Made by a program: the position numbers and the translations under genes
In this document: positions 1-56,327 of the stretch, one piece after another
How positions within the stretch are numbered: the first letter of the stretch is position 1
How the letters are laid out: each line of letters starts with the position of its first letter
IMG/VR virus record: IMGVR_UViG_3300022665_000963
Span: 1-56,327 of that record
Reading direction: 5' to 3' (one strand)
Length of the DNA stretch: 56,327 nt
DNA from: a virus
The notes under the pieces: model-generated
Told to the model about the DNA's origin: nothing
Databases searched by the model: none
The model's input: the letters and a program-made list of their open reading frames with translations, nothing else

Positions 1-168
1 TTTGAGGGTAGTATACGTTACGTGGAGTTGGGCCCCAAGACGGTGTATGAGACTGAGGACGAGCACCTGGACGACCTGATCTTCAATGGGTACATCGTGT
101 GTCACCCCAAGGAGGTCCTGGAGAACTTCGGGCAGGACATGATCTTCAATGGGGGGGGCACATACTGA
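1..168 (+). CDS. C-terminal fragment of an unknown phage protein
   Basis: The window opens inside this reading frame; 55 residues are visible up to the TGA at 166-168. The peptide is acidic in its first half (ETEDEHLDDL) and ends DMIFNGGGTY. I do not recognise it. A run of eight G at 151-158 lies just before the stop. One extra G, or a -1 slip, would join this frame to the open frame that continues to 314, so the stop may not be the natural end. The GC-rich, AGG-using style matches the next genes. Confidence 0.5.
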   Translation, partial: FEGSIRYVELGPKTVYETEDEHLDDLIFNGYIVCHPKEVLENFGQDMIFNGGGTY

Positions 169-176
169 ACCTCGTC

Positions 177-314
177 ATGAGATGTCCCATCATAAAGGTC
201 TTCCAGAGGAACCGGAGGTACGTATACGAGGCGAGGGCCTGGGACGAGATCCTGCGGACCGGGGACTTTGCCGAGGCCCTGGCTCTCGCCTGTGCAGGAG
301 TATCCAATCAATAA
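177..314 (+). CDS. Possible small protein, or frameshifted tail of the upstream gene
   Basis: This is a 45-codon frame from an ATG at 177. Its composition looks coding: basic and aromatic residues (RNRRYVYEARAWDEIL) followed by an alanine-rich end. There is no clear ribosome binding site before the ATG; the only purine run is the G8 tract. It could be a stand-alone small gene or the true C-terminus of the gene cut by the window edge, read after a frame change at the G8 tract. No family is recognised. Confidence 0.35.
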   Translation: MRCPIIKVFQRNRRYVYEARAWDEILRTGDFAEALALACAGVSNQ

Positions 315-382
315 CACTGGGATACCTGTGGGGTGATAGGGGATATAATGTACCCATCGATTATACAGACAGGAGAATAGAG

Positions 383-838
383 ATGACCAGACGGGAAAAA
401 ATGAAGGAAAGTGCGGATCACCTCAGCACATTCAGGAGCAGTATTGACCTGGAGTTTAACCATCAGCACATCATGACCGAGATCATAGCACTGATCGGCC
501 AGGTGGTGGATGAGCTGAATTCCACCGACAACGAGGTAGAGGCTGGTATCGAGGACTACAAGGCGACGCTGGAAGATCACCAGAGGCTGGTCCGCAAGAT
601 CGACGTCATCCTCAACGGGGAAGAGGACGCGGCGTCCCAGGCGAGCCTATGCGACCTCGTCCCTCAAATAAGGGCCTTAGTGCGTAATCAGATGAGGGAG
701 CCCCCACTACCCCCGACCATGTCCTTGTGCGTCGACTTAGAAGCCAAGTTGAGCTTTCTCCTCTACAACCACATCGAAGCAGAAGATGGTACCTTTTGTT
801 TTCCAGATGGAGATATCTGGCGTTGCAAAACGAAATAG
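383..838 (+). CDS. Unknown phage protein, 151 aa
   Basis: The start is the ATG at 383, because AGGAG lies at 371-375 with good spacing; the frame stays open far upstream without coding character. The protein is mostly helical and acidic, with a probable coiled-coil stretch around residues 20-75 (ATLEDHQRLVRKIDVIL). No family is recognised. It sits 18 nt before the next gene and probably shares its transcript. Confidence 0.75.
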   Translation: MTRREKMKESADHLSTFRSSIDLEFNHQHIMTEIIALIGQVVDELNSTDNEVEAGIEDYKATLEDHQRLVRKIDVILNGEEDAASQASLCDLVPQIRALVRNQMREPPLPPTMSLCVDLEAKLSFLLYNHIEAEDGTFCFPDGDIWRCKTK

Positions 839-856
839 ATAGTTAGGAGAAAGACC

Positions 857-1366
857 ATGACAGTAGAACCCATCCTAGAATTCGAGATCGACGTCCAGTC
901 TGACCAGCTCATCGGACAGCCCGTGATATACCCGGAGCTCAACAATGAGGTTCCTAAGCTGGGACCCCCCTACAGTATGATCGTCCGGCTCGAGGCCCTG
1001 GCGGACCATCCTGACATCGACGTGCTGCGCATGCTCAACAGTGGAATACAGACCTCCAAGTTCCCAGTAGAGGGGGACGAGACGATCACGGTGACGACGT
1101 TGAAGTCAAGGTTCCGGCCGGAGGTGTTCCCACTACTAGGCATAGAGGGCATCACATACCATGCAGGGCTCTGGACGCCAGAGACTGGGGACAAGCTGGT
1201 CGGACAGCTGAACATGCTGGACGCCCGCAACGTCAGCAGGAACGAACTGTTCAGGGGCCGGAACCTGAGGGTGAGGCTGATGGCCGTCGAGTACGACGTG
1301 AACAATAAGTATGGGCACTATACAGGGACGAACCTGATAATTAGGTGGATAGCGGTGGAGCTATGA
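857..1366 (+). CDS. Unknown phage protein, 169 aa
   Basis: ATG start with an AGGAG about ten bases upstream. The protein mixes beta-like and loop sequence, has no transmembrane segment and has no motif I can name. It ends ...IIRWIAVEL. The TGA at 1364-1366 overlaps a ten-codon minigene (ATG 1363, MMGYLGGRGD) that I do not count as a gene. It belongs to a run of small plus-strand genes ahead of the terminase, where phages often keep accessory genes. Confidence 0.75.
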   Translation: MTVEPILEFEIDVQSDQLIGQPVIYPELNNEVPKLGPPYSMIVRLEALADHPDIDVLRMLNSGIQTSKFPVEGDETITVTTLKSRFRPEVFPLLGIEGITYHAGLWTPETGDKLVGQLNMLDARNVSRNELFRGRNLRVRLMAVEYDVNNKYGHYTGTNLIIRWIAVEL

Positions 1367-1425
1367 TGGGATATCTCGGGGGCCGAGGGGACTAATCATG
1401 GATACTGAAGAACAGGAGAGATGAG

Positions 1426-1632
1426 ATGCAGAAGAGATCGAAGAAGCCAAGAGACCCCAAGGACCTGACAGCCCTCGGACTGGCGAGCAAGCTACGGGAG
1501 AGATTCCTGAACCGTGATCCCCTCAAGGTGGGGGGTCCCAGCTTCGATGAGCTGGACGATGCGGCCAGGTACCAGTACGTGTCCGTCGCGATGGATGCCA
1601 TGGAACTGCTGGGGATAGACCCGTGTCGGTAG
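1426..1632 (+). CDS. Small basic unknown protein, 68 aa
   Basis: The ATG at 1426 follows AGGAGAG closely. The N-terminus is strongly basic (MQKRSKKPRDPK), followed by an amphipathic helical region ending AMELLGIDPCR. Size and charge would suit a nucleic-acid-binding or accessory role, but this is only inference. The next small membrane-protein ORF starts inside its last codons. Confidence 0.65.
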   Translation: MQKRSKKPRDPKDLTALGLASKLRERFLNRDPLKVGGPSFDELDDAARYQYVSVAMDAMELLGIDPCR

Positions 1633-1709
1633 GCATCATGGCGTTGGTCATAGTGGCCATGGTCGTGGTAATCATCGCCGCTGTCTGCCTACCCCTGTTC
1701 AGGCCCTGA
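1623..1709 (+). CDS. Tiny single-pass membrane protein, 28 aa
   Basis: From a GTG at 1623 (GGGGA lies about seven bases upstream) or an in-frame ATG at 1638, this frame encodes almost pure hydrophobic sequence (MALVIVAMVVVIIAAVCLP) ending LFRP. This is a textbook single transmembrane helix of about 20 residues. It overlaps the end of the previous gene by 10 nt, typical of coupled phage genes. Its function is unknown; tiny membrane peptides in phages can act in lysis timing or exclusion, but nothing here shows which. Confidence 0.5.
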   Translation: MSVGIMALVIVAMVVVIIAAVCLPLFRP

Positions 1710-1753
1710 GCACGCTGGCTCGCGCGGGCGACCCCGCGCGACACAATCGGGCC

Positions 1754-2323
1754 ATGAGCAACGAGAAGAACATAGGGCTGATGGACGTCCGGAAGATGAG
1801 GTTCCTGGAGGAGTTCGCGAGGTGCGGCGTGATCGGCCCCTGCTGCAGGGTCGTCGGCATAGGCCGCACGACGTACCTACGCTGGCGGAAGGCCGACGGG
1901 GACTTCGACGAGGCCTGTGACCACGCGTTCCAGAGCGCGGTGGACGACGCCGAGATGGAGCTACGCGAGCGCGGGATCAACGGGACCGAGGAGCCCGTCC
2001 TGTACAAGGGCGAGCCCGTCTGGCGGCGGGACCCCGTCACGGCGGCGGTCCTGCTCGACGACGACTTCAACCCGATACCCTTCACGATACGCAGGAAGTC
2101 CGACAGGCTGCTCGAGGTCTACACGAGGACCCACAGGCCCGAGTACCGGGAGAGGAGCGAGGTCGCGCTGACCGGCAAGAATGGCATCCCGCTCCCGTCG
2201 GCCATAACGGTGAACTACGTGCTGCCTGAGGGCAGGACCGAGGAGGACTATGAGGGCACGCAGGGCTTGATAGACGTGACCCCCGGGATACCAGTGATAG
2301 AGGAGAAGGACCCCTTCGAATGA
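1754..2323 (+). CDS. terS: Terminase small subunit
   Basis: A 189-residue protein with a helix-turn-helix in its first third (residues ~15-55, including GRTTYLRWRKADGDFDEA), followed by a helical oligomerisation region and the segments GEPVWRRDP and IRRKSDRLLEVY found in small-terminase-like phage proteins. Small terminases bind the packaging site on concatemeric DNA and hand it to the large subunit, which is encoded 670 bp downstream. The acidic tail EEKDPFE ends where the next ORF begins (AATGA overlap). The last ~50 bp of this gene recur, slightly changed, at 2765-2813. Confidence 0.8.
   Translation: MSNEKNIGLMDVRKMRFLEEFARCGVIGPCCRVVGIGRTTYLRWRKADGDFDEACDHAFQSAVDDAEMELRERGINGTEEPVLYKGEPVWRRDPVTAAVLLDDDFNPIPFTIRRKSDRLLEVYTRTHRPEYRERSEVALTGKNGIPLPSAITVNYVLPEGRTEEDYEGTQGLIDVTPGIPVIEEKDPFE
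2273..2323 (+). repeat. Direct repeat, copy 1: terminase small-subunit 3' end plus initiation region
   Basis: This ~50-bp segment codes for DVTPGIPVIEEKDPFE and contains the AGGAGAAGGA site and ATGAAAAA start used by the following small gene. It recurs at 2765-2816 with a few substitutions, still spelling DLTPGIPAIEEKDPLE in the corresponding frame. Confidence 0.8.
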
Positions 2324-2487
2324 AAAAGTTATTTGCCTATTTACTATATTATATTGGGCATTATGCCTACTGTCTTGACGCTATTGGCCTCAGGACCTAC
2401 TCCCTATATCAGAGGGCAATGCACTGGTCAGTCATAGTACAGGGCTCTAGTGATGAGGGACCCTGGGGAAGTGTAATAGATGAGTAA
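2320..2487 (+). CDS. Small aromatic-rich protein, 55 aa
   Basis: The ATG at 2320 overlaps the terminase small-subunit stop and follows AGGAGAAGGA at 2301-2310, a strong binding site. The first 20 residues are hydrophobic and aromatic (MKKLFAYLLYYIGHYAYCLD); the end carries a Gln...Gly-Pro-Trp pattern (VQGSSDEGPWG) that I associate with small phage proteins lying near head genes. The stop overlaps the next gene's start. It is AT-richer than its neighbours. Function unknown. Confidence 0.6.
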   Translation: MKKLFAYLLYYIGHYAYCLDAIGLRTYSLYQRAMHWSVIVQGSSDEGPWGSVIDE

Positions 2488-2770
2488 CTGGAGAGAGGAG
2501 GCGAACCTCCGGCAGGAAATTCGTCACACGCATGATGGGCCCGAGGTGGCCGACCGGGACAGGAAGAAGAGAAGGAAGGGGAAACCCTGGAGACTGAGGT
2601 GCTCAGGTAGACTGTTCGGAGACTGGACCTGTGGTAAGTACGCGACCTCAGAGCGGGCCGAGCAGGCCCTTAGGGCGAAGGCCAAGAATAAGTGGCTCAA
2701 GAACCTCCGAATTGAGGGGCCGGGTTACCCGGCGCCAGTGACACTGACCGAAGCGGGCGGGGAGACCTGA
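2480..2770 (+). CDS. Small basic unknown protein, 96 aa
   Basis: ATG at 2480 with GGGGAAG about nine bases upstream. The protein is strongly basic in the middle (DRKKRRKGKPWRLRC) and has two cysteines about ten residues apart, too few for a classic zinc site. It could bind nucleic acid. It lies between the two terminase subunit genes, overlaps the preceding small ORF by 8 nt and is followed directly by the duplicated terminase-tail segment. Confidence 0.6.
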   Translation: MSNWREEANLRQEIRHTHDGPEVADRDRKKRRKGKPWRLRCSGRLFGDWTCGKYATSERAEQALRAKAKNKWLKNLRIEGPGYPAPVTLTEAGGET

Positions 2771-2816
2771 CCCCCGGGATACCAGCAATAGAGGAGAAGG
2801 ACCCTTTAGAATGAAA
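2765..2816 (+). repeat. Direct repeat, copy 2, supplying the initiation site of the 59-aa membrane gene
   Basis: Copy of 2273-2323. It keeps AGGAGAAGGA and ATGAAAAAA, so the duplicated DNA acts as a ready-made translation start for the next small gene. The remnant coding frame still reads through to its TGA, which suggests a fairly recent duplication or selection on the sequence. Confidence 0.8.
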
Positions 2817-2990
2817 AAATTTATTACTAAGTTAATTATAGGAATATCAGTAGTACCCTTAGCAGTTACTATTTATTGCCTCGGATGGGCCATGGGGGTC
2901 GTTAAGTTCATTGTCATTGATGCCTTTATAGAGGGTGTTAATGACGGGGCCCAGAAGACTGGTATACTCATAGATAAAAACTGGGAATAG
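2811..2990 (+). CDS. Small membrane protein, 59 aa
   Basis: The ATG at 2811 follows a duplicated AGGAGAAGGA. Residues ~4-30 form one hydrophobic helix (KLIIGISVVPLAVTIYCLGW), perhaps with a second weaker one (VVKFIVIDAFI). The composition is AT-rich compared with the terminase genes. It ends four bases before the large-terminase TTG start and may couple with it. Its function is unknown; with the 55-aa gene at 2320 it forms a pair of MKK-starting small proteins sharing the duplicated leader. Confidence 0.6.
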   Translation: MKKFITKLIIGISVVPLAVTIYCLGWAMGVVKFIVIDAFIEGVNDGAQKTGILIDKNWE

Positions 2991-2993
2991 CCC

Positions 2994-4280
2994 TTGGCGG
3001 CCCTGAATCTACCCTATGCCTTCAGGGAGCTGAGGGTCCCCTCACGCTACAAGGCCTTCCATGGCGGAAGGGGTGGAGCGAAAAGTCATTCATATGCCCA
3101 GGAGCTCGTGCTGATGGGGAGCGAGCGTCCGCTGCGCATACTCTGTGCCCGTGAGATCCAGAAGTCCATCTCGACGTCCGTGAAGCAGCTGCTCGACGAC
3201 AAGATACGTGCCTCGGGTCTCGGCCCCAAGTCCGAGGGGGGTAATGGCTTCTACAGGTCGACCGACAAGGGCATATTCGGGGGCAACGGGACGGACTTCC
3301 TCTTCATGGGCCTGAGGTCCAACCCCGAGAACGTCAAGTCCACCGAGGGCATCGACATAGCGTGGGTCGAGGAGGCCAACACCGTCAGCCAGTCCAGCAT
3401 AGAGATGCTGACCCCCACGATCAGGAAGGACGACTCGGAGATCTGGTTCTCGTGGAACCGGCGCTTCGAGACCGACCCGGTGGACAACATGTTCCTGGGA
3501 GGCCCGCCACCACCGAGGTCGATAGTCCGCAGGGTCACCTGGCAGGACAACCCCTGGTTCCCCGAAGTGCTCCGTGAGGAGATGGAGTGGGACAAGGGTC
3601 GCGACAGGGACAAGTGGCTGCACATCTGGCAGGGCGAGCTCCTCAAGAGGTCAGAGGCCCGGGTCTTCAATAACTGGAGGGTCGAGGACCTGGACGACCA
3701 GGTCGTCATGGGCACGCTGCCCAGGCTCGGTGCCGACTGGGGCTTCTCGGTGGATCCGACGGTGCTCATCGAGTGCTACGTCATCGGGCGCACGCTGTAC
3801 TTCAGGCGTGAGGCCTACAAGGTCAGGTGCACGATCGACGAGACGCCGGCACTGTTCGCCGGGTCGGACCACCTGGACCCTCCGCGCTGGCCGAACGCGT
3901 CAGGGCACAGGGGGATGCAGTCCGTCAGGGACGGCAACAGGATCGTGGCCGACAGCGCGAGGCCCGAGACCATCAGGTACATGAAGGACAGAGGCTTCAA
4001 GATCATCGCGGCCCGCAAGGGCGCCGGCTCGCTCATGGAGGGAGTGGAGTTCATGAAGTCGTACGACATAGTGATCCATCCGGACTGCGTCCGGACGATC
4101 GGGGAGTTCACCCACTACAGCTACAAGGAGGACCCGCTCACCAACGAGGTGCTCTCCGTACTGGCGGACGACCACAACCACGTCATCGACGCGGCGAGGT
4201 ACGCACTGGAGGGCGTCCGCAGGGCGCTCAGGGGCCGGATCGGAATCATAGCCCCCGAGCTCATCCCGATAGAGAGTTAA
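2994..4280 (+). CDS. terL: Terminase large subunit
   Basis: This is the ATPase-nuclease motor that packages DNA into proheads. The Walker A motif is GGRGGAKS at residues 24-31 and the Walker B is IDIAWVEEA at 120-128. The C-terminal RNase-H-like nuclease starts with GADWGFSVDPT at 246-256 and ends with DDHNHVIDAARYALEG near 394-409, supplying the metal-binding Asp residues. The length, 428 aa, is normal for the PBSX-like/Terminase_3 group. The start must be the TTG at 2994: a stop lies just upstream in frame, and the first internal Met (residue 41) is past Walker A. Confidence 0.95.
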   Translation: MAALNLPYAFRELRVPSRYKAFHGGRGGAKSHSYAQELVLMGSERPLRILCAREIQKSISTSVKQLLDDKIRASGLGPKSEGGNGFYRSTDKGIFGGNGTDFLFMGLRSNPENVKSTEGIDIAWVEEANTVSQSSIEMLTPTIRKDDSEIWFSWNRRFETDPVDNMFLGGPPPPRSIVRRVTWQDNPWFPEVLREEMEWDKGRDRDKWLHIWQGELLKRSEARVFNNWRVEDLDDQVVMGTLPRLGADWGFSVDPTVLIECYVIGRTLYFRREAYKVRCTIDETPALFAGSDHLDPPRWPNASGHRGMQSVRDGNRIVADSARPETIRYMKDRGFKIIAARKGAGSLMEGVEFMKSYDIVIHPDCVRTIGEFTHYSYKEDPLTNEVLSVLADDHNHVIDAARYALEGVRRALRGRIGIIAPELIPIES

Positions 4281-4422
4281 TCGAAATTTCTCTTATGATA
4301 ATTGTAGGAGGTATCCTGGCCCAGAGACGGTGACCATATGTGGGTAGGTCCGTCGTCGTTCCGTCCTATACTGGTTTCATGCCGATCCGTCCGGACCTAT
4401 GATTAGAGTATAGGAGATTATC

Positions 4423-4806
4423 ATGGAAAGAAGACTCACACAGTCCCAGGTGGATGAGCTCGCGTACCTCCGGGAGGAGGGCTGGACGCACGGTATGCTG
4501 GCCCGCAAGTTCGGCGTGTCCCTCGGGTGCGTCGCGTACCAGTGTCGACGACAGGGGGCAATCCCCCCAAAGGGTCCAGGCAAGTCGCATCCGACCTTCG
4601 CCCGTACAGGCCTAAACAAGGCCGGGAGCCGGGGCATGTCCGAGGACGATATAATATATCTGAAGAGACTACTATCTGGTGGATTGAACCTCAAGACCTC
4701 GGAGATGTCAAGGATGCTCGATCGACCCTATACCACGGTGCGATACTGGGTACAGAGGCTAGCGGTACTCGAGGAGGCGGAGGACATGCGTGCCGACGAT
4801 AGATAG
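4423..4806 (+). CDS. Helix-turn-helix DNA-binding protein
   Basis: ATG with TAGGAGA upstream. Two helix-turn-helix-like segments are visible: residues ~8-37 (WTHGMLARKFGVSLGCVAYQC) and ~76-110 (KTSEMSRMLDRPYTTVRYWV). Such twin-HTH phage proteins may be regulators or small DNA-binding accessory factors. It is the last plus-strand gene before a strong terminator. It could conceivably assist the terminase, but a regulatory role is equally likely. Confidence 0.65.
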   Translation: MERRLTQSQVDELAYLREEGWTHGMLARKFGVSLGCVAYQCRRQGAIPPKGPGKSHPTFARTGLNKAGSRGMSEDDIIYLKRLLSGGLNLKTSEMSRMLDRPYTTVRYWVQRLAVLEEAEDMRADDR

Positions 4807-4867
4807 ACGATGGTTACATCCTTGGACACATATGGATATCATAATAAAGCTTGTTAATGAAGACTTA

Positions 4868-4915
4868 GGTGAGATAAACTTCAGAAGGGATATCTCACCA
4901 CTTTTCTTTTTTTTT
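4868..4915 (+). terminator. Rho-independent terminator after the terminase operon
   Basis: Perfect 9-bp stem GGTGAGATA (4868-4876) / TATCTCACC (4891-4899) with a 14-nt loop, followed by ACTTTTCTTTTTTTTT. It ends plus-strand transcription between the plus-strand HTH gene and the convergent minus-strand gene. Confidence 0.85.
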
Positions 4916-5363
4916 ATTTCCTATTCATGTCCCTCGTTATTCCACTCTTCAAACGGCCCACTATGATCTTAAAATCTTTATCGGTCAACCTCCATCCGTT
5001 ACGAGGCTTACGCTGGTCGGCCCGCACCTTGGCCAGTGCGCCCCGGTAGGCTGCGGACTTCGAGCGGTGCAACCTCGTGAATCGGGAGCCAGGGTCTCTG
5101 TCCTCGAGCCAGGCCTTGACGAACTCGCTGCCCCAGCTCTCGAACACCAGACCCTTCTTGGTATGGCGCGTGGCCTCCTTCGGATGGGCGTAGACCGTCT
5201 GGGGGCAGGACTTGCTCGTCCGGGGAGCCCTCCTTATCGTGCGGATGATGTAGGTGGACAGGCTGACCTCTGCGGGCTCGATCACCCCGTCGTCGTACTC
5301 CCCGGAGCCCGAGAAGTGGACATGGTACAGGTGGTCACCGATGTTATATCGTCTCTTAGACAT
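4914..5363 (-). CDS. Unknown protein, 149 aa
   Basis: Minus-strand gene with AAGGAGA before its ATG at 5363. It is basic, particularly at the C-terminus (GRLKSGITRDMNRK), with no signal peptide or membrane segment. It forms a two-gene unit with the next gene (gap 21 nt), probably transcribed from the promoter at 5837-5865. No family recognised. The pair is inverted relative to the head genes, as in many accessory early cassettes. Confidence 0.7.
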   Translation of the reverse strand: MSKRRYNIGDHLYHVHFSGSGEYDDGVIEPAEVSLSTYIIRTIRRAPRTSKSCPQTVYAHPKEATRHTKKGLVFESWGSEFVKAWLEDRDPGSRFTRLHRSKSAAYRGALAKVRADQRKPRNGWRLTDKDFKIIVGRLKSGITRDMNRK

Positions 5364-5384
5364 CTCAGTTCTCCTTATTTGGGT

Positions 5385-5804
5385 TTAACACACGGAGATC
5401 AGCCACCGGTCTACGGCCACGGTGGAGGGCTCTATCTCATCCCAGGTCTCGCTACGGTACAGCGTTCCGTCCCTACCTCTCTTCGTCCAGGATGACACCG
5501 CGTGCAGTATGCCCTCCTCGAAGAAGGCCTCGGGGTGGTTGGCTGTGGCCAGGGTGGCCAGCAGTGTGTCCACGAGGTCGGCGTTGATCTTCTTCAAGGG
5601 GATGTGCTTGAGCTGGCGGGCCCCGCACCCGACGAACGTCATCCTGACGCGGAGCTTGCCCTCTCCTAGGACTTTATTCGCGGCACGGCGGGCGTCCTTC
5701 AGGGTGTGGTGGTGCGAGAGGGTATGCCAGCGGGTATCGGGGGTCAGGTCCCTGTCCCCGGTCACCAGCACGTCCACGTCGACGCGGTTCACGAATTTAG
5801 CCAT
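5385..5804 (-). CDS. Unknown protein, 139 aa
   Basis: The start is chosen at 5804 (MAKFVNRVDV) because TAGGAG lies just upstream; an in-frame ATG 21 nt earlier lacks a site. The protein has a beta-rich N-terminus (FVNRVDVDVLV), a charged middle and the end TVAVDRWLISVC. It is first in the transcript from the TTTACA/TATAAT promoter 33 bp upstream, so it is probably expressed early by host polymerase. Function unknown. Confidence 0.7.
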   Translation of the reverse strand: MAKFVNRVDVDVLVTGDRDLTPDTRWHTLSHHHTLKDARRAANKVLGEGKLRVRMTFVGCGARQLKHIPLKKINADLVDTLLATLATANHPEAFFEEGILHAVSSWTKRGRDGTLYRSETWDEIEPSTVAVDRWLISVC

Positions 5805-5836
5805 ATCAATTCTCCTATTAATCATTTCATGTACCT

Positions 5837-5865
5837 ATTATAGCAGGTTTTCCAGTCATTGTAAA
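5837..5865 (-). promoter_or_regulatory. Strong sigma70-type promoter
   Basis: On the minus strand: TTTACA (5865-5860), a 17-bp spacer, TATAAT (5842-5837). It lies 33 bp upstream of the ATG at 5804 and should be read by host RNA polymerase. The same hexamers and spacing occur at 38301-38329. Confidence 0.75.
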
Positions 5866-6112
5866 TGAATAAAGGGAGAAAAAAAGTTATCTCACACATT
5901 ACCGCGTGACACGGCCACTCTCCTGGCTGGCGGGATGTTGGGATACGATGCCACTGTCAGGACTCCTCCTTTAAGTAAGCATTTATTCCTAGTCTCGGAT
6001 TACAACCAACCAACCCGATATCTGTCCAGGGTTATCGCTCGAGTTAAGCGGGTAATAACTGGACTCCTTCGGGCAGACCGTGCCCCTCGGTAATGTGTGA
6101 AACAATCTTTCC

Positions 6113-6141
6113 TTGTTTATGTTCGATATGATACTTATAGT
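6113..6141 (+). promoter_or_regulatory. Candidate promoter for the head operon
   Basis: TTGTTT (6113-6118), 17 bp, TATAGT (6136-6141). Both boxes deviate from consensus, but spacing and position, upstream of the small ORF and portal gene, are right. Confidence 0.35.
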
Positions 6142-6181
6142 GTAGTTTCCATCCTCCGTAAACCCAGTAAAGGGAGAAAAT

Positions 6182-6253
6182 GTGAGTAAAATTCCCGGTC
6201 GGCAAAAACGGCGGCGTCCGGGGAGGGCCAGCATGGGCTACACTGTCCGGTAA
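6182..6253 (+). CDS. Possible small basic peptide, 23 aa
   Basis: A GTG start follows AGGGAG at about 8 nt. The peptide MSKIPGRQKRRRPGRASMGY plus three residues is very basic. It lies just ahead of the portal gene and may be a leader peptide or a small nucleic-acid-binding protein. Nothing beyond the binding site and composition supports it. Confidence 0.35.
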   Translation: MSKIPGRQKRRRPGRASMGYTVR

Positions 6254-6289
6254 GCATGCACTAATATTCCAAGATGACGAGGAGGCCCC

Positions 6290-7699
6290 ATGGGCATAGG
6301 CTTAGACGATTTCCTGGCGATGTTCCGTCGTAAGAGGGTACCACCGACTGAGGCGGCTGGAGTCCCCGGGACAGCGATCTTCGGCGGTTTCATCCAGGAC
6401 AACGAGAAGAACGTCAACATAGCCTCCCGGGAGGAGCGCTTCAAGACGTACTCGGAGATCCTGGCCAATACCAGCATAGTCGCGGCGGGCGTGAGGTACT
6501 TCCTCAACCTGGTCGCGACGGCCGAGTGGAAGTTCGTGCCGGCGGACCATCCCGAGGGCGAGAGGTTCGCAAAGCTGGCGGAGGAGATGCTGACGGAGGA
6601 CCCCCGGACGTCGTGGCACCGCATCGTGCGGAGGGCCGCCATGTACCGTTTCTACGGGTTCAGCATACAGGAGTGGACGGCCCGGCGTCGTGACGACGGT
6701 CTCCTGACCTTCGCCGACATAGCCCCCCGGGCACAGCTCACGATAGAGAGATGGGACATCGACAAGGAGGGCGTAGTGCTCGGGATGCTGCAGCGCAGCC
6801 CGCAGACCCAGGAGGAGCTGTACATACCCCGGACGAAGACCCTGTACATGGTGGACGACACCCTGAATGACAGTCCTGAGGGACTGGGGCTGTTCAGGCA
6901 CCTCGTCGCCCCCGCACAGCGCCTGGCCAGGTACGAGCAGCTCGAGGGCTTCGGCTTCGAGACGGACCTGCGTGGCGTGCCCATCGGGAGAGGCCCCTTC
7001 ACGGAGCTCGCCAAGATGGTACAGGCCGGGGACCTCAGCAAGGAGCAGAGGGTAGCCATAGAGGCCCCCCTCCGCAAGTTCATCAAGAACCACGTGAAGA
7101 CCGCGCAGCTCGGCATGCTGCTGGACAGCATAACGTACGAGAGCAAGGACGAGGCCGGACGTGCCTCGAGTGCCAAGCAGTGGGACGTCGAGCTGCTCAA
7201 GAGCTCCGGTACCAGCTTCGCCGAGAACGCCAATGCCATCGAGCGCCTAAACAGGGAGCTCGCCCGTATACTCAACGTGGAGCAGCTCATGCTCGGCTCC
7301 GGCTCCGTCGGCAGCTTCGCCCTCAGCAAGGACAAGACCAACGCGTTCTTCCTGCTCGTGGACGGCGCGCTCGCGGAGATCCGGGAGATGATTGACGAGG
7401 ACCTGTTAAAGACCCTGTGGCGGCTGAATGGCTTCCCGGTCGAGGCCATGCCTGAGATCAAGACCCAGGCCGTGCGCTTCACCGACGTCGAACAGATAGC
7501 CGCCACGTTGCGCGACATGGCCACCTCGGGGGCACCCCTAGGCCTGGATGACCCCGTCATAAACGAGGTACGTGACCTCATGGGAGTGCCCAGGGTCCCG
7601 GATAATGGCATGGAGAACGATACGGACTCGGTCCTCACCGGTCGTACCGGGGAGACCGACGAGGGCAAGGTAGATAACTTGGACGATATGAAGGAGTAA
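6290..7699 (+). CDS. Portal protein (DUF935/Mu gp29-like)
   Basis: The 469-residue protein follows GAGGAGG at a normal distance. It has the portal layout of the DUF935 group: an N-terminal region with YSEILANTSIVAAGVRYFL, a central wing region with FYGFSIQEWTARRRDDG, a stem/crown region with EQLMLGSGSVGSFALSKD near residue 345, and a C-terminal helical part. Portals form the dodecameric ring at one capsid vertex through which terminase packages DNA and to which the connectors bind. It starts the head operon, with connector genes downstream. Confidence 0.85.
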   Translation: MGIGLDDFLAMFRRKRVPPTEAAGVPGTAIFGGFIQDNEKNVNIASREERFKTYSEILANTSIVAAGVRYFLNLVATAEWKFVPADHPEGERFAKLAEEMLTEDPRTSWHRIVRRAAMYRFYGFSIQEWTARRRDDGLLTFADIAPRAQLTIERWDIDKEGVVLGMLQRSPQTQEELYIPRTKTLYMVDDTLNDSPEGLGLFRHLVAPAQRLARYEQLEGFGFETDLRGVPIGRGPFTELAKMVQAGDLSKEQRVAIEAPLRKFIKNHVKTAQLGMLLDSITYESKDEAGRASSAKQWDVELLKSSGTSFAENANAIERLNRELARILNVEQLMLGSGSVGSFALSKDKTNAFFLLVDGALAEIREMIDEDLLKTLWRLNGFPVEAMPEIKTQAVRFTDVEQIAATLRDMATSGAPLGLDDPVINEVRDLMGVPRVPDNGMENDTDSVLTGRTGETDEGKVDNLDDMKE

Positions 7700-7739
7700 A
7701 TTATGGGTGGCCAATCTGTAGTAAAGAGAAGAGATAGAG

Positions 7740-8294
7740 ATGAGTAGCAGAACGACACAGATAAAGGACGAGAACGGCGTAGTGGCCCTGGTCGATGACC
7801 TGAGCCAGGGAATCCACGTCGCGAGTATCACCCAACAGCTGATGCACGCGGGCCGAATGTTCGCCCTGTCACTCGTGACCAAGGCGCTCACGAACGGCTC
7901 ATCCGTGGAAATACTACTGAGGACGGACCTGAAGCCCGTCCACGCGAGTCTGAGGATGACGGCCACAGGGACTGCGGATCTCCAGGTGTTCGAGGCTCCG
8001 ACCACCACGGCTGACGGTACCGAGCAGGTCAATGTTGCGAGGAACCGGGTGATCGGGGGCACAAGTCCGGTGAAGCTGTTCTCCGGTCCGACTACCACGG
8101 CCGACGGTCTGATTCTGGTGGACGAGATAGTGCCTCCAGCAGGAGAGAGGGTGGTCATGGGACTACTGTCCGACGAGGCGGTACTGAAGCCGAGCACGGA
8201 CTACCTGTTGAAACTGTCGAACACAAGCGGGGGTAACATCGACGTCGGTTTCGTCATAGACTGGTTCGAATCCGACTCCAAGTTCTTCGCATAG
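7740..8294 (+). CDS. Probable virion protein of unknown role, 184 aa
   Basis: ATG after a purine-rich stretch. The protein contains an internal imperfect repeat, with (A/G)PTTTADG occurring twice about 30 residues apart, each in a beta-rich context. This suggests a beta-sandwich virion protein. Position between portal and connector genes supports a structural role; similar-sized phage proteins found there are decoration or head-associated proteins. The assignment is by context, not by a recognised domain. Confidence 0.6.
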   Translation: MSSRTTQIKDENGVVALVDDLSQGIHVASITQQLMHAGRMFALSLVTKALTNGSSVEILLRTDLKPVHASLRMTATGTADLQVFEAPTTTADGTEQVNVARNRVIGGTSPVKLFSGPTTTADGLILVDEIVPPAGERVVMGLLSDEAVLKPSTDYLLKLSNTSGGNIDVGFVIDWFESDSKFFA

Positions 8295-8315
8295 GATAGA
8301 TACTGGGAATAAAGC

Positions 8316-8894
8316 ATGACAATAACCACGATCATTATCAGCGCCGTGAACTACACGTCATATGCTTCCGTGGCGGAGGCCGACGACTACCTGGCCGTCG
8401 ACCCCGTGCGCAAGGTGACGTGGGAGGCCCTGTCTAACGACGACAAGGGCCTGAACCTGGTGGCTGCGACCAGGCGCCTGGATCTGTTAATATGGCAGGG
8501 TGAGAAGACCGGGGGCTCCTCGCAGGAGAACAAGTGGCCACGTACCGGGGTATCGTTCCCGGACGGGTCGGCCGTCAGCACGACTGAGGTCCCCCAGGAG
8601 GTCGAGAACGCGACCATCCTGCTGGCAGGCTCCATAGCCATATCCGCCAAGGTCGCGGAGCAGGGCGACTCCGGTACCAACACCAAGAGAGTGAAGGCTG
8701 GCTCTGCGGAGGTCGAATTCTTCAGACAGCAGGCAGGCAAACCCCTACAGGACGAGACGGCCTTCCAGCTGATAGTCATATTCACCGAGGCGGCCGCCAC
8801 GAGCGATGCACTGGGGCCACTCGCCACGGGGACAGATGGTGAGAGCACCTTCACCGATATAGACCAATTTGGCCGCAACCGAGGCTTCCCGTAA
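8316..8894 (+). CDS. Head-tail connector (DnaT-like connector family)
   Basis: The N-terminal half reads YASVAEADDYLA..., then NLVAATRRLDLLIWQGEKT, then KWPRTGV, the hallmark order of a phage connector family often called 'putative DnaT-like ssDNA-binding protein'. In this position it is almost certainly the head-completion or adaptor protein that docks under the portal ring. The C-terminal third is alanine- and threonine-rich and less conserved. Confidence 0.75.
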   Translation: MTITTIIISAVNYTSYASVAEADDYLAVDPVRKVTWEALSNDDKGLNLVAATRRLDLLIWQGEKTGGSSQENKWPRTGVSFPDGSAVSTTEVPQEVENATILLAGSIAISAKVAEQGDSGTNTKRVKAGSAEVEFFRQQAGKPLQDETAFQLIVIFTEAAATSDALGPLATGTDGESTFTDIDQFGRNRGFP

Positions 8895-8910
8895 TATCGG
8901 ATAGACAGAC

Positions 8911-9495
8911 ATGACAGTTGTTCAATTTTATGAAAACGTAGGTAAGGCGAATGGCACCCGGGATCCCCTCGACGTGTACGAGACGCCCGGGTATGTCACG
9001 CGAATATTGCTGGAACACGTCGACTTGGATGGACCAGTGCTCGAGCCCGCAGAGGGTAGTGGTCGGATATCCCGGATACTACGTGACACGGGCCTGGGCC
9101 TGGAGGTAGTTGGACAGGACATAAGGACCGGTCACGATTTCATGGCCTACGAGGGACCCTGGGAGGGAGACATCGTCACCAATCCACCCTACAGGGACGG
9201 TCTGGCCCAGGCCTTCACAGAACATGCCTTGGCTGTGGCGGAGGGCCGAGTGGCGATGCTCCTGAAGTCGGGATTTTTGTGGGCAGACTGCAGGAGAAAG
9301 CTATTCTGGCAGAATCCCCCGGAACTCATCCTCATCATACCGGACAGGGTGCTATTTGTACAGCGGGACGGTACTCCCATATCCGGGCAGGTACACAGCC
9401 ATGAATGGCTGGTATGGCCCAAGAGAGAGGATAGGGGACCTGACGTGACTACCAGGATGGAATGGTCAAGAGACCTTAGAGAACTAGAAATATAA
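8911..9495 (+). CDS. DNA N6-adenine methyltransferase
   Basis: Class I methyltransferase motifs are clear: LEPAEGSGRI (residues ~44-53) for SAM binding and DIVTNPPYRDG (~87-97) with the NPPY catalytic motif of amino-methyltransferases. Order I then IV puts it in the gamma/alpha-like arrangement with a short target region, 194 aa in total. It would methylate adenine in phage DNA, most simply to evade host restriction. It is unusual to find it between two connector genes; no cognate endonuclease is seen, so it is probably an orphan enzyme. Confidence 0.8.
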   Translation: MTVVQFYENVGKANGTRDPLDVYETPGYVTRILLEHVDLDGPVLEPAEGSGRISRILRDTGLGLEVVGQDIRTGHDFMAYEGPWEGDIVTNPPYRDGLAQAFTEHALAVAEGRVAMLLKSGFLWADCRRKLFWQNPPELILIIPDRVLFVQRDGTPISGQVHSHEWLVWPKREDRGPDVTTRMEWSRDLRELEI

Positions 9496-9496
9496 A

Positions 9497-9519
9497 ATGG
9501 TTGAATTATTTAGACTTAA
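9497..9519 (+). repeat. Copy of the start of the downstream connector gene
   Basis: ATGGTTGAATTATTTAGACT and three more bases here match 9813-9835 (start of the next connector gene) at 19 of 23 positions, spelling MVELFRLN against MVELFGIN. This copy leads into a short dead-end frame. The two copies flank the phospholipase-like gene. Confidence 0.6.
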
Positions 9520-9533
9520 CAAAGGAGATAACT

Positions 9534-9806
9534 ATGGACAAGCTGTTCACTACTGACGGATGCAGCATGTTCCCAGATGGGGACTGGGGGGGATGCTGCG
9601 TGGAACACGACAAGGCCTACTGGGAGGGGGGATCCTACGCGGATCGAAAGAAGGCGGACATAGAACTGATGCGATGCGTGGCAGGAAAGGGTAGACCCTG
9701 GGTGGCCATGCTGATGTACATGGGAGTGCGGATCGGGGGCTGCTCGCTGTGGCCCGTACCCTGGCGCTGGGGTTACGGCTGGAAGTGGCCGAGGGGTAAG
9801 AAGTAA
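9534..9806 (+). CDS. Phospholipase-A2-like small protein
   Basis: The start is ATG 9534 behind AAAGGAGA. The 90-aa protein has DGCSMFPDG, then CCVEHDKAYW, which matches the secreted-phospholipase-A2 core CCxxHDxxY, a glycine-rich GVRIGG, and an aromatic C-terminus (WPVPWRWGYGWKWPRGKK). His25-Asp26 would be the catalytic/metal residues. A role in disturbing membranes during entry or lysis is possible, but enzymatic activity is not shown by sequence. It sits as an extra gene between two connector-region genes, flanked by similar short sequences (see repeats). Confidence 0.6.
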   Translation: MDKLFTTDGCSMFPDGDWGGCCVEHDKAYWEGGSYADRKKADIELMRCVAGKGRPWVAMLMYMGVRIGGCSLWPVPWRWGYGWKWPRGKK

Positions 9807-9812
9807 CACGAC

Positions 9813-10187
9813 ATGGTTGAACTATTTGGGATTAATATTGCAGAGGTGATCGCTGACGCCATCGATGAGGCCGGAAATCTGAGGCCAGGCACACTCACCA
9901 GGATCACCCCGGGCACGAGGACGGGAGGCAGCCTCACGGGCGGCACCAACCCCCCCACTACCTCACATAGTCTCCAGGGTTTCGTGGAGACGAGGACCAG
10001 GAGACGTGAGGGCACCCTGGTGGCCTCCCCGATGTCCGTGGTGACGATAATAGGAGCGTCGGTCACCCCGATCGCGACGCCAGAGGTGAACGACACGGTG
10101 CTGATAGACGGCGTCACGTGGGACCTGCTCGAGCTGCTGTCCCGGGACCCAGCATCCGCGGTATTCGAGTTCAGGGCGGAGAACTAA
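9813..10187 (+). CDS. Head-completion/neck protein, 124 aa
   Basis: The order TLTRITPGTRTGGSLTGGTN, then SLQGFVETRTRR, VTIIGASV and NDTVLIDGVTWDLLEL matches a common siphovirus head-tail joining family found between the portal/connector and minor head genes. These proteins close the portal channel after packaging. The ORF lies six bases after the phospholipase-like gene and one base before the minor head gene, with compact operon spacing. Confidence 0.7.
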   Translation: MVELFGINIAEVIADAIDEAGNLRPGTLTRITPGTRTGGSLTGGTNPPTTSHSLQGFVETRTRRREGTLVASPMSVVTIIGASVTPIATPEVNDTVLIDGVTWDLLELLSRDPASAVFEFRAEN

Positions 10188-10188
10188 C

Positions 10189-11154
10189 GTGGCACTACCT
10201 ACTGTAGATCCAGCACAAAGATTACTGGACCTCATCGCCAGGGCTGAACCTCGACTGAGGAACGCGTTCCTCAATGCCATCACAGCGGCGAAGGAGGCGA
10301 GCACGCTCACGGCACTGTCAGTGCTCCTGGAGAGTGGCCAGATCGAGGAGGCACTGGACATAGCGGCGAGCGCCGGGGCCATAAGGCTGTCCGCTGAGTA
10401 CGCCGCCGTGTTCACCCTGGCAGGGCGGGAGGGCGCCGAGTTCCTCGAGGACGTCCTGGAGGTGGCCGTGTCCTTCGACCAGGTCAACCAGCGCGCCGTG
10501 GACGTCATGCAGCAGGAGAGACTGAGACTCATAACCAATTTCACGACGGAGCAACGGGCGGCCACGAGATCGGCCCTGGTAGACGGCATAAGGCGTGGCT
10601 TAAATCCGGTGGAACAGGCCAGAAATTTCCGCGGTAGCATCGGCCTAACTGCGAGACAACAGGCTGCCGTCGAGAACTATAGAAGGCTCCTCGAGCAGGG
10701 CTCATCGGAGGCCCTGAGGCGAGAATTACGGGACAGAAGGTTCGACAGTACGGTGCGAAGTGCCATACGAAGCGGTGAGCCCCTGACCGTGGCCCAGGTG
10801 GATCGGATGGTGGAGAGGTATCGTGAGAGGTTCATCAGTTTTAGGGCCAATACCATAGCACGTACCGAGGCCCTGAGGGCAGTTCATGCCGGCACAGATG
10901 AGATGTACTTCCAGGCGATAGACGACGGATTCCTGGGGGCGGATCAACTGGAACGTAGGTGGCTGACCGCCAGGGACGAGCGCGTCAGGTCGTCCCACAG
11001 AAGACTGAACGGTCTTGTGAGGGCCATAGGTGAGACCTTCCCGGGGAACGCGGGACCGCTGAGATTCCCGGGAGATCCGGATGCCCCGTCCTCGGAGACG
11101 GTGCAGTGCCGCTGTGCCCTCAGCACGAGGATAGACGTGCCGTCCGAGGCATGA
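10189..11154 (+). CDS. Minor head morphogenesis protein (Mu F / SPP1 gp7-like)
   Basis: GTG start. The C-terminal domain is diagnostic: ANTIARTEALRAVHAGTDE near residues 222-240, then RRWLTARDERVRSSHRRLNG and a terminal cysteine pair in ETVQCRCAL, as in Phage_Mu_F proteins. The N-terminal half is helical. These proteins bind the portal and act in prohead assembly or as ejected proteins. It closes the first head block; a ~90-bp gap and an abrupt composition change follow. Confidence 0.85.
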   Translation: MALPTVDPAQRLLDLIARAEPRLRNAFLNAITAAKEASTLTALSVLLESGQIEEALDIAASAGAIRLSAEYAAVFTLAGREGAEFLEDVLEVAVSFDQVNQRAVDVMQQERLRLITNFTTEQRAATRSALVDGIRRGLNPVEQARNFRGSIGLTARQQAAVENYRRLLEQGSSEALRRELRDRRFDSTVRSAIRSGEPLTVAQVDRMVERYRERFISFRANTIARTEALRAVHAGTDEMYFQAIDDGFLGADQLERRWLTARDERVRSSHRRLNGLVRAIGETFPGNAGPLRFPGDPDAPSSETVQCRCALSTRIDVPSEA

Positions 11155-11246
11155 CGGATAAACGACGGTACCCCGCGTTGGGACTACGTGCTAGACTTTT
11201 CATTAAATCTATAAAACCCTCAATAGTCAATCGATAGGAGAAAAAC

Positions 11247-11834
11247 GTGGGCGTGGAGAAACACCTTGATGATCAACTGTTTGCAGCGCCTTGTACTTTT
11301 AAAGCTCCTATAACATTTGAAGAGGCAAACGAGGTCAAAGGGACTGGTGATTTCAAACAGACACTTGATATATCAGCAAAAGGAATGCACCTAGGAGCCG
11401 TAAATGCTCAGCATGTCTTGAAGAATTTTAAGGAAACTACTGCTTGGACTCCTGAGGTTGAGGATAGTAGATTTGAGTTTCAAGGTCAAGCCTATACTAC
11501 ACAGGTTGGCAAATTCTTTGAAATTGGCAATCTAGTATTTTTTGATTTACATATTAAAATGATAAGTTTAGGAGCTTTGATTACTTCCCAAGTAGTGAAT
11601 ATCGTTAACTTGCCAGTTCCTATGAAAGCAGGCAGTTTTGGTTCTGCTGCTGTAGGCCAGCTTGTTGGGTTTAATCTTGCAGGGACCTTTAGTCCATCAG
11701 GACGATATGACCCAATTACTCAATCAATAAGACTGATGAATATGAGTTCAACCGCAGGTCACTCTTCTGTGCTTTTCAGTGAGTTATCAGCCGATGGTGA
11801 GTTAAAGATGTCAGGCCACTATGAAAAAGCTTAA
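11247..11834 (+). CDS. Virion decoration/fibre-type beta-sandwich protein, paralog 1
   Basis: GTG start behind TAGGAGAAA. First of three tandem paralogs. Shared core: NF/NYN...(W/F)TPxIxD, F(Q/S)...GQ(A/T)YxTQxGxFxEIGxxVFFDLxI, a segment like the beta-sandwich module at the ends of many tail fibres and head fibres. It ends ELKMSGHYEKA like its neighbours. The gene is clearly AT-richer than flanking head genes. It could be a head fibre, tail fibre or surface decoration; position between minor head and protease genes favours a head-associated protein. Confidence 0.6.
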   Translation: MGVEKHLDDQLFAAPCTFKAPITFEEANEVKGTGDFKQTLDISAKGMHLGAVNAQHVLKNFKETTAWTPEVEDSRFEFQGQAYTTQVGKFFEIGNLVFFDLHIKMISLGALITSQVVNIVNLPVPMKAGSFGSAAVGQLVGFNLAGTFSPSGRYDPITQSIRLMNMSSTAGHSSVLFSELSADGELKMSGHYEKA

Positions 11835-11852
11835 CAGCTAGGAGAATAAACT

Positions 11853-12443
11853 ATGCCTGCAACAAAACGTAATAATCCACAGTTATTTGTGGCTCCTGTT
11901 ACATTCTTTGATGTTGCTAAGTTTGAAGGAGACATCCTAGCCAAGAAGACTTTCACCTTCAAGAAAACACTTGATCTTTCAGTCGCCGGTGTATTCCTGG
12001 GGGCACCAGCTGCGCCGCGTATTTTGAATAACTATAATGTAAACACCTTTACTCCTAAAATTCAAGATGCTAGTTTTTCAGATGCTGAGGGGCAGACTTA
12101 TAATACTCAGTTGGGTTTCTTTACTGAAATAGGTACCTGGGTATTTTTTGACTTGAAGCTCGACGTGTTAAGTTCGGGAAGTCTATCAGGATCAGGCCCC
12201 GTAAACGTCATATTGGATGGTGCTCCGACTATGAAATCGGATGGTATGGGTACGGTCCTAGTGGGAGATGTCACCAGTTTCAACTTGGCTGCATCAGGAC
12301 GTCAAGTGTCCGGACGAATGGATCCAGCTACTGATTCTATACGGCTGATGGAACTTAATTTAACAGCAGGTCATGGTTCTATAACTGTTACCAGATTTCA
12401 AAATGGTGCGTTTATAATGTCTGGTCATTATGAAAAAGCTTAA
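11853..12443 (+). CDS. Virion decoration/fibre-type beta-sandwich protein, paralog 2
   Basis: ATG after TAGGAGAATAA. It aligns end to end with the genes on either side (FTPKIQDASFSDAEGQTYNT, GTWVFFDLKLDV, MDPATDSIRLMELN, IMSGHYEKA). It is closest to paralog 1 at the extreme C-terminus and to paralog 3 in the middle. It begins MPATKRNNPQLF, equivalent to MPVSKHRDDQLF of paralog 3. Its stop overlaps the binding site of the third gene. Base composition is AT-rich as in the other two. Confidence 0.6.
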   Translation: MPATKRNNPQLFVAPVTFFDVAKFEGDILAKKTFTFKKTLDLSVAGVFLGAPAAPRILNNYNVNTFTPKIQDASFSDAEGQTYNTQLGFFTEIGTWVFFDLKLDVLSSGSLSGSGPVNVILDGAPTMKSDGMGTVLVGDVTSFNLAASGRQVSGRMDPATDSIRLMELNLTAGHGSITVTRFQNGAFIMSGHYEKA

Positions 12444-12454
12444 GGAGATTGACT

Positions 12455-13042
12455 ATGCCAGTATCAAAACATCGCGATGACCAGCTATTCATGGAGTCTT
12501 GTACATTTGATAAACCTGGTTTCTTTGACGGCGATTTTAAGGCAGATGATACTTGTGCCTTCCTTGAAATCCTTGATGTTTCGGTTGAGGGTGTATTCTT
12601 AGGCGTAAGGGATGCTGCGCATACTTTGAAGAACTATAATGAAGGTGGTGCTTTTATCCCTACGATTCAGGATTTAAGTTTCTCAGATGGGGAGGGTCAG
12701 ACCTATGACGTACAAGTGGGCACCTTCACTGAAGTAGGTAATCGCGTATTTTTTGAATTGCATATTAGAATGTCAAGCGTGGGCATTTTGGCGAGTGTTA
12801 TAAATATTGTGCTATCTGATCTTCCTGCCATGGCTTCTACAGTCTTTGCCGCTATTGGAGTAAATCAAGCAGTTGGCCTTAATCTTGTGGGCGCTTTTCA
12901 TATGAGTGGGCGTCTTGACCCAGCTACGCAATCTATACGGTTGCAGCAAATGAGTACAAATACTGGCATGGCTTCGGTGACCCCCGCTCAATTCTCGGAT
13001 AATGGCGAAATCAAAATGTCGGGCAGTTACATACGAGCTTAA
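12455..13042 (+). CDS. Virion decoration/fibre-type beta-sandwich protein, paralog 3
   Basis: ATG 12455 is preferred over a TTG six bases upstream because AAGGAG has better spacing to it and the N-terminus then matches the paralogs. Core motifs: FIPTIQDLSFSDGEGQTYDV, TEVGNRVFFELHIRMSS, LDPATQSIRLQQMS, MSGSYIRA. Three diverged copies in a row let the virion display variable surface modules; copies may assemble together or be alternative versions. No enzymatic motif is visible. Confidence 0.6.
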   Translation: MPVSKHRDDQLFMESCTFDKPGFFDGDFKADDTCAFLEILDVSVEGVFLGVRDAAHTLKNYNEGGAFIPTIQDLSFSDGEGQTYDVQVGTFTEVGNRVFFELHIRMSSVGILASVINIVLSDLPAMASTVFAAIGVNQAVGLNLVGAFHMSGRLDPATQSIRLQQMSTNTGMASVTPAQFSDNGEIKMSGSYIRA

Positions 13043-13058
13043 CAAAGGACTAGTACAG

Positions 13059-13475
13059 ATGACAAAACAGCAGGATAGCTTTGAGCTGAGGGCGAAAGTC
13101 CTCAAGATCGACACGGGTCTCGGCCTCGTGATGGGACATGCCATAGTATGCATGGAGGATGGCGAGCCATACTTCGACCTGCAGGGCGATCACATCCCGG
13201 AGGAGACCATGCTGAAGGCGGCACTGGACTTCATGGAGAACAGCCAGGTAGCCAAGGAGATGCACACCGGCGATCAGGCCGGCACGGTCGTATTCGCCTG
13301 GCCGATGACAGAGGATATAGCCAAGGCGTTCGGCATCCTGACGAGACGTACTGGGCTCATGATAGCCATGCGTCCGAACGAGGACATGCTGAAGCGCTTC
13401 CAGCTGGGAGAGCTCACCGGTTTCTCCATAGGCGGACTCAGATTGAAAGACGAGGAGGTTGAAGATGCCGATTAA
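13059..13475 (+). CDS. Prohead protease (XkdF-like)
   Basis: The start is ATG 13059 (AAAGGAC upstream), trimming a non-coding N-terminal extension. The 138-aa protein has the XkdF pattern: LVMGHAIVCMEDGEPYFDLQ, then IPEETMLKAALDFM, MHTGDQAGTVVFAWPMT and a C-terminal GELTGFSIGG with the likely catalytic Ser. Early His27 may belong to the active site. Such proteases mature the prohead by removing scaffold. It overlaps the next gene, the expected protease-scaffold pairing. Confidence 0.8.
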   Translation: MTKQQDSFELRAKVLKIDTGLGLVMGHAIVCMEDGEPYFDLQGDHIPEETMLKAALDFMENSQVAKEMHTGDQAGTVVFAWPMTEDIAKAFGILTRRTGLMIAMRPNEDMLKRFQLGELTGFSIGGLRLKDEEVEDAD

Positions 13476-14898
13476 GTCAAATGCTGGTTCACAGATGCCG
13501 GTCAAACGCCGCATCATGCGAGAGTTAAAGATCAACGAGATCAGCGGCGTCGACGTACCCGCACAAGAGGGCGCCACTGCGGTCATCATGAAGCGCAAGC
13601 ACAGGCCCGAAGACCGGAAGAAGAAGAAGAAGAAAAAAGGTAGCGGTCATCTAGACAATTCCCAGACAGACGAAATGCTCGCCAAGGGCGCAGCGCTCAC
13701 CACGGATGAGGAAGGTTTCGCACACCTGGTCATCCTGAGTGGACCCCCAGACGGAGTAGAACAGACCTCTGGAGAGACCACGTGGCAGGACGGACACAAC
13801 CATCCCTGGGTGCGTACACCGGAAGGGGATATTTTAATAGGAGCTGGAGAGAGCTCTGACGGAGTATCGCACTCACACACCATCGCCGTTATGAGTAAGG
13901 CGGAAGAGGACGAGGACGGTACAGAGAAGAGAAAGTTCACCGCACAGGAGCGCGAGCGACTGGCGGACGAGGGCAAGGCCCTCCCGGACGGTAGCTTCCC
14001 GATCGTTACTACCGCGGACCTGAGGAATGCCATATCGGCGTTTGGCAGGGCAGCAAACAAGGCGCAGGTGGCGCGGCACATCAAGAGGCGCGCAAGGGCC
14101 CTGGGTGCGACGGACCTCCTGCCCGAGGAGGGCAGACTCGCCGGCCTCCTCAAGAACGAGGCGAGTGAAGACGATAACCAGAATGCTGGCTCTGCTGGCG
14201 AAGTCGGAAACAAGGAGATCAATATGCCCGACACGAATAAAAAGGTCGAAGAACTGCAGGCTCAGCTTGCACGTGCTAATTCAGTGGCCAGCCTAAACGA
14301 TGCTGAGAAGGCACACTTTGAGACTCTCAAGGGTGCTGATGCAGATACGTTCCTGGCCAAGTCAGTTGACGAACGCAAGACGGAGGTCACAGCGATCAAC
14401 AAGGCCCAAGCCAAGGCGGATATCGATGCCAATCCGGTAGAGTATACCACCATGGACGGTATCGAACTGCGCAAGTCCGCGGGTCCTGCCTTCATCTCGA
14501 TGGCCAAGTCCAACGACGCCCTTCGCAAGCGCGTTGACGAGGGTGATAAGAAGCTCGAGAAGGCAGCCCTTGAAAAACGGGCTGAGGCTGAACTGCCTTA
14601 CCTCCCGGGGAACCTTGACACCCGCGCCGCCATGCTGAAGGCAATCGACGGCATCGAGGACGAGTCCCAGCGTAAGGCTGCCATGAACGCCCTGAAGGCT
14701 CAGAACGAGAGCATGAGCAAGGCCTTCAGTAACGTGGGACACGGCAACACGCCCGCACCAGGCAGTGCTGACGAGGAGCTCGATGCCCTGGCCAAGGTCT
14801 ACCACAAGGACCATCCGGAGTTGACGGAAGAACAGGCCTACAGTGACGTCTTGGATACCACCAAGGGCTCTGAACTCTACACAAAAACACTCAACTAG
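13465..14898 (+). CDS. Capsid assembly protein with nested scaffold, long form
   Basis: ATG 13465 follows GAGGAGG and overlaps the protease gene by 11 nt. Regions in order: an XkdF-related N-terminus (RELKINEISGVDVPAQEGA), a lysine run (seven K near residue 55), a segment with GHNHPWVRTP and VSHSHTIAV, a module PIVTTADLRNAISAFGRA...HIKRRARALGATDLLPEE seen in other phage head proteins, then an acidic coiled-coil scaffold-like C-terminal half. An internal start at 14224 would produce the C-terminal half alone. The long form may carry scaffold into the prohead or link it to the protease. Confidence 0.75.
   Translation: MPIKSNAGSQMPVKRRIMRELKINEISGVDVPAQEGATAVIMKRKHRPEDRKKKKKKKGSGHLDNSQTDEMLAKGAALTTDEEGFAHLVILSGPPDGVEQTSGETTWQDGHNHPWVRTPEGDILIGAGESSDGVSHSHTIAVMSKAEEDEDGTEKRKFTAQERERLADEGKALPDGSFPIVTTADLRNAISAFGRAANKAQVARHIKRRARALGATDLLPEEGRLAGLLKNEASEDDNQNAGSAGEVGNKEINMPDTNKKVEELQAQLARANSVASLNDAEKAHFETLKGADADTFLAKSVDERKTEVTAINKAQAKADIDANPVEYTTMDGIELRKSAGPAFISMAKSNDALRKRVDEGDKKLEKAALEKRAEAELPYLPGNLDTRAAMLKAIDGIEDESQRKAAMNALKAQNESMSKAFSNVGHGNTPAPGSADEELDALAKVYHKDHPELTEEQAYSDVLDTTKGSELYTKTLN
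14224..14898 (+). CDS. Internally initiated scaffolding protein, 224 aa
   Basis: In-frame ATG 14224 inside the longer gene is preceded by AAGGAGAT (14212-14219) at ideal spacing. The product starts MPDTNKKVEELQAQLARAN, is acidic and coiled-coil rich, and ends ...ELYTKTLN, a typical scaffold profile. From this codon on, the gene has no AGG Arg or ATA Ile codons, whereas the upstream part uses both. The same avoidance marks the capsid gene downstream. Lambda C/Nu3 is the known precedent for a nested scaffold. Confidence 0.65.
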   Translation: MPDTNKKVEELQAQLARANSVASLNDAEKAHFETLKGADADTFLAKSVDERKTEVTAINKAQAKADIDANPVEYTTMDGIELRKSAGPAFISMAKSNDALRKRVDEGDKKLEKAALEKRAEAELPYLPGNLDTRAAMLKAIDGIEDESQRKAAMNALKAQNESMSKAFSNVGHGNTPAPGSADEELDALAKVYHKDHPELTEEQAYSDVLDTTKGSELYTKTLN

Positions 14899-14911
14899 GC
14901 GGACCGCCTAG
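14895..14911 (+). other. GC-rich palindrome at the scaffold stop codon
   Basis: CTAGGCGG-A-CCGCCTAG is a perfect 8-bp inverted repeat that includes the TAG stop of the scaffold gene. There is no T-run, so it is more likely an mRNA-stabilising or partly terminating hairpin before the strongly expressed decoration and capsid genes. Confidence 0.4.
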
Positions 14912-14951
14912 CTGACCTGGATCAACCACAAGCCTGAGGAGAAATAAATCA

Positions 14952-15374
14952 ATGGCTATTGCAGAATCAACCACGGTGGTCAACCTGATCGCCGGTGAGG
15001 ATCTTCGAGGTGACTTCGGAGAACTCGTAAAGATCGAGAACGACGCGGGCGTCGGCAAGGTCATCAAGACCACGGCCGTCACAGACAGCCCGGTGGGTGT
15101 CATTGCTGAGGAGCCTGATGCGGCGGCAACAACCGACGGGGAGACCGTTCCAGTTGCCCTGTTTGAAGGTATCATCAAGGTGAAGGCGGGTGCGACCATT
15201 ACGGCTGGCCAGCTCATCGTCCCTGACGTGACCGCTGGCCGTGTGGCTGGTATCGCGAACCAGGCCGCTCTGGTGGCGGACTCCACGGCCATAGGCATCG
15301 CTCTTGTTAGCGCCGTCGACGGTGACATCTTCGAGGTGCTCGCTCAGGTCATGACGTCTTCTACCGAGACTTAA
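14952..15374 (+). CDS. Head decoration protein (DUF2190-like capsid cement)
   Basis: 140 residues, ATG after GAGGAGAAA. Order of blocks: an N-terminal VVNLIAGEDLRGDFGELVKI, then VIAEEPDAAATTDGETVPVAL, GIIKVKAGATITAGQLIVPD and GIALVSAVDGDIFEVLA, the small beta-rich fold of DUF2190-type decoration proteins. These bind the outer capsid surface as trimers and stabilise the expanded shell. It lies directly ahead of the major capsid gene and shares its optimal-codon style. Confidence 0.8.
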   Translation: MAIAESTTVVNLIAGEDLRGDFGELVKIENDAGVGKVIKTTAVTDSPVGVIAEEPDAAATTDGETVPVALFEGIIKVKAGATITAGQLIVPDVTAGRVAGIANQAALVADSTAIGIALVSAVDGDIFEVLAQVMTSSTET

Positions 15375-15417
15375 TAGTTTAACCCGGGCCAACCCCTAAC
15401 AAGGAGGACTAAATTAG

Positions 15418-16446
15418 ATGCCCTTTACAAGACCATCGCGGGGTGACGTTCATGTCAATAAACCGCTAACCAATATCTCGATTGCGTTCATGCAGTCCAC
15501 AGATGCCTTCGTGGCCGCAAAGGTGTTTCCGAACATCCCTGTGAGCAAGAAGTCTGACGTGTTCTTCACGTATGACCGGGGTGAATTCAACCGGGACGAA
15601 ATGAAAGAACGGGCTCCTGGCACCGAGAGTGCTGGTAGCGGTTACGACATCGCGACCGACAACTACTTCGCCCGGACACGAGCCTTGCACAAGGACATCT
15701 CCGACGAGGTACGGGACAATGCCGATAATCCGATCAACCTGGACCGTGAGGCCACCCTCTACCTGGCCGGTAAAGCCATGATCAAGCGGGAGGTTACCTG
15801 GAATGCTGCCTTCTTCCAGTCCGGTGACCCCGGTGATACCTGGACCTTCGACGCGGACGGCAATGCCACCGCCTCGGGCGCGGCTTTCGATCCGACCGAT
15901 GCTGCCAATAACCAGCTCCTGTTCTGGAACCAGGCCGCCTCAACGCCCATCGAAGATGTGCGTCTGCTGAAGCGCTTCGTACTGGAGAGCACGGGCTTCA
16001 TGCCAAATACCCTCACTCTAGCACGCGGGGTATTTGACGTGCTGATCGACCATCCAGATATCGTCGGTCGCCTCGACCGCGGACAGACCACTGGTCCTGC
16101 CCTGGCTACCCGGGAATCCCTCGCTGCCCTCTTCGAGGTCGATGAGATCCTGGTGATGGATGCGATCCAGAACACCGCCAAGGAAGGCCAGCCCGCTGTC
16201 CATTCCTTCATCGGTGGCAAGCACGCCCTACTGTCGTACAAGCCTTCGGCTCCAGGCATCTTGACCCCCTCTGCTGGATACACCTTCAGCTGGACCGGTC
16301 GCGTAGGTGCCAGTAATGAGGGGATGCTTATCAAGCGTTTCCGCATCGAGAAGGAAGAGAGTGACCGGGTGGAGATCACCATGTCCTACGACCAGAAGTT
16401 AACCAGTAAAGACCTGGGTGCCTTCTTCGGTGACATCATCGAGTAA
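15418..16446 (+). CDS. Major capsid protein
   Basis: 342 residues, ATG after AAGGAGG. Placed after scaffold and decoration genes; sequence blocks such as FVAAKVFPNIPVSKKSDVFF (N-terminal arm), ISDEVRDNADNPINLDREAT, a central TLTLARGVFDVLIDHPDIVG and a C-terminal RIEKEESDRVEITMSYDQKL fit the large Mu/phage capsid group with the HK97 fold. The gene lacks AGG and ATA codons completely, unlike the terminase, pointing to high expression. A stable hairpin follows the stop. Confidence 0.9.
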   Translation: MPFTRPSRGDVHVNKPLTNISIAFMQSTDAFVAAKVFPNIPVSKKSDVFFTYDRGEFNRDEMKERAPGTESAGSGYDIATDNYFARTRALHKDISDEVRDNADNPINLDREATLYLAGKAMIKREVTWNAAFFQSGDPGDTWTFDADGNATASGAAFDPTDAANNQLLFWNQAASTPIEDVRLLKRFVLESTGFMPNTLTLARGVFDVLIDHPDIVGRLDRGQTTGPALATRESLAALFEVDEILVMDAIQNTAKEGQPAVHSFIGGKHALLSYKPSAPGILTPSAGYTFSWTGRVGASNEGMLIKRFRIEKEESDRVEITMSYDQKLTSKDLGAFFGDIIE

Positions 16447-16477
16447 AAGTAGGAAACTACTGAACAGAATATAGCGC

Positions 16478-16504
16478 GTGACGGACTCCTCTGGGGCCCG
16501 TCAC
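16478..16504 (+). terminator. Hairpin after the major capsid gene
   Basis: GTGACGG (16478-16484) pairs with CCGTCAC (16498-16504) around a 13-nt loop with further internal pairing. The downstream CTCCCTTA is a weak T-tract, so it may be an attenuator or an mRNA-end stabiliser that boosts capsid output over downstream genes. Confidence 0.45.
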
Positions 16505-16529
16505 CTCCCTTAACTAAAGGATGAAACCC

Positions 16530-17186
16530 ATGGCGCAAAGAAATTACACAAGAGTCCGGCACTGGAAGCAGCGCTTCAACAAGAACGCCAAGTTCTTATG
16601 TCGCCGGAATTTCACCTGGGATGGCAAAGAGTACCACCCCGGAGACCTTATCCCCAAAGGTCTGGAAGAGAATAAAGGTAAGCTGCGGCGTTTCTGGGAA
16701 GCCCAGTGGATCGAGCTAGCCATGTTTGATACCCCAGACGTCTCCACCGGTCGCGTGGTCCCAGATGCCGACCCCGATACAGATCCTAATACCCACATCG
16801 ATAACCTCCCAGAGGGAGTAAGTGTAAAGAGGTCTAAAGGATCCTGGTTCCTAGTCATCGTGGATGGCGTGGAGAATAAAATTAACGGTGAAAGAGCTCT
16901 CGGCAGGATGCTCGATGAGCTGCGCCTTAAGGCAGATACTGAAAGTGACACCGAGGGTACTGATGGTACCAAAGATTTGGACAGTGACGACAATTCGGAC
17001 AAAGAAAATCAAGAAGATATTGCTGCAGTAAAAGACTTTCAGGAAAAACTGACCCGTGGCGAAGAAGAATTGATCCCCGCTGCCGTTGCCGAAGAGCTCA
17101 TCCTGGGCGATGATATCTCTGATAAAGACCAGGACGATAGCTGGCTGGATGGCGAAGAAGACACCAACCTTAAAGCTGAGGGATAG
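16530..17186 (+). CDS. Unknown protein with acidic C-terminal half, 218 aa
   Basis: ATG 16530 is chosen because AAAGGA lies upstream at better spacing than for the ATG nine bases earlier. The N-terminal ~65 residues are basic and carry FTWDGKEYHPGDLIPKGL; the rest from ~75 is very acidic with many Asp/Glu, ending DDSWLDGEEDTNLKAEG. Position between capsid and neck genes suggests a head-tail joining or capsid-associated factor. No named family is recognised. Confidence 0.65.
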   Translation: MAQRNYTRVRHWKQRFNKNAKFLCRRNFTWDGKEYHPGDLIPKGLEENKGKLRRFWEAQWIELAMFDTPDVSTGRVVPDADPDTDPNTHIDNLPEGVSVKRSKGSWFLVIVDGVENKINGERALGRMLDELRLKADTESDTEGTDGTKDLDSDDNSDKENQEDIAAVKDFQEKLTRGEEELIPAAVAEELILGDDISDKDQDDSWLDGEEDTNLKAEG

Positions 17187-17191
17187 GCCAC

Positions 17192-17602
17192 ATGGCTAAT
17201 CCACAGGTAAGGGCCATAGTCCGGGCAGTTGAGAGGCTCACAGAGCGCATCATAACCAAGATAACGCTGGACATAACGGCCAACCTGATAGAGGCCACCC
17301 CGGTCGATACTGGCTGGGCCAGGGCAAACTGGGTGCCAGCCATAGGAAGGCCCTTCGAAGCTGACCTGGAAGGAATTACGCCCACGCCCCAGGATGCAGC
17401 TTCTGCCGGGGCACAACAACAGGTCGCCCTGGTGAGCCTTGCAACGGGATACAAATTAAACAGGGGTAAAGTGTTCATATCGAATAACGTGCCATACATC
17501 CTGGGGCTTAATGAGGGAACCTCCCGACAGGCCCCCTCAGGATTTGTCCAGAGGGCCATCAAGAAGGCCGTGACGCAGGATATAGGGGGACTTGCAACAT
17601 GA
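17192..17602 (+). CDS. Neck/tail-completion protein (HK97 gp10-like)
   Basis: The block NLIEATPVDTGWARANWVPAI near residues 32-52 and the C-terminal VFISNNVPYILGLNEGTSRQ...GFVQRAI are characteristic of the HK97-gp10-like family that joins the head to the tail tube. Length 136 aa is normal. Its stop overlaps the next start by 4 nt (ATGA). Confidence 0.85.
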   Translation: MANPQVRAIVRAVERLTERIITKITLDITANLIEATPVDTGWARANWVPAIGRPFEADLEGITPTPQDAASAGAQQQVALVSLATGYKLNRGKVFISNNVPYILGLNEGTSRQAPSGFVQRAIKKAVTQDIGGLAT

Positions 17603-18009
17603 CGACCCTGACTGAGGCAAAGGAAGCCGTGTACCTGAGGTTCACGAGTAACTTCACGGGAGTTGCACTCGACAGGATTTTCTTCGATAACGAAGAGGGT
17701 GAAATACCAGACACTGGTGACTGGGTGAGGCTCGTCGTACGGAGCACCGCCCGCACCCAGAATACCCTTGGTGGGGTAGGCAACAGGCGATTCAGGTCGA
17801 CAGCCTCGGTATTCGTGCAGGTATACACGCAGGCCAATACCGGTGTAAAACAGTCAGACATACTGACCAAGGAGGCCGCGGACATATTCGAGGGAGTCAG
17901 CTTCTCCGGGCTAGACTTCCAGAGTGCCGTGATCCGAGAGACAGGTCCTACTGGGAAATGGTATCAATCAGTGGTCGAGGCGGAATTCGAATATGACGAG
18001 ATTAAATAA
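17599..18009 (+). CDS. Tail terminator protein
   Basis: 136 residues; the start overlaps the preceding stop (ATGA). Layout is typical for tail terminators: an N-terminal helix TEAKEAVYLRFTSNF, strand-rich middle WVRLVVRSTARTQNTLGGVG and RFRSTASVFVQVYT, and a final strand SVVEAEFEYDEI. Terminators form a hexameric ring that stops tube growth at the tape-measure length. Its natural neighbour is the tail tube gene, but an HNH gene has been placed between them. Confidence 0.75.
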   Translation: MTTLTEAKEAVYLRFTSNFTGVALDRIFFDNEEGEIPDTGDWVRLVVRSTARTQNTLGGVGNRRFRSTASVFVQVYTQANTGVKQSDILTKEAADIFEGVSFSGLDFQSAVIRETGPTGKWYQSVVEAEFEYDEIK

Positions 18010-18500
18010 TGCCTACTGGTAAGGAAGCACAAAGAATTTATAGAGCTAATAACCCAGGTCAAAGTGCTCAATATGCAAAAGAGTATAGAGAACGTACTAA
18101 AAATGAAATGGGTAATAAATGGCGGAAAGAAAACAAGAAACATCTAAAAACCAGTACTTATGACTGGCGCCGGAGAAATATTGCTAAGGTCTTACTTGCC
18201 AATATGCGTAATGGAGCTAATAAAAGAAAGCAAGATTGTACTCTGACGGAAAAAGATTTAGAGATTATGTTAGAACCTATGACTTGTTCAGTAACCAACT
18301 TACCCTTAATTTGGGAAGGACCAGACAGATATAATCCATGGGCACCCTCTCCAGATCGTTTGGATAATTCTAAAGGATACATACCTGGAAATGTGAGGAT
18401 TGTCTGTATCCTATATAACCGTGCCAGGAATTGCTATACTGATGAAGAAGTATTGGTAATGGCCAAGGCTCTAACAGAAAAGGAGAAATCTATTGGGTAG
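18009..18500 (+). CDS. HNH homing-type endonuclease
   Basis: The ATG shares one base with the preceding stop (TAATG), and the end overlaps the next TTG start. The AT-rich gene stands out from the GC-rich neck genes. The N-terminal part is basic and helical (EYRERTKNEMGNKWRKENKK), probably DNA-binding. The C-terminal part holds TCSVTNLP, SPDRLDNSKGYIPGNVRIVC, the zinc/HNH-type core with D-R-(L/I)-D and N-V-x-(I/V)-V-C. A related gene lies at 43667-44101. It is a free-standing mobile gene inserted without disturbing its neighbours. Confidence 0.75.
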   Translation: MPTGKEAQRIYRANNPGQSAQYAKEYRERTKNEMGNKWRKENKKHLKTSTYDWRRRNIAKVLLANMRNGANKRKQDCTLTEKDLEIMLEPMTCSVTNLPLIWEGPDRYNPWAPSPDRLDNSKGYIPGNVRIVCILYNRARNCYTDEEVLVMAKALTEKEKSIG

Positions 18501-20061
18501 AGTTTTAACAAATAATGTGGCGTTGAGTTACACCATCGAAACGGCACTCGGGGTGGCTGGGACCGTGTGGTTCCTCCTGGAGCCTAACACGATCAACACC
18601 TTCGGGGCTGACGTCACCAAGGTATCCCGGGAACCTATCAGCCGTAACCGTCAGAGACGGAAAGGCACCGTGACGGACCTGGACAGTGCGATCGAGTTCG
18701 AAGAGGACCTGACGCTGTCTTCCTTCCGTGACTTCATAGAGGGTTTCGCCTTCGTGACGGGTATCAACTCAGACGTGACCAACCTCGCGGTCAGCGCGGT
18801 CGACACGGTCGCCGATACCTATGCGGTGGCAGCCCTCGCCGCGGCACAGGCGGACAAGTTTGAGGTCGACACCCTGATATGGGCCGCTGGCCACACAAAT
18901 GCCGCTAACAACGGCCTCAAGAGCGTGGACGCAGACATCGCCACCTCGGCCACCCTGATATCTGTATCCGAGAACCTGGTCACCAACGCCTCAACCCCGG
19001 CCGCGGCGCGTCTCTCAATTGCGGGACACCGCATCGCCATCGCGGACCTAGTGACCTGGGACTTTGAGGCGACAACCAATCAGGCCACGCTCAACCAGAC
19101 GGGCATCGTCGCGGCCGTACAGGCCCTAGGCCTAACACTGGGCCAGGTCGTGCACATCGGATCCATCCTGAACCCGGGGGATACGACGATCGTCAATGCC
19201 TTCGAAGATTCCGTGGCTAATGATATATTCGGTTTTGCACGTCTGATCCAGTTCTCGGGCGCGGACGACCTCATCTTCGACAAGTTGGATGCAGCGCTAC
19301 AGGTCGACGACCTCACCGCTCCGGCCACTGCCGTGGACCTCATCTTCGGGGAATTCATCAGGAATGTGGTTACGACCAGTTCAGAGTTCCTGGAACGCTC
19401 CTTCCAGTTCGAGATGGAATCTCCCAACCTCGATGTTGGCGGCGCCTCCGAGTTCGAGTACTCCAAGGGCAACTTCTGTAACATAGCGGCGTTCAGTCTG
19501 CCCCTCACGGACAAGACGGTCGTCACCTTCGGTTTCATCGGCACCGACACGGATAACCCGGTCACGGCTGGCTCACGTAAGACCGGCGCCTCTGCGGCCA
19601 CTGATCCCGATGACATAGCGGCCTTCAACACCTCCGCGGATATCGCGAGACTGCGGATCACCGAGGTGGATGAGACCGGCCTGACGACTGACTTCAAGAG
19701 CCTCAACCTCACGCTCAATAACGGCGTGACCCCTGAGAAGGTGCTCGGCACCCTGGGCGCGAAGTTCCTCAATACCGGTAATTTCCTGGTGGACATAGAG
19801 GCCCAGCTCGTCTTCACGGAGGGCCTGGTGGTCAACAGAATCAGGGACAACACGACCCTGACGCTGGACTTCGTCCTCCGTAACGTCGACGGGACCATCG
19901 CGGTCGACATACCTGCCCTGACACTGGCGGGCGGCGCGAGAGACTTCCCCGTCAATGAGAGCGTGCTCATCAATACGACGGCTGAGGCCTTCCAGGATCC
20001 GACCCTGGGATTCTCTATCGGGGTGAGCATATCGCCGGTCCCAATTCCTAAGAAGGTTTAA
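18493..20061 (+). CDS. Tail tube (major tail) protein, 522 aa
   Basis: TTG start with AGGAGA inside the HNH gene. The start MGRVLTNNVALSYTIETALG and blocks ISRNRQRRKGTVTDLDSAIEFE and SFQFEMESPNLDVGGASEFEY mark the large phage tail tube family. It polymerises as stacked hexamers around the tape measure. At 522 aa it is a long version, with an extra inserted domain (residues ~100-260). The TTG start may be a scar of the HNH insertion, which has taken over the region where the original leader would be. Confidence 0.85.
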   Translation: MGRVLTNNVALSYTIETALGVAGTVWFLLEPNTINTFGADVTKVSREPISRNRQRRKGTVTDLDSAIEFEEDLTLSSFRDFIEGFAFVTGINSDVTNLAVSAVDTVADTYAVAALAAAQADKFEVDTLIWAAGHTNAANNGLKSVDADIATSATLISVSENLVTNASTPAAARLSIAGHRIAIADLVTWDFEATTNQATLNQTGIVAAVQALGLTLGQVVHIGSILNPGDTTIVNAFEDSVANDIFGFARLIQFSGADDLIFDKLDAALQVDDLTAPATAVDLIFGEFIRNVVTTSSEFLERSFQFEMESPNLDVGGASEFEYSKGNFCNIAAFSLPLTDKTVVTFGFIGTDTDNPVTAGSRKTGASAATDPDDIAAFNTSADIARLRITEVDETGLTTDFKSLNLTLNNGVTPEKVLGTLGAKFLNTGNFLVDIEAQLVFTEGLVVNRIRDNTTLTLDFVLRNVDGTIAVDIPALTLAGGARDFPVNESVLINTTAEAFQDPTLGFSIGVSISPVPIPKKV

Positions 20062-20080
20062 TCTTAATATAAAATGACGG

Positions 20081-20115
20081 TGCCGTAGATAGACCTATCT
20101 ACGGCATACTTCTTT
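20081..20115 (+). terminator. Hairpin terminator after the tail tube gene
   Basis: TGCCGTAGATAG (20081-20092) faces CTATCTACGGCA (20095-20106), a nearly perfect long hairpin, followed by TACTTCTTT. Likely a partial terminator setting the high tube/low chaperone ratio. Confidence 0.65.
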
Positions 20116-20159
20116 GGTGAACAGGGCCCTGTGGCCTACTAGAAAGGAGAACGTTGACA

Positions 20160-20600
20160 ATGGCAGATTTCAGTCACCTAAAAGATCTGGAGGTCACCAA
20201 CGAGACGACCTCGCGGTATAAACTTCATCAGATAACCGTGAACGGATTAACCCCCACCTTGATCGTGGCCCCGGCCACTGAGGCGAATAAGCCCTACTAT
20301 AACCGGCTCCTCAAGAGGGCCGGGAAGTCCGCACGCGCGGTACGCGCGGGAGCGATCAGTTCCGCCATGATCGACGATAACCGGGAGGAGGACAAGGAGC
20401 TCTACCCCAAGTACGTCATTAAGGGCTGGGAGGACATGGTAGACGGGAAGACTGGCAAGGAGACCAAGTTCTCAGTGGCAGAGTGTGCGGATTTTCTGGC
20501 GGCCCTACCTAACTGGCTATTCGACGACGTGCGCAACTACTGTGGTAACCCAGCAAACTTTGCTGAGTTGATGGACATCGAGGTCGTCGCGGGAAACTAA
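20160..20600 (+). CDS. Tail assembly chaperone, short form (gpG-like)
   Basis: ATG 20160 behind AAAGGAG; a TTG at 20154 is an alternative. The 146-aa protein lies between tail tube and tape measure, the standard place of lambda gpG equivalents. It ends with the slippery sequence G-GGA-AAC immediately before its TAA, so a fraction of ribosomes continue in the -1 frame. Contains VNGLTPTLIVAPATEANKPY and a helical C-terminal half. It coats the tape measure during tail assembly and leaves before completion. Confidence 0.85.
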   Translation: MADFSHLKDLEVTNETTSRYKLHQITVNGLTPTLIVAPATEANKPYYNRLLKRAGKSARAVRAGAISSAMIDDNREEDKELYPKYVIKGWEDMVDGKTGKETKFSVAECADFLAALPNWLFDDVRNYCGNPANFAELMDIEVVAGN

Positions 20601-20944
20601 CCGCGCGGCTTCTCTGGGAGTTGCGGTACGACCGTGATGGCTACTCGGTCGAGGCTGCCATACTCAAGGGCCGACGGCTTCCTGAGTGGTATTCAGAGGA
20701 GCCGCCGGCCCAGATAACAGATTTTTTCTACCAGAAGAGCTTCTGGGACCTGAGTTCTACCAGGCGGTTTGAACATGGCCCCATACCCTGGGATAAGATT
20801 GTCGAGTACGGGTATCATACCGGCCTCGACAACGATATGATCGATACATTCGTGGCCATCATCCGAGCCATGGACGCTGGTTACCTCAACTGGCTCAAGG
20901 ATGAAATTGACAGACAGCGGAAGCAAAAAGTTAAAAAGACCTAA
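20160..20944 (+). CDS. Tail assembly chaperone, frameshifted long form (gpGT-like), 261 aa
   Basis: After a -1 slip at 20591-20597 reading resumes as LTARLLWELRYDRDGYSVEA and runs to the TAA at 20942-20944. The T-part is helical (WDLSSTRRFEHGP, DTFVAIIRAMDAGYLNWLKDE) and basic at its end (RQRKQKVKKT). It lacks its own binding site, as expected for a frameshift-only domain. In lambda the long form bridges the tape measure-chaperone complex to tube subunits. Confidence 0.85.
20591..20597 (+). promoter_or_regulatory. -1 programmed frameshift site GGGAAAC
   Basis: Canonical X-XXY-YYZ heptamer G-GGA-AAC in the zero frame, directly followed by the TAA stop at 20598-20600. The downstream ACCGC...GCGGT can form a short stem that may stimulate slippage. 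Confidence 0.9.
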
Positions 20945-20964
20945 GCACACACAAGGAGAAAGGT

Positions 20965-21018
20965 GTGGCTACCGCTATATATAATCCAAAGCTCTTGCCG
21001 GAAGTATCCGGTAAATGA
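20965..21018 (+). CDS. Possible 17-aa leader peptide coupled to the tape measure
   Basis: The GTG at 20965 follows AAGGAGAAAG, the only good ribosome binding site upstream of the tape-measure gene. The peptide VATAIYNPKLLPEVSGK ends at TGA 21016-21018, overlapping the tape-measure ATG (ATGA). This arrangement suggests that translation of the leader delivers ribosomes to the large gene. Confidence 0.5.
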   Translation: MATAIYNPKLLPEVSGK

Positions 21019-24000
21019 CCGAATTCAGAATAATTGTCATTGTTGATCCCTCCAAGGCTCAACGGGGTACGAAACAGGTAGAGCAGAGTCTTAACCGGGT
21101 CGGCACGGCAGCTGACCGGACGCGGCAACTCATTGCCCGTGCCTTCGCCTTTGTGGGAGTGGCTGTCGGCATCAGACAGCTCGTGGGACTCTCCGATACC
21201 TTCACCAACGTCCAGAACAGAATCAAGACCGTCACGGATGGCACCGCGGAACTGAACCTCGTGACCAAGGAGCTGTTCGCAATATCCAACCGTACAAGAG
21301 GAAGCTTCGCGGCCACGGCGGAGGTCTTCTCCCGAGCAGCCCTGGCAGTCCGCGAGCTGGGTATTACCCAGCAGGAGACACTCGCGTTCACAGAGAGCCT
21401 GAACCAGGCGGTCATCTTGTCCGGCGCGGGGGCCCAGGAGGCCAACAATGCCTTGATCCAACTCTCTCAGGGCCTGGCCTCCGGGACACTCCGGGGCGAT
21501 GAACTTCGCTCTGTCTTGGAGCAACTGCCGGTTGTCGCAGATGTAATTGCCAAGTCACTTGGGGTAACCCGGGGAGAGTTGAGGATACTCGGCGAAGAGG
21601 GTGTGATCAGTGCCAAGGCGATTATTCGTGCCTTCGCGGAGGCCCGCGAGGAGTTGACGGAGCGGTTTGCCGAGACAGTTCCAACCATAGCGCAATCATT
21701 TACAATCCTAGAGAACCAGGCCATCAGACTAATTGGATCCTTCAGCGAGGCTGGCGGTGTATTCTCGACTATAGCGTCCAGCATCCAATCTGTGGCAACT
21801 GGGATAGGTGTTCTCAACAACAACCTGGATACTGCGACAGATATCTTCAGCGCTCTAGCAATCGTGGCCCTGTCCAGGTTCCTTGGGCCCTTCATCTCTC
21901 GCTTGTCGACTGGTGTCACCGCCCAGGTGGCCTTCACCAGAGCGATAGCCTCTGGCAACGCGGTGATGATAGAAGGTGTCCAGGCGGACTTGATGCGTGC
22001 ACAGTCAACCGCGAAGGTAACCACTGCCCGAGCAGCGGAGGCAGCAGCTCTGGTGCGTTCTCTGCAGGCCAGGACAGCCAATCTGCGTGTGCTGCTCGCT
22101 GAGGCAAATGCAGAACGTCTGTCAGTAGCTACAAAGATCGAGTTACAGGCGGGCATTGCCGCAGTAACTGGTCGAACCCAGGTCCTGAACCGACTGAGAG
22201 CTACCCAGACAGCTCTGCTGCAACGAGAGGTCCAGGCGACCCAACTTCTATCTATCGCCAAGGTAGAACTTGCAGCAACCACTGGGGCCTCCGCTGCCGC
22301 CGCCACGGTAGCCACCGGGGCGCAGACCGCACTCCAGGGGGCCCTGGTACGTACTACCCTTGTCGCCCGTGGAACCGCCGCTGTGATGGGCCTTCTGCGC
22401 GGGGTTCTGGCCCTTGTCGGTGGTCCCGCTGGCCTGCTGGTCCTCGCAGCCGGAGCCATGTTCTTGTTCGGACGTGAGACAAGGACTGCAAAGACAGAGA
22501 TCTCAGAGCAGGCCTCTGAGTTGGAGGCCCTGAACCTCCGGCTGGAGACCAACATAGGTCGGACACGGGAGGCCAATATTGAATTGCAGAATCAGGCCAC
22601 TGCCCGGCTCAACAATCTCAAGATCACAAGGGAGGAAGCCACGGTAGCGGTATCGTTGCTCCTCGTCCAAATTGCCCTCCAGAAGGAGCAGGTAGCACTT
22701 CTCGCCGAGGCTGACGCACAGAGGCAGAGGAGACCCAGCTTTCTTGGTGCTGATATTGGCTCCTTTGTTAAGTTGAATGCTGCCAATGTCATTCTAAACA
22801 ACCTGGAGACAGCTCTCAGAGAGGCTATAGCAGCGTCGGTGGGTGCTGATATCAGCATCATTCGTCTGCAGACTAACATAGGTAATTTCGCAGGGACCGT
22901 GAAAGAGGTGGCAAACAAAGCACTGGATGACCTTCGGGCGAAGTTGAATGGTGTCTTCAAGGCAGGACTACAGGTGCGGCGTATGTCAAAACTCCTTGAA
23001 ATCCAAATAAAGGACGAAAATATCACAAGGGAGGAGGCCAATCGTCTGTTGGCACGACAGCGGTTCCTCCTGAGAGATCAGCTAGATCCACTGGGTGCCC
23101 TGAACCGGGAGTTGGACTTTGAGAACTCTCTGCTCAGCAAGTCGGTTGGTGAGCGTGAAGTGTTGAACAGGACACGACAGACCACCCTCGAGCTTCAACG
23201 TGCGGGAATCCAGATCAGTCGTGAAGAAGTTGAGGAAATAATCCGGCTCAATCTTGAACTGCAACGTCAAGCTGAGTTCCAGCTTCAGACCCGGGATCTT
23301 GAGCGTGAGACCACTCTCCTGGGATTGAACAATGATGAACGCACGATCCAGCAGGCTCTCTTCCGCGCCGAAGATACCCTCAAGCGCACACTGACCGATA
23401 CTGAACGGGAGTTGGTTATCACACTTGTGCAACAAAATCTTGAACTCGAACGACAGAACGAGGTTCTTGCCCGGATAGAGGCGCCATTGAGGAACTATGA
23501 AGAAGGCCTCAAGGCGTTGGTGGCTATCAGGGGCGATATAAGTACCGAGGAATTTACCAAGTCTCTACGTGAACTACGTCTGGCTTTCCTCGATACACAG
23601 ACTGATGGCGCGTCTGGCCTCGAACGCGGCATCATACGGCTGCAGACGGAGTTCGAGGACATAGCCAGCCTGGTGGAGACCACTGTGGTAAAGGCATTCA
23701 AGGCCGCCGAGGACGCACTGGTACAATTCGTGACAACGGGCAAGCTGGACTTCAACAGTCTGATCAACAGTATCTTGGCTGATCTCACCCGCCTGGCGAT
23801 ACGCCAGGCCATTACAGGCCCGCTCGCTGCCCTCTTGGGCACCGGAGGTGGAGGCGGTGGAACAGGCCTCCTCGGAGCACTGAAAGGCCTCCTGGGCATT
23901 GGTGGAGGTGGTGGAGGCAGCACAGGCCCTGGCGGCGGAGGTGTTAGTGGATTTGGTATACCCGGGTTAGACCACGGAGGCTCATTCCCAATACTTGGTA

Positions 24001-24227
24001 ATGCTGGAGTAGACAGGAATGTGTTGAGCGTCAACAACAGGCCCGTCGCCCGCGTATCACGGGGTGAGACGGTCACCGTCACCCCCAATAACGGTTCAGG
24101 AGGACGGCCGATACAGGTAAATATGAACATATCGACCCCCGATGTAAATAGTTTCAGGAGGTCTCAGGATCAGATAGCCGCCCAACTTGCTACGACACTG
24201 AGTAGAGCCCAGAGGAGAGACAGGTAG
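21015..24227 (+). CDS. Tape measure protein
   Basis: 1,070 residues, the largest tail gene besides the tip. The N-terminal part matches the TMP family: FTNVQNRIKTVTDGTAELN, SFAATAEVFSRAALAVRELG, LSQGLASGTLRGDELRSVLEQ. A hydrophobic stretch near residues ~455-490 (GLLRGVLALVGGPAGLLVL) could insert in the host membrane, followed by long coiled coils and a C-terminal glycine-rich linker (two blocks of GGGGGG). At ~1.5 angstrom per residue it predicts a tail near 160 nm. Translation is probably coupled to the preceding 17-codon ORF. Confidence 0.95.
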   Translation: MTEFRIIVIVDPSKAQRGTKQVEQSLNRVGTAADRTRQLIARAFAFVGVAVGIRQLVGLSDTFTNVQNRIKTVTDGTAELNLVTKELFAISNRTRGSFAATAEVFSRAALAVRELGITQQETLAFTESLNQAVILSGAGAQEANNALIQLSQGLASGTLRGDELRSVLEQLPVVADVIAKSLGVTRGELRILGEEGVISAKAIIRAFAEAREELTERFAETVPTIAQSFTILENQAIRLIGSFSEAGGVFSTIASSIQSVATGIGVLNNNLDTATDIFSALAIVALSRFLGPFISRLSTGVTAQVAFTRAIASGNAVMIEGVQADLMRAQSTAKVTTARAAEAAALVRSLQARTANLRVLLAEANAERLSVATKIELQAGIAAVTGRTQVLNRLRATQTALLQREVQATQLLSIAKVELAATTGASAAAATVATGAQTALQGALVRTTLVARGTAAVMGLLRGVLALVGGPAGLLVLAAGAMFLFGRETRTAKTEISEQASELEALNLRLETNIGRTREANIELQNQATARLNNLKITREEATVAVSLLLVQIALQKEQVALLAEADAQRQRRPSFLGADIGSFVKLNAANVILNNLETALREAIAASVGADISIIRLQTNIGNFAGTVKEVANKALDDLRAKLNGVFKAGLQVRRMSKLLEIQIKDENITREEANRLLARQRFLLRDQLDPLGALNRELDFENSLLSKSVGEREVLNRTRQTTLELQRAGIQISREEVEEIIRLNLELQRQAEFQLQTRDLERETTLLGLNNDERTIQQALFRAEDTLKRTLTDTERELVITLVQQNLELERQNEVLARIEAPLRNYEEGLKALVAIRGDISTEEFTKSLRELRLAFLDTQTDGASGLERGIIRLQTEFEDIASLVETTVVKAFKAAEDALVQFVTTGKLDFNSLINSILADLTRLAIRQAITGPLAALLGTGGGGGGTGLLGALKGLLGIGGGGGGSTGPGGGGVSGFGIPGLDHGGSFPILGNAGVDRNVLSVNNRPVARVSRGETVTVTPNNGSGGRPIQVNMNISTPDVNSFRRSQDQIAAQLATTLSRAQRRDR

Positions 24228-24229
24228 AC

Positions 24230-24865
24230 ATGACGTTTGATAATGTAAAGTTGGATGAGGACATAGAGAAAGGAGCCGAGGGAGGCCCTGGATATAAGAC
24301 CTCTGTACTCATACTCTCCTCAGGTTTTGAGCAAAGGAATATTGACTGGTCACGGACCCGTGGCCTGTGGGATATCTCCTATGGCATGGATAAGAAGGCC
24401 AACCAGGAGATTGTGCTGGCCTTCTTCCACGCGCGCAGGGGCAGGGCGATCGGCTTCAGGTTCAAGGACTGGACTGACTTCCAGATCGGCAGTGATAATC
24501 CAGACGCGCCCCAGGAGATCTTCGTGACAGACGGGGCTAAGGACAAGTTCCAGGTCGTGCGTCGTTACGTGTCAGGACCCACCACCTTTGACCGGGAAAC
24601 CACCAGGCTCGTCACGGGTACGGTACGGGTGTTCCTGGACGCTGTGGAACAGTTCTCCGGCTTCACGATAGATGTTGATACTGGCGTGATAGATTTCACG
24701 GTCGCACCAACCACAGGGCAATCGCTCGGCATAATATGCGAGTTCGATGTGCCAGTGAGATTCGATATAGATGAGTTAACAATGCGAGCCGAGCGGGATG
24801 ATGTATTCAGCTTCCCCCGGATACCCCTATTGGAAGTGAGGGAGGAACTGGTGGACGTTTCATGA
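24230..24865 (+). CDS. Distal tail protein (DUF2460, GTA ORFG12-like)
   Basis: Family blocks are clear: GPGYKTSVLILSSGFEQRN, WDISYGMDKKANQEIVLAFF, HARRGRAIGFRFKDWTDF and a C-terminal VRFDIDELTMRAERDDVFSF. These match the TIGR02217/DUF2460 proteins, the first in the GTA-type tail-tip series. It joins the tube to the hub. It ends overlapping the next ATG by four bases. Confidence 0.9.
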   Translation: MTFDNVKLDEDIEKGAEGGPGYKTSVLILSSGFEQRNIDWSRTRGLWDISYGMDKKANQEIVLAFFHARRGRAIGFRFKDWTDFQIGSDNPDAPQEIFVTDGAKDKFQVVRRYVSGPTTFDRETTRLVTGTVRVFLDAVEQFSGFTIDVDTGVIDFTVAPTTGQSLGIICEFDVPVRFDIDELTMRAERDDVFSFPRIPLLEVREELVDVS

Positions 24866-25965
24866 AGACTATCTCCTCAGGATTACAGACACATCTCGCC
24901 GGTGAGACGACCACTCTTGCGACCCTCTGGCGTATCGTACGTAAGGACGGTACTCAATTCTTCTTTACCGACCTTGACAAGAATATCCCCTTCGACGGGG
25001 ATACGTATATAGCGAGTAGTGGGTACAGTAGGACCGCTATAGCCAGCGATGTGTCCTTATCGGTCGATAATCTGAATGTCGAAGGCCTCTTCGACAGTGC
25101 CGAGATTACCGAGGTGGACATTCGTGCTGGTAAATTCGACTTCGCGGAGATATTCATATCCACCATAAATTATAAAAGTGTGGCGGATGGTGTCGTCAAG
25201 ATGCGCCGGGGTCACTTTGGCGAGGTCACCCTGACCAAGCAGGGAATATTCCGCACAGAATTACGCGGTCTCGCCCAGCAACTCGCCCAAAATATCGGGG
25301 AACTGTACCAGCCTGAATGCCGGGCTGATCTTGGCGATTCGCGCTGTAAGGTCCCCATCGACCCTGTCCTACGTACGAACAATACGGCTTTTGTCCTGGG
25401 GGACTTTATCAGGGTAAACACGACCGGAGGTACTGGCCAGGAGATATTCGAAAACAGAATATATGAGTGTACAGTGGCGGGAACGACCGCCGGCTCTCCC
25501 CCAACATATGACACGGTCGTAGACAACACGACTGTCGATGGAACTGCCACCTTCACAGCACGACAGGCCTGGATGAGACACGCCGTGGTTGACACGGTAA
25601 CTGATAACAAGGTGTTCACTCTGACGGTAGCGTTCGACGAGACCAGGGCCGTCGATGACTACTTTAATGGGGGTGCTATCGAGTTCGAGACAGGCACCAA
25701 TGACGATGTTATTCTCGAGGTAAGAGACTGGATACAAAGCACCAGGACCCTGACGGTTTTCATCCCCGCGCCCTTTACTATTGTATCCGGAGACAAACTT
25801 CGACTGTATCCTGGCTGTGATAAACGCTCTACGACTTGCATAACAAAATTCGTGATTCCAAATTCTAAGGACTTTGCAAATGGTAATATCAAGAACTTCC
25901 GAGGAGAACCTTTTGTCCCAGGTCAAGACGAATTAGTGAGGTACCCAGATGCAAAGTCAGGTTAA
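24862..25965 (+). CDS. Tail hub protein (DUF2163, GTA ORFG13-like)
   Basis: N-terminal DUF2163 signature (TLATLWRIVRKDGTQFFFTD, then SLSVDNLNVEGLFDSAEITE) and a C-terminal region with LYPGCDKRSTTCITKFVIPN. Four cysteines occur as CRADLGDSRC and CDKRSTTC, a spacing that could hold an iron-sulphur cluster or metal, as tail-hub proteins of this type do. Follows the fixed GTA order: distal tail, hub, peptidase, tip. Overlaps the peptidase gene by 17 nt. Confidence 0.9.
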   Translation: MKTISSGLQTHLAGETTTLATLWRIVRKDGTQFFFTDLDKNIPFDGDTYIASSGYSRTAIASDVSLSVDNLNVEGLFDSAEITEVDIRAGKFDFAEIFISTINYKSVADGVVKMRRGHFGEVTLTKQGIFRTELRGLAQQLAQNIGELYQPECRADLGDSRCKVPIDPVLRTNNTAFVLGDFIRVNTTGGTGQEIFENRIYECTVAGTTAGSPPTYDTVVDNTTVDGTATFTARQAWMRHAVVDTVTDNKVFTLTVAFDETRAVDDYFNGGAIEFETGTNDDVILEVRDWIQSTRTLTVFIPAPFTIVSGDKLRLYPGCDKRSTTCITKFVIPNSKDFANGNIKNFRGEPFVPGQDELVRYPDAKSG

Positions 25966-26383
25966 CAGAAAAGATATTATAAATGAAGCACGGAAATGGA
26001 TCGGTGTGAAGTGGAGACACCAGGGTCGTACGAAATTGGGTATTGACTGCGCAGGACTCGTGATCCTAGTGGGTAAGGCCCTGGGCGTCGTCGACTACGA
26101 CACGACCAATTACCAGCGTCGGACGCACGGCACCAGCTTCCTCAAGCACTTCAGAATGAACATGGAAGAAAAGGCCATCGTGGATGCTCAGCCGGGGGAC
26201 GTGTTACTGTTCCGGGACAACCAGTTTCCATGCCATTCGACCATTGTCGCGGAGATTGGTGGAGCACTAACAATCGTCCACGCTCACGCTCTCAGGAAAA
26301 AGGTACTGGAGGAGAGACTAAACCAGGGTGACTGGATGGCACTCCGAGTTGCGTGTTTCAAATACAAAGGATTGAATGACTGA
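25949..26383 (+). CDS. Tail NlpC/P60 cell-wall peptidase (GTA ORFG14-like)
   Basis: 144 residues. Catalytic Cys34 lies in GIDCAGLVIL, the first His is likely His96 (FPCHSTIVAE) and the third polar residue His111 or His113 (IVHAHA). The enzyme would cut peptidoglycan as the tail tip passes the periplasm. It sits between the hub and the tip protein with overlapping ends on both sides, as in gene transfer agents and related siphoviruses. Confidence 0.9.
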   Translation: MQSQVNRKDIINEARKWIGVKWRHQGRTKLGIDCAGLVILVGKALGVVDYDTTNYQRRTHGTSFLKHFRMNMEEKAIVDAQPGDVLLFRDNQFPCHSTIVAEIGGALTIVHAHALRKKVLEERLNQGDWMALRVACFKYKGLND

Positions 26384-29300
26384 TGGCCATACTACTCGCA
26401 GTCGGCGGAGCCGCTCTCGGTAGCGCGATTGGGATCGGCGCAAGTGCCGGATGGATCGTAGGTACGCTCATCGGCACTCTTCTCTTTCCACCGGCCGGTG
26501 TAACCACCGAAGGTCCTCGGCTCGGCGATTTATCTGTCACCTCCTCGGCCTACGGGGTGACCATACAGAAGAGTTTCGGCACGATACGCATGGGGGGTAA
26601 TATGATCTGGTCCACGGGTATAGAGGAAGTCAAGAACGAGAAGAAAGTAGGGGGCAAAGGTCTGGGGGCTTCTCAGACTCAGATCACTTTTGAGTATTTC
26701 GCCTCATTCGCTATCGCCTTTGGCGAGGGCGTGACGGAGGATGTTCTACGCATATGGGCTGATGGTAAACTGATTTTCGACAGGACATCCACTTCCGACG
26801 ATATATCGAAGGCCAACCTGTCTTTCAGGTTCTATCCTGGTGATGAGACCCAGGAGCCCGACAGCTTGATAGAAGCGGATATAGGGGTAAACAGTACTCC
26901 TGCTTTCAGGGGTATCACGTACATAGTATTTGACACGTTTCCCTTGAAGGATTATGGCAACCGTATACCCAGTATTACGGCGGAGATAACGTCCAATGCC
27001 TCAGCAGCTCTCAATGTCGAGACGGCGGACTTTTTCACTGTCGCGGAGGGTGGAATAGCGGATAGCTTCAGGAACGATCAACTTCTGCCGGACTTCGACA
27101 GAGGGGTATTCTACACCGCCAAGTCCTCCGCAACCCTTGGGCAGAATATACTTCGTAGATTTCAAACTAGGACGATGGTGGAGGACCGTCAAAAAGCGTA
27201 CACCCAGGACAAGACCCCTGAGAACATCAGTACCATGGTGCTCCAAGCGGTACTAAAAAACGGGGCCATCATCATGCAGAGTGGAACAGGCAACGGCACA
27301 CCATTCTCCCTGATCAATCCTGACTCTCTGGATATCGTCGATACATTCGGGGATAACACTGGCGGTGTGGGAGTCTTCACCACGACCCAGTTCCCACATC
27401 CCATTGACAGCACAAGCACACAGGTCACGGTTCAGGGTACCACGGGCCTGGAATTCTACTATATAACCACAGCTCTGTTGAGTAGAAACTTCGGGATATT
27501 GAAGGTGACAGACTCAGCGCTGACCTATGTATATGACTCCGAGACCGCTGGAAACTCCTTCCCAAGTGGTGTAGTGGCGGCCTCTGGTCCGGGGGCCATT
27601 GGGCAGAATTTTGGTGAGTTCTACATCCTCCACAAGAATGCTAGTGTGCTGAATGTGGGTAATTCATTTGAATTAAGTAGAGTCCGAATTCCCGCTGGAG
27701 CATTCCATGATTTCACAACAGGCGCGGTGGCCGGGGTGGAGGTCAGTCTCATAAAGGTCTACTCGGCGGCTGATCTGTTCCCTTCCGCTGCCTTCTTAGG
27801 TAATTTCGTGGGATTAATGTACGATGAGACCGATGACACCATAATATTTGAGTTCCAAGCCGTTAATGCCAGTTTCGTAGAGATCGGCAAGAGAATAGTC
27901 AAGATAGATCCCGATACGGGAAATCAACTCTGGTCGACTGACGTACCCATAGGCGTTAGGACACAGAAAAATTCATCTAATATGACCAGACTTACAGACG
28001 GGGTCTATTCCAGGGTCGCTGGGACAACGAGTTTCTCGATCAGGACGGCCACAGGCGAGATTTTCGACAATACGACGGGCTGGCCCATAGCCAATGGCAA
28101 CAGCAAGGCGGCCTACTGGGACAGCAAGACGAGCTCATACATAGGCAATATCTTAGCTGGAGGCACTCTTCACAAGTGGCTCTTCTTCCGGGGTGCCGGC
28201 GAGGGAGCTCTCCTGTCCGATGTTGTCCAGGCTATATGCCTTGACACTGGGCTCGCGGCTTCCGACATAGATGTAACTGACCTGGCATCCGAGACTGTCC
28301 CAGGTTACATGATAGGTAGACAGACTACGGCCCGTAACTCTATCCAAGTGCTGGCACAGGCGTTCTTCTTCGACGGGATAGAGAGCGACTTTCTACTGAA
28401 GTTCACCCTGAGGGAAGGCAAGACCTCAACGGCCACGATACTGCAGAGGGACCTGGGAGTTCTTGACAGTCAGACTGGAGATTTTTTCCAGGAGACGCGT
28501 ATCCAGGAGGTCGAACTGCCCAGGCGTTTTTCCGTGACATTCCTCGACAGGGATGAAGATTATACCCAGGGCAATCAGAGTGCACAACGCATATTAAGTC
28601 CTGTATCATCCTCGCAGTCCAACAATGAGATGGGATTACAGATAGCGGCGGCATTCACCTCCGACTTTGCAAAAAGGATAGCTGAGAAACAACTCTTTTC
28701 GGCTTGGATAGAGAGATCAAACTATAAGATAACAGTTGCCTGGAAATTTCTCGCGATCGATCCAGCGGATATCATTACCATCATAACGGATGACGGGACG
28801 ACCTTTCGCGGTCGCGTCACCCAGAGTGATGTAGGGGCGGGCTTCGTGATGGATATCACTAGCGTCAGTGAGGACGCCGCACAGTATACCTCGACGGTCG
28901 TCGCTGACCCAGGGACCGGCGTTCCAGATCAGGAGTTCCTGTCGGTCGCGGATACAAAGCTCATCATGATATGCTCTCCGTTACTGAGGGACAGTGACGA
29001 TACGGGCAGGACAACCTCCCAGATCTATTTTGTCATGGGTGGTTTCGGGCAACCGGGCTGGACCTCTGGCACCCTGTTCAAGTCGGCTGAGGGTACCGAG
29101 TTCACAGATGTTGGGTCAGTGGTGAACGAGGTGGCCTACGGCTCCGCATCAAATGCTCTAGGAGATGTTGTGGATCCTTTCTCGACAGATGAGACAAATA
29201 CCCTAACGATATTCATGACCACTGGCTCCAGCCAGGTAGTGTCCACCACTCAGCTTGAGATGGTTAACGGAGCCAACCCCGCGGCGCTCATACACTCGAA

Positions 29301-29925
29301 CGGTATCGATGTAGAGATCATCCAGTTCCGTGACGTAGTCACAAACACGGACGGGTCTTTCACCCTGAGTGGATTGCTCAGGGGCCGGAGGGGCAGTGAG
29401 AGCTTCACAGATAGCCATTCGATCGGTGACACCTTTGTCCTACTCGACGCAATCACAGCGGGAAATCTTCAGCTCACCCTGAGTGAAGTCGATCAGACAC
29501 GTTTCTACCGGGCAATAACTACCGGGCAGTTATTCGAGGACGCCCTCAGCATAACTAAGGCCAGCCCGGGCAATGACCTCAAGCCATATGCCCCAGTGTC
29601 ACAGGCTGCAGCTGCGAGTGGGAATGATATCGACTTCACCTGGGAGCGTCGAACTCGTGTTGGTGGCGGACTCAAGGACGGGGTAGGCGGGGTGCCCCTG
29701 AATGAGGATACCGAGTCATACGAGATAGATATCTTTGATAGCCCAGGCGGTACCATCGTGCGTACGATCACCGGGTTATCCACGACGTCCATAACATACA
29801 CCGAGGCACAACAGATTACCGATGGTTTTTCACCACCGCTGAGTCAGATTACAATTAGCATTTTTCAGATAAGCGCACAGGTCGGTCGTGGATTCACAAA
29901 AGAGGTAACATTGAATGTCGAATAA
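26383..29925 (+). CDS. Tail tip/attachment protein (J-like), 1,180 aa
   Basis: The N-terminus is hydrophobic and glycine-rich (VGGAALGSAIGIGASAGWIVG), which is usual for tail tip proteins of this family, then LGDLSVTSSAYGVTIQKSFG and a long beta-rich central region. The C-terminal third contains SVTFLDRDEDYTQGNQSAQR and VVNGANPAALIHSN...GLLRGRRGSE, as in the Phage-tail_3/rcc01698-like region. It completes the GTA-like tip module and probably reaches the receptor. The next gene starts inside its last codons. Confidence 0.85.
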   Translation: MAILLAVGGAALGSAIGIGASAGWIVGTLIGTLLFPPAGVTTEGPRLGDLSVTSSAYGVTIQKSFGTIRMGGNMIWSTGIEEVKNEKKVGGKGLGASQTQITFEYFASFAIAFGEGVTEDVLRIWADGKLIFDRTSTSDDISKANLSFRFYPGDETQEPDSLIEADIGVNSTPAFRGITYIVFDTFPLKDYGNRIPSITAEITSNASAALNVETADFFTVAEGGIADSFRNDQLLPDFDRGVFYTAKSSATLGQNILRRFQTRTMVEDRQKAYTQDKTPENISTMVLQAVLKNGAIIMQSGTGNGTPFSLINPDSLDIVDTFGDNTGGVGVFTTTQFPHPIDSTSTQVTVQGTTGLEFYYITTALLSRNFGILKVTDSALTYVYDSETAGNSFPSGVVAASGPGAIGQNFGEFYILHKNASVLNVGNSFELSRVRIPAGAFHDFTTGAVAGVEVSLIKVYSAADLFPSAAFLGNFVGLMYDETDDTIIFEFQAVNASFVEIGKRIVKIDPDTGNQLWSTDVPIGVRTQKNSSNMTRLTDGVYSRVAGTTSFSIRTATGEIFDNTTGWPIANGNSKAAYWDSKTSSYIGNILAGGTLHKWLFFRGAGEGALLSDVVQAICLDTGLAASDIDVTDLASETVPGYMIGRQTTARNSIQVLAQAFFFDGIESDFLLKFTLREGKTSTATILQRDLGVLDSQTGDFFQETRIQEVELPRRFSVTFLDRDEDYTQGNQSAQRILSPVSSSQSNNEMGLQIAAAFTSDFAKRIAEKQLFSAWIERSNYKITVAWKFLAIDPADIITIITDDGTTFRGRVTQSDVGAGFVMDITSVSEDAAQYTSTVVADPGTGVPDQEFLSVADTKLIMICSPLLRDSDDTGRTTSQIYFVMGGFGQPGWTSGTLFKSAEGTEFTDVGSVVNEVAYGSASNALGDVVDPFSTDETNTLTIFMTTGSSQVVSTTQLEMVNGANPAALIHSNGIDVEIIQFRDVVTNTDGSFTLSGLLRGRRGSESFTDSHSIGDTFVLLDAITAGNLQLTLSEVDQTRFYRAITTGQLFEDALSITKASPGNDLKPYAPVSQAAAASGNDIDFTWERRTRVGGGLKDGVGGVPLNEDTESYEIDIFDSPGGTIVRTITGLSTTSITYTEAQQITDGFSPPLSQITISIFQISAQVGRGFTKEVTLNVE

Positions 29926-30640
29926 TATAGGAAGAACCGAGGTCGCTGCCGATCAGAACCAGAAAGAGGTCACCATAAATGATTCTGACGGTCGCATCGA
30001 TGCTGCTTTAACGGAAGTACGCATAGATGATTATGTTTCTGGTAACATAACTCTGACGGCTTCTCAATTTCAGCAGGCTGTTACATTTGAAACACTTAAT
30101 CTGACTGTGGCAAGAGATTTGACTGTGACTGCCACCAAGAAGTTATTTGTGGTGGATAACACTGCGGGTACAGCAGCATTAACGGTTAAAATAGGCACTG
30201 GTTCGGTAGCGGTACCCACCACTGAAACACGCCTCTGCTATACAGATGGAACAGCCAACGGAATCATAGAAGTGGGCGCGGCAGGTGCAGGAGGAGCTAA
30301 TCCATATGATGTAGGGATGTTTCTACCTGGCGTGCCAACTAATAGTCAACTTTTACTACAGTATGTTTTTGTTAGGGCAGTAGATTTTCCGGATGAATTC
30401 GTTGGTTCAAAAGGTCTGGTTGGTACAAATCCAACTGCTGCAGCTACCATCGATGTGAAGAAGAATGGTACCAGTATTGGTACAATCAGCATCACAACAG
30501 GTGGTGTGGTGACATTCGTTACAGCTGGGGCTGGTGTAGAAAATTTTGTTGCGGGAGATAAGCTCGAACTGATAGCGCAGGCATCAGCGGATGCTACACT
30601 AGCAGATATATCAATCACATTTAATGGAACAAGGATTTAA
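29915..30640 (+). CDS. Probable tail fibre/tip accessory protein, 241 aa
   Basis: ATG overlaps the tip gene by 11 nt. Small and hydrophobic beta-rich blocks (LTVTATKKLFVVDNTAGTAA, VGAAGAGGANPYDVGMFL) are typical of phage receptor-binding or tip-decorating proteins. The centre GNITLTASQFQQAVTFET is the kind of segment seen near tail tips. The gene is AT-richer than the tip gene, which fits frequent exchange of host-range genes. No catalytic motif seen. Confidence 0.6.
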   Translation: MSNNIGRTEVAADQNQKEVTINDSDGRIDAALTEVRIDDYVSGNITLTASQFQQAVTFETLNLTVARDLTVTATKKLFVVDNTAGTAALTVKIGTGSVAVPTTETRLCYTDGTANGIIEVGAAGAGGANPYDVGMFLPGVPTNSQLLLQYVFVRAVDFPDEFVGSKGLVGTNPTAAATIDVKKNGTSIGTISITTGGVVTFVTAGAGVENFVAGDKLELIAQASADATLADISITFNGTRI

Positions 30641-30645
30641 TAAAA

Positions 30646-31656
30646 ATGACAATACTTTTTATGGATGGTATGGATCTATATGGGGTGACTGCTGATCTAT
30701 CCACTAGATACGCGGCAGTTAATGGCACTAATATAACCTATAGCGCAACTTCAGGCAGATTTGGAGGAGGTGGAATTACAGTATCTGATGACGATAAGTA
30801 CTTTAATGCTCCTATTGCGGGAACACCTCAAACTGCGGTAATTAGTTTTGGAGTATTCAGAACTACAGTGCCAAGTGCTGCGGATATAGTGTTTAGAGCT
30901 AATAATAGTGGTGCCGGAAATATAAATTTTCGTACAATAGCAGCCCTCCCTGATATACAGATAAGAAGAGGCCCTACTACTATTTTAGGTTCTTTCTCGC
31001 TTAGTCTTAATACCTTCCATTGGGTTTCTATTAAGATAAAAGTAGCCAATACTGGCGGCACTATTGACGTTGAGGTTGATGGTGTAAATGTGTTTAGTTT
31101 TACCGGGGACACTCTTAATTCAGGCACGGAGACTAATAACTCATTCGACTTTGGGGGTGATATAAACCAAGATTTCACGTATGATGATATCATCATAACG
31201 GATATAGCAGGTTCTGCTCCTTTCAATGCCTTACTAGCTGACAGACGTATCGACACCATTCTACCCAATGCAACGGGGGATAGTGCAGGATTTACCGCAT
31301 CACCCGTGGTTGATAACTTTCTGAATGTTGATGACACAGCCCCAGATGGGGATACCACTCATGTTGAGGCAGAAGTCGCTGCTACAAAAGATCTATATAA
31401 TATGGCCTCTATGGGTTTTAGCCCCTCAGCTATTGATGCAGTCAATGTAGTTGCCCTGTCCAAGAATCCAGACGCAGGCGGCACTCAGTACAAGCTCAAG
31501 GTAAAGAGTGGGGTAACTGAGGGCACTGGTTCGGCAATTACTCCCACCACAGGATACCAGTATGATGATGAGGTATTCTTGACCAATCCTGATACTACTG
31601 CTGCTTGGACTGAGAGTGAAGTTAACAGTATGCAGGCTGGTATGGAGATTGTTTAA
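30646..31656 (+). CDS. Lectin-like tail protein, 336 aa
   Basis: Residues ~1-190 look like a concanavalin/LamG beta-sandwich: FMDGMDLYG near the N-terminus, FHWVSIKIKVANTGGTIDVE and GVNVFSFTGDT in the middle, and DFTYDDIIITD at the domain end. The rest (residues ~195-336, VDNFLNVDDTAPDGDTTHVE) is typical of phage proteins that carry this lectin-like domain. It probably contacts host-surface sugars. AT-rich like its neighbours; operon spacing only 5 nt. Confidence 0.7.
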   Translation: MTILFMDGMDLYGVTADLSTRYAAVNGTNITYSATSGRFGGGGITVSDDDKYFNAPIAGTPQTAVISFGVFRTTVPSAADIVFRANNSGAGNINFRTIAALPDIQIRRGPTTILGSFSLSLNTFHWVSIKIKVANTGGTIDVEVDGVNVFSFTGDTLNSGTETNNSFDFGGDINQDFTYDDIIITDIAGSAPFNALLADRRIDTILPNATGDSAGFTASPVVDNFLNVDDTAPDGDTTHVEAEVAATKDLYNMASMGFSPSAIDAVNVVALSKNPDAGGTQYKLKVKSGVTEGTGSAITPTTGYQYDDEVFLTNPDTTAAWTESEVNSMQAGMEIV

Positions 31657-31856
31657 TGGCTGATCGTAACCGTATCACACAGATCGGTGTCGAGACTATA
31701 TCCCAAGGTAAACTCGCCCGTATCACACAGGTCGGTGTCGAGACTATATCTCAAGGTAAACTCGCCCGTATCACACAGGTCGGTGTCGAGATTATAACAA
31801 ATGAAATAGTAACTCCCACTGGGGGTGTGCAGCCTATAATTATAATCTCAACCTGA
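31656..31856 (+). CDS. Small repeat-containing tail-region protein, 66 aa
   Basis: Almost the whole protein is a tandem repeat of RITQVGVETISQGKLA: two full 16-residue units plus a partial third. The DNA is a 48-bp direct repeat, nearly identical between copies. Short 'RITQ..VEV' repeats are common in small virion-associated phage proteins next to tail fibre genes. It overlaps the previous and following genes by one base each. Confidence 0.6.
   Translation: MADRNRITQIGVETISQGKLARITQVGVETISQGKLARITQVGVEIITNEIVTPTGGVQPIIIIST
31671..31804 (+). repeat. 48-bp tandem repeat, ~2.7 copies
   Basis: Units begin at 31671, 31719 and 31767 with CGTATCACACAG. The first and second differ at only two positions (A/G, C/T), and the third diverges after GTCGAG. 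In-frame units of 16 codons can expand or shrink without frame loss. Confidence 0.85.
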
Positions 31857-32122
31857 TGAATATAAAAATGACCGAAAATGAAAAAGAAAATAAGATCCCA
31901 TGGTGGTTTCGTAGGAAGGCAGTTAAAATAGCTGCATATTCCGCAATTATACTCGTGGCGTACGTGGTCATAACCGCTGTATTTGTCCCGGGGGCGGCGG
32001 AATCCCTCGAGAGAGTATCGGGCATTATTCTAGCCTATATAGCGGCCTGCAAGGGCTTACTGGCTTGGTACATGTACAGCAAGAAAGATTCATCACCAGA
32101 TAAGGAAAGCAATAATGACTAA
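31856..32122 (+). CDS. Two-pass membrane protein, holin candidate
   Basis: 88 residues with two hydrophobic helices: ~23-44 (KIAAYSAIILVAYVVITAVF) and ~54-75 (VSGIILAYIAACKGLLAWYM). The C-terminus is short and charged (SKKDSSPDKESNND). Location immediately before the endolysin gene makes it the best holin candidate in the window. A second ATG at 31868 is possible; neither has a strong binding site. Confidence 0.6.
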   Translation: MNIKMTENEKENKIPWWFRRKAVKIAAYSAIILVAYVVITAVFVPGAAESLERVSGIILAYIAACKGLLAWYMYSKKDSSPDKESNND

Positions 32123-32600
32123 AGGCAAGTATAAACTGGGTAAACGTAGCTGTGAAAACCTCGAGGGAGTACATCCACTCGTGGTCAAGGTGGTCAAGCG
32201 TGCCATAGAGATAACTGAACAGGATTTCACTGTATTCGACGGCCTCCGTAGCATGACGCGACAGAGAAAACTCGTCGCGGATAAGAAGTCCAGGACCATG
32301 AAGTCGAAACATCTCAAGCAACCTGATGGTCATGGCCACGCTGTCGACCTTGTACCCTTCATAGATGGTAAACTTAAATGGGACTGGAACGCCATCTACA
32401 TCATAACGAAGGCCATGCGTCAGGCAGCCACGGAACTGGGAGTAAATATACGCTGGGGTGGATGCTGGCAGGTGATCACCGGCACGTCGCTGGACCCCAA
32501 GGACCTGGCCAAGCAGTACGTGGCCAAGCGCAAGCGCCAGGGCCGGAAGTTCTTCACGGACGGTCCCCACTTTGAATTAAGGATGAAGATAAAGACCTAG
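32115..32600 (+). CDS. Endolysin, L-alanyl-D-glutamate peptidase (M15, T5-like)
   Basis: 161 residues. Zinc-site motif: SKH (His66), then DGHGHAVDLVP with His75 and Asp78, and the C-terminal GPHFEL His near residue 153. The N-terminal VFDGLRSMTRQRKLV is also typical of the phage VanY-like family. It cleaves the stem peptide bond in Gram-negative peptidoglycan. It overlaps the holin-like gene by 8 nt and precedes the spanins. Confidence 0.9.
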   Translation: MTKGKYKLGKRSCENLEGVHPLVVKVVKRAIEITEQDFTVFDGLRSMTRQRKLVADKKSRTMKSKHLKQPDGHGHAVDLVPFIDGKLKWDWNAIYIITKAMRQAATELGVNIRWGGCWQVITGTSLDPKDLAKQYVAKRKRQGRKFFTDGPHFELRMKIKT

Positions 32601-32608
32601 GGAGTATT

Positions 32609-32641
32609 AAGGTGGTAAACCTTCGAAGGTATTATCGCCTT
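32609..32641 (+). other. Stable hairpin between endolysin and spanin genes
   Basis: AAGGTGGTAA...TTATCGCCTT pair over about 10 bp (two wobbles), then ACC/GGT around a TTCGA loop. There is no T-tract, so it may stabilise the endolysin mRNA or weakly attenuate. A further weak inverted repeat (GTAGT...ACTAC) follows near 32651-32671. Confidence 0.4.
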
Positions 32642-32689
32642 AAATATATCGGTAGTATAAATTCATAAACTACTATACGGGTTAATACA

Positions 32690-33175
32690 ATGTTTGGACT
32701 ATCTGGGATAAAGTTAGGATTATTGGGCCTAGGAGCCCTGGCAGTGATACTGACCATCGGCCTGGCCTTCAACCACTATACTGGCCTGATCGACACGGTG
32801 ACGGCCCTCGAGAAGAACAACACGACTCTGACCACTGCGGTGGAACTGCAGAAGACGGACCTCGAGGAGCATAGTGAGGCCATAGATGAGTGGGAGACTT
32901 CCCAGGATACCCTAGTTGACAGGATGGATGAGCTTCGGCAGATTTCAATCAAAGCTTCTAAAGAAAGGAGACGGCTCAATGGCATATTCTCGCGCCATGA
33001 CTTTACCCACCTCGCAAGAACCAAGCCGGGTCTTATTGAGCGGCGTATTAATACTGGCACTGCTGCTGCTCTCCGCATGCTCGAGTGTTCCTCAGGAGCT
33101 GTTAATAAAGACTGCCCCGTCAGAAATCAAGAGGCCAGACAAACGTCCGAACCTGCCCAATCCCCAACCAATTGA
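32690..33175 (+). CDS. Rz: Inner-membrane spanin (Rz-like)
   Basis: 161 residues; N-terminal anchor ~9-28 (LGLLGLGALAVILTIGLAFN), then a periplasmic coiled coil (LEKNNTTLTTAVELQKTDLE onward). The C-terminus contains conserved-looking cysteines (LECSSGAVNKDC). Together with the embedded lipoprotein it bridges the periplasm and fuses inner and outer membranes in the last lysis step. The presence of a spanin pair implies a Gram-negative host. Confidence 0.85.
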   Translation: MFGLSGIKLGLLGLGALAVILTIGLAFNHYTGLIDTVTALEKNNTTLTTAVELQKTDLEEHSEAIDEWETSQDTLVDRMDELRQISIKASKERRRLNGIFSRHDFTHLARTKPGLIERRINTGTAAALRMLECSSGAVNKDCPVRNQEARQTSEPAQSPTN

Positions 33176-33398
33176 ACAGCTACAATTTAAGTGGAAGGTC
33201 CTCACCCCCGATAGATTACCTGAGGGTAATAACTGGGTATTCTTTGGCATAACGCCAAAACAGTATGAGGGCATGTCCCTAAATACTTTAGAAATAGATA
33301 GGTTCATGAAGGAAGCCCTGTGGCTCTTCAGGTATTACCGGGGGGAATTACCAGCGAATACGACGCCCCCCTCCCCCGCTAAAGAAGAGGTGAAGTAG
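32979..33398 (+). CDS. Rz1: Outer-membrane lipoprotein spanin (Rz1-like)
   Basis: Start ATG 32979 with AAGGAGA inside the Rz gene; it overlaps Rz for about 197 nt in another frame. Signal peptide with lipobox LLLLSAC, lipidated Cys34. The mature part is proline-rich (RPDKRPNLPNPQPIE) and longer than lambda Rz1, with a C-terminal extension of about 75 residues. It anchors in the outer membrane and binds the Rz C-terminus. Confidence 0.9.
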   Translation: MAYSRAMTLPTSQEPSRVLLSGVLILALLLLSACSSVPQELLIKTAPSEIKRPDKRPNLPNPQPIEQLQFKWKVLTPDRLPEGNNWVFFGITPKQYEGMSLNTLEIDRFMKEALWLFRYYRGELPANTTPPSPAKEEVK

Positions 33399-33401
33399 CC
33401 C

Positions 33402-33713
33402 ATGGATAATGAGACACAAGCCCTGATGAAGCAGATGGCCAAGGCCACCGCCGATGAAGCCGTCAAGCAGATCCTCCTCACTATCGGGATAGACCAGGCC
33501 CATCCAATCGAAGCCCAGAAGGACATGGCCGCCCTGCGTGAGCTACGCCTGTTGATCGACGACGACGAGTTCAGGAAGGACATGCTCCACCTGAGACGCT
33601 GGCGTAAGACGATGGACGGTGTGGAAAATAAGGGAATAATGGCCGCAATAGGTATGACCTGCATCGGGGGGATAGCACTGATGCTGTACGCTTTCAAGAT
33701 AAAGTTATTCTAG
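33402..33713 (+). CDS. Small membrane protein (DUF6127-like), 103 aa
   Basis: Starts just after the spanin gene. Helical N-terminus (EAVKQILLTIGIDQAHPIEA), a conserved-looking DMAALRELRLLIDDDEF and a single C-terminal transmembrane segment ~79-98 (GIMAAIGMTCIGGIALMLYA) ending KIKLF. Such proteins are common beside phage lysis genes and may be holin- or antiholin-like. The function is not established. Confidence 0.65.
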   Translation: MDNETQALMKQMAKATADEAVKQILLTIGIDQAHPIEAQKDMAALRELRLLIDDDEFRKDMLHLRRWRKTMDGVENKGIMAAIGMTCIGGIALMLYAFKIKLF

Positions 33714-33729
33714 TAATAAGGAATTATTC

Positions 33730-34809
33730 ATGGCAAGACCCCAGATCCCCGAAGAGGAGCTCATGCTGGCTGCACAGGCCTACTACGACCACGGTGGAAA
33801 TAAGGCCGAGGCCGCCCGTGCCCTGGGGTTAAAATCACAGACATACCTCGACCGCTTGACCATGGCACAGCAGCGCCTGGGCATAAAGATAGGTAAAGTC
33901 GTCGATGGTAAGGTGGAGAGGACCGAGAGCCTCCAGTATAAGTTACCGATCAAGAGCCACATAAAACGCTACATCCTTACTTCCATACAGAACAACACCC
34001 ACCTGCATCCTGGTTTTAATAACCTACTGGCATACCTTGACTGGCTCGATGGTTTGGACGACGCCAGCTGCGAGTTACTGATCGGCACCTACTCCTACCA
34101 GCTGAATGCCTACGGGGCCAAAGCTGTGAAAAGAGGTACCTATAAAAATACCTCTTTTGAAAATGTATGGTATGCCCCTGAGGCGGAGCGGTATATATCC
34201 GATAAGAGTATCGAACTCGCCCCGGGTCTGGTCTGGTGTGGCGAACAAAATATCCTACCGACCACTAAATATCCCCTGACCTCTTTCGAAGACTACAACG
34301 GACGTAAATCCAACATCGTACCGCACTCCAAGATATCCATGGAGAGTGTAGCCTCGATGGCTAACGAGGCGACCAAGTTCAACTACTCGACCGGCACGAT
34401 TACCCAGAGGAACTACATCCAGAAGCGTGCGGGCATCCTGGCGGAACAGAAGCACCACTATGGGGCTCTGCTCGTCGAGGTGGACTGTGAGGGTAACTGG
34501 TGGGTGCGTCAGCTACATATAGACCGGGAGGACGGCATAATGGACGTCGGGCCTAAGGGTTCCGGTGGGGTATACATCCAGTCCGGTCAGGTACACAACG
34601 AGAGGGTGACCGAGAGCATATACTGGGGAGATGCCCACGCAGCTGAGCTGGAATTGTGGGTACGCGAGCTGGGGTGGGGTAACGGTGGGATGCTCGACAC
34701 CCTGCGACCCCCGTACCAACTCATGGGCGACGTGCTGTCCATGCGCACCCGGGGCCACCACGAGATGCGAGACTTCCAGAGGAGACCGTTAAGGAGGAAG
34801 TCCAACTGA
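33730..34809 (+). CDS. T5 A1-like protein, N-terminal part (split gene)
   Basis: The first ~50 residues hold a helix-turn-helix (GGNKAEAARALGLKSQTYLD). The remainder leads into a calcineurin-like metallophosphoesterase domain: ESIYWGDAHAAELE gives the GD metal site. The frame then stops at 34809 (...DFQRRPLRRKSN), while the missing NHD and GHxH motifs continue in the -1 frame (34743 onward). In T5, A1 acts in the second step of DNA transfer and host DNA breakdown; that role is inferred only from similarity of layout. Confidence 0.6.
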   Translation: MARPQIPEEELMLAAQAYYDHGGNKAEAARALGLKSQTYLDRLTMAQQRLGIKIGKVVDGKVERTESLQYKLPIKSHIKRYILTSIQNNTHLHPGFNNLLAYLDWLDGLDDASCELLIGTYSYQLNAYGAKAVKRGTYKNTSFENVWYAPEAERYISDKSIELAPGLVWCGEQNILPTTKYPLTSFEDYNGRKSNIVPHSKISMESVASMANEATKFNYSTGTITQRNYIQKRAGILAEQKHHYGALLVEVDCEGNWWVRQLHIDREDGIMDVGPKGSGGVYIQSGQVHNERVTESIYWGDAHAAELELWVRELGWGNGGMLDTLRPPYQLMGDVLSMRTRGHHEMRDFQRRPLRRKSN

Positions 34810-34853
34810 CCGCGGACTTCGTCAGCGAGGCCGACCGCAAATGGTGCGAGACG

Positions 34854-35345
34854 GTGATCATAGCATCCAACCATGACAGGCACCTGGAGAGGTGGCTGAA
34901 CGAGGCAGACTTCCGACAGGATCCGGTCAATGCCAAGTATTTCATGGAACTCCAGTGGCAGATGCTCGACGCCATAGACCGGGGCGACAAGGACTTCAAT
35001 ATACTGGAGTGGTCCCTCTTAAAAACAGGGGTATCGACCGAAGTGCGATTCCTTGGCCTTGATGAGAGTTTCGTCATAAAGGGAGTAGAGAGCGGTCTAC
35101 ACGGGGATCTAGGACCCAACGGATCGAGAGGATCGACACGCGCTCTGACCAAACTTGGCCGACCGATAAACAAAGGCCACGATCATACTGCTGCCATAAG
35201 GGACCAAGTATATTCCTCGGGTGCCTGCTCCTTGAGCTTCCCCTATATGAAAGGTCCGAATTCACATTCCGTCAGTCACATAACGACCTATAAGAACGGA
35301 AAACGGGCCCTAATAACGATGTGGTCGGATAAGTGGAGAGCTTAG
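34854..35345 (+). pseudogene. T5 A1-like protein, C-terminal part in a shifted frame
   Basis: Continues the metallophosphoesterase domain: IIASNHDRHLERWLNEADFR (NHD motif), SGLHGDLGPNGSRG, and RPINKGHDHTAAI (GHxH motif). The open frame extends upstream to at least 34743 without a stop and reads ETVKEEVQLTADFVSEADRK before the first GTG at 34854, so the natural product must enter from the upstream frame. There is no good binding site for separate translation, although AAGGAGG lies at 34791-34797. No canonical slippery heptamer is visible at the junction; a frameshift mutation or sequencing error is likely. Confidence 0.6.
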
Positions 35346-35421
35346 GCCAATAATGTTCTTGGTTGTTTAGTACGTAATCCATATGCACAGTCTTAAATCT
35401 CGATATACGAAGTAGAAATAT

Positions 35422-35456
35422 AGCCTCAACATCTTCGATGACGTTGAGGCTTTGCA
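35422..35456. terminator. Hairpin between convergent operons
   Basis: AGCCTCAAC (35422-35430) pairs with GTTGAGGCT (35443-35451). It lies between the plus-strand A1-like gene and the minus-strand reductase gene and probably stops both. T-tracts on either side are weak. Confidence 0.6.
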
Positions 35457-35497
35457 CTACCTAGAAATAAGCTACCGAGTACTTTTCGTCTGAGATT

Positions 35498-37252
35498 CTA
35501 ACTGCATTCTTGACGACCGGTTGCAGGGTCTATGGAGCATGCAGAGGCCGATTCAGTAGCTTCTGTTCCCTCGTGCTCCGACTTCCCGGCGTTCAGTATG
35601 CCAGCACGTTTGCCATCCTCGTTGAAAGTCGTGCAGCCCTTACATCCCCTCTCCCAGGCCTGGATGTATATATTTTTGAACTCTTCCCAGGGCATGTTGC
35701 CGTTCACATTGCAGGTCTTGGATACGGCGCTGTCCACAAGGACTGATGCCGCGGCGAGCACGTCGATATGCTCCTGAGCGGTAACCTCGTTAGCCAGGCG
35801 GCCCTTCACCTTGAACTCTCGGTACCCGTAGTCAGAGACTTCCACGGTGACCTGTCCGTCAGGCATTATCACCGAACGCTGGTCCTCGTATTTGTGTACT
35901 GGTTCTATTCCACTGGAGACGTAATCCGCGCAGAATGATATGGTGCCCGTGGGCGCTATGGATGTGAGGTGGCTGTTACGTAGGCCCCTCTCATAGATGG
36001 CCTCACGGACGTGCTCGGGCAGGGTCTTAGCGTGTTCACCTGCCAGGAACAGGTCACGGTCATACTTCGGGAAGGAGCCCTTCTCCTGGGCGAGGACCGT
36101 GCTTGTGAGGTATGCCCCGTCCCTCAGTTCTTCCAGGATCTGTAGTTCAAAATCCATGAACTCGGGACTCGCGTAAGGGAAGCCGAGTGCCTCGGCCGCG
36201 TTCGCTAGGCCCGTGATGCCGAGGCCCATGCGCCGCTTGGCCACCGCGTCCATCTTCTGCTGGGGTAGGGGGTACCGGGCGCGGTCGATCACGTTATCCA
36301 TGGCCCGTACCACTGGAGGGATATCATGCTCTAACATATCCCAGTCGAAGTAGTAGTCCGTGTTGGAGGCCTGGGGATTAACAGTACGACGCTTGATGTA
36401 CTTAACCAGGTTGAAGGAGCCCAGGAGACAGGCCCCGAAAGGTGGGAGGGGTTGTTCACCACAGGGATTGGTGGCGGCAATTGTCTCACAGTACCAGAGG
36501 TTGTTGTACCTGTTAATCGTGTCGATGAAGAGTACCCCGGGTTCACCCCAGTCCCAGGTTGATCGCATGACCATTTCCCACAGGGCCACCGGGTCCACCT
36601 CGCGGTAGGTCTCGCCGTTCCATTTGAGCGGGAAGGGCTTTTTCTGGGCGAGACACTCCATGAATTTATCCGTGACGGCGATTGACAGGTTGAATCCCTC
36701 CAGGACGTTGGTATTCTGTTTCGCGAGGATAAAGGCCTCGATATCGGGATGGTCGATCCGCATGATGCCCATCTGGGCCCCCCGACGGTTGCCCGCGGAA
36801 GACGTAGCCTTGCATATGGCATCGAATATGGGTAGGAAGGCCATGGGTCCATCGGTCCTGGCCATGACGCCCCTGATTATGTCTCCGTTGGGACGCAGGG
36901 TCGAGAAGTCATACCCTATGCCTCCGCCCATCCGCATGGTCTGGGCCGCCTCGGCCGCGCGCTGCATTATGGAGCCTTCCCCCGCCACGAAGCTGTCCTC
37001 TATGGTTCCACTGACAAAGCAGTTGTAGGGGGTCACGGTCTTCGGAGAGCCCATCGCAGCCTGTATACGGCCCCCGAACATGAACCGCATATCCAGAAGA
37101 ATCGGTCTTAACTGTCGGAAGTGCTCCTCATTGTCCTCGAGGGCCGCAGCCGATCGGTTGATGCTCTCCCGGAAACTTTCGTTGGGTAACCTGTACTTGT
37201 CCCGATGAAGGATATTGCTGAAAAGTAGTTTGGGCCCGTACGAACGATCCAT
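35498..37252 (-). CDS. nrdJ: Ribonucleotide reductase, class II (adenosylcobalamin-dependent)
   Basis: 584 residues. Active site NPCGEQPLPPFGACLLGSFN (Asn262, Cys264, Glu266), redox Cys78 in YNCFVSG paired with Cys274, MRMGGGIGYDFSTLRPNGD near residue 107, and PTGTISFCADYVSSGIEPV, all typical of the NrdJ group. A C-terminal CKGC and SAC...QEC pair may serve re-reduction. It makes dNTPs from NTPs and needs vitamin B12, so it works with or without oxygen. It starts the minus-strand metabolism block, with the repeat element at 37361-37386 upstream. Confidence 0.9.
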   Translation of the reverse strand: MDRSYGPKLLFSNILHRDKYRLPNESFRESINRSAAALEDNEEHFRQLRPILLDMRFMFGGRIQAAMGSPKTVTPYNCFVSGTIEDSFVAGEGSIMQRAAEAAQTMRMGGGIGYDFSTLRPNGDIIRGVMARTDGPMAFLPIFDAICKATSSAGNRRGAQMGIMRIDHPDIEAFILAKQNTNVLEGFNLSIAVTDKFMECLAQKKPFPLKWNGETYREVDPVALWEMVMRSTWDWGEPGVLFIDTINRYNNLWYCETIAATNPCGEQPLPPFGACLLGSFNLVKYIKRRTVNPQASNTDYYFDWDMLEHDIPPVVRAMDNVIDRARYPLPQQKMDAVAKRRMGLGITGLANAAEALGFPYASPEFMDFELQILEELRDGAYLTSTVLAQEKGSFPKYDRDLFLAGEHAKTLPEHVREAIYERGLRNSHLTSIAPTGTISFCADYVSSGIEPVHKYEDQRSVIMPDGQVTVEVSDYGYREFKVKGRLANEVTAQEHIDVLAAASVLVDSAVSKTCNVNGNMPWEEFKNIYIQAWERGCKGCTTFNEDGKRAGILNAGKSEHEGTEATESASACSIDPATGRQECS

Positions 37253-37360
37253 GGGGTATCTCCTTGTGTATACAGATACTTATACATAAAGTATCCGTAT
37301 AGCATACATATGTGAAGTTATCACTGGTCTAGCGATAAGTGAAAAAATTATTTGTAAAAA

Positions 37361-37386
37361 GCTATCCTTTATATTGTCATACTGAC
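37361..37386 (-). promoter_or_regulatory. Upstream element resembling the 50.9-kb repeats
   Basis: The minus strand reads GTCAGTATGACAATATAAAG followed by GATAG; the repeats at 50872-50902 and 50964-50994 contain GACAGTATGA(T/C)A and end ATAG. All three lie upstream of minus-strand ORFs. TATGAC/TATAAA could act as a -10, but no -35 is evident. Confidence 0.4.
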
Positions 37387-37430
37387 ATCGAGGAGGACCG
37401 TCACACTGCTTATCGTGCCGTACTGACGGT

Positions 37431-37604
37431 CTATCTCCATCTTACTAGGATATAGAGAAGGATAAAAGGCCAGCCTACCTGTACCAAAATGTATGCCAGT
37501 CTTCCGAAGGGCTTATTTTTTCTACGAGCAGAGTGAGCCGACACCTCGGCCATGACCTGGCCAATGAGTAAATATACGATTACTATCAGGCATATTTTTG
37601 GCAC
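37431..37604 (-). CDS. Small two-pass membrane protein, 57 aa
   Basis: The GTG at 37604 is preferred: GGAGA lies about nine bases upstream and the product begins MPKICLIVIVYLLIGQVMAE. Helix 1 is residues ~3-19, helix 2 ~33-53 (LAYILVQVGWPFILLYILV), with a basic loop SARRKNKPFG between. Hairpin membrane proteins of this kind are common in phage early regions; function unknown. Confidence 0.6.
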   Translation of the reverse strand: MPKICLIVIVYLLIGQVMAEVSAHSARRKNKPFGRLAYILVQVGWPFILLYILVRWR

Positions 37605-37639
37605 GATACTTGATCTCCATAGTGGGAATACTCTTTTCA

Positions 37640-37668
37640 GGTGTAACATCATTCCGAAATGTTACACC
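37640..37668. repeat. 10-bp inverted repeat GGTGTAACAT...ATGTTACACC
   Basis: Perfect 10-bp arms at 37640-37649 and 37659-37668 with a 9-bp spacer, located between two minus-strand genes. There is no T-run on either strand, so a dimeric-repressor operator is as likely as a terminator. Confidence 0.6.
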
Positions 37669-37694
37669 AGCAAGTATGATTACGGGACCGTCTC

Positions 37695-38249
37695 TTAGAC
37701 TTTGGCTTTGGCCTTGGCCCGGGGGCGACGTTGAGGAAGACGCAGATTCTCATAGCCGAACTCTTCGACCCGTATTTTCACTGAGTACCAACGAAGACAG
37801 GCAACCGTGGTCTTGCAGGATGAGAATTCAGCCTTGATGCGACGTATGATCTCATCGTAGGCAATGCCGACAGACCGGGCATGTTCATGCTTCTCATCTA
37901 TGACATTATCGGCACCCAATTTTTCGTCACGATCTTCGAAGAAGTCGACCAGACAGAGTAGCTCGATTGCCGCTGCCCTGATCGTACGCGTGGCAGGTTT
38001 TCCAGTCGCTTCAGTCTTGATTTCGCCGGCCGGTTTTGTCACGGTGGTCTTCTGTGGCACCTTGGCCTTGGCCTTCGTCAAAACCGTTTTTGGAGCCTTT
38101 TTAACTACCTGTCTACTGAGCGCCTCTATGCGATTGATCAAGAGGTCTTTGTTTTGTTTCCACTGTTTTAGGGGATGAGCTGGGTTGAGGCCGTTGTGTA
38201 TGCCGACCAGCTCCTTACTCGTCTTACCCTTGAGGTCTTTGGTAGTCAT
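37695..38249 (-). CDS. Basic protein with a C-terminal KAEF..KT..A..WY motif, 184 aa
   Basis: N-terminal half has a Lys/Ala/Thr-rich linker (PKTVLTKAKAKVPQKTTVTK), usual for DNA-associated proteins. The C-terminal third reads YDEIIRRIKAEFSSCKTTVA followed by CLRWYSVKIR, closely like the 42970-43230 protein. The end is again basic (RRPRAKAKAKV). Probably a DNA-binding early protein. It has its own strong promoter at 38301-38329. Family not named. Confidence 0.65.
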   Translation of the reverse strand: MTTKDLKGKTSKELVGIHNGLNPAHPLKQWKQNKDLLINRIEALSRQVVKKAPKTVLTKAKAKVPQKTTVTKPAGEIKTEATGKPATRTIRAAAIELLCLVDFFEDRDEKLGADNVIDEKHEHARSVGIAYDEIIRRIKAEFSSCKTTVACLRWYSVKIRVEEFGYENLRLPQRRPRAKAKAKV

Positions 38250-38300
38250 CTCACTGTCTCCTATAATGGCGGGCGATTAATGTCCCGCGTTCATAAGCCC

Positions 38301-38329
38301 ATTATAGATCAATCGAGGGGACTTGTAAA
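38301..38329 (-). promoter_or_regulatory. Strong sigma70-type promoter
   Basis: Minus strand: TTTACA (38329-38324), 17-bp spacer, TATAAT (38306-38301), about 52 bp upstream of the ATG at 38249. Same hexamers and spacer as 5837-5865. Confidence 0.75.
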
Positions 38330-38351
38330 CATAAAAGTGGGATTTTTATTT

Positions 38352-38807
38352 TTACTGGAGAAAATTGTCGTATTTTGAAGCTGCGATAATTATATCAGTC
38401 GCCGTGGCCTTTGGGTCTACGGCGGCATAATTTTTTAAGGCATCCTCAGTCATTCCACGCTTGAGAGCGCCCTGAAAATCCGCTGGTATAAGGTAGCGCC
38501 CCGCGGAGGCTCCCTGCCCGACTTGGATCAGTACGAAGGCCCTGCCACCAGCTTCTATCCGTCTGTTGAGCCAGGGCAGCTGGGCTGGTTCAAACCGGAG
38601 CTTTATCTTGGTCCGTGGGTTACTGGGCCGGGCCTCGCATTTCAACTCTATCCAGAACTGTATTCCCTTCAAGCAGCCCTCGACGTCTGCCATACCCATC
38701 ATCACGCTATTTTCGATACGATTCAGGTGAAGGTCCTTCTTGAATATGCGCTTGGTCTTGTTTAACCACCCCCACAATCGAGCTTCTCTGACTTTACCGT
38801 TAGCCAT
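38352..38807 (-). CDS. PD-(D/E)XK nuclease-like protein
   Basis: 151 residues. Pattern RIENSVMMGMADVEGCLKG, then FWIELKCEA, gives an Asp/Glu...E-x-K active site as in VRR-NUC and resolvase-like phage nucleases; the next strand (FVLIQVGQGASAGRYLI) fits the fold. It may process recombination or replication intermediates. It overlaps the following upstream gene by 8 nt. Confidence 0.65.
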   Translation of the reverse strand: MANGKVREARLWGWLNKTKRIFKKDLHLNRIENSVMMGMADVEGCLKGIQFWIELKCEARPSNPRTKIKLRFEPAQLPWLNRRIEAGGRAFVLIQVGQGASAGRYLIPADFQGALKRGMTEDALKNYAAVDPKATATDIIIAASKYDNFLQ

Positions 38808-39096
38808 TGTTAGTGTTTATTTCCTCTTGAAATAGGGTTGCTAAGGCACGACCTCGACCCCGGAATAGGGCTTCGAGTTCACCCTGGGCTGCTTCATAGG
38901 TCGAGATTACCATGTCATCGGTCTTCTCGTAGGCCTTGTCGTGCCCACAGAACATGTTGATAACCAGTAGTTGGGCTGTGCTGATCTTACACTTTCCCAG
39001 CATAATACCGTTCTCGTGAACCGTATTCTCGATCCAGTTTTTCTTGAACTTTTCGAGCCCTGGTCCCTGGGCGATTCCTTTTATCTCAAATTTCAT
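38800..39096 (-). CDS. Unknown protein, 98 aa
   Basis: ATG 39096 with GGAGAAG upstream. No recognised domain; moderately charged, with LLVINMFCGHDKAYEKTDDM and a C-terminal helix (EGELEAL-like) ending FQEEINTNNG. It lies between dCMP deaminase and the nuclease gene, so it may belong to DNA metabolism. Confidence 0.6.
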   Translation of the reverse strand: MKFEIKGIAQGPGLEKFKKNWIENTVHENGIMLGKCKISTAQLLVINMFCGHDKAYEKTDDMVISTYEAAQGELEALFRGRGRALATLFQEEINTNNG

Positions 39097-39142
39097 GTCT
39101 TCTTCTCCAATTTAAAGTGTTCAACATATAAACAGTTAGAGG

Positions 39143-39583
39143 TTAATCGTGGAGCCATCCTTCTAATTGGACGACCTCTATTCCCACGGTCTCTAGCATA
39201 ACGAGGGCCATGTCCATTTCCTGTACCCAATTACTATTCCTATCTATAGGAGGAGTAACCACTCGTTTTATTCCGTTCTGGATTAGGGCACCAGCGCACT
39301 GGGCGCAGGGAAATAGGGTCACATACATCGTCCAGCCGCGTACCTTACTGGGACAGTTGTCGATAGCATTCTGCTCGGCATGTATTATGATCCGGTTCTT
39401 GTCCTCCCTGCTCAGGTGCTCCAGCATGGTATCATCCAGTTTACTTGGAAGGCCATTGTACCCCCAGGACACGGAGCGTCGGTCCGGTGAGACGAGCAGG
39501 GCCCCGACCCTACGACGAGGGTCCTTGGACCATTCCTGCACGTCCTGGGCCATACTGAAGAACCGCTTATCCCACTTATTCAT
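39143..39583 (-). CDS. dCMP deaminase
   Basis: 146 residues with the zinc-deaminase motifs HAEQNAI (His68, Glu70) and PCAQC (Cys93, Cys96). It converts dCMP to dUMP. The upstream region SKDPRRRVGALLVSPDRRSV is typical for the dCMP group. The ATG overlaps the stop of the thymidylate-synthase-like gene (ATGA), so the two are translationally coupled. If the neighbour uses dCMP, the two enzymes would compete for or partition the dCMP pool. Confidence 0.9.
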   Translation of the reverse strand: MNKWDKRFFSMAQDVQEWSKDPRRRVGALLVSPDRRSVSWGYNGLPSKLDDTMLEHLSREDKNRIIIHAEQNAIDNCPSKVRGWTMYVTLFPCAQCAGALIQNGIKRVVTPPIDRNSNWVQEMDMALVMLETVGIEVVQLEGWLHD

Positions 39584-40428
39584 AGTACGAGCTTCGGACA
39601 GGGGTTCCAGGAGTTATGGGCCACCCGGCCGGACAGTCTGGAGACTAGCGTCACATAGTCATCGGGCCTGTCGACTATCTCCTTGACGGACCAGCACGGT
39701 AGGTTGGGTTCCACGGCAGAAATCCAGGTGCTACGCTTCCCGATCAGGCAGTCCTCTATAGCCTGCTCATGGGGGTCATAGCTATGGGGATGTGCCAGGG
39801 TAAAGTGAAGCGTACCGGGGGTGCAGTTACAGCTGGCGGCCACCGCGTCGAGCGTCAGGGCATAGCCCATAACGTCGTAGGGCAGTCCCACGAAGACGTC
39901 GGAGGACCGTATGAACACTGAGCAGTGGATCTTACCCCCTATGCGGGAGAGGGTGAAGCCCACAGGGCAGGGGATATTCTTGGGCTGATTGGGCGCCCCC
40001 AGGCCATCTGTACGGGGGTCCCAGGCGGAGATGAACAACTGTCTGTTGGTTGGGTTGCCCGACAGCTCATATATAGCCATGGCCAGCTGATCCCTGCCGA
40101 AGTGCTTACGCCAGCGGTAACCGTAGGCCGTCTTGAGCTTGCCGTCCTCAACGAAGTCCTGCCATATCTTGTGAGCCTTCTTGAGTATCCAGTCAGGCGA
40201 CTGTGTGCCCATGAACTGCCAGGCGGTCTCGGCCGCAGCGACCCGGGGCCAGTAGCGCCTGTTTCCCGCGACTGGCAACCTACCGTTAGACAGGTCGAGC
40301 TTGAAGGAGTAAGCCCCCTCCAGGGCCCGGATATCGACGCCCGTCCGAGCATTCGTCTCGTCCCGGCCGTGGTGATACACCTCTGATAATAGACGCTTAT
40401 AGGCTTTAGCGAAGGTCTCGACTTTCAC
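39580..40428 (-). CDS. Thymidylate-synthase homolog, predicted dCMP (hydroxy)methylase
   Basis: GTG at 40428 overlaps the upstream stop (GTGA), giving 282 aa. Family features: Arg28 in NARTGVDIR, GRLPVAGNRRYWPRVAAAE (Glu67 equals E. coli Glu58), catalytic Cys154 in NIPCPVGF, phosphate-binding Arg in RSSD, and HSYDPH equal to the His-x-Tyr of dUMP binding. The block is RSSDVFVGLPYDVMGYAL; E. coli has LPFNIASYAL. The Asn that selects uracil is therefore Asp here, as in T4 dCMP hydroxymethylase. The His after the catalytic Cys is Pro. Confidence 0.75.
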   Translation of the reverse strand: MKVETFAKAYKRLLSEVYHHGRDETNARTGVDIRALEGAYSFKLDLSNGRLPVAGNRRYWPRVAAAETAWQFMGTQSPDWILKKAHKIWQDFVEDGKLKTAYGYRWRKHFGRDQLAMAIYELSGNPTNRQLFISAWDPRTDGLGAPNQPKNIPCPVGFTLSRIGGKIHCSVFIRSSDVFVGLPYDVMGYALTLDAVAASCNCTPGTLHFTLAHPHSYDPHEQAIEDCLIGKRSTWISAVEPNLPCWSVKEIVDRPDDYVTLVSRLSGRVAHNSWNPCPKLVL

Positions 40429-41462
40429 AGTAGATTCTCCATGAGTTGCTTGACGTTGAACTCCAGGTCCTCGAGCGTGCCGTTGTTGTCCAGCACGTAG
40501 TCCGCCATCCAGGGCTCGACAGTACAGGATTCCGAAGCCTCGCGAGGAACGAAGTCTGACCTGTCCACCCATATGATGGTGTCCACGATGCCCGCATTCT
40601 TGAGGGCGTTCAGTTCCGCCTTGCTTCGCAACCCACAGTAGACGTCGTGGTCCTTGAATATGGCGCGTCCCAGGGCCGTCGCGTCGGGCCGGTTGAGGGC
40701 CCTGATGGTATCGTACCACAGGGCCCGGTGGTTGTGGCGGTCCTGGAAGCACTCCGCGAAGTTGTTATACTTACCCTTCAACCCCGCCAGTTCTGGTGTG
40801 GTCTCGGCCTCTATGCCTGCAAAAATGACGTTCTCCGCGCAGAACAGACTGCTCGACGTGAAGCGTCTTCCGTACTGGTCTCGCAGCATCTCCGATACTG
40901 TATCCTTACCGTGCCTGCCGTGGCCGATCACCAGGATTTTACGGTCCCTCAGGGTCGTCCCTCGTAGTTCTTCAGGAATTATTATCCCGATATCAGTGAT
41001 AGGGACCTCCATGATGGGTATGGGATCGGATGCCGGTTCGGGTAACCGATGGGCGATTAGTATTTGTTCACGCGTGATTGTGAGGTAGGGCCCAAGGTCC
41101 GGGGGCGTCCAGCCCTCTGGCTTGACGGCGTCGAAGCCCAGTGAACCCGGGCGCTTGGATATGGCGCCCTGCCGCTTGGCCATGTTGGCACGGTGCACCT
41201 CCTCGAAGGCCGCGCCGGGTGTTATCCCCATCTCTATGAGGGTACCCATCGCCACGTATATCAGGTCCAGCAGACCGTCGGTCACCTGCTCCAGATTTAC
41301 ATTGCCTACACCTTTTTCGATTTCGTCCATTTCTTCACACAAATGGCGACGGCGAAAATAACATCTGTCGTGACTCAGTAGTGTTGGCTTGTCTGGGATG
41401 GGTAATCCGATTATGTCCCGGTTAAAGCGTAACACCATCTCATGCATTTTGTCTAAGGTCAT
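40425..41462 (-). CDS. Fusion: MazG-like nucleotide pyrophosphohydrolase and dNMP kinase
   Basis: ATG 41462 behind AGGAGA; 345 aa. Residues ~1-115: all-alpha MazG-like domain with EEMDE (about 43-47) and DGLLD (about 62-66), the acidic metal site. Residues ~175-345: kinase with P-loop GHGRHGKDT (180-188) and a C-terminal domain as in phage deoxynucleoside monophosphate kinases. T4 does the same two steps with gp56 (dCTPase) and gp1 (kinase). Its stop overlaps the thymidylate-synthase-homolog start. Confidence 0.75.
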   Translation of the reverse strand: MTLDKMHEMVLRFNRDIIGLPIPDKPTLLSHDRCYFRRRHLCEEMDEIEKGVGNVNLEQVTDGLLDLIYVAMGTLIEMGITPGAAFEEVHRANMAKRQGAISKRPGSLGFDAVKPEGWTPPDLGPYLTITREQILIAHRLPEPASDPIPIMEVPITDIGIIIPEELRGTTLRDRKILVIGHGRHGKDTVSEMLRDQYGRRFTSSSLFCAENVIFAGIEAETTPELAGLKGKYNNFAECFQDRHNHRALWYDTIRALNRPDATALGRAIFKDHDVYCGLRSKAELNALKNAGIVDTIIWVDRSDFVPREASESCTVEPWMADYVLDNNGTLEDLEFNVKQLMENLL

Positions 41463-41910
41463 CGCACTGTCTCCTATCAATATACCAATTCAGTTTGCCA
41501 TCATTGGGCTGTATGTCCAGCCGACCGTCCACGAATATCGCCCAACTATCTGCGGAGTATTTACCACACCCAGGCATCTTCAAGACGTCATCATAGCACT
41601 CTGGTTTTCCCTGTAACCAAGCACGGGCGAACTTTGGTAAAGTAATGGCCCTACGTCGCCACAGGCCCAGAGGCTTCAGTATTTCGTGCAGGGTCTCGGC
41701 CTCCGCCTCGGCCAGGGACTCGGGCGTTAGGTGCCTGGCCAGTATGTACTGGAAGGCCGGCTCGGCTTGACCTTCCCAGTTTGTAAGATTTACTAATTGA
41801 CACGCAACGAGCATCCAAAATGGATTATACTTAAGTCTTTCTTGAAACAATTGTCCTTTCTTCGGAACAGATAGCTTTGGCGAGTTTGATGACGTCTTCA
41901 ATCCAGCCAA
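41440..41910 (-). CDS. HhH-GPD DNA glycosylase-like (MBD4-type)
   Basis: 156 residues, probably a TTG start. NPFWMLVACQLVNLTNWEGQ at the N-terminus, LKPLGLWRRRAITLPKFARA, then the helix-hairpin-helix LKMPGCGKYSADSWAIF and an Asp in VDGRLDIQPND fit the endonuclease III/MBD4 group. No iron-sulphur Cys cluster. It would remove a damaged, mismatched or modified base. Its end overlaps the fusion gene by 23 nt, so it belongs to the same metabolic operon. Confidence 0.7.
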   Translation of the reverse strand: MAGLKTSSNSPKLSVPKKGQLFQERLKYNPFWMLVACQLVNLTNWEGQAEPAFQYILARHLTPESLAEAEAETLHEILKPLGLWRRRAITLPKFARAWLQGKPECYDDVLKMPGCGKYSADSWAIFVDGRLDIQPNDGKLNWYIDRRQCDDLRQNA

Positions 41911-42203
41911 CTATCGTCGTCGGCTACAACCTTAGGGGTCTCGTCGAACGGATCAGTACAGTTCCCAGGCAATTCTACCGTGGCGATATCGCCTACCAGT
42001 ACGTAGCCTATGCCGTGGTCCTTCTGTAGCATGTACAGGTAGGACAGGGCATTCGACCGCGTCATGGTGAACTCTGCCATCACCTCACGGATTGAGCGCG
42101 AGTTGTCGTTGTCCAGGAACCACTTCAGGAACTTACCCCTCTTACTCGAGACCTTGGGAACACACGTCCTTGCCACCCTTCTTGCGGTTGTCCTCGCCAC
42201 CAC
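41898..42203 (-). CDS. Winged-helix DNA-binding protein, ~100 aa
   Basis: The start is uncertain (GTG codons at 42203 and nearby, no clear site); the body from about residue 20 is convincing: RSIREVMAEFTMTRSNALSY and LQKDHGIGYVLVGDIATVEL make a winged helix. The C-terminus ADDDSWLD is acidic with a buried-type Trp, like several other tails in this genome. It may regulate transcription or bind DNA at replication. Confidence 0.55.
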   Translation of the reverse strand: MVARTTARRVARTCVPKVSSKRGKFLKWFLDNDNSRSIREVMAEFTMTRSNALSYLYMLQKDHGIGYVLVGDIATVELPGNCTDPFDETPKVVADDDSWLD

Positions 42204-42573
42204 CTGTCATGATCTGCTTGGGCACCTCGAGACCCAGACGCTTGAGTATGAGGGCGCACGTGTCGTAGTCCCTCTGCCACCCGAATTCCTGCATGGTCTT
42301 CCACTTGTCCTTGATCATGGTGTACAGGCGATCGAGGTCGAAGGCCTTGGGCTCGGAGGCCGTCGCTATCTCCAGGCAGGCATTGGATACCGTGTATGCG
42401 CTGAAAGTGTAGGGACAAAAGATTGTCGATCTCTTCTCGCCTGATAGTACGAGGGCGTGCTGCCAACCGGCACAGGGCGGATCAGAGACCCCGTTCATGT
42501 ACCTTGCGCCCTTGGGGGTCTTCCCCTTGACCCAGTATATGTGAAGCCAATCTAGTCCTTCAGCTATCTGCAT
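42142..42573 (-). CDS. Unknown protein, 143 aa
   Basis: ATG 42573 follows GGGAGA and overlaps the upstream stop by 14 nt. Contains LDWLHIYWVKGKTPKGARYM, a Cys in DPPCAGW, and a hydrophilic end GGGEDNRKKGGKDV. No family recognised. Its context in the metabolic operon offers the only hint of function. Confidence 0.6.
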   Translation of the reverse strand: MQIAEGLDWLHIYWVKGKTPKGARYMNGVSDPPCAGWQHALVLSGEKRSTIFCPYTFSAYTVSNACLEIATASEPKAFDLDRLYTMIKDKWKTMQEFGWQRDYDTCALILKRLGLEVPKQIMTGGGEDNRKKGGKDVCSQGLE

Positions 42574-42871
42574 GATCGACTCTCCCATGACTGTACTTGG
42601 CCAGTTGATCCGTTACCTTCTGAACGCCGAGGATGAAGGGATCTGTCACTGCAATGCTGAGATCAAGCCAAGGTATTACTTGGATGGCCTCATAAATAGG
42701 AACACTAGAACTCTTCATTAGATCGCAGGTAATACGGCCCCGAAGGAGTATACCATGGACATTTAATTCAAATGTGATATGCAGGTCACCAACTATCAGG
42801 GGCAATCGTTGGCCTGCCTCTCGGATGCGCTCATACGCGATCTGCTCAGGATTCTTATTGGTATCGCTCAT
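42560..42871 (-). CDS. Unknown protein, 103 aa
   Basis: ATG 42871 with TGGAGACAG upstream, a leader shared by many genes on this strand. Beta-rich middle (LHITFELNVHGILLRGRITC). First gene after the strong terminator at 42892-42935, so it relies on read-through or a promoter I cannot see. No family recognised. Confidence 0.65.
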   Translation of the reverse strand: MSDTNKNPEQIAYERIREAGQRLPLIVGDLHITFELNVHGILLRGRITCDLMKSSSVPIYEAIQVIPWLDLSIAVTDPFILGVQKVTDQLAKYSHGRVDHADS

Positions 42872-42891
42872 GTCACTGTCTCCATTCTGTC

Positions 42892-42935
42892 TAATAAATA
42901 AAAAAAAAAAGGATCAAACTTTCATTCGATCCTTT
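42892..42935 (-). terminator. Rho-independent terminator (minus strand)
   Basis: Minus strand AAAGGATC-12 nt-GATCCTTT followed by about ten further T, then ATTTATT. Stems at 42928-42935 and 42908-42915. It separates 42970-43230 from 42560-42871. Confidence 0.9.
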
Positions 42936-42969
42936 CATTATATCGCAATGCGACTGGGAAGTATGCCCC

Positions 42970-43230
42970 TTATTCCAGGGGATCTTTTTCTTCAGTCTTG
43001 GCGGCCTTCTTCAGCTCGCGTGCCGTCGGCACCTCTTCGCCGTCACTGCGGAGTTTGTTACGGTACCAGTTGATTGAGGCCAGGCTGGTCTTCGCTTCAG
43101 GGAATTCAGCCTTGACGATCGTCAGGGTCTCTTCGTTGGTCTTCCCGGCGCGGATGGCCTCCAGCGCAGCAGTGCCCACCCCCCGCTTGGAGGCCTTGGC
43201 TTCTTTCTTATCCGTCTTGTCATTACTCAT
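42970..43230 (-). CDS. Small charged protein with KAEF..KT..A..WY motif, 86 aa
   Basis: ATG 43230 is chosen for GGAGA; five further residues are possible upstream. Very charged N-terminus (DKTDKKEAKASKRG), then LTIVKAEFPEAKTSLASINW and a following YRNKLR, parallel to the C-terminal motif of the 37695-38249 protein. Probably a small DNA-binding protein; followed by a strong terminator, which suggests high transcription. Confidence 0.65.
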   Translation of the reverse strand: MSNDKTDKKEAKASKRGVGTAALEAIRAGKTNEETLTIVKAEFPEAKTSLASINWYRNKLRSDGEEVPTARELKKAAKTEEKDPLE

Positions 43231-43319
43231 TTCGTCTATCTCCATGTTAAGAGTATTTAAGGCTGTGAGCCCTTTAGGACTTTGTCAGTATGTAGTAGGT
43301 ATGGCGCTGACGTCAGCCA

Positions 43320-43667
43320 TCATTTCCGGTTTATGTCAACTTTGTAAGCGTCGTACCGCTCTTCCATCCTGTCAAACTTGAGTAAACTGATGACTCCCCC
43401 CGTCTTGCTTGCAGCTATCATCACGGTCGTAGCGATGGCTACCGGGTCCCCTATTGCCAGGATGTGGTCGTCGGGTCCGAAGTCTGTCAGTTCTTTGTGG
43501 AGGTGGTGTATGGCTCCCGCCAACTTGTCCCGGTATATGTTACCAGGGCGCAGCAGGAAGACCAGATTACCGTGTTCCGTGGCGGGGGTGAGGTCGTACT
43601 TGTTGACCCAGCCTCTCCTCACTCGGTCAAAGTATGCTGGTCTCTGGACTACAAATACTCGTCCCAT
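43320..43667 (-). CDS. Conserved phage protein of unknown function, 115 aa
   Basis: Begins MGRVFVVQRPAYFDRVRRGW; middle FGPDDHILAIGDPVAIATTV is glycine- and aspartate-rich, reminiscent of a conserved early phage protein family; end LLKFDRMEERYDAYKVD. Its ATG shares a base with the stop of the HNH gene, so the insertion kept its initiation intact. No catalytic motif. Confidence 0.7.
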   Translation of the reverse strand: MGRVFVVQRPAYFDRVRRGWVNKYDLTPATEHGNLVFLLRPGNIYRDKLAGAIHHLHKELTDFGPDDHILAIGDPVAIATTVMIAASKTGGVISLLKFDRMEERYDAYKVDINRK

Positions 43668-44101
43668 TAGTTTGTCCTCTTCATAAATTGGGAAACTATT
43701 TCATCAGACCACCTATTCTTACAGAGATTATATATAAGGCAAACAACTTGTATATTACTAGGTATATATCCTTTTGAAGAGTCGATGCGGTCTATCGAGG
43801 GAAGCCAAGGATTCCAATCGGACCCAGTCCATTCCCAACTTAGAATATGTCCACTACGTATACATATCATTGGCTTAAGAAGTTCCCGTAGAGTATCAAG
43901 ATTGAGGGTAAAAGCATGATTCCGTTGTTTTGCTTTGGCCTTAGCGGCCACGTATAAAGCTCGTACTGGATCAGCTTGTTGGTATTTTCTAGTTGCAGTT
44001 AAAGCAGCCTCCGGATTTCGTTCGCGATATCTCTTAGTCGCTGCTGCAGCAGCCTCTGGATTTCGTTTACGCCAAGTTTTTGCTTGCTCTGCAGTGGTCA
44101 T
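43667..44101 (-). CDS. HNH homing-type endonuclease, second copy
   Basis: AT-rich compared with its neighbours. N-terminal basic repeats around NPEAA (WRKRNPEAAAAATKRYRERN, then NPEAALTATRKYQQ) and the nuclease core WNPWLPSIDRIDSSKGYIPS followed by NIQVVCLIYN, clearly akin to the 18009-18500 protein. Start overlaps the helicase stop (ATGA) and its stop overlaps the next start, a seamless insertion. Confidence 0.75.
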   Translation of the reverse strand: MTTAEQAKTWRKRNPEAAAAATKRYRERNPEAALTATRKYQQADPVRALYVAAKAKAKQRNHAFTLNLDTLRELLKPMICIRSGHILSWEWTGSDWNPWLPSIDRIDSSKGYIPSNIQVVCLIYNLCKNRWSDEIVSQFMKRTN

Positions 44102-45612
44102 AGCTTCATTCTCCTTAGGGCGTCCTTCATCCCCTGTCCAGCCAGTGCCTCGGCCACGGACCTCTTGTCAAGGACATTCTTCAGTATGTACTCATCTACT
44201 CCCGGTGCGACCAGGTCGACCAGGGGTATGTTCTTACCGCCTATGGCGGTGGCCCTCTCGTCAGCCTGCTCCCGCTTGATGGCGTCGAAGGTGTGGGAGT
44301 ACCACACGATCTCCGCTGCCGCAGATAGGTCGATGCCCGCCGTCGGATAACCGACCAGGGCCTTCACGTCGTTCTCGGCTCCAGGGGCAAATATCTCACG
44401 AGCCCTGGCCTTCTCGGTATCAGATATCCGACCATGGTACTGGACAATCTTGTGTCCGTCAGCCATTAGTCTGCTGGCCACGCGGTCCATGTCCTCCCTG
44501 AACTGGCACCACACTATGATCTTACCCGGGCAGAGGTACACCTCGTCGGACATGGCCTCCAGCCTCGGATTGATACCAGGCACGTCGTGGACGTCCCCGA
44601 ACTCGTCTATCAGGAAGCCACTCACGATCTGTTGCAGCTTGATTAGCTTGGAGGTGTTCTCTCCGACTGACACGTTCTCGCCATTCAGCTCCACGGTAAA
44701 TCGTTCGTGTAGCTCTCGATACAGTCTCAGTTGTTCGTCACTTAGCTTTATGCTCCGTGAGCTCCGTATCACGTCCGGCAGGTCGTAACAGTCACCTCTC
44801 AGCACGACGCTCGACCACGGAGCCATGCGCTCCTGGAGCTCATCCAGATTCCTGTACCTGTCGAGTACTGGGTAGCTCTTGCCCTTCCGGTTCTTCCTCG
44901 TCACGTACTCCGCATAACGGTCCTTGAAGTCACCGTACTTGCGAAAGCCGAGGGCCTCCGGCTCGAGCAGCTCGTACTGACTGAAGGCGTGCAGGGGGCT
45001 GTTCGTCACGACGGTGCCAGTGAGTATGCGCTTGAAGGGGCATCTCTTCGACAGGGCCCTCGCCATCTTGGTCCGCTTGCTACCGGGACTCCTGAAGTCC
45101 TGGCTCTCATCAAATACTATGAGGCAGCGTCTCCTCCTGACGATGCGGGCCAGCAGTTTTCGCACGTCGTCCCTCGTCATGCTCTCTGAGTTGAAGGCGA
45201 ACCAGGCCAGTCGTTTGCCCTTCATGAGACGCACCGACCTATCCCACCAGGCGTCGTGTTGCTCCTGCCAGCCCTTACGTTGGTCCTTGGGCACCGCGTT
45301 TATGCCCACGGTGCCACAGGCCGAGGTCCTCCAGGTGAGGGTATCTCTCTGCACGGTGTCCCAGTGGTGTATCGGCAGCTCGCGACGTATCCAGTTCTCG
45401 TGTACTCCGTTGGGAGCCAGTACTATGACCGCATCGATCTTGCCTTTCTTGTAAAGGGCACAGGCGGAGTCTATGACAACCTTCGTCTTGCCTGTCCTCA
45501 TGGTCCATAGCAAAGCACGGACCTGGTCGAGTCCGTGCTGTTCAAATTCCTTCAACTGATGGGAGTATGGTACAGTCTTAAAATCTGCTTCTATTAGTTC
45601 TGCAGTGTACAT
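44098..45612 (-). CDS. SF2/SNF2-type DNA helicase
   Basis: 504 residues. Walker A MRTGKTK (38-44), motif Ia VLAPNGVHENW, Walker B FDESQDF (DESQ, 168-171), motif III LTGTVVTNSP, motif V AGIDLSAAAEIVWYS and motif VI REQADERATAIGG. It moves on or remodels DNA during replication or recombination. Adjacent to the HD hydrolase and upstream of polymerase genes. Confidence 0.9.
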   Translation of the reverse strand: MYTAELIEADFKTVPYSHQLKEFEQHGLDQVRALLWTMRTGKTKVVIDSACALYKKGKIDAVIVLAPNGVHENWIRRELPIHHWDTVQRDTLTWRTSACGTVGINAVPKDQRKGWQEQHDAWWDRSVRLMKGKRLAWFAFNSESMTRDDVRKLLARIVRRRRCLIVFDESQDFRSPGSKRTKMARALSKRCPFKRILTGTVVTNSPLHAFSQYELLEPEALGFRKYGDFKDRYAEYVTRKNRKGKSYPVLDRYRNLDELQERMAPWSSVVLRGDCYDLPDVIRSSRSIKLSDEQLRLYRELHERFTVELNGENVSVGENTSKLIKLQQIVSGFLIDEFGDVHDVPGINPRLEAMSDEVYLCPGKIIVWCQFREDMDRVASRLMADGHKIVQYHGRISDTEKARAREIFAPGAENDVKALVGYPTAGIDLSAAAEIVWYSHTFDAIKREQADERATAIGGKNIPLVDLVAPGVDEYILKNVLDKRSVAEALAGQGMKDALRRMKL

Positions 45613-45624
45613 AACACCTTTTTA

Positions 45625-46230
45625 TTATGAGAGCATCTTGGCTTGTGAGAGCATCTTGGCTATGAGACGCCTGTGACGCTTGAGCCATGCCCGCTCCATC
45701 AGCCAGAAGAATCGGCCTCTGATCGGCATGAACTTGACCCCCAGTGGTTCCATGTCGTCGGTACCCCACCTGTTGTCTGAGGGGTTCATCACGGTGGCCC
45801 TCTCGTCCACCAGGATGCGGGTGTCCGCCTCCTTGAGCCAGCCTGGGAAGGGCCATATGGTACCGAACCGCCGGGCTATGACCTGGTCTATCCCTTCCTC
45901 GATCACCTTGAACTGTGGCACCTTGTCCTTTACTGGCCGTATCATGTCACCGATGGCATACTCGGCATCATCATGATGCAGGGCTGTCAGGCCGTCCCGG
46001 GGCGTGGCCCACGGTTGCTCCATCACCCAGTCTGACATTATGCACGTGTGCTCGCAGACGGAGTACCAGCGCTTGGTGTGTCCGTTGTACCGGCACTGTC
46101 TCGCGAGGGAGTACGCGACGTCCTCGGGCTCTATCATGTCGACCGTGGGATTTTCGAAGAAGAACTTCTTGCCACTCACGATCTCGAACCAGCCGTCTTC
46201 GACTTGATATAAGGGAGTTTTCTTGGTCAT
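45625..46230 (-). CDS. HD-domain phosphohydrolase (nucleotidase-like)
   Basis: 201 residues. Metal motif: WYSVCEHTCIMS (His61), HHDDAEYAIGD (His86-Asp87) and a final Asp in the C-terminal half; similar to YfbR-like 5'-deoxynucleotidases. It may trim dNMPs or dNTPs and so shape precursor pools. An 18-bp tandem duplication at the 3' end adds a repeated AKMLSQ/AKMLS tail. Confidence 0.75.
   Translation of the reverse strand: MTKKTPLYQVEDGWFEIVSGKKFFFENPTVDMIEPEDVAYSLARQCRYNGHTKRWYSVCEHTCIMSDWVMEQPWATPRDGLTALHHDDAEYAIGDMIRPVKDKVPQFKVIEEGIDQVIARRFGTIWPFPGWLKEADTRILVDERATVMNPSDNRWGTDDMEPLGVKFMPIRGRFFWLMERAWLKRHRRLIAKMLSQAKMLS
45629..45664 (-). repeat. 18-bp tandem duplication at the 3' end of the HD gene
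   Basis: GAGAGCATCTTGGCTTGT is followed at once by GAGAGCATCTTGGCTATG. It adds six in-frame codons near the C-terminus. Confidence 0.8.
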
Positions 46231-46308
46231 TTGTCTGTCTTCCTAAGTTGTTAGTCAGGGGCTCTCGTCGCACCAGTGCCCACTGGGACTGGCTTTGATA
46301 TAGGGCCC

Positions 46309-46680
46309 TTAGAGGGCAACCTTGCGACCGGGGTCTTCCAGGCCTCGGGATTTCAGTATTCTGTTGAAGCCCTCTGGGTCGGCCTTATGGAAGGCAGCCA
46401 TGGCCAGGGCGATGTGGTGCGGGGCTCCCGTGCCCGGGAACTTCCCGCTGCGCATCCAGCGTTTTGCTCGTATGACGGCAAGGTCGAGGACCCGGCCCTC
46501 GTACACGTGATCCACGCACACGGTCTCCTGTATCTGGCGTCCCGATCTGTCCTTGAGCGGTAGGATTTTCACGTCGTCCGGTAGGGGGTTCCCCGCCATG
46601 GCGAAGTTCGCCCGTGTTTCCTGGGTGACGGTCTGCACTGAGTTACGGCGCAGGGTATCGTCTGTTATCACGACTTTCAT
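46309..46680 (-). CDS. Unknown protein, 123 aa
   Basis: ATG 46680 has AGAAG upstream; an in-frame extension of 15 codons is less likely. Beta-rich N-terminus (MKVVITDDTLRRNSVQTV), CVDHVYEGRVLDLAVIRAKR in the middle, helical C-terminus (APHHIALAMAAFHKADPE). Neighbour of DNA polymerase. No family recognised. Confidence 0.65.
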   Translation of the reverse strand: MKVVITDDTLRRNSVQTVTQETRANFAMAGNPLPDDVKILPLKDRSGRQIQETVCVDHVYEGRVLDLAVIRAKRWMRSGKFPGTGAPHHIALAMAAFHKADPEGFNRILKSRGLEDPGRKVAL

Positions 46681-46750
46681 GTCTGTTCTTCTGTTGGCTG
46701 ATTGTTGATAAGGGTAAAATAGCATTATTCCCCCGAATATTATCCCATCA

Positions 46751-49117
46751 TTATTTCTTGTATCTAATGAGGCGCTCCGCCTCGGCCGTTATGGGACAGC
46801 CCTGAACCGAGGGTGGTATGGAGGACATGAGGTCCTCGAAGTCCACTACTGAGCCCTCTCCTAAATCTACTTCACAGACAAGTTCATCATGTACACTAAA
46901 TACCATATCATATATCTCGCCCTCGTATGCCAGCAGCATCGCGTTCGCCATTATGTCCCTGGCCACGGCCTGGGTGATATTCTCCACGATCTTTCCGCCG
47001 TAGGTGTGGGTCCGTTCCCACTTCCTCGTCACTCCGTTCACGCTCATGTATCGCAGTCCGGGCCGGCTCTCACCCCAGCTCGTCCGGACCATCTTGATCT
47101 CAGGGTCTCGATAGAGGATTGACCTGCCGGACGGGAGTTCACAGTGTAGGAAGCCCCCCTTGACGTACCACGTCACCCTGCCACACTTTATCCTTGGGCC
47201 CTCTATCCTGTCCCGCCACTGGACCGTCTCATGCTCTCTTATGACGTCAAAGGGGATATCGTTATAGTCCACAGCATCAGAGGCCTTCTTCCGAAGATGA
47301 GTTACCTCTTTCTCCCAGCCCTGTACGGCCAGTATGGCACAGGCCTCCTGGTCCTTCCACATGGCCTTGACCTCGGAGTACCGTGCGCGGTAGATATCCA
47401 CTGTGTACTTCATGAGGGCCAGTTCGTGGGTGATCTTCTTGGGGTCCTCGCGCTCGTCCACCAGCCGTCGTCGGGCCTTGGCGGCCTGCCTCTTCTTATT
47501 GGCATACCTCTTGGCCTGCACTGGATCCATGTTAAGGGGCGGACCGTCCAGGCAGAGGTAGCTCCGCACCCAGCCCTCGTACTTCTCGAGCCCGTCTCGA
47601 CCCATTATACGTAGCGTGTCGGCCCGCGAGAAGTGTATATCGTACTTCCGACAAGTAATTAGGAAGGTCAGGAACCCCATACCGTATCCCAGACCCAGGA
47701 TTGACTGCTTGCCGAACTGTCTCTCTAGGGGATGAGTCTTCTTCTTCACCTCATATCCATAAATGCCAGTGGCCATGTCACAGTAGATATCGGCACCCCG
47801 CCGGAATACCTCCAGGGCGTCTTCTGCCCCGGCCAGCCACAGCACGCAACGGGCCTCGATGGCCGAATAGTCTGCGACCATGAACTCCCTGCCCTTCTCG
47901 GGCACGATGGCACCCCGCAGGGCATGGCTGAGGAGCTTCAGCACGTCCCCGTACATTGCCACGCACCAGTCAAGGTTGCCCGACTTTATGTCATCAGCGG
48001 CCTCCTCGAAGTCCTTGACTATCAGGTCTCGTGCTGGAAAATTGTGGATCTGCACCCCCTTGCCTGACCAGCGCCCGGTGCCAGCCCCGCAGTACATCAG
48101 GAGGTCCCTCACGCGCCAGTCCTCGGGGTCTGCCTTGTCTATCATGGTCTGGTACTTACGCGTAGACGTGCGGTTCACGTCGCGTATTATCTCACAGATT
48201 CGTCTGGCCCTGCCGCTTATCGGCTCGTTTTCTATGTACCATTCCAGGGTGGTCGCTGCGGTGTCCGGAAGCACTAAATTCTCATGCTTTTCGAGCCAGG
48301 TCCGGCAGGCCTGTCGCTTGGAGCCCGCGCTTATCCCGGTCATGGTCTCGAGCTCGCCATTGAGCCTCTTGCGCCAGTGTCCGGCCATCTTCAGCGCGGC
48401 CCTGGCCATGTCCAGGTCGAAGCGGGCCCCCCTCTCGTTTATGGCCTGGTCCATCTGCCATATAGCCATCTCGTACTCGCTGAGGTCGGGGACGGCCTCG
48501 CTGAGACAGTGCTCGGTCAGGACGTCGACGTCACAGTAGTCCCACAGGCGGTAGATATCGTTCTCCTCCTCGTGCCACAGTACTGGTATTTGGGCCTTCG
48601 CCTCGGTGAACTTGCCCTCGAATCCCGTCTCCTCTATCCAGGTTAGGGTCTCTGCCTTACGCGGTTTACGCGGTTTGCACATCTTGAGCATGAGCTTCCT
48701 GCCCTCCATGTCCTTCTCCACGGGAAGGCCCATGGCCCTGGCGGCCCCCGCGAGGTCCCGGGGCAGCGAGGCGGCACAGGCCTTGGCGGCGGAGCACCTC
48801 CACTGCAGGTGGGGCATCTCGGGCCAGCCGTGCCTCTTCACCATGACGTGCATCCAGATGACCCGCTCGAAGAAGGCGTTGTGGGCCTCCACCAGACCGC
48901 CGGAGGCTATGTGTTCGAACAGGTCCAGAGGTGGGGGACTCTCTGCTATGAGATGCTGGGGATGTGCCATGTGCCACCGACCCACCCTGTCACTGCCGGG
49001 CAGTTTGTAGGAGAGGCACATCACCCGAGTTGTCGGGTGCTTGGCATACATCCAGGATCCATGTTTCTTCAGGTCACAGACGCTACGGGTCTCAAAGTCG
49101 ATGGTGGCGGGTTTCAA
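46751..49117 (-). CDS. DNA polymerase, family A with 3'-5' exonuclease
   Basis: 788 residues from a TTG start that overlaps the upstream stop. Exonuclease: TIDFETRS (Asp7, Glu9), AHNAFFER (Glu84 in the usual Asp place) and LWDYCDVDVL. Polymerase: TGRWSGKGVQIHNFPARD (347-364), motif A VADYSAIEARC (414-424), motif B RQFGKQSILGLGYG (466-479), motif C SVHDELVCEV. There is no 5'-3' exonuclease domain, as in other phage family A polymerases. It would also have to accept a modified dCTP if one is made. Confidence 0.95.
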   Translation of the reverse strand: MKPATIDFETRSVCDLKKHGSWMYAKHPTTRVMCLSYKLPGSDRVGRWHMAHPQHLIAESPPPLDLFEHIASGGLVEAHNAFFERVIWMHVMVKRHGWPEMPHLQWRCSAAKACAASLPRDLAGAARAMGLPVEKDMEGRKLMLKMCKPRKPRKAETLTWIEETGFEGKFTEAKAQIPVLWHEEENDIYRLWDYCDVDVLTEHCLSEAVPDLSEYEMAIWQMDQAINERGARFDLDMARAALKMAGHWRKRLNGELETMTGISAGSKRQACRTWLEKHENLVLPDTAATTLEWYIENEPISGRARRICEIIRDVNRTSTRKYQTMIDKADPEDWRVRDLLMYCGAGTGRWSGKGVQIHNFPARDLIVKDFEEAADDIKSGNLDWCVAMYGDVLKLLSHALRGAIVPEKGREFMVADYSAIEARCVLWLAGAEDALEVFRRGADIYCDMATGIYGYEVKKKTHPLERQFGKQSILGLGYGMGFLTFLITCRKYDIHFSRADTLRIMGRDGLEKYEGWVRSYLCLDGPPLNMDPVQAKRYANKKRQAAKARRRLVDEREDPKKITHELALMKYTVDIYRARYSEVKAMWKDQEACAILAVQGWEKEVTHLRKKASDAVDYNDIPFDVIREHETVQWRDRIEGPRIKCGRVTWYVKGGFLHCELPSGRSILYRDPEIKMVRTSWGESRPGLRYMSVNGVTRKWERTHTYGGKIVENITQAVARDIMANAMLLAYEGEIYDMVFSVHDELVCEVDLGEGSVVDFEDLMSSIPPSVQGCPITAEAERLIRYKK

Positions 49118-49326
49118 AGGTTACAGTCCCCACAGTTGCCATCGTCATCTACCTCGTGAGCCTTCACCCACCAGTCACAGCACGGGCATCTGAGTATTAG
49201 CTCGTCGAGGTGCTCGCACAAGTCCGGGTCCCTGGCCACGTCGTCTGGCATGGGATAACAGGTCCCCAGTAAGCTATCGGCCAGGGCCTGGGCCTGTTCT
49301 TCCTTATCTTCGGTCGTGAGTCCCAT
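49114..49326 (-). CDS. Small zinc-ribbon-like protein, 70 aa
   Basis: Acidic N-terminus, then LRCPCCDWWVKAHEVDDDGN and CGDCNL: CxxC...CxxC with 16 residues between, a small zinc ribbon. It overlaps the polymerase start by four bases. Possible partner for polymerase or a regulatory protein; unproven. Confidence 0.65.
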   Translation of the reverse strand: MGLTTEDKEEQAQALADSLLGTCYPMPDDVARDPDLCEHLDELILRCPCCDWWVKAHEVDDDGNCGDCNL

Positions 49327-49327
49327 C

Positions 49328-49657
49328 TCAGACAGACTCCCCGTTAATTATCAATTTGTACCCCACTCCGTATTGTGATACAATTTGAAGGCCTTCAGGT
49401 AGCCGACTTCTAATTCGATAGATCGTTACCCTGATGGTCCCCTCCTGACAGTCCCCCCAGTCATCAGGGTCCTGGTCGTTGTACACCACTTCCAATAAGT
49501 CTCCCAGGGAGATGAACCGCCCTCGATGGGCGTTCAAGGCGAACATTATGCTCATACTAGTATTTAAAATGGCAGGTACCTTCACACAGATCTTATGAAT
49601 CGTATCGTTGAACTTAAATTGACCCTTGAGGTAGTCACTCCAATTCATTCTAAACAT
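49328..49657 (-). CDS. Winged-helix protein of the OmpR/PhoB type, 109 aa
   Basis: ATG after TAGGAGACAG. Residues ~35-105 match the Trans_reg_C fold: AHRGRFISLGDLLEVVYNDQ, EGTIRVTIYRIRSRL, then LQIVSQYGVGYKL, the final hairpin wing. No receiver domain. It is the best candidate here for a phage-encoded transcription regulator. Confidence 0.75.
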   Translation of the reverse strand: MFRMNWSDYLKGQFKFNDTIHKICVKVPAILNTSMSIMFALNAHRGRFISLGDLLEVVYNDQDPDDWGDCQEGTIRVTIYRIRSRLPEGLQIVSQYGVGYKLIINGESV

Positions 49658-49679
49658 AACTGTCTCCTAAATTAAAAGA

Positions 49680-49997
49680 CTATATTGTCCAGGTCGGTGG
49701 TAGGAGAGACCCCCTATTGTAGATAAGGATCCACATGATGGAGACAAGGACGGCGTATATCGTCTGGATCAGGTCATGACGTTTCCACTTCCAGGGTAGC
49801 AAGGATCCCCAGAATCCGAGTCTGCCGTACGTCATGACCTCCCGCATGAAGTAGCCAAAGGACCACGTCATTGCGGCTCCGGCTACACTGGAACCAATGT
49901 ACTCGTGCAGCTGGATGAAGGGCCACATACCCAGTAAAACTATGGCGGCATGATTCAGGTGGTAGTCCTGCAACCAGGTCTGTATTTTTTGCCACAT
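49680..49997 (-). CDS. Membrane protein, 105 aa
   Basis: Three hydrophobic segments: ~15-32 (HAAIVLLGMWPFIQLHEY), ~38-52 (AGAAMTWSFGYFMRE) and ~78-95 (LIQTIYAVLVSIMWILIY). Conserved-looking phage membrane protein with WKRHDLIQ. Function unknown; a role in the host membrane early in infection is possible. Confidence 0.65.
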   Translation of the reverse strand: MWQKIQTWLQDYHLNHAAIVLLGMWPFIQLHEYIGSSVAGAAMTWSFGYFMREVMTYGRLGFWGSLLPWKWKRHDLIQTIYAVLVSIMWILIYNRGSLLPPTWTI

Positions 49998-50013
49998 ATT
50001 GCTATTTCCTTGT

Positions 50014-50292
50014 CTAAGCTAGGGGGTCATTCTTCACATGGCTCAAGGCCGTCTCGTAGAGATCGAGGAGGGCGTCTTCTTCCTGCAGATCGGTTCTGTC
50101 CTTCTTACGTCGCAGGATCAACTTACGCAGGGTCTTCTTGCACAGGCCGACGGCCTTGGCCTCTGCATATATATCCCTCTTGTCGTCGTTGAGGTCTGCT
50201 ATCTCCGCCTCGATCCGCTCGATGCGCACGACGTACGCACGAAGTTGGTCCGCCGTGCTACCCCCCAGGGCGTTGTGATAGTTATCAGTCAT
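50014..50292 (-). CDS. GapR-like DNA-binding protein (DUF2312)
   Basis: 92 residues: LRAYVVRIERIEAEIADLND followed by KRDIYAEAKAVGLCKKTLRK and a C-terminal EEDALLDLYETAL. This is the DUF2312/GapR fold, which wraps overtwisted AT-rich DNA and aids topoisomerases ahead of replication forks. RBS GGAG six bases upstream of ATG. The inverted-repeat element at 50321-50460 lies in its leader. Confidence 0.85.
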   Translation of the reverse strand: MTDNYHNALGGSTADQLRAYVVRIERIEAEIADLNDDKRDIYAEAKAVGLCKKTLRKLILRRKKDRTDLQEEDALLDLYETALSHVKNDPLA

Positions 50293-50320
50293 GTCGTACT
50301 CCGCATCCCAGTGTCTTTTT

Positions 50321-50460
50321 AGAATGCCCTCAATATCATCGGATTGTTACAGCTGTTCCGTCTGTACGGCGGGCTTGCCTCCGGCGTTGCACCCGTGGGT
50401 GAGCCTCAACTGGATACCCTGCGTCTGCTTTCTCCAGCCCGATGATATTGAAGGCATTCT
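50321..50460. repeat. 140-bp element bounded by 22-bp inverted repeats
   Basis: Arms at 50321-50342 and 50439-50460 are complementary at 21 of 22 positions (start AGAATGCC..., end ...GGCATTCT). Internal hairpins on the minus-strand RNA include CTGGA/TCCAG, CACCC/GGGTG and CCGT/ACGG. A 36-codon ORF fills the interior. A third, partial copy of the arm (core ATGCCCTCAAT) lies at 51020-51044. No clear target-site duplication. Confidence 0.8.
50347..50457 (-). CDS. Possible 36-aa peptide inside the inverted-repeat element
   Basis: ATG lies in the right arm (50457-50455), stop TAA at 50347-50349 just inside the left arm. Peptide MPSISSGWRKQTQGIQLRLT continuing HGCNAGGKPAVQTEQL. The binding site is weak (TTTCAAG), and the start codon would be buried in the 22-bp stem. 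It may be a real small gene carried by the element, or coincidence within a structured RNA. Confidence 0.35.
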   Translation of the reverse strand: MPSISSGWRKQTQGIQLRLTHGCNAGGKPAVQTEQL

Positions 50461-50470
50461 TGAAATAATT

Positions 50471-50860
50471 CTATACAGGTTGACCGGTCGACCAGGTCCA
50501 GGTGTAGCCGGGTGTATTATTCACGTCGACGGCGAGCCAGAAGTGCATCGTACCTACTTTCGGTACGTACGTCTCAAAGATGCGTTCCTTCAGTGTCACC
50601 CTGATGGTATTCAGTTCCGTGTGGACTCTGCTGTCGTAACATTCTACAGCGGAACTTCGCATGGCCGCGTAGTAACCGGTAATGCTCTTTTCCTTGACCA
50701 GTTTGGCCAACTGACGGGCAGCCGATTCCGTCAGACAGTAAGCCCTTACAGACACCTGGTCTCCCACCTGGTAGACCTTTGAAGCCTCCGTACCGGCGAA
50801 GGCCCTGGGGCTGAGGGTCATCAGGACCATCGAGACTATTACCAGTATTAATTTTCTCAT
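50471..50860 (-). CDS. Exported protein with signal peptide, 129 aa
   Basis: AAAGGA before the ATG. Residues 1-22 are a signal peptide (MRKLILVIVSMVLMTLSPRA, then FAG) with an AxA cleavage site and no lipobox. The mature part has two cysteines (AYCLTESAARQLAKL, VECYDSR) that may pair in the periplasm. Periplasmic phage proteins can serve superinfection exclusion or lysis control; no family recognised. Its leader region is duplicated upstream. Confidence 0.7.
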   Translation of the reverse strand: MRKLILVIVSMVLMTLSPRAFAGTEASKVYQVGDQVSVRAYCLTESAARQLAKLVKEKSITGYYAAMRSSAVECYDSRVHTELNTIRVTLKERIFETYVPKVGTMHFWLAVDVNNTPGYTWTWSTGQPV

Positions 50861-50910
50861 GCTGGATTCCTTTCACTATTTTATAATATCATACTGTCTG
50901 ATCATCGTAA
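50853..50910 (-). repeat. Leader repeat, copy A (next to the exported-protein gene)
   Basis: On the minus strand it contains TTACGATGATCAGACAGTAT, then a TATAAAATAG run, GTGAAAGGAA and the ATG. It aligns with 50944-51002 over about 57 bp including start codon and ribosome binding site. Confidence 0.8.
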
Positions 50911-50917
50911 GAGGCTG

Positions 50918-50950
50918 TTATCCGCCCCATCCTTCTTTAAATATTCTCAT
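50918..50950 (-). CDS. Ten-codon leader ORF
   Basis: MRIFKEGWGG with GAAAGGAA upstream, inside the duplicated leader. It looks like a duplicated start of the exported-protein gene (MRKLIL...). It may be a remnant or a leader peptide. Confidence 0.3.
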   Translation of the reverse strand: MRIFKEGWGG

Positions 50951-51002
50951 GTGTAACGTTCCTTTCACTATCCTAGAGTGTCATACTGTCCGATTATCAT
51001 AA
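50944..51002 (-). repeat. Leader repeat, copy B
   Basis: Shares TCATACTGTC, CCTTTCACTAT and TTCTCATG (plus-strand spelling) with copy A, differing in the AT-rich centre (TTTATAATA versus CCTAGAGTG). It follows the terminator at 51051-51080. Confidence 0.8.
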
Positions 51003-51050
51003 GGAAAAACCTGCCCTGAAGGATGCCCTCAATGTGAGATGATTGGGCAT

Positions 51051-51080
51051 AAAAAAGAGGGCACCCGGAGGCGCCCTCAG
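51051..51080 (-). terminator. Rho-independent terminator after the ssDNA-binding gene
   Basis: GAGGGC(A)CC...GG(C)GCCCTC stem (51057-51078) with CGGA loop, followed on the minus strand by TTTTTTATG. Ends transcription after 51125-51706. Confidence 0.9.
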
Positions 51081-51124
51081 GTTGGCAGGATACAGGGTGA
51101 GTGTATCCGACATATCCCTTATCT

Positions 51125-51706
51125 TCAGTCCAGGAAGTCGTCGTCCTGGTCGAGCCACGCGCTGTCGATATCGTCGTCGAAGTCCTTGGCAGCATCCGTC
51201 CGGCTGTCGAGCCTTCCTCCGTCCTTGATCTTCTGGACGTTCATGAGTCCGAGCGCGACGCCCTTGCCCTTGTTATCGTAGGAGTACACGGTGACGGTGG
51301 CCCGGCAGTAACAGCCTGGATAGATCTCGTCCGTGTTGCCCTCCTCGGCGCTGAGGATGTTCTTCTGGGCGTCGATCACCCCGGGACGCATCTTGGTCGT
51401 AATGTTGGCAAACTTGGTGCCCTCACCGTAGCCCTCGAGGTCCGCCTTCTCCGCACCGTCGCGGATGCCTATCTTGTAGTTGGCAGGCAGGTCCTTCATG
51501 GACTTCTTGAAGCGGCTCCTGCACTCCGCATCCATGGCCCCGAGCATCGCCTTCCAGCGTTTCTTATCGCTGTCTGAGAACTTCGATGGAGTCCACACAG
51601 CCGACAGTCCGAACTTGGGCGGACCTCCGTCATAGCTTTCTGCCTCGAATAATGATGGGAATGATACCCTGAAAGGGGGGGTTACGTATCTTTGAATTTC
51701 AGCCAT
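51125..51706 (-). CDS. Single-stranded DNA-binding protein (DUF2815/Enc34-like)
   Basis: 193 residues, ATG after AGGAGATAG. Begins TPPFRVSFPSLFEAESYDGG; GLSAVWTPSKFSDSDKKRW, then PGCYCRATVTVYSYDNKGKG follow the Enc34/DUF2815 OB-fold family. The C-terminus is strongly acidic and ends AWLDQDDDFLD, like the tails of SSB and T7 gp2.5 that recruit partner proteins. It would coat ssDNA for the family A polymerase. Followed by a strong terminator. Confidence 0.85.
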   Translation of the reverse strand: MAEIQRYVTPPFRVSFPSLFEAESYDGGPPKFGLSAVWTPSKFSDSDKKRWKAMLGAMDAECRSRFKKSMKDLPANYKIGIRDGAEKADLEGYGEGTKFANITTKMRPGVIDAQKNILSAEEGNTDEIYPGCYCRATVTVYSYDNKGKGVALGLMNVQKIKDGGRLDSRTDAAKDFDDDIDSAWLDQDDDFLD

Positions 51707-51793
51707 TGTCTATCTCCTATATCTATAAGGCTGTTAGTGATTAGTTAGTCTGTCGCATCGTGACTCGCATGTTAGCCGTCATGTATACTTCCA

Positions 51794-52168
51794 TCATTTT
51801 CCTAAAATTTTCCTTAGAATTTCACACCAGTTATCTATTGTACTCTGATTGATATCCAGTCTTCTGAGCTTATGTATTGCAGCCATCCTACTGATCTTTA
51901 TCTCTATCCACTGATGGCCAAAGCCCTCATATCGAATGATCTCCGAGTTCAGGGCCCAGATCAGGATGCCCGACAGCTCGACGCACCGTCTGCCCACGGC
52001 TGTCTCCACGAAATGCAGGTCCCCGATGAAGCCCTCGAAGATGTCCTCCGCCAGTGAGGCCTCGAGCACCCGGTCCAGTACTCCTCCCGTGACTGGTATG
52101 CTATCACTATCCAGTACCAATCTCAGGGTCGAGAAGAGGACCTGTGCTGCCCTGTGTTGGTTCATCAT
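51794..52168 (-). CDS. Unknown protein, 124 aa
   Basis: Start overlaps the exonuclease stop (ATGA). Helical, with GGVLDRVLEASLAEDIFEGF and a C-terminal LRRLDINQSTIDNWCEILRK. It may be a small DNA-metabolism accessory. No domain recognised. Confidence 0.6.
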   Translation of the reverse strand: MMNQHRAAQVLFSTLRLVLDSDSIPVTGGVLDRVLEASLAEDIFEGFIGDLHFVETAVGRRCVELSGILIWALNSEIIRYEGFGHQWIEIKISRMAAIHKLRRLDINQSTIDNWCEILRKILGK

Positions 52169-52713
52169 TTTCCCAGCATACCCATGGCGATCTGTACCTG
52201 CTGGGCCTGTCCCACCGCGTCGTCCAGGGCGTCGTGCGGGATCATACCTGTCCAGTCGATCTCGGGTTTCCCGCCAACCAGGTCGAACAGGGTCCTAGCG
52301 TCCCTCGTCTTCCGGCGGTCCCAGGGCACGTCGGCCCCCAGCCTCGCGAAGGCCGACTTGATTATCGGTAGGTCGAAGTCTGAGGGCATCGCCCACACGC
52401 CCCCTATAGCCTCCCAGTTCAACTGATGGGCGAGGAAGGGCCAGGAGACGAAGTCCCTGAGAACCTCTGCCAGTGGGTCCGCTTTCTCAGACAGTTCTTT
52501 GCCCATCTTACCTGCAGACTTTTCGGTCAACCAGAAGCATAACGTGCTATGGTCGATCACGCCCGAACCGTCCTGGACCAGGATATGGCGGTTAAAACCC
52601 TTGCCGTTCAGTATCTTACCGCCACTCACGGGTTCGAACAGCACGGCTCCCAGCTGTATCATGCAGGCATCCGGGCGGGTGCTGAGGGTCTCAATGTCGA
52701 TCATTACGTGCAT
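52165..52713 (-). CDS. 3'-5' exonuclease (DnaQ/RNase T superfamily)
   Basis: 182 residues. DEDD-type sites: MIDIETLSTRPDACMIQLGA (Asp6, Glu8), FDLPIIKSAFARLG in the middle and HDALDDAVGQA with His and Asp near residues 159-164. It resembles the Rv2179c-like exoribonuclease group. It may degrade RNA or ssDNA ends. It sits in a coupled minus-strand run. Confidence 0.8.
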   Translation of the reverse strand: MHVMIDIETLSTRPDACMIQLGAVLFEPVSGGKILNGKGFNRHILVQDGSGVIDHSTLCFWLTEKSAGKMGKELSEKADPLAEVLRDFVSWPFLAHQLNWEAIGGVWAMPSDFDLPIIKSAFARLGADVPWDRRKTRDARTLFDLVGGKPEIDWTGMIPHDALDDAVGQAQQVQIAMGMLGK

Positions 52714-52731
52714 CTAAAATATCCTTTAATT

Positions 52732-53106
52732 TCATAGGTCATCAGGAAAGTCGTCCTGGGCCGACGTGGACCCGATGTACTCGTCACATATCCTGATCAC
52801 CCTCTCGAGCATGTAGCTGTCCGTCATCCGGCCCATGTGTGCCTCGTATTTGGACAATTTCAGCCGCCTCGCTAACCAGCAGTAAGCCTCGCTCCGGTGC
52901 ATGAAACCATTTTTCCACAGTCGATCGAAGGACAGGTGGGCCCGCTGCCTCAGTAGGCGTATCTTCTTGCCGGCCGGTATGACCCTGACCGGCTTGCGAT
53001 ATACAGTAGCGCACCGTTTCTTCTTCTTCCTCCGGCCGCCCCCGCCCCAGAAGCCGTAGCCCTCGTTTATAATCCGGTCGACCGCGTAATCTGCATACTC
53101 TCCCAT
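52732..53106 (-). CDS. Basic protein resembling the C-terminal part of DUF3268, 124 aa
   Basis: ATG 53106 with TGGAGA upstream. Residues ~30-40 are a glycine/lysine cluster (GGGGRRKKKKRC). From ~60: LRQRAHLSFDRLWKNGFMHR, SEAYCWLARRL and a terminal helix, as in the C-terminal half of the zinc-finger DUF3268 family, but the zinc-finger cysteines are missing. Acidic C-terminal tail (AQDDFPDDL). A degenerate family member or a separate function. Confidence 0.55.
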   Translation of the reverse strand: MGEYADYAVDRIINEGYGFWGGGGRRKKKKRCATVYRKPVRVIPAGKKIRLLRQRAHLSFDRLWKNGFMHRSEAYCWLARRLKLSKYEAHMGRMTDSYMLERVIRICDEYIGSTSAQDDFPDDL

Positions 53107-53107
53107 G

Positions 53108-53674
53108 TCAGTTCTCCATGACATCCCGGACGATCGCCCACATGTCATCGTCGGTCATCTGGAACCGGTCGAAGTCCACGTCTGGTTCCACTCCCTTCAG
53201 GCACAGCGACTTGGCACCGTTGCTTCCTTCATGGGTCTTAGTCATGAGCGTGGCCACCTTTCCGTCTCGGCCCGGCACGGTCGCGTGGAACGCTTGATCC
53301 AGCATGTGGTACGTCTCGCCGGCTTCCACCAGCTGACGGCTCACCTGGCCGACCCAGACCTCTGCCCTCGGTATCCACGGCCGGTTGCCGAACTCGCTCC
53401 GCTCACCCTCGTGCACGTATGCGACGTGAGTATTGGGACCGGGATCATCCCCGAATTCATACACCGCATAGACGTCATTTATCTGCATGCCCTTGAGCAC
53501 GGTGCTGCTGAAGCCGAAGCGGTGACTGTGTATGTCCGAGTGCAGGAAGCACTTCCTGCGGGGCAAGTCTGGGTGCCACACGTGCAGCCTCTGTTTGGCC
53601 CCCAGCTTCACCTGGAGGAAGCCGAGACCGTGCAGACTGATGGTCCTCTCGGTCTCCTTGAATACCTTAGTCAT
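53108..53674 (-). CDS. Cupin-like phage protein, paralog 1
   Basis: 188 residues. LHVWHPDLPRRKCFLHSDIH is followed by SHRFGFSSTVLKG: His49 and His51 make the HxH of cupin motif 1, and ETYHMLDQAFHAT gives His129 in the motif 2 place. Family blocks EGERSEFGNRPWIPRAE and GKVATLMTKTHEG are shared with many phages. A metal-binding small-molecule or sensing role is plausible; substrate unknown. The neighbour upstream is a paralog. Confidence 0.6.
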   Translation of the reverse strand: MTKVFKETERTISLHGLGFLQVKLGAKQRLHVWHPDLPRRKCFLHSDIHSHRFGFSSTVLKGMQINDVYAVYEFGDDPGPNTHVAYVHEGERSEFGNRPWIPRAEVWVGQVSRQLVEAGETYHMLDQAFHATVPGRDGKVATLMTKTHEGSNGAKSLCLKGVEPDVDFDRFQMTDDDMWAIVRDVMEN

Positions 53675-53856
53675 TGTGTTCTCCTTAAGGATCTATAAAT
53701 GGTTGAATTTGATACTGTATACCATTCCTTGATTACTTCTACCCGAGAGCCCCCGTCATATTCCTCACGGATCTCTAGGTCATGCTTGTTAGTCAGATAG
53801 TTACCGTTCCTAAAGTTTCCCGTTGCGGTCCTGTAGTTACTATTAATAAGCGTCAT
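53671..53856 (-). CDS. Small unknown protein, 61 aa
   Basis: ATG 53856 lies inside the end of the next-upstream paralog gene; the in-frame extension is unlikely. Polar (INSNYRTATGNFRNGNYLTN), ending SLRRTQ. Sits between the two cupin-like paralogs, overlapping both. No function inferred. Confidence 0.45.
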   Translation of the reverse strand: MTLINSNYRTATGNFRNGNYLTNKHDLEIREEYDGGSRVEVIKEWYTVSNSTIYRSLRRTQ

Positions 53857-54358
53857 GCTCACAGTCCCCCAGTACCTCACACACTATCGCCCACATGGTT
53901 CCCTTATTCATCTGATGCGAATCAAAGTCCTCCTCATATGGGGCCATCCCCACGGAACCCATCAGCCTCATCGCGTCGTGGCCCTTCGTCACCTTCGTCA
54001 CGAGGGCTGCTACGCGTCCGTCCCCGCAGGCCGTGGTCGAGTGGAACACCCGGGCCTTGAGCTGGTACGTCATGCCCGCGCCGATCGTCTGATGGCTGAC
54101 GTGGTTGAGCCAGAAATCTGACCTAGTATCCTTGATGGAGTTGTTTACCACGAAAACATCCTGTATCTGTACGCCCCGGAGTACCTGACTCTTGAAGCCA
54201 TAGGCATTATCGTGTATCTGGGATTCGCAGTAGCCTTTCGCTCTCGGTAGGTCCGGATGCCAAACGCACAGTTTTTGGTCACCGTCCAGCCTCACCTCGA
54301 TGAAACCAAGACGGTGCAGACTGATATCACCTTCGATGTTCTGGTTAAGTAGTGTCAT
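53843..54358 (-). CDS. Cupin-like phage protein, paralog 2 (altered metal site)
   Basis: 171 residues, aligned with the 53108-53674 protein (ISLHRLGFIEVRLDGDQKL, VWHPDLPRAKGYC). Cupin motif 1 reads IHDNAYGF in place of IHSHRFGF, so the second His is Asn; the motif 2 His is retained (VFHSTTACGDGRVAAL). The EGER/FGNRPW segment is missing. It probably lost metal binding or changed substrate. Confidence 0.6.
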   Translation of the reverse strand: MTLLNQNIEGDISLHRLGFIEVRLDGDQKLCVWHPDLPRAKGYCESQIHDNAYGFKSQVLRGVQIQDVFVVNNSIKDTRSDFWLNHVSHQTIGAGMTYQLKARVFHSTTACGDGRVAALVTKVTKGHDAMRLMGSVGMAPYEEDFDSHQMNKGTMWAIVCEVLGDCEHDAY

Positions 54359-54554
54359 GTGTCATATCCGCCCATGGCACTATTTCCCAGTCTACCTTTG
54401 GAAAGTTAGTCCATTTATGTGTTAATTCCTTACCTAGATATAAGGAATTAAACTGGGCTTTTATGAGGGTAGGATCTGGATGCTCCATGAGTAAAGCTTT
54501 CTCATGTCGTAGATGTTCGTATGGCCCCCGATAAACTCCTCTTTTCATCGTCAT
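54345..54554 (-). CDS. Small unknown protein, 69 aa
   Basis: ATG overlaps the cupin-like gene by 14 nt at its 3' end. Sequence KRGVYRGPYEHLRHEKALLM, ending DWEIVPWADMTHDTT; no motif recognised. Less GC-rich than the replication genes. Confidence 0.45.
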   Translation of the reverse strand: MTMKRGVYRGPYEHLRHEKALLMEHPDPTLIKAQFNSLYLGKELTHKWTNFPKVDWEIVPWADMTHDTT

Positions 54555-54622
54555 ATCATTACTTCTTGTTGATTAAATTCATATCAAGTATAACGTCCCA
54601 TCCCGAGATTTATCCCATCAAG

Positions 54623-54886
54623 TCATTCATTCTTTGGGATGTAAGTTAATCCATGATGTTTTGCAACCTTTTCAGGAGTCATACCCTTCTTACCACGTGT
54701 CGTGTACGACCTGACTAACTGCGTTACCATTGCTTTTTCAACCGTCGCGACCAACTTAGAAGTTTCTTCTCTTATGTCATCCAGTTCATCAACTTCAGCC
54801 TTCATGGATATGAAATGCTCTGTGCCCTCATAGTTACTTGTATTGACCCGCACAGAACGTGATACACATATCTCTTTTATGAACAT
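54623..54886 (-). CDS. Conserved early-type phage protein, 87 aa
   Basis: Begins MFIKEICVSRSVRVNTSNYE; this pattern of a short strand pair followed by an acidic helix (VDELDDIREETSKLVATVEK) is seen in small phage proteins that neighbour RecB-like nucleases. C-terminus: GLTYIPKNE. AT-richer than the upstream exonuclease gene, eight bases away. Confidence 0.6.
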   Translation of the reverse strand: MFIKEICVSRSVRVNTSNYEGTEHFISMKAEVDELDDIREETSKLVATVEKAMVTQLVRSYTTRGKKGMTPEKVAKHHGLTYIPKNE

Positions 54887-54893
54887 GATATAA

Positions 54894-56318
54894 TCAATCC
54901 TCTACGTCGTCGAAGTCTGAGGCAGGGTCCACCACCACGGCGGGACGCTTGTCGTCCTCTGCCGCCATCGTCAGGCCGCCCTCGGGCTTCACCAGCAGCC
55001 TGTCATTGAACTTCTGCCTGTCCGCCTTGGGAAGTAGCTTCTCGACCTTCGGTCCGGTCAGGAATACTGGTTCGGTGTGCAGCTCGTCCTCCGTCAGACC
55101 GAAGTCCTCGACCAGTTCCCTGACGATGTCCTCCTCGGACACCTCCTCGACCGTGGCCTCATCGCCCTCCACCTCCGAGGCGATACGTCGCTGGTTTATC
55201 CACTTGCGGCCGCTGGACCGCTTGCGGACGATCTTGAAGCCGTCGATTGTACCCCCCGCCAGGAGCTTGGTCTCGGCGCTCGCCTTGACCTCCTTGCTCC
55301 ACTTGTCGAGGAACGGTATCCAGGGCAGCACGATCGCCAGCAGGTTCTCGCCCGGCGTCTCCACCTTCTCGGGCTCGTCGTCGAAGTCGATGCAGGCGAG
55401 CTCCTGCGCCTTGGCCAGGACCGCTGGACAGGTGGCCTTCAGCTCACAGAAGGTGCAGTGGGACCCGTCCTTTCCGACGGACAGGAGTCCCAAGCTATAG
55501 AGATTATCGAGGGAATTACTGCTCTCGACTTCAGCCCTGGCCAAATCAACCCGCTTCGCCTTCGTGACGAGCCAGTCCTTCCACTTCACGAGCTCTGCGA
55601 CCGTGGTCTCCTCGCTCATTATGCCATCGGACGGGGCCTGCAGGTGCCTCGGTTGGCAGATCGTGTACCTCACGACGTCGTAGCCCATGCCCTCCGTGAC
55701 GAGCAGGGCGCCCAGCGCATAGGACCTGAGCTGCATGTTCCCCCCGACGGGCACGAAGACCCCCGCGCCGTGCTTGTAGTCCACGACCTCCAGGACCTCG
55801 GGCCAGGCGTCTATGATGACGTCCCCGGTCCCGCCGGTGTCATCCCTCTCGGGCAGGGGCACGACGTGGGCCTCGAGGCGCACGACGCCCCTCTCTACTA
55901 GGCCCCGTACCGCCTCCCGGATTGAGTGGTCTGTCAGACCGTCGTCAATCAATTCCAGCTCCATGCAGCGGCGTCCGACATAGTACACCATGCACTCGAC
56001 GGCCTCTATCATGTCGTTGTCCACCTCGAACACGACGCTGGTCGCCCCCTTGGGCCATCTGGCGCCCTCCTTCAGGATGGAGGTGCCCTCGTTGCCCTCA
56101 CTGTCCTCGACGATCACGATGAGCCGACCCTTGAAGCTGGAGGGCGCGAGGCCCCTCTCCAGGCACCTCTCCACCAGGGCGTGGGCACAGGTACCCATCT
56201 GTGCGTGATATCCCGAGCCCGCGCGCAGTTCGGGGTGGGCCTCGATGTACGCGGTGGACCCTGGGCAGGTTGTCCACTGTTTGGTCTGGCTGGCGCTCAG
56301 CCTGGCATGTCTTGTCAT
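54894..56318 (-). CDS. RecB/Cas4-like exonuclease (DUF2800)
   Basis: 474 residues. N-terminus LSASQTKQWTTCPGSTAYIE with Cys18, His46 (AHALVE), Asp166 (GTGDVIIDAW), Asp180 and Lys182 (VVDYKHG), all PD-(D/E)XK positions. Cys18 with Cys288, Cys291 and Cys297 (CTFCELKATC) predicts a [4Fe-4S] cluster. It would degrade DNA ends, perhaps with the helicase or ssDNA-binding protein in recombination. C-terminal tail acidic (DFDDVED). It starts nine bases from the window end, so its promoter lies outside. Confidence 0.85.
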   Translation of the reverse strand: MTRHARLSASQTKQWTTCPGSTAYIEAHPELRAGSGYHAQMGTCAHALVERCLERGLAPSSFKGRLIVIVEDSEGNEGTSILKEGARWPKGATSVVFEVDNDMIEAVECMVYYVGRRCMELELIDDGLTDHSIREAVRGLVERGVVRLEAHVVPLPERDDTGGTGDVIIDAWPEVLEVVDYKHGAGVFVPVGGNMQLRSYALGALLVTEGMGYDVVRYTICQPRHLQAPSDGIMSEETTVAELVKWKDWLVTKAKRVDLARAEVESSNSLDNLYSLGLLSVGKDGSHCTFCELKATCPAVLAKAQELACIDFDDEPEKVETPGENLLAIVLPWIPFLDKWSKEVKASAETKLLAGGTIDGFKIVRKRSSGRKWINQRRIASEVEGDEATVEEVSEEDIVRELVEDFGLTEDELHTEPVFLTGPKVEKLLPKADRQKFNDRLLVKPEGGLTMAAEDDKRPAVVVDPASDFDDVED

Positions 56319-56327
56319 GTCACTTAT

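What the first reader, a model, noticed from the sequence alone, without database searches (positions are those of the whole stretch)
39143..41462. A compact dCMP-modification operon: deaminase, TS homolog, dCTPase/kinase fusion
Three coupled genes (ATGA and GTGA overlaps) cover the steps T4 uses for hydroxymethylcytosine: break dCTP to dCMP (MazG-like domain, like gp56), modify dCMP (TS homolog, like gp42), phosphorylate the product (kinase domain, like gp1). dCMP deaminase is next door. No glucosyltransferase is visible in this window, so the base may stay small or be decorated by genes outside it.
Basis: inference. Interest (0 to 1): 0.75.

Follow-up and report, generated by a model that had tools for sequence, protein, structure and literature searches.

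The report
Phage 5-methylcytosine operon with MBD4-like glycosylase
This phage carries a short gene cluster that most likely swaps its cytosines for 5-methylcytosine before they enter DNA, together with a DNA-repair gene resembling the animal enzyme MBD4 that probably repairs the T:G errors such DNA accumulates.

Summary
The operon is real and correctly placed: dCMP deaminase, thymidylate-synthase (TS) homolog and MazG/kinase fusion, coupled by ATGA and GTGA overlaps. It is conserved in RDJL Phi 1-type roseophages and Bradleyvirinae. The T4 hydroxymethylation reading is disfavoured. The Asp three residues before the catalytic Cys, present in T4 gp42 and in M6's enzyme, is Asn here, and D145N kills the T4 enzyme. 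Relatives usually carry DHFR beside the TS (34 of 44 loci), as a hydride-transferring methylase would need; none of 80 T4-type loci do. Xp12, a phage of this group, has 5mC for every C. Best reading: a dCMP methylase pathway making 5mC DNA, so no glucosyltransferase is needed. Its homologs sit beside this TS type (14 of 44 loci; 0 of 80 T4-type). In an unrelated contig one directly precedes a cytosine-C5 methyltransferase. Proposed role: repair of T:G mismatches from 5mC deamination.

The parts
41440..41910 (-). HhH-GPD DNA glycosylase, MBD4-like (156 aa, probable TTG start at 41910 overlapping the upstream stop; predicted catalytic Asp137)
   Evidence: PF00730 7e-7; best PDB sequence relatives are MBD4, 2e-12, against 8e-7 for the best endonuclease III; AlphaFold model pLDDT 89.8, the 16 best PDB folds all MBD4; homologs in the same place in other phages
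40425..41462 (-). MazG-like NTP pyrophosphohydrolase (residues ~1-130) fused to a P-loop dNMP-kinase-type domain (~172-345); ATG at 41462 with an AGGAG upstream
   Evidence: PF01503 5e-10; phrog_38514 1e-111 whole length, phrog_139 dNMP kinase 2e-13; fold matches DR2231 MazG-like and T4 dNMP kinase 1dek; same fusion in RDJL Phi 1/2/3/6, Tedan, RcSimone-Hastad, RcRudolph
39580..40428 (-). TS homolog, predicted dCMP methylase; N151, C154, P155, D185 (= E. coli 143, 146, 147, 177)
   Evidence: PF00303 1e-39; active-site alignment; GTG start overlapping the fusion stop
39143..39583 (-). dCMP deaminase (HAE ... PCxxC zinc motif)
   Evidence: PF00383 2e-22, phrog_174 8e-47
38800..39096 (-). 98-aa protein of unknown function lying where most relatives have dihydrofolate reductase
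   Evidence: no Pfam or PHROG match; DHFR absent from the whole window
38352..38807 (-). phrog_2165 protein, annotated nuclease or helicase in relatives; conserved downstream neighbour of the operon
   Evidence: 1e-34; present after the deaminase or DHFR in most relatives

Best explanation
The operon makes 5-methyl-dCTP for a phage genome in which 5-methylcytosine replaces cytosine, as in Xp12. Proposed steps: (1) the MazG domain cuts dCTP (and perhaps dUTP) to the monophosphate, removing plain dCTP from the pool and supplying dCMP; (2) the TS homolog transfers a methylene group from CH2-THF to C5 of dCMP and reduces it by hydride transfer, giving 5-methyl-dCMP and dihydrofolate; (3) the fused kinase domain phosphorylates 5-methyl-dCMP, and host NDP kinase completes it; (4) polymerase inserts 5-methyl-dCTP; (5) the deaminase turns dCMP into dUMP, and possibly 5-methyl-dCMP directly into dTMP; (6) the MBD4-like glycosylase removes T from T:G mismatches left when 5mC deaminates. 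Shown by sequence: gene identities, order, translational overlaps, the dCMP-type Asp, absence of the hydroxymethylase Asp, the MBD4-type fold and catalytic residues, and co-occurrence. Inferred: every reaction and the base content of the virion DNA.
For: TS active site: Asp at E. coli 177, as in T4 gp42 (dCMP), against Asn in ThyA and M6; Asn at 143, where T4 gp42 and the dUMP-hydroxymethylase-type M6 protein have Asp and ThyA has Leu; Pro at 147. The N-C-P-D pattern holds in all 56 IMG/VR sequences of this class, whereas the T4-type class is D-C-T-D. Park et al. (PMC6400193) name that Asp as the hydroxymethylation signature and find D145N inactive; TS yields DHF and needs DHFR, dCH does not. 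DHFR lies within 5 kb of 34 of 44 N-C-P-D loci against 0 of 80 T4-type loci. Xp12 has 5mC for all C (PMC7653180), is a Bosavirus beside AXL1 (PMC11946847), and its DHFR is about 91% identical to AXL1's (PMC9206674); AXL1 carries the same glycosylase-pyrophosphohydrolase-TS-deaminase-DHFR order and its DNA resists most enzymes with G/C in their sites. Glycosylase: MBD4 by sequence and fold; MBD4's Gln449, Tyr540, Asp560 and Lys562 align with Q23, Y118, D137 and K139. It is linked to N-C-P-D TS (14/44 against 0/80), and in L029, without such a TS nearby, it directly precedes a cytosine-C5 methyltransferase (PF00145 2.5e-22).
Against: No biochemistry or base analysis exists for this phage or for any RDJL-type phage found here. 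Xp12's genome is not in the collections, so its TS was not compared directly. Asn143 is not the TS residue (Leu) either. Thr sits where T4 has Ser94, which is half of the hydroxymethylase signature. DHFR is missing from the window, Tedan, JWT, L019/L020 and L051. The glycosylase lacks MBD4's arginine finger (R468 is Leu42) and is absent from many close relatives, so it is accessory. The 44 and 80 loci are related to one another, so the Fisher P values overstate the evidence.
Confidence: 0.66

Rival explanations
1. T4-like hydroxymethylation: the TS homolog makes 5-hydroxymethyl-dCMP and the DNA holds 5hmC, naked or decorated by genes outside the record; the glycosylase would then excise 5hmU from 5hmU:G.
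For: Asp177-type dCMP specificity and Thr at the Ser94 position; MazG + dCMP deaminase + TS also co-occur in metagenomic contigs selected for modified C (PMC8670742); MBD4 also acts on 5hmU:G.
Against: The catalytic Asp145 equivalent is Asn in the window and in every full-length relative of this class bar one Ser, and D145N is inactive in T4 gp42; DHFR linkage; no carbamoyl- or glycosyltransferase found among the genes scanned; Xp12 kinship.
Confidence: 0.17
2. Pool management only: 5-methyl-dCMP is made as an intermediate and deaminated to dTMP, a route to thymidylate by way of cytosine, while the virion DNA keeps ordinary C.
For: Deaminase coupled to the TS homolog; no canonical TS in the window (one search finds only this one); a title on 'a new thymidylate biosynthesis' in Xp12 infection is cited in PMC11946847; that it proceeds by deamination of 5-methyl-dCMP is my recollection, not checked.
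Against: MazG plus dNMP kinase in the same operon suits incorporation of the product; Xp12 and AXL1 data point to modified DNA; the linked MBD4-like gene makes sense only if 5mC is in DNA.
Confidence: 0.1
3. The glycosylase is a general uracil/thymine-glycol type HhH repair enzyme with no link to the modification.
For: Lacks the arginine finger of MBD4 (Leu42); present in only about a third of N-C-P-D loci.
Against: MBD4 is much closer than endonuclease III, NTHL1 or MutY by sequence and fold; Tyr118 replaces the bifunctional Lys of endonuclease III; linked to two unrelated kinds of 5mC-making enzyme.
Confidence: 0.25
4. Ordinary dTMP synthesis, as the database annotation 'thymidylate synthase' implies.
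For: Annotated so in RDJL Phi 1, AXL1 and others; DHFR neighbours.
Against: Asn177, the uracil-specificity residue, is Asp in the whole clade.
Confidence: 0.05

Closest known systems
Xp12/AXL1-type (Bosavirus, Mesyanzhinovviridae) cytosine-modification operon
   Same: Same order (glycosylase, pyrophosphohydrolase, TS homolog, dCMP deaminase) and same active-site pattern in AXL1; Xp12 is reported to hold 5mC for all C and to be its close relative.
   Different: Window MazG is fused to a dNMP-kinase domain, whereas Bosavirus MazG carries another C-terminal region; DHFR is missing in the window; Xp12's own genes were not read here.
Roseobacter phage RDJL Phi 1 (Xiamenvirus) 'Cof hydrolase'-thyA-cd-frd cluster
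   Same: Same MazG/kinase fusion (53% identity), TS (59%) and deaminase order.
   Different: RDJL Phi 1 has DHFR and no glycosylase; its modification has not been described in the papers found.
T4 genes 56, 42, 1 and cd
   Same: Same logic of steps: dCTP removal, dCMP modification, dNMP kinase, deaminase; Asp for dCMP.
   Different: T4 gp42 has Asp145 and lacks the C-terminal tail; genes are scattered; glucosyltransferases follow; no MBD4-like gene or DHFR near gp42-type genes.
MBD4 glycosylase domain (also Mig thymine-DNA glycosylase, 1kea)
   Same: Fold (TM 0.73-0.79 over the query) and catalytic Gln/Tyr/Asp/Lys.
   Different: No methyl-CpG-binding domain; arginine finger R468 is Leu; phage-borne, no relative found in a one-scan pattern search of bacterial genomes.

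Membership tests
dCMP hydroxymethylase (T4 gp42 type) | Asp at the Asn177/Asp179 position for cytosine | tested here: met
   D185 in the window protein
dCMP hydroxymethylase (T4 gp42 type) | Asp or Glu three residues before the catalytic Cys | tested here: not met
   Asn151; criterion from PMC6400193
dCMP hydroxymethylase (T4 gp42 type) | Ser or Thr two residues before the catalytic Tyr | tested here: met
   T-A-Y in the window, but Ala, Ser, Asn or Gly in other members of its class
dCMP hydroxymethylase (T4 gp42 type) | No TS C-terminal tail | tested here: not met
   The C-terminal end aligns with ThyA's tail region; T4 gp42 stops before it
dCMP methylase (Xp12 type) | TS fold with Asp177 and no hydroxymethylase Asp | tested here: met
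dCMP methylase (Xp12 type) | Homology to the Xp12 enzyme itself | tested here: inconclusive
   Xp12 record not held; its close relative AXL1 matches
dCMP methylase (Xp12 type) | Makes 5-methyl-dCMP from dCMP | not testable with these tools
   needs an enzyme assay
Canonical thymidylate synthase | Asn177 for dUMP | tested here: not met
   Asp185
MBD4 glycosylase domain | HhH-GPD fold closest to MBD4 | tested here: met
MBD4 glycosylase domain | Catalytic Asp560 with Gln449, Tyr540, Lys562 | tested here: met
   D137, Q23, Y118, K139 by alignment
MBD4 glycosylase domain | Arginine finger R468 | tested here: not met
   Leu42; Arg in L024, L025 and L029
MBD4 glycosylase domain | T:G glycosylase activity | not testable with these tools
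   -
MazG-like all-alpha NTP pyrophosphohydrolase | EExxE ... acidic metal-binding motif | tested here: met
   E43, E44, E47, D62, D66 invariant in 12 sequences; DR2231 fold
Deoxynucleoside monophosphate kinase (T4 gp1/DNMK) | Match to the curated DNMK family | tested here: inconclusive
   Pfam DNMK 0.0046, below cut-off; phrog_139 2e-13; P-loop GRHGKDT; 1dek by fold, low TM
Deoxynucleoside monophosphate kinase (T4 gp1/DNMK) | Accepts the modified dCMP | not testable with these tools
   -

The most novel reading that the evidence does not exclude
Phages that write 5-methylcytosine into their DNA carry their own MBD4-like T:G glycosylase, a deamination-repair partner coupled to the methylating enzyme. 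It arose with two unrelated 5mC-making enzymes (TS-type dCMP methylase and DNA C5-methyltransferase), parallel to Vsr beside Dcm in bacteria and MBD4 in animals (these parallels from my own knowledge).
Probability: 0.55. Interest if true: 0.7.

Novelty: new variant of a known kind. Interest (0 to 1): 0.58.

Why it matters
It moves dozens of phage genomes now labelled 'thymidylate synthase' or 'Cof hydrolase' into a predicted 5-methylcytosine class, and gives a short residue test (Asn143 + Asp177 against Asp143 + Asp177) that separates dCMP methylases from hydroxymethylases. Flodman et al. left the Xp12 5mC pathway for later publication and the AXL1 authors called the mechanism unknown (PMC7653180, PMC9206674); the operon offers a direct candidate. 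The linked glycosylase would be a phage-encoded answer to the mutational cost of 5mC, and possibly a compact T:G enzyme.

Tried and rejected
Looked for sugar transferases, carbamoyltransferase and C5-methyltransferase in the window: none among the genes scanned. Looked for DHFR in the window: none. Looked for Xp12 itself by accession, by similarity and by two published PCR primers in viral contigs: not held. Bacterial relatives of the glycosylase: none by one pattern-based scan, which is not exhaustive. A TS tree did not resolve the base of the N-C-P-D class (support 17, with long-branch M6 falling inside), so class membership rests on residues; only the T4-type clade was firm. Literature searches for a phage MBD4-like protein found nothing relevant. 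Considered a hypermodified-thymine pathway as in M6: rejected for this operon, because M6's enzyme has Asn at 177 and Asp at 143.

Full report
OBSERVATION. The window is a 56,327-base IMG/VR virus record. On its minus strand the described genes are present at the stated coordinates: dCMP deaminase (39583-39143), TS homolog (40428-39580) and a MazG/kinase fusion (41462-40425), with ATGA and GTGA overlaps. The fusion's ATG has an AGGAG upstream. A fourth gene belongs to the same run and was not mentioned: an HhH-GPD glycosylase at 41910-41440, whose end overlaps the fusion's start by 23 bases.

CONSERVATION. The fusion is found whole in Roseobacter phages RDJL Phi 1, 2, 3 and 6, Ruegeria phage Tedan and Rhodobacter phages RcSimone-Hastad and RcRudolph (39-53% identity). 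The order fusion (or MazG)-TS-deaminase, usually followed by DHFR and a phrog_2165 protein, holds in these and in Mesyanzhinovviridae/Bradleyvirinae phages such as AXL1, Donnerlittchen, ZQG1, PaMx74 and DoCa5. In the Bradleyvirinae the MazG domain carries a different C-terminal region with no P-loop, so the kinase fusion is a feature of the alphaproteobacterial-phage branch. The window lacks DHFR, as do Tedan, JWT and the IMG/VR contigs L019, L020 and L051.

WHICH BASE. Asp at E. coli TS position 177 marks dCMP rather than dUMP enzymes (PMC8670742 and PMC5175136). The window and all its relatives have Asp there; ThyA and the M6 protein have Asn.

METHYL OR HYDROXYMETHYL. Park et al. solved T4 gp42 with dCMP and THF and give as signature of hydroxymethylases an Asp (Glu in some) three residues before the catalytic Cys, which activates the water; D145N destroys activity (PMC6400193). 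T4 gp42 and M6's dUMP-type enzyme have Asp there, ThyA has Leu, and the window's class has Asn with Pro after the Cys. Among IMG/VR loci, 56 full-length sequences are N-C-P-D and 85 are D-C-T-D; one is S-C-P-D. T4 gp42 lacks the TS C-terminal tail; this class keeps one. The chemistry also predicts DHFR use: TS-type hydride transfer gives dihydrofolate, hydroxymethylation gives tetrahydrofolate (PMC6400193). DHFR lies within 5 kb in 34 of 44 N-C-P-D loci found by the TS-only scan and in none of 80 T4-type loci. The loci are not independent, some T4-type contigs are short, and the DHFR profile was built from the N-C-P-D phages, so the contrast is suggestive rather than exact.

LINK TO A KNOWN 5mC PHAGE. 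Xp12 has 5-methylcytosine in place of all C (PMC7653180) and is classified as a Bosavirus with AXL1 (PMC11946847); its DHFR is about 91% identical to AXL1's and the two share nearly identical gene order (PMC9206674). AXL1 carries glycosylase-pyrophosphohydrolase-TS-deaminase-DHFR, its TS is N-C-P-D, and its DNA resisted 26 of 31 restriction enzymes. The AXL1 authors wrote that the genetic mechanism is unknown. I propose that this operon is the mechanism. Xp12 itself was not available here for a direct check.

THE GLYCOSYLASE. Its best sequence matches in the PDB are MBD4 (2e-12), well ahead of endonuclease III (8e-7) and MutY. An AlphaFold model (pLDDT 89.8) has MBD4 as all of its 16 best PDB folds, followed at a distance by NTHL1, MutY and the thymine glycosylase 1kea. 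Human MBD4's Gln449, Tyr540, Asp560 and Lys562 (PMC12073362) align with Q23, Y118, D137 and K139; the arginine finger R468 aligns with Leu42. A Tyr where endonuclease III has its catalytic Lys suggests a monofunctional enzyme (inference). Of 12 IMG/VR contigs found with the glycosylase as query, eight carry an N-C-P-D TS nearby and one (L024) a TS fragment at the contig edge. Two others, L029 and L030, lack it nearby but their contigs encode a cytosine-C5 methyltransferase; in L029 the two genes overlap. L027 has neither in 25.5 kb. Starting from the TS instead, 14 of 44 N-C-P-D loci have the glycosylase and 0 of 80 T4-type loci do. The common factor is an enzyme that yields 5mC, whose deamination gives T:G, MBD4's substrate.

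MECHANISM AND CONFIDENCE. Steps and their status are given under the best explanation. I put 0.66 on the 5mC pathway and about 0.55 on the glycosylase being its T:G repair partner. The kinase and pyrophosphatase specificities are inferred from context; the MazG domain's nearest solved relative, DR2231, has been crystallised with dUTP/dUMP analogues, so dUTP hydrolysis is also possible.

NOVELTY. The operon is a new member of an Xp12/RDJL-like group; what is new is the reassignment to methylation for the whole group, the MazG-kinase fusion seen as part of it, and the MBD4-like partner, which deposited records call endonuclease III, ENDO3c or hypothetical and for which no description was found.

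Noticed in passing
41898-42588 (minus strand): The phrog_11422 protein is split between two overlapping frames here but is one ORF in JWT, L019, L020, L051, L054 and L061: a frameshift, an assembly error or a programmed shift.
   Followed up: partly
33730-35345 (plus strand): A phrog_1745 'DNA transfer protein' is also split into two ORFs covering profile positions 65-342 and 376-541.
   Followed up: no
53108-53674 and 53843-54358 (minus strand): Two neighbouring genes match the same unknown family phrog_4784, apparently a duplication.
   Followed up: no
8911-9495 (plus strand): Matches phrog_799, named DNA methyltransferase, inside the structural region, but no Pfam family; the name may come from a fused neighbour domain.
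   Followed up: partly
45625-46230 (minus strand): HD-type dNMP 5'-phosphatase (phrog_318 2e-47, YfbR-like weak), another nucleotide-pool gene; M6 has an HD hydrolase right after its TS homolog.
   Followed up: no
L030:109-9253: A contig with a distant MBD4-like glycosylase also holds sugar epimerase, family-2 glycosyltransferase and DNA ligase genes, and a C5-methyltransferase about 7 kb away; it might decorate its DNA further.
   Followed up: partly
41440-41910 (minus strand): The glycosylase gene has lower third-position G+C (0.52) than its operon neighbours (0.63-0.75), which would fit recent gain.
   Followed up: no
54894-56318 (minus strand): DUF2800/PD-(D/E)XK Cas4-like nuclease, a gene type that the AXL1 authors link to evasion of restriction.
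   Followed up: no
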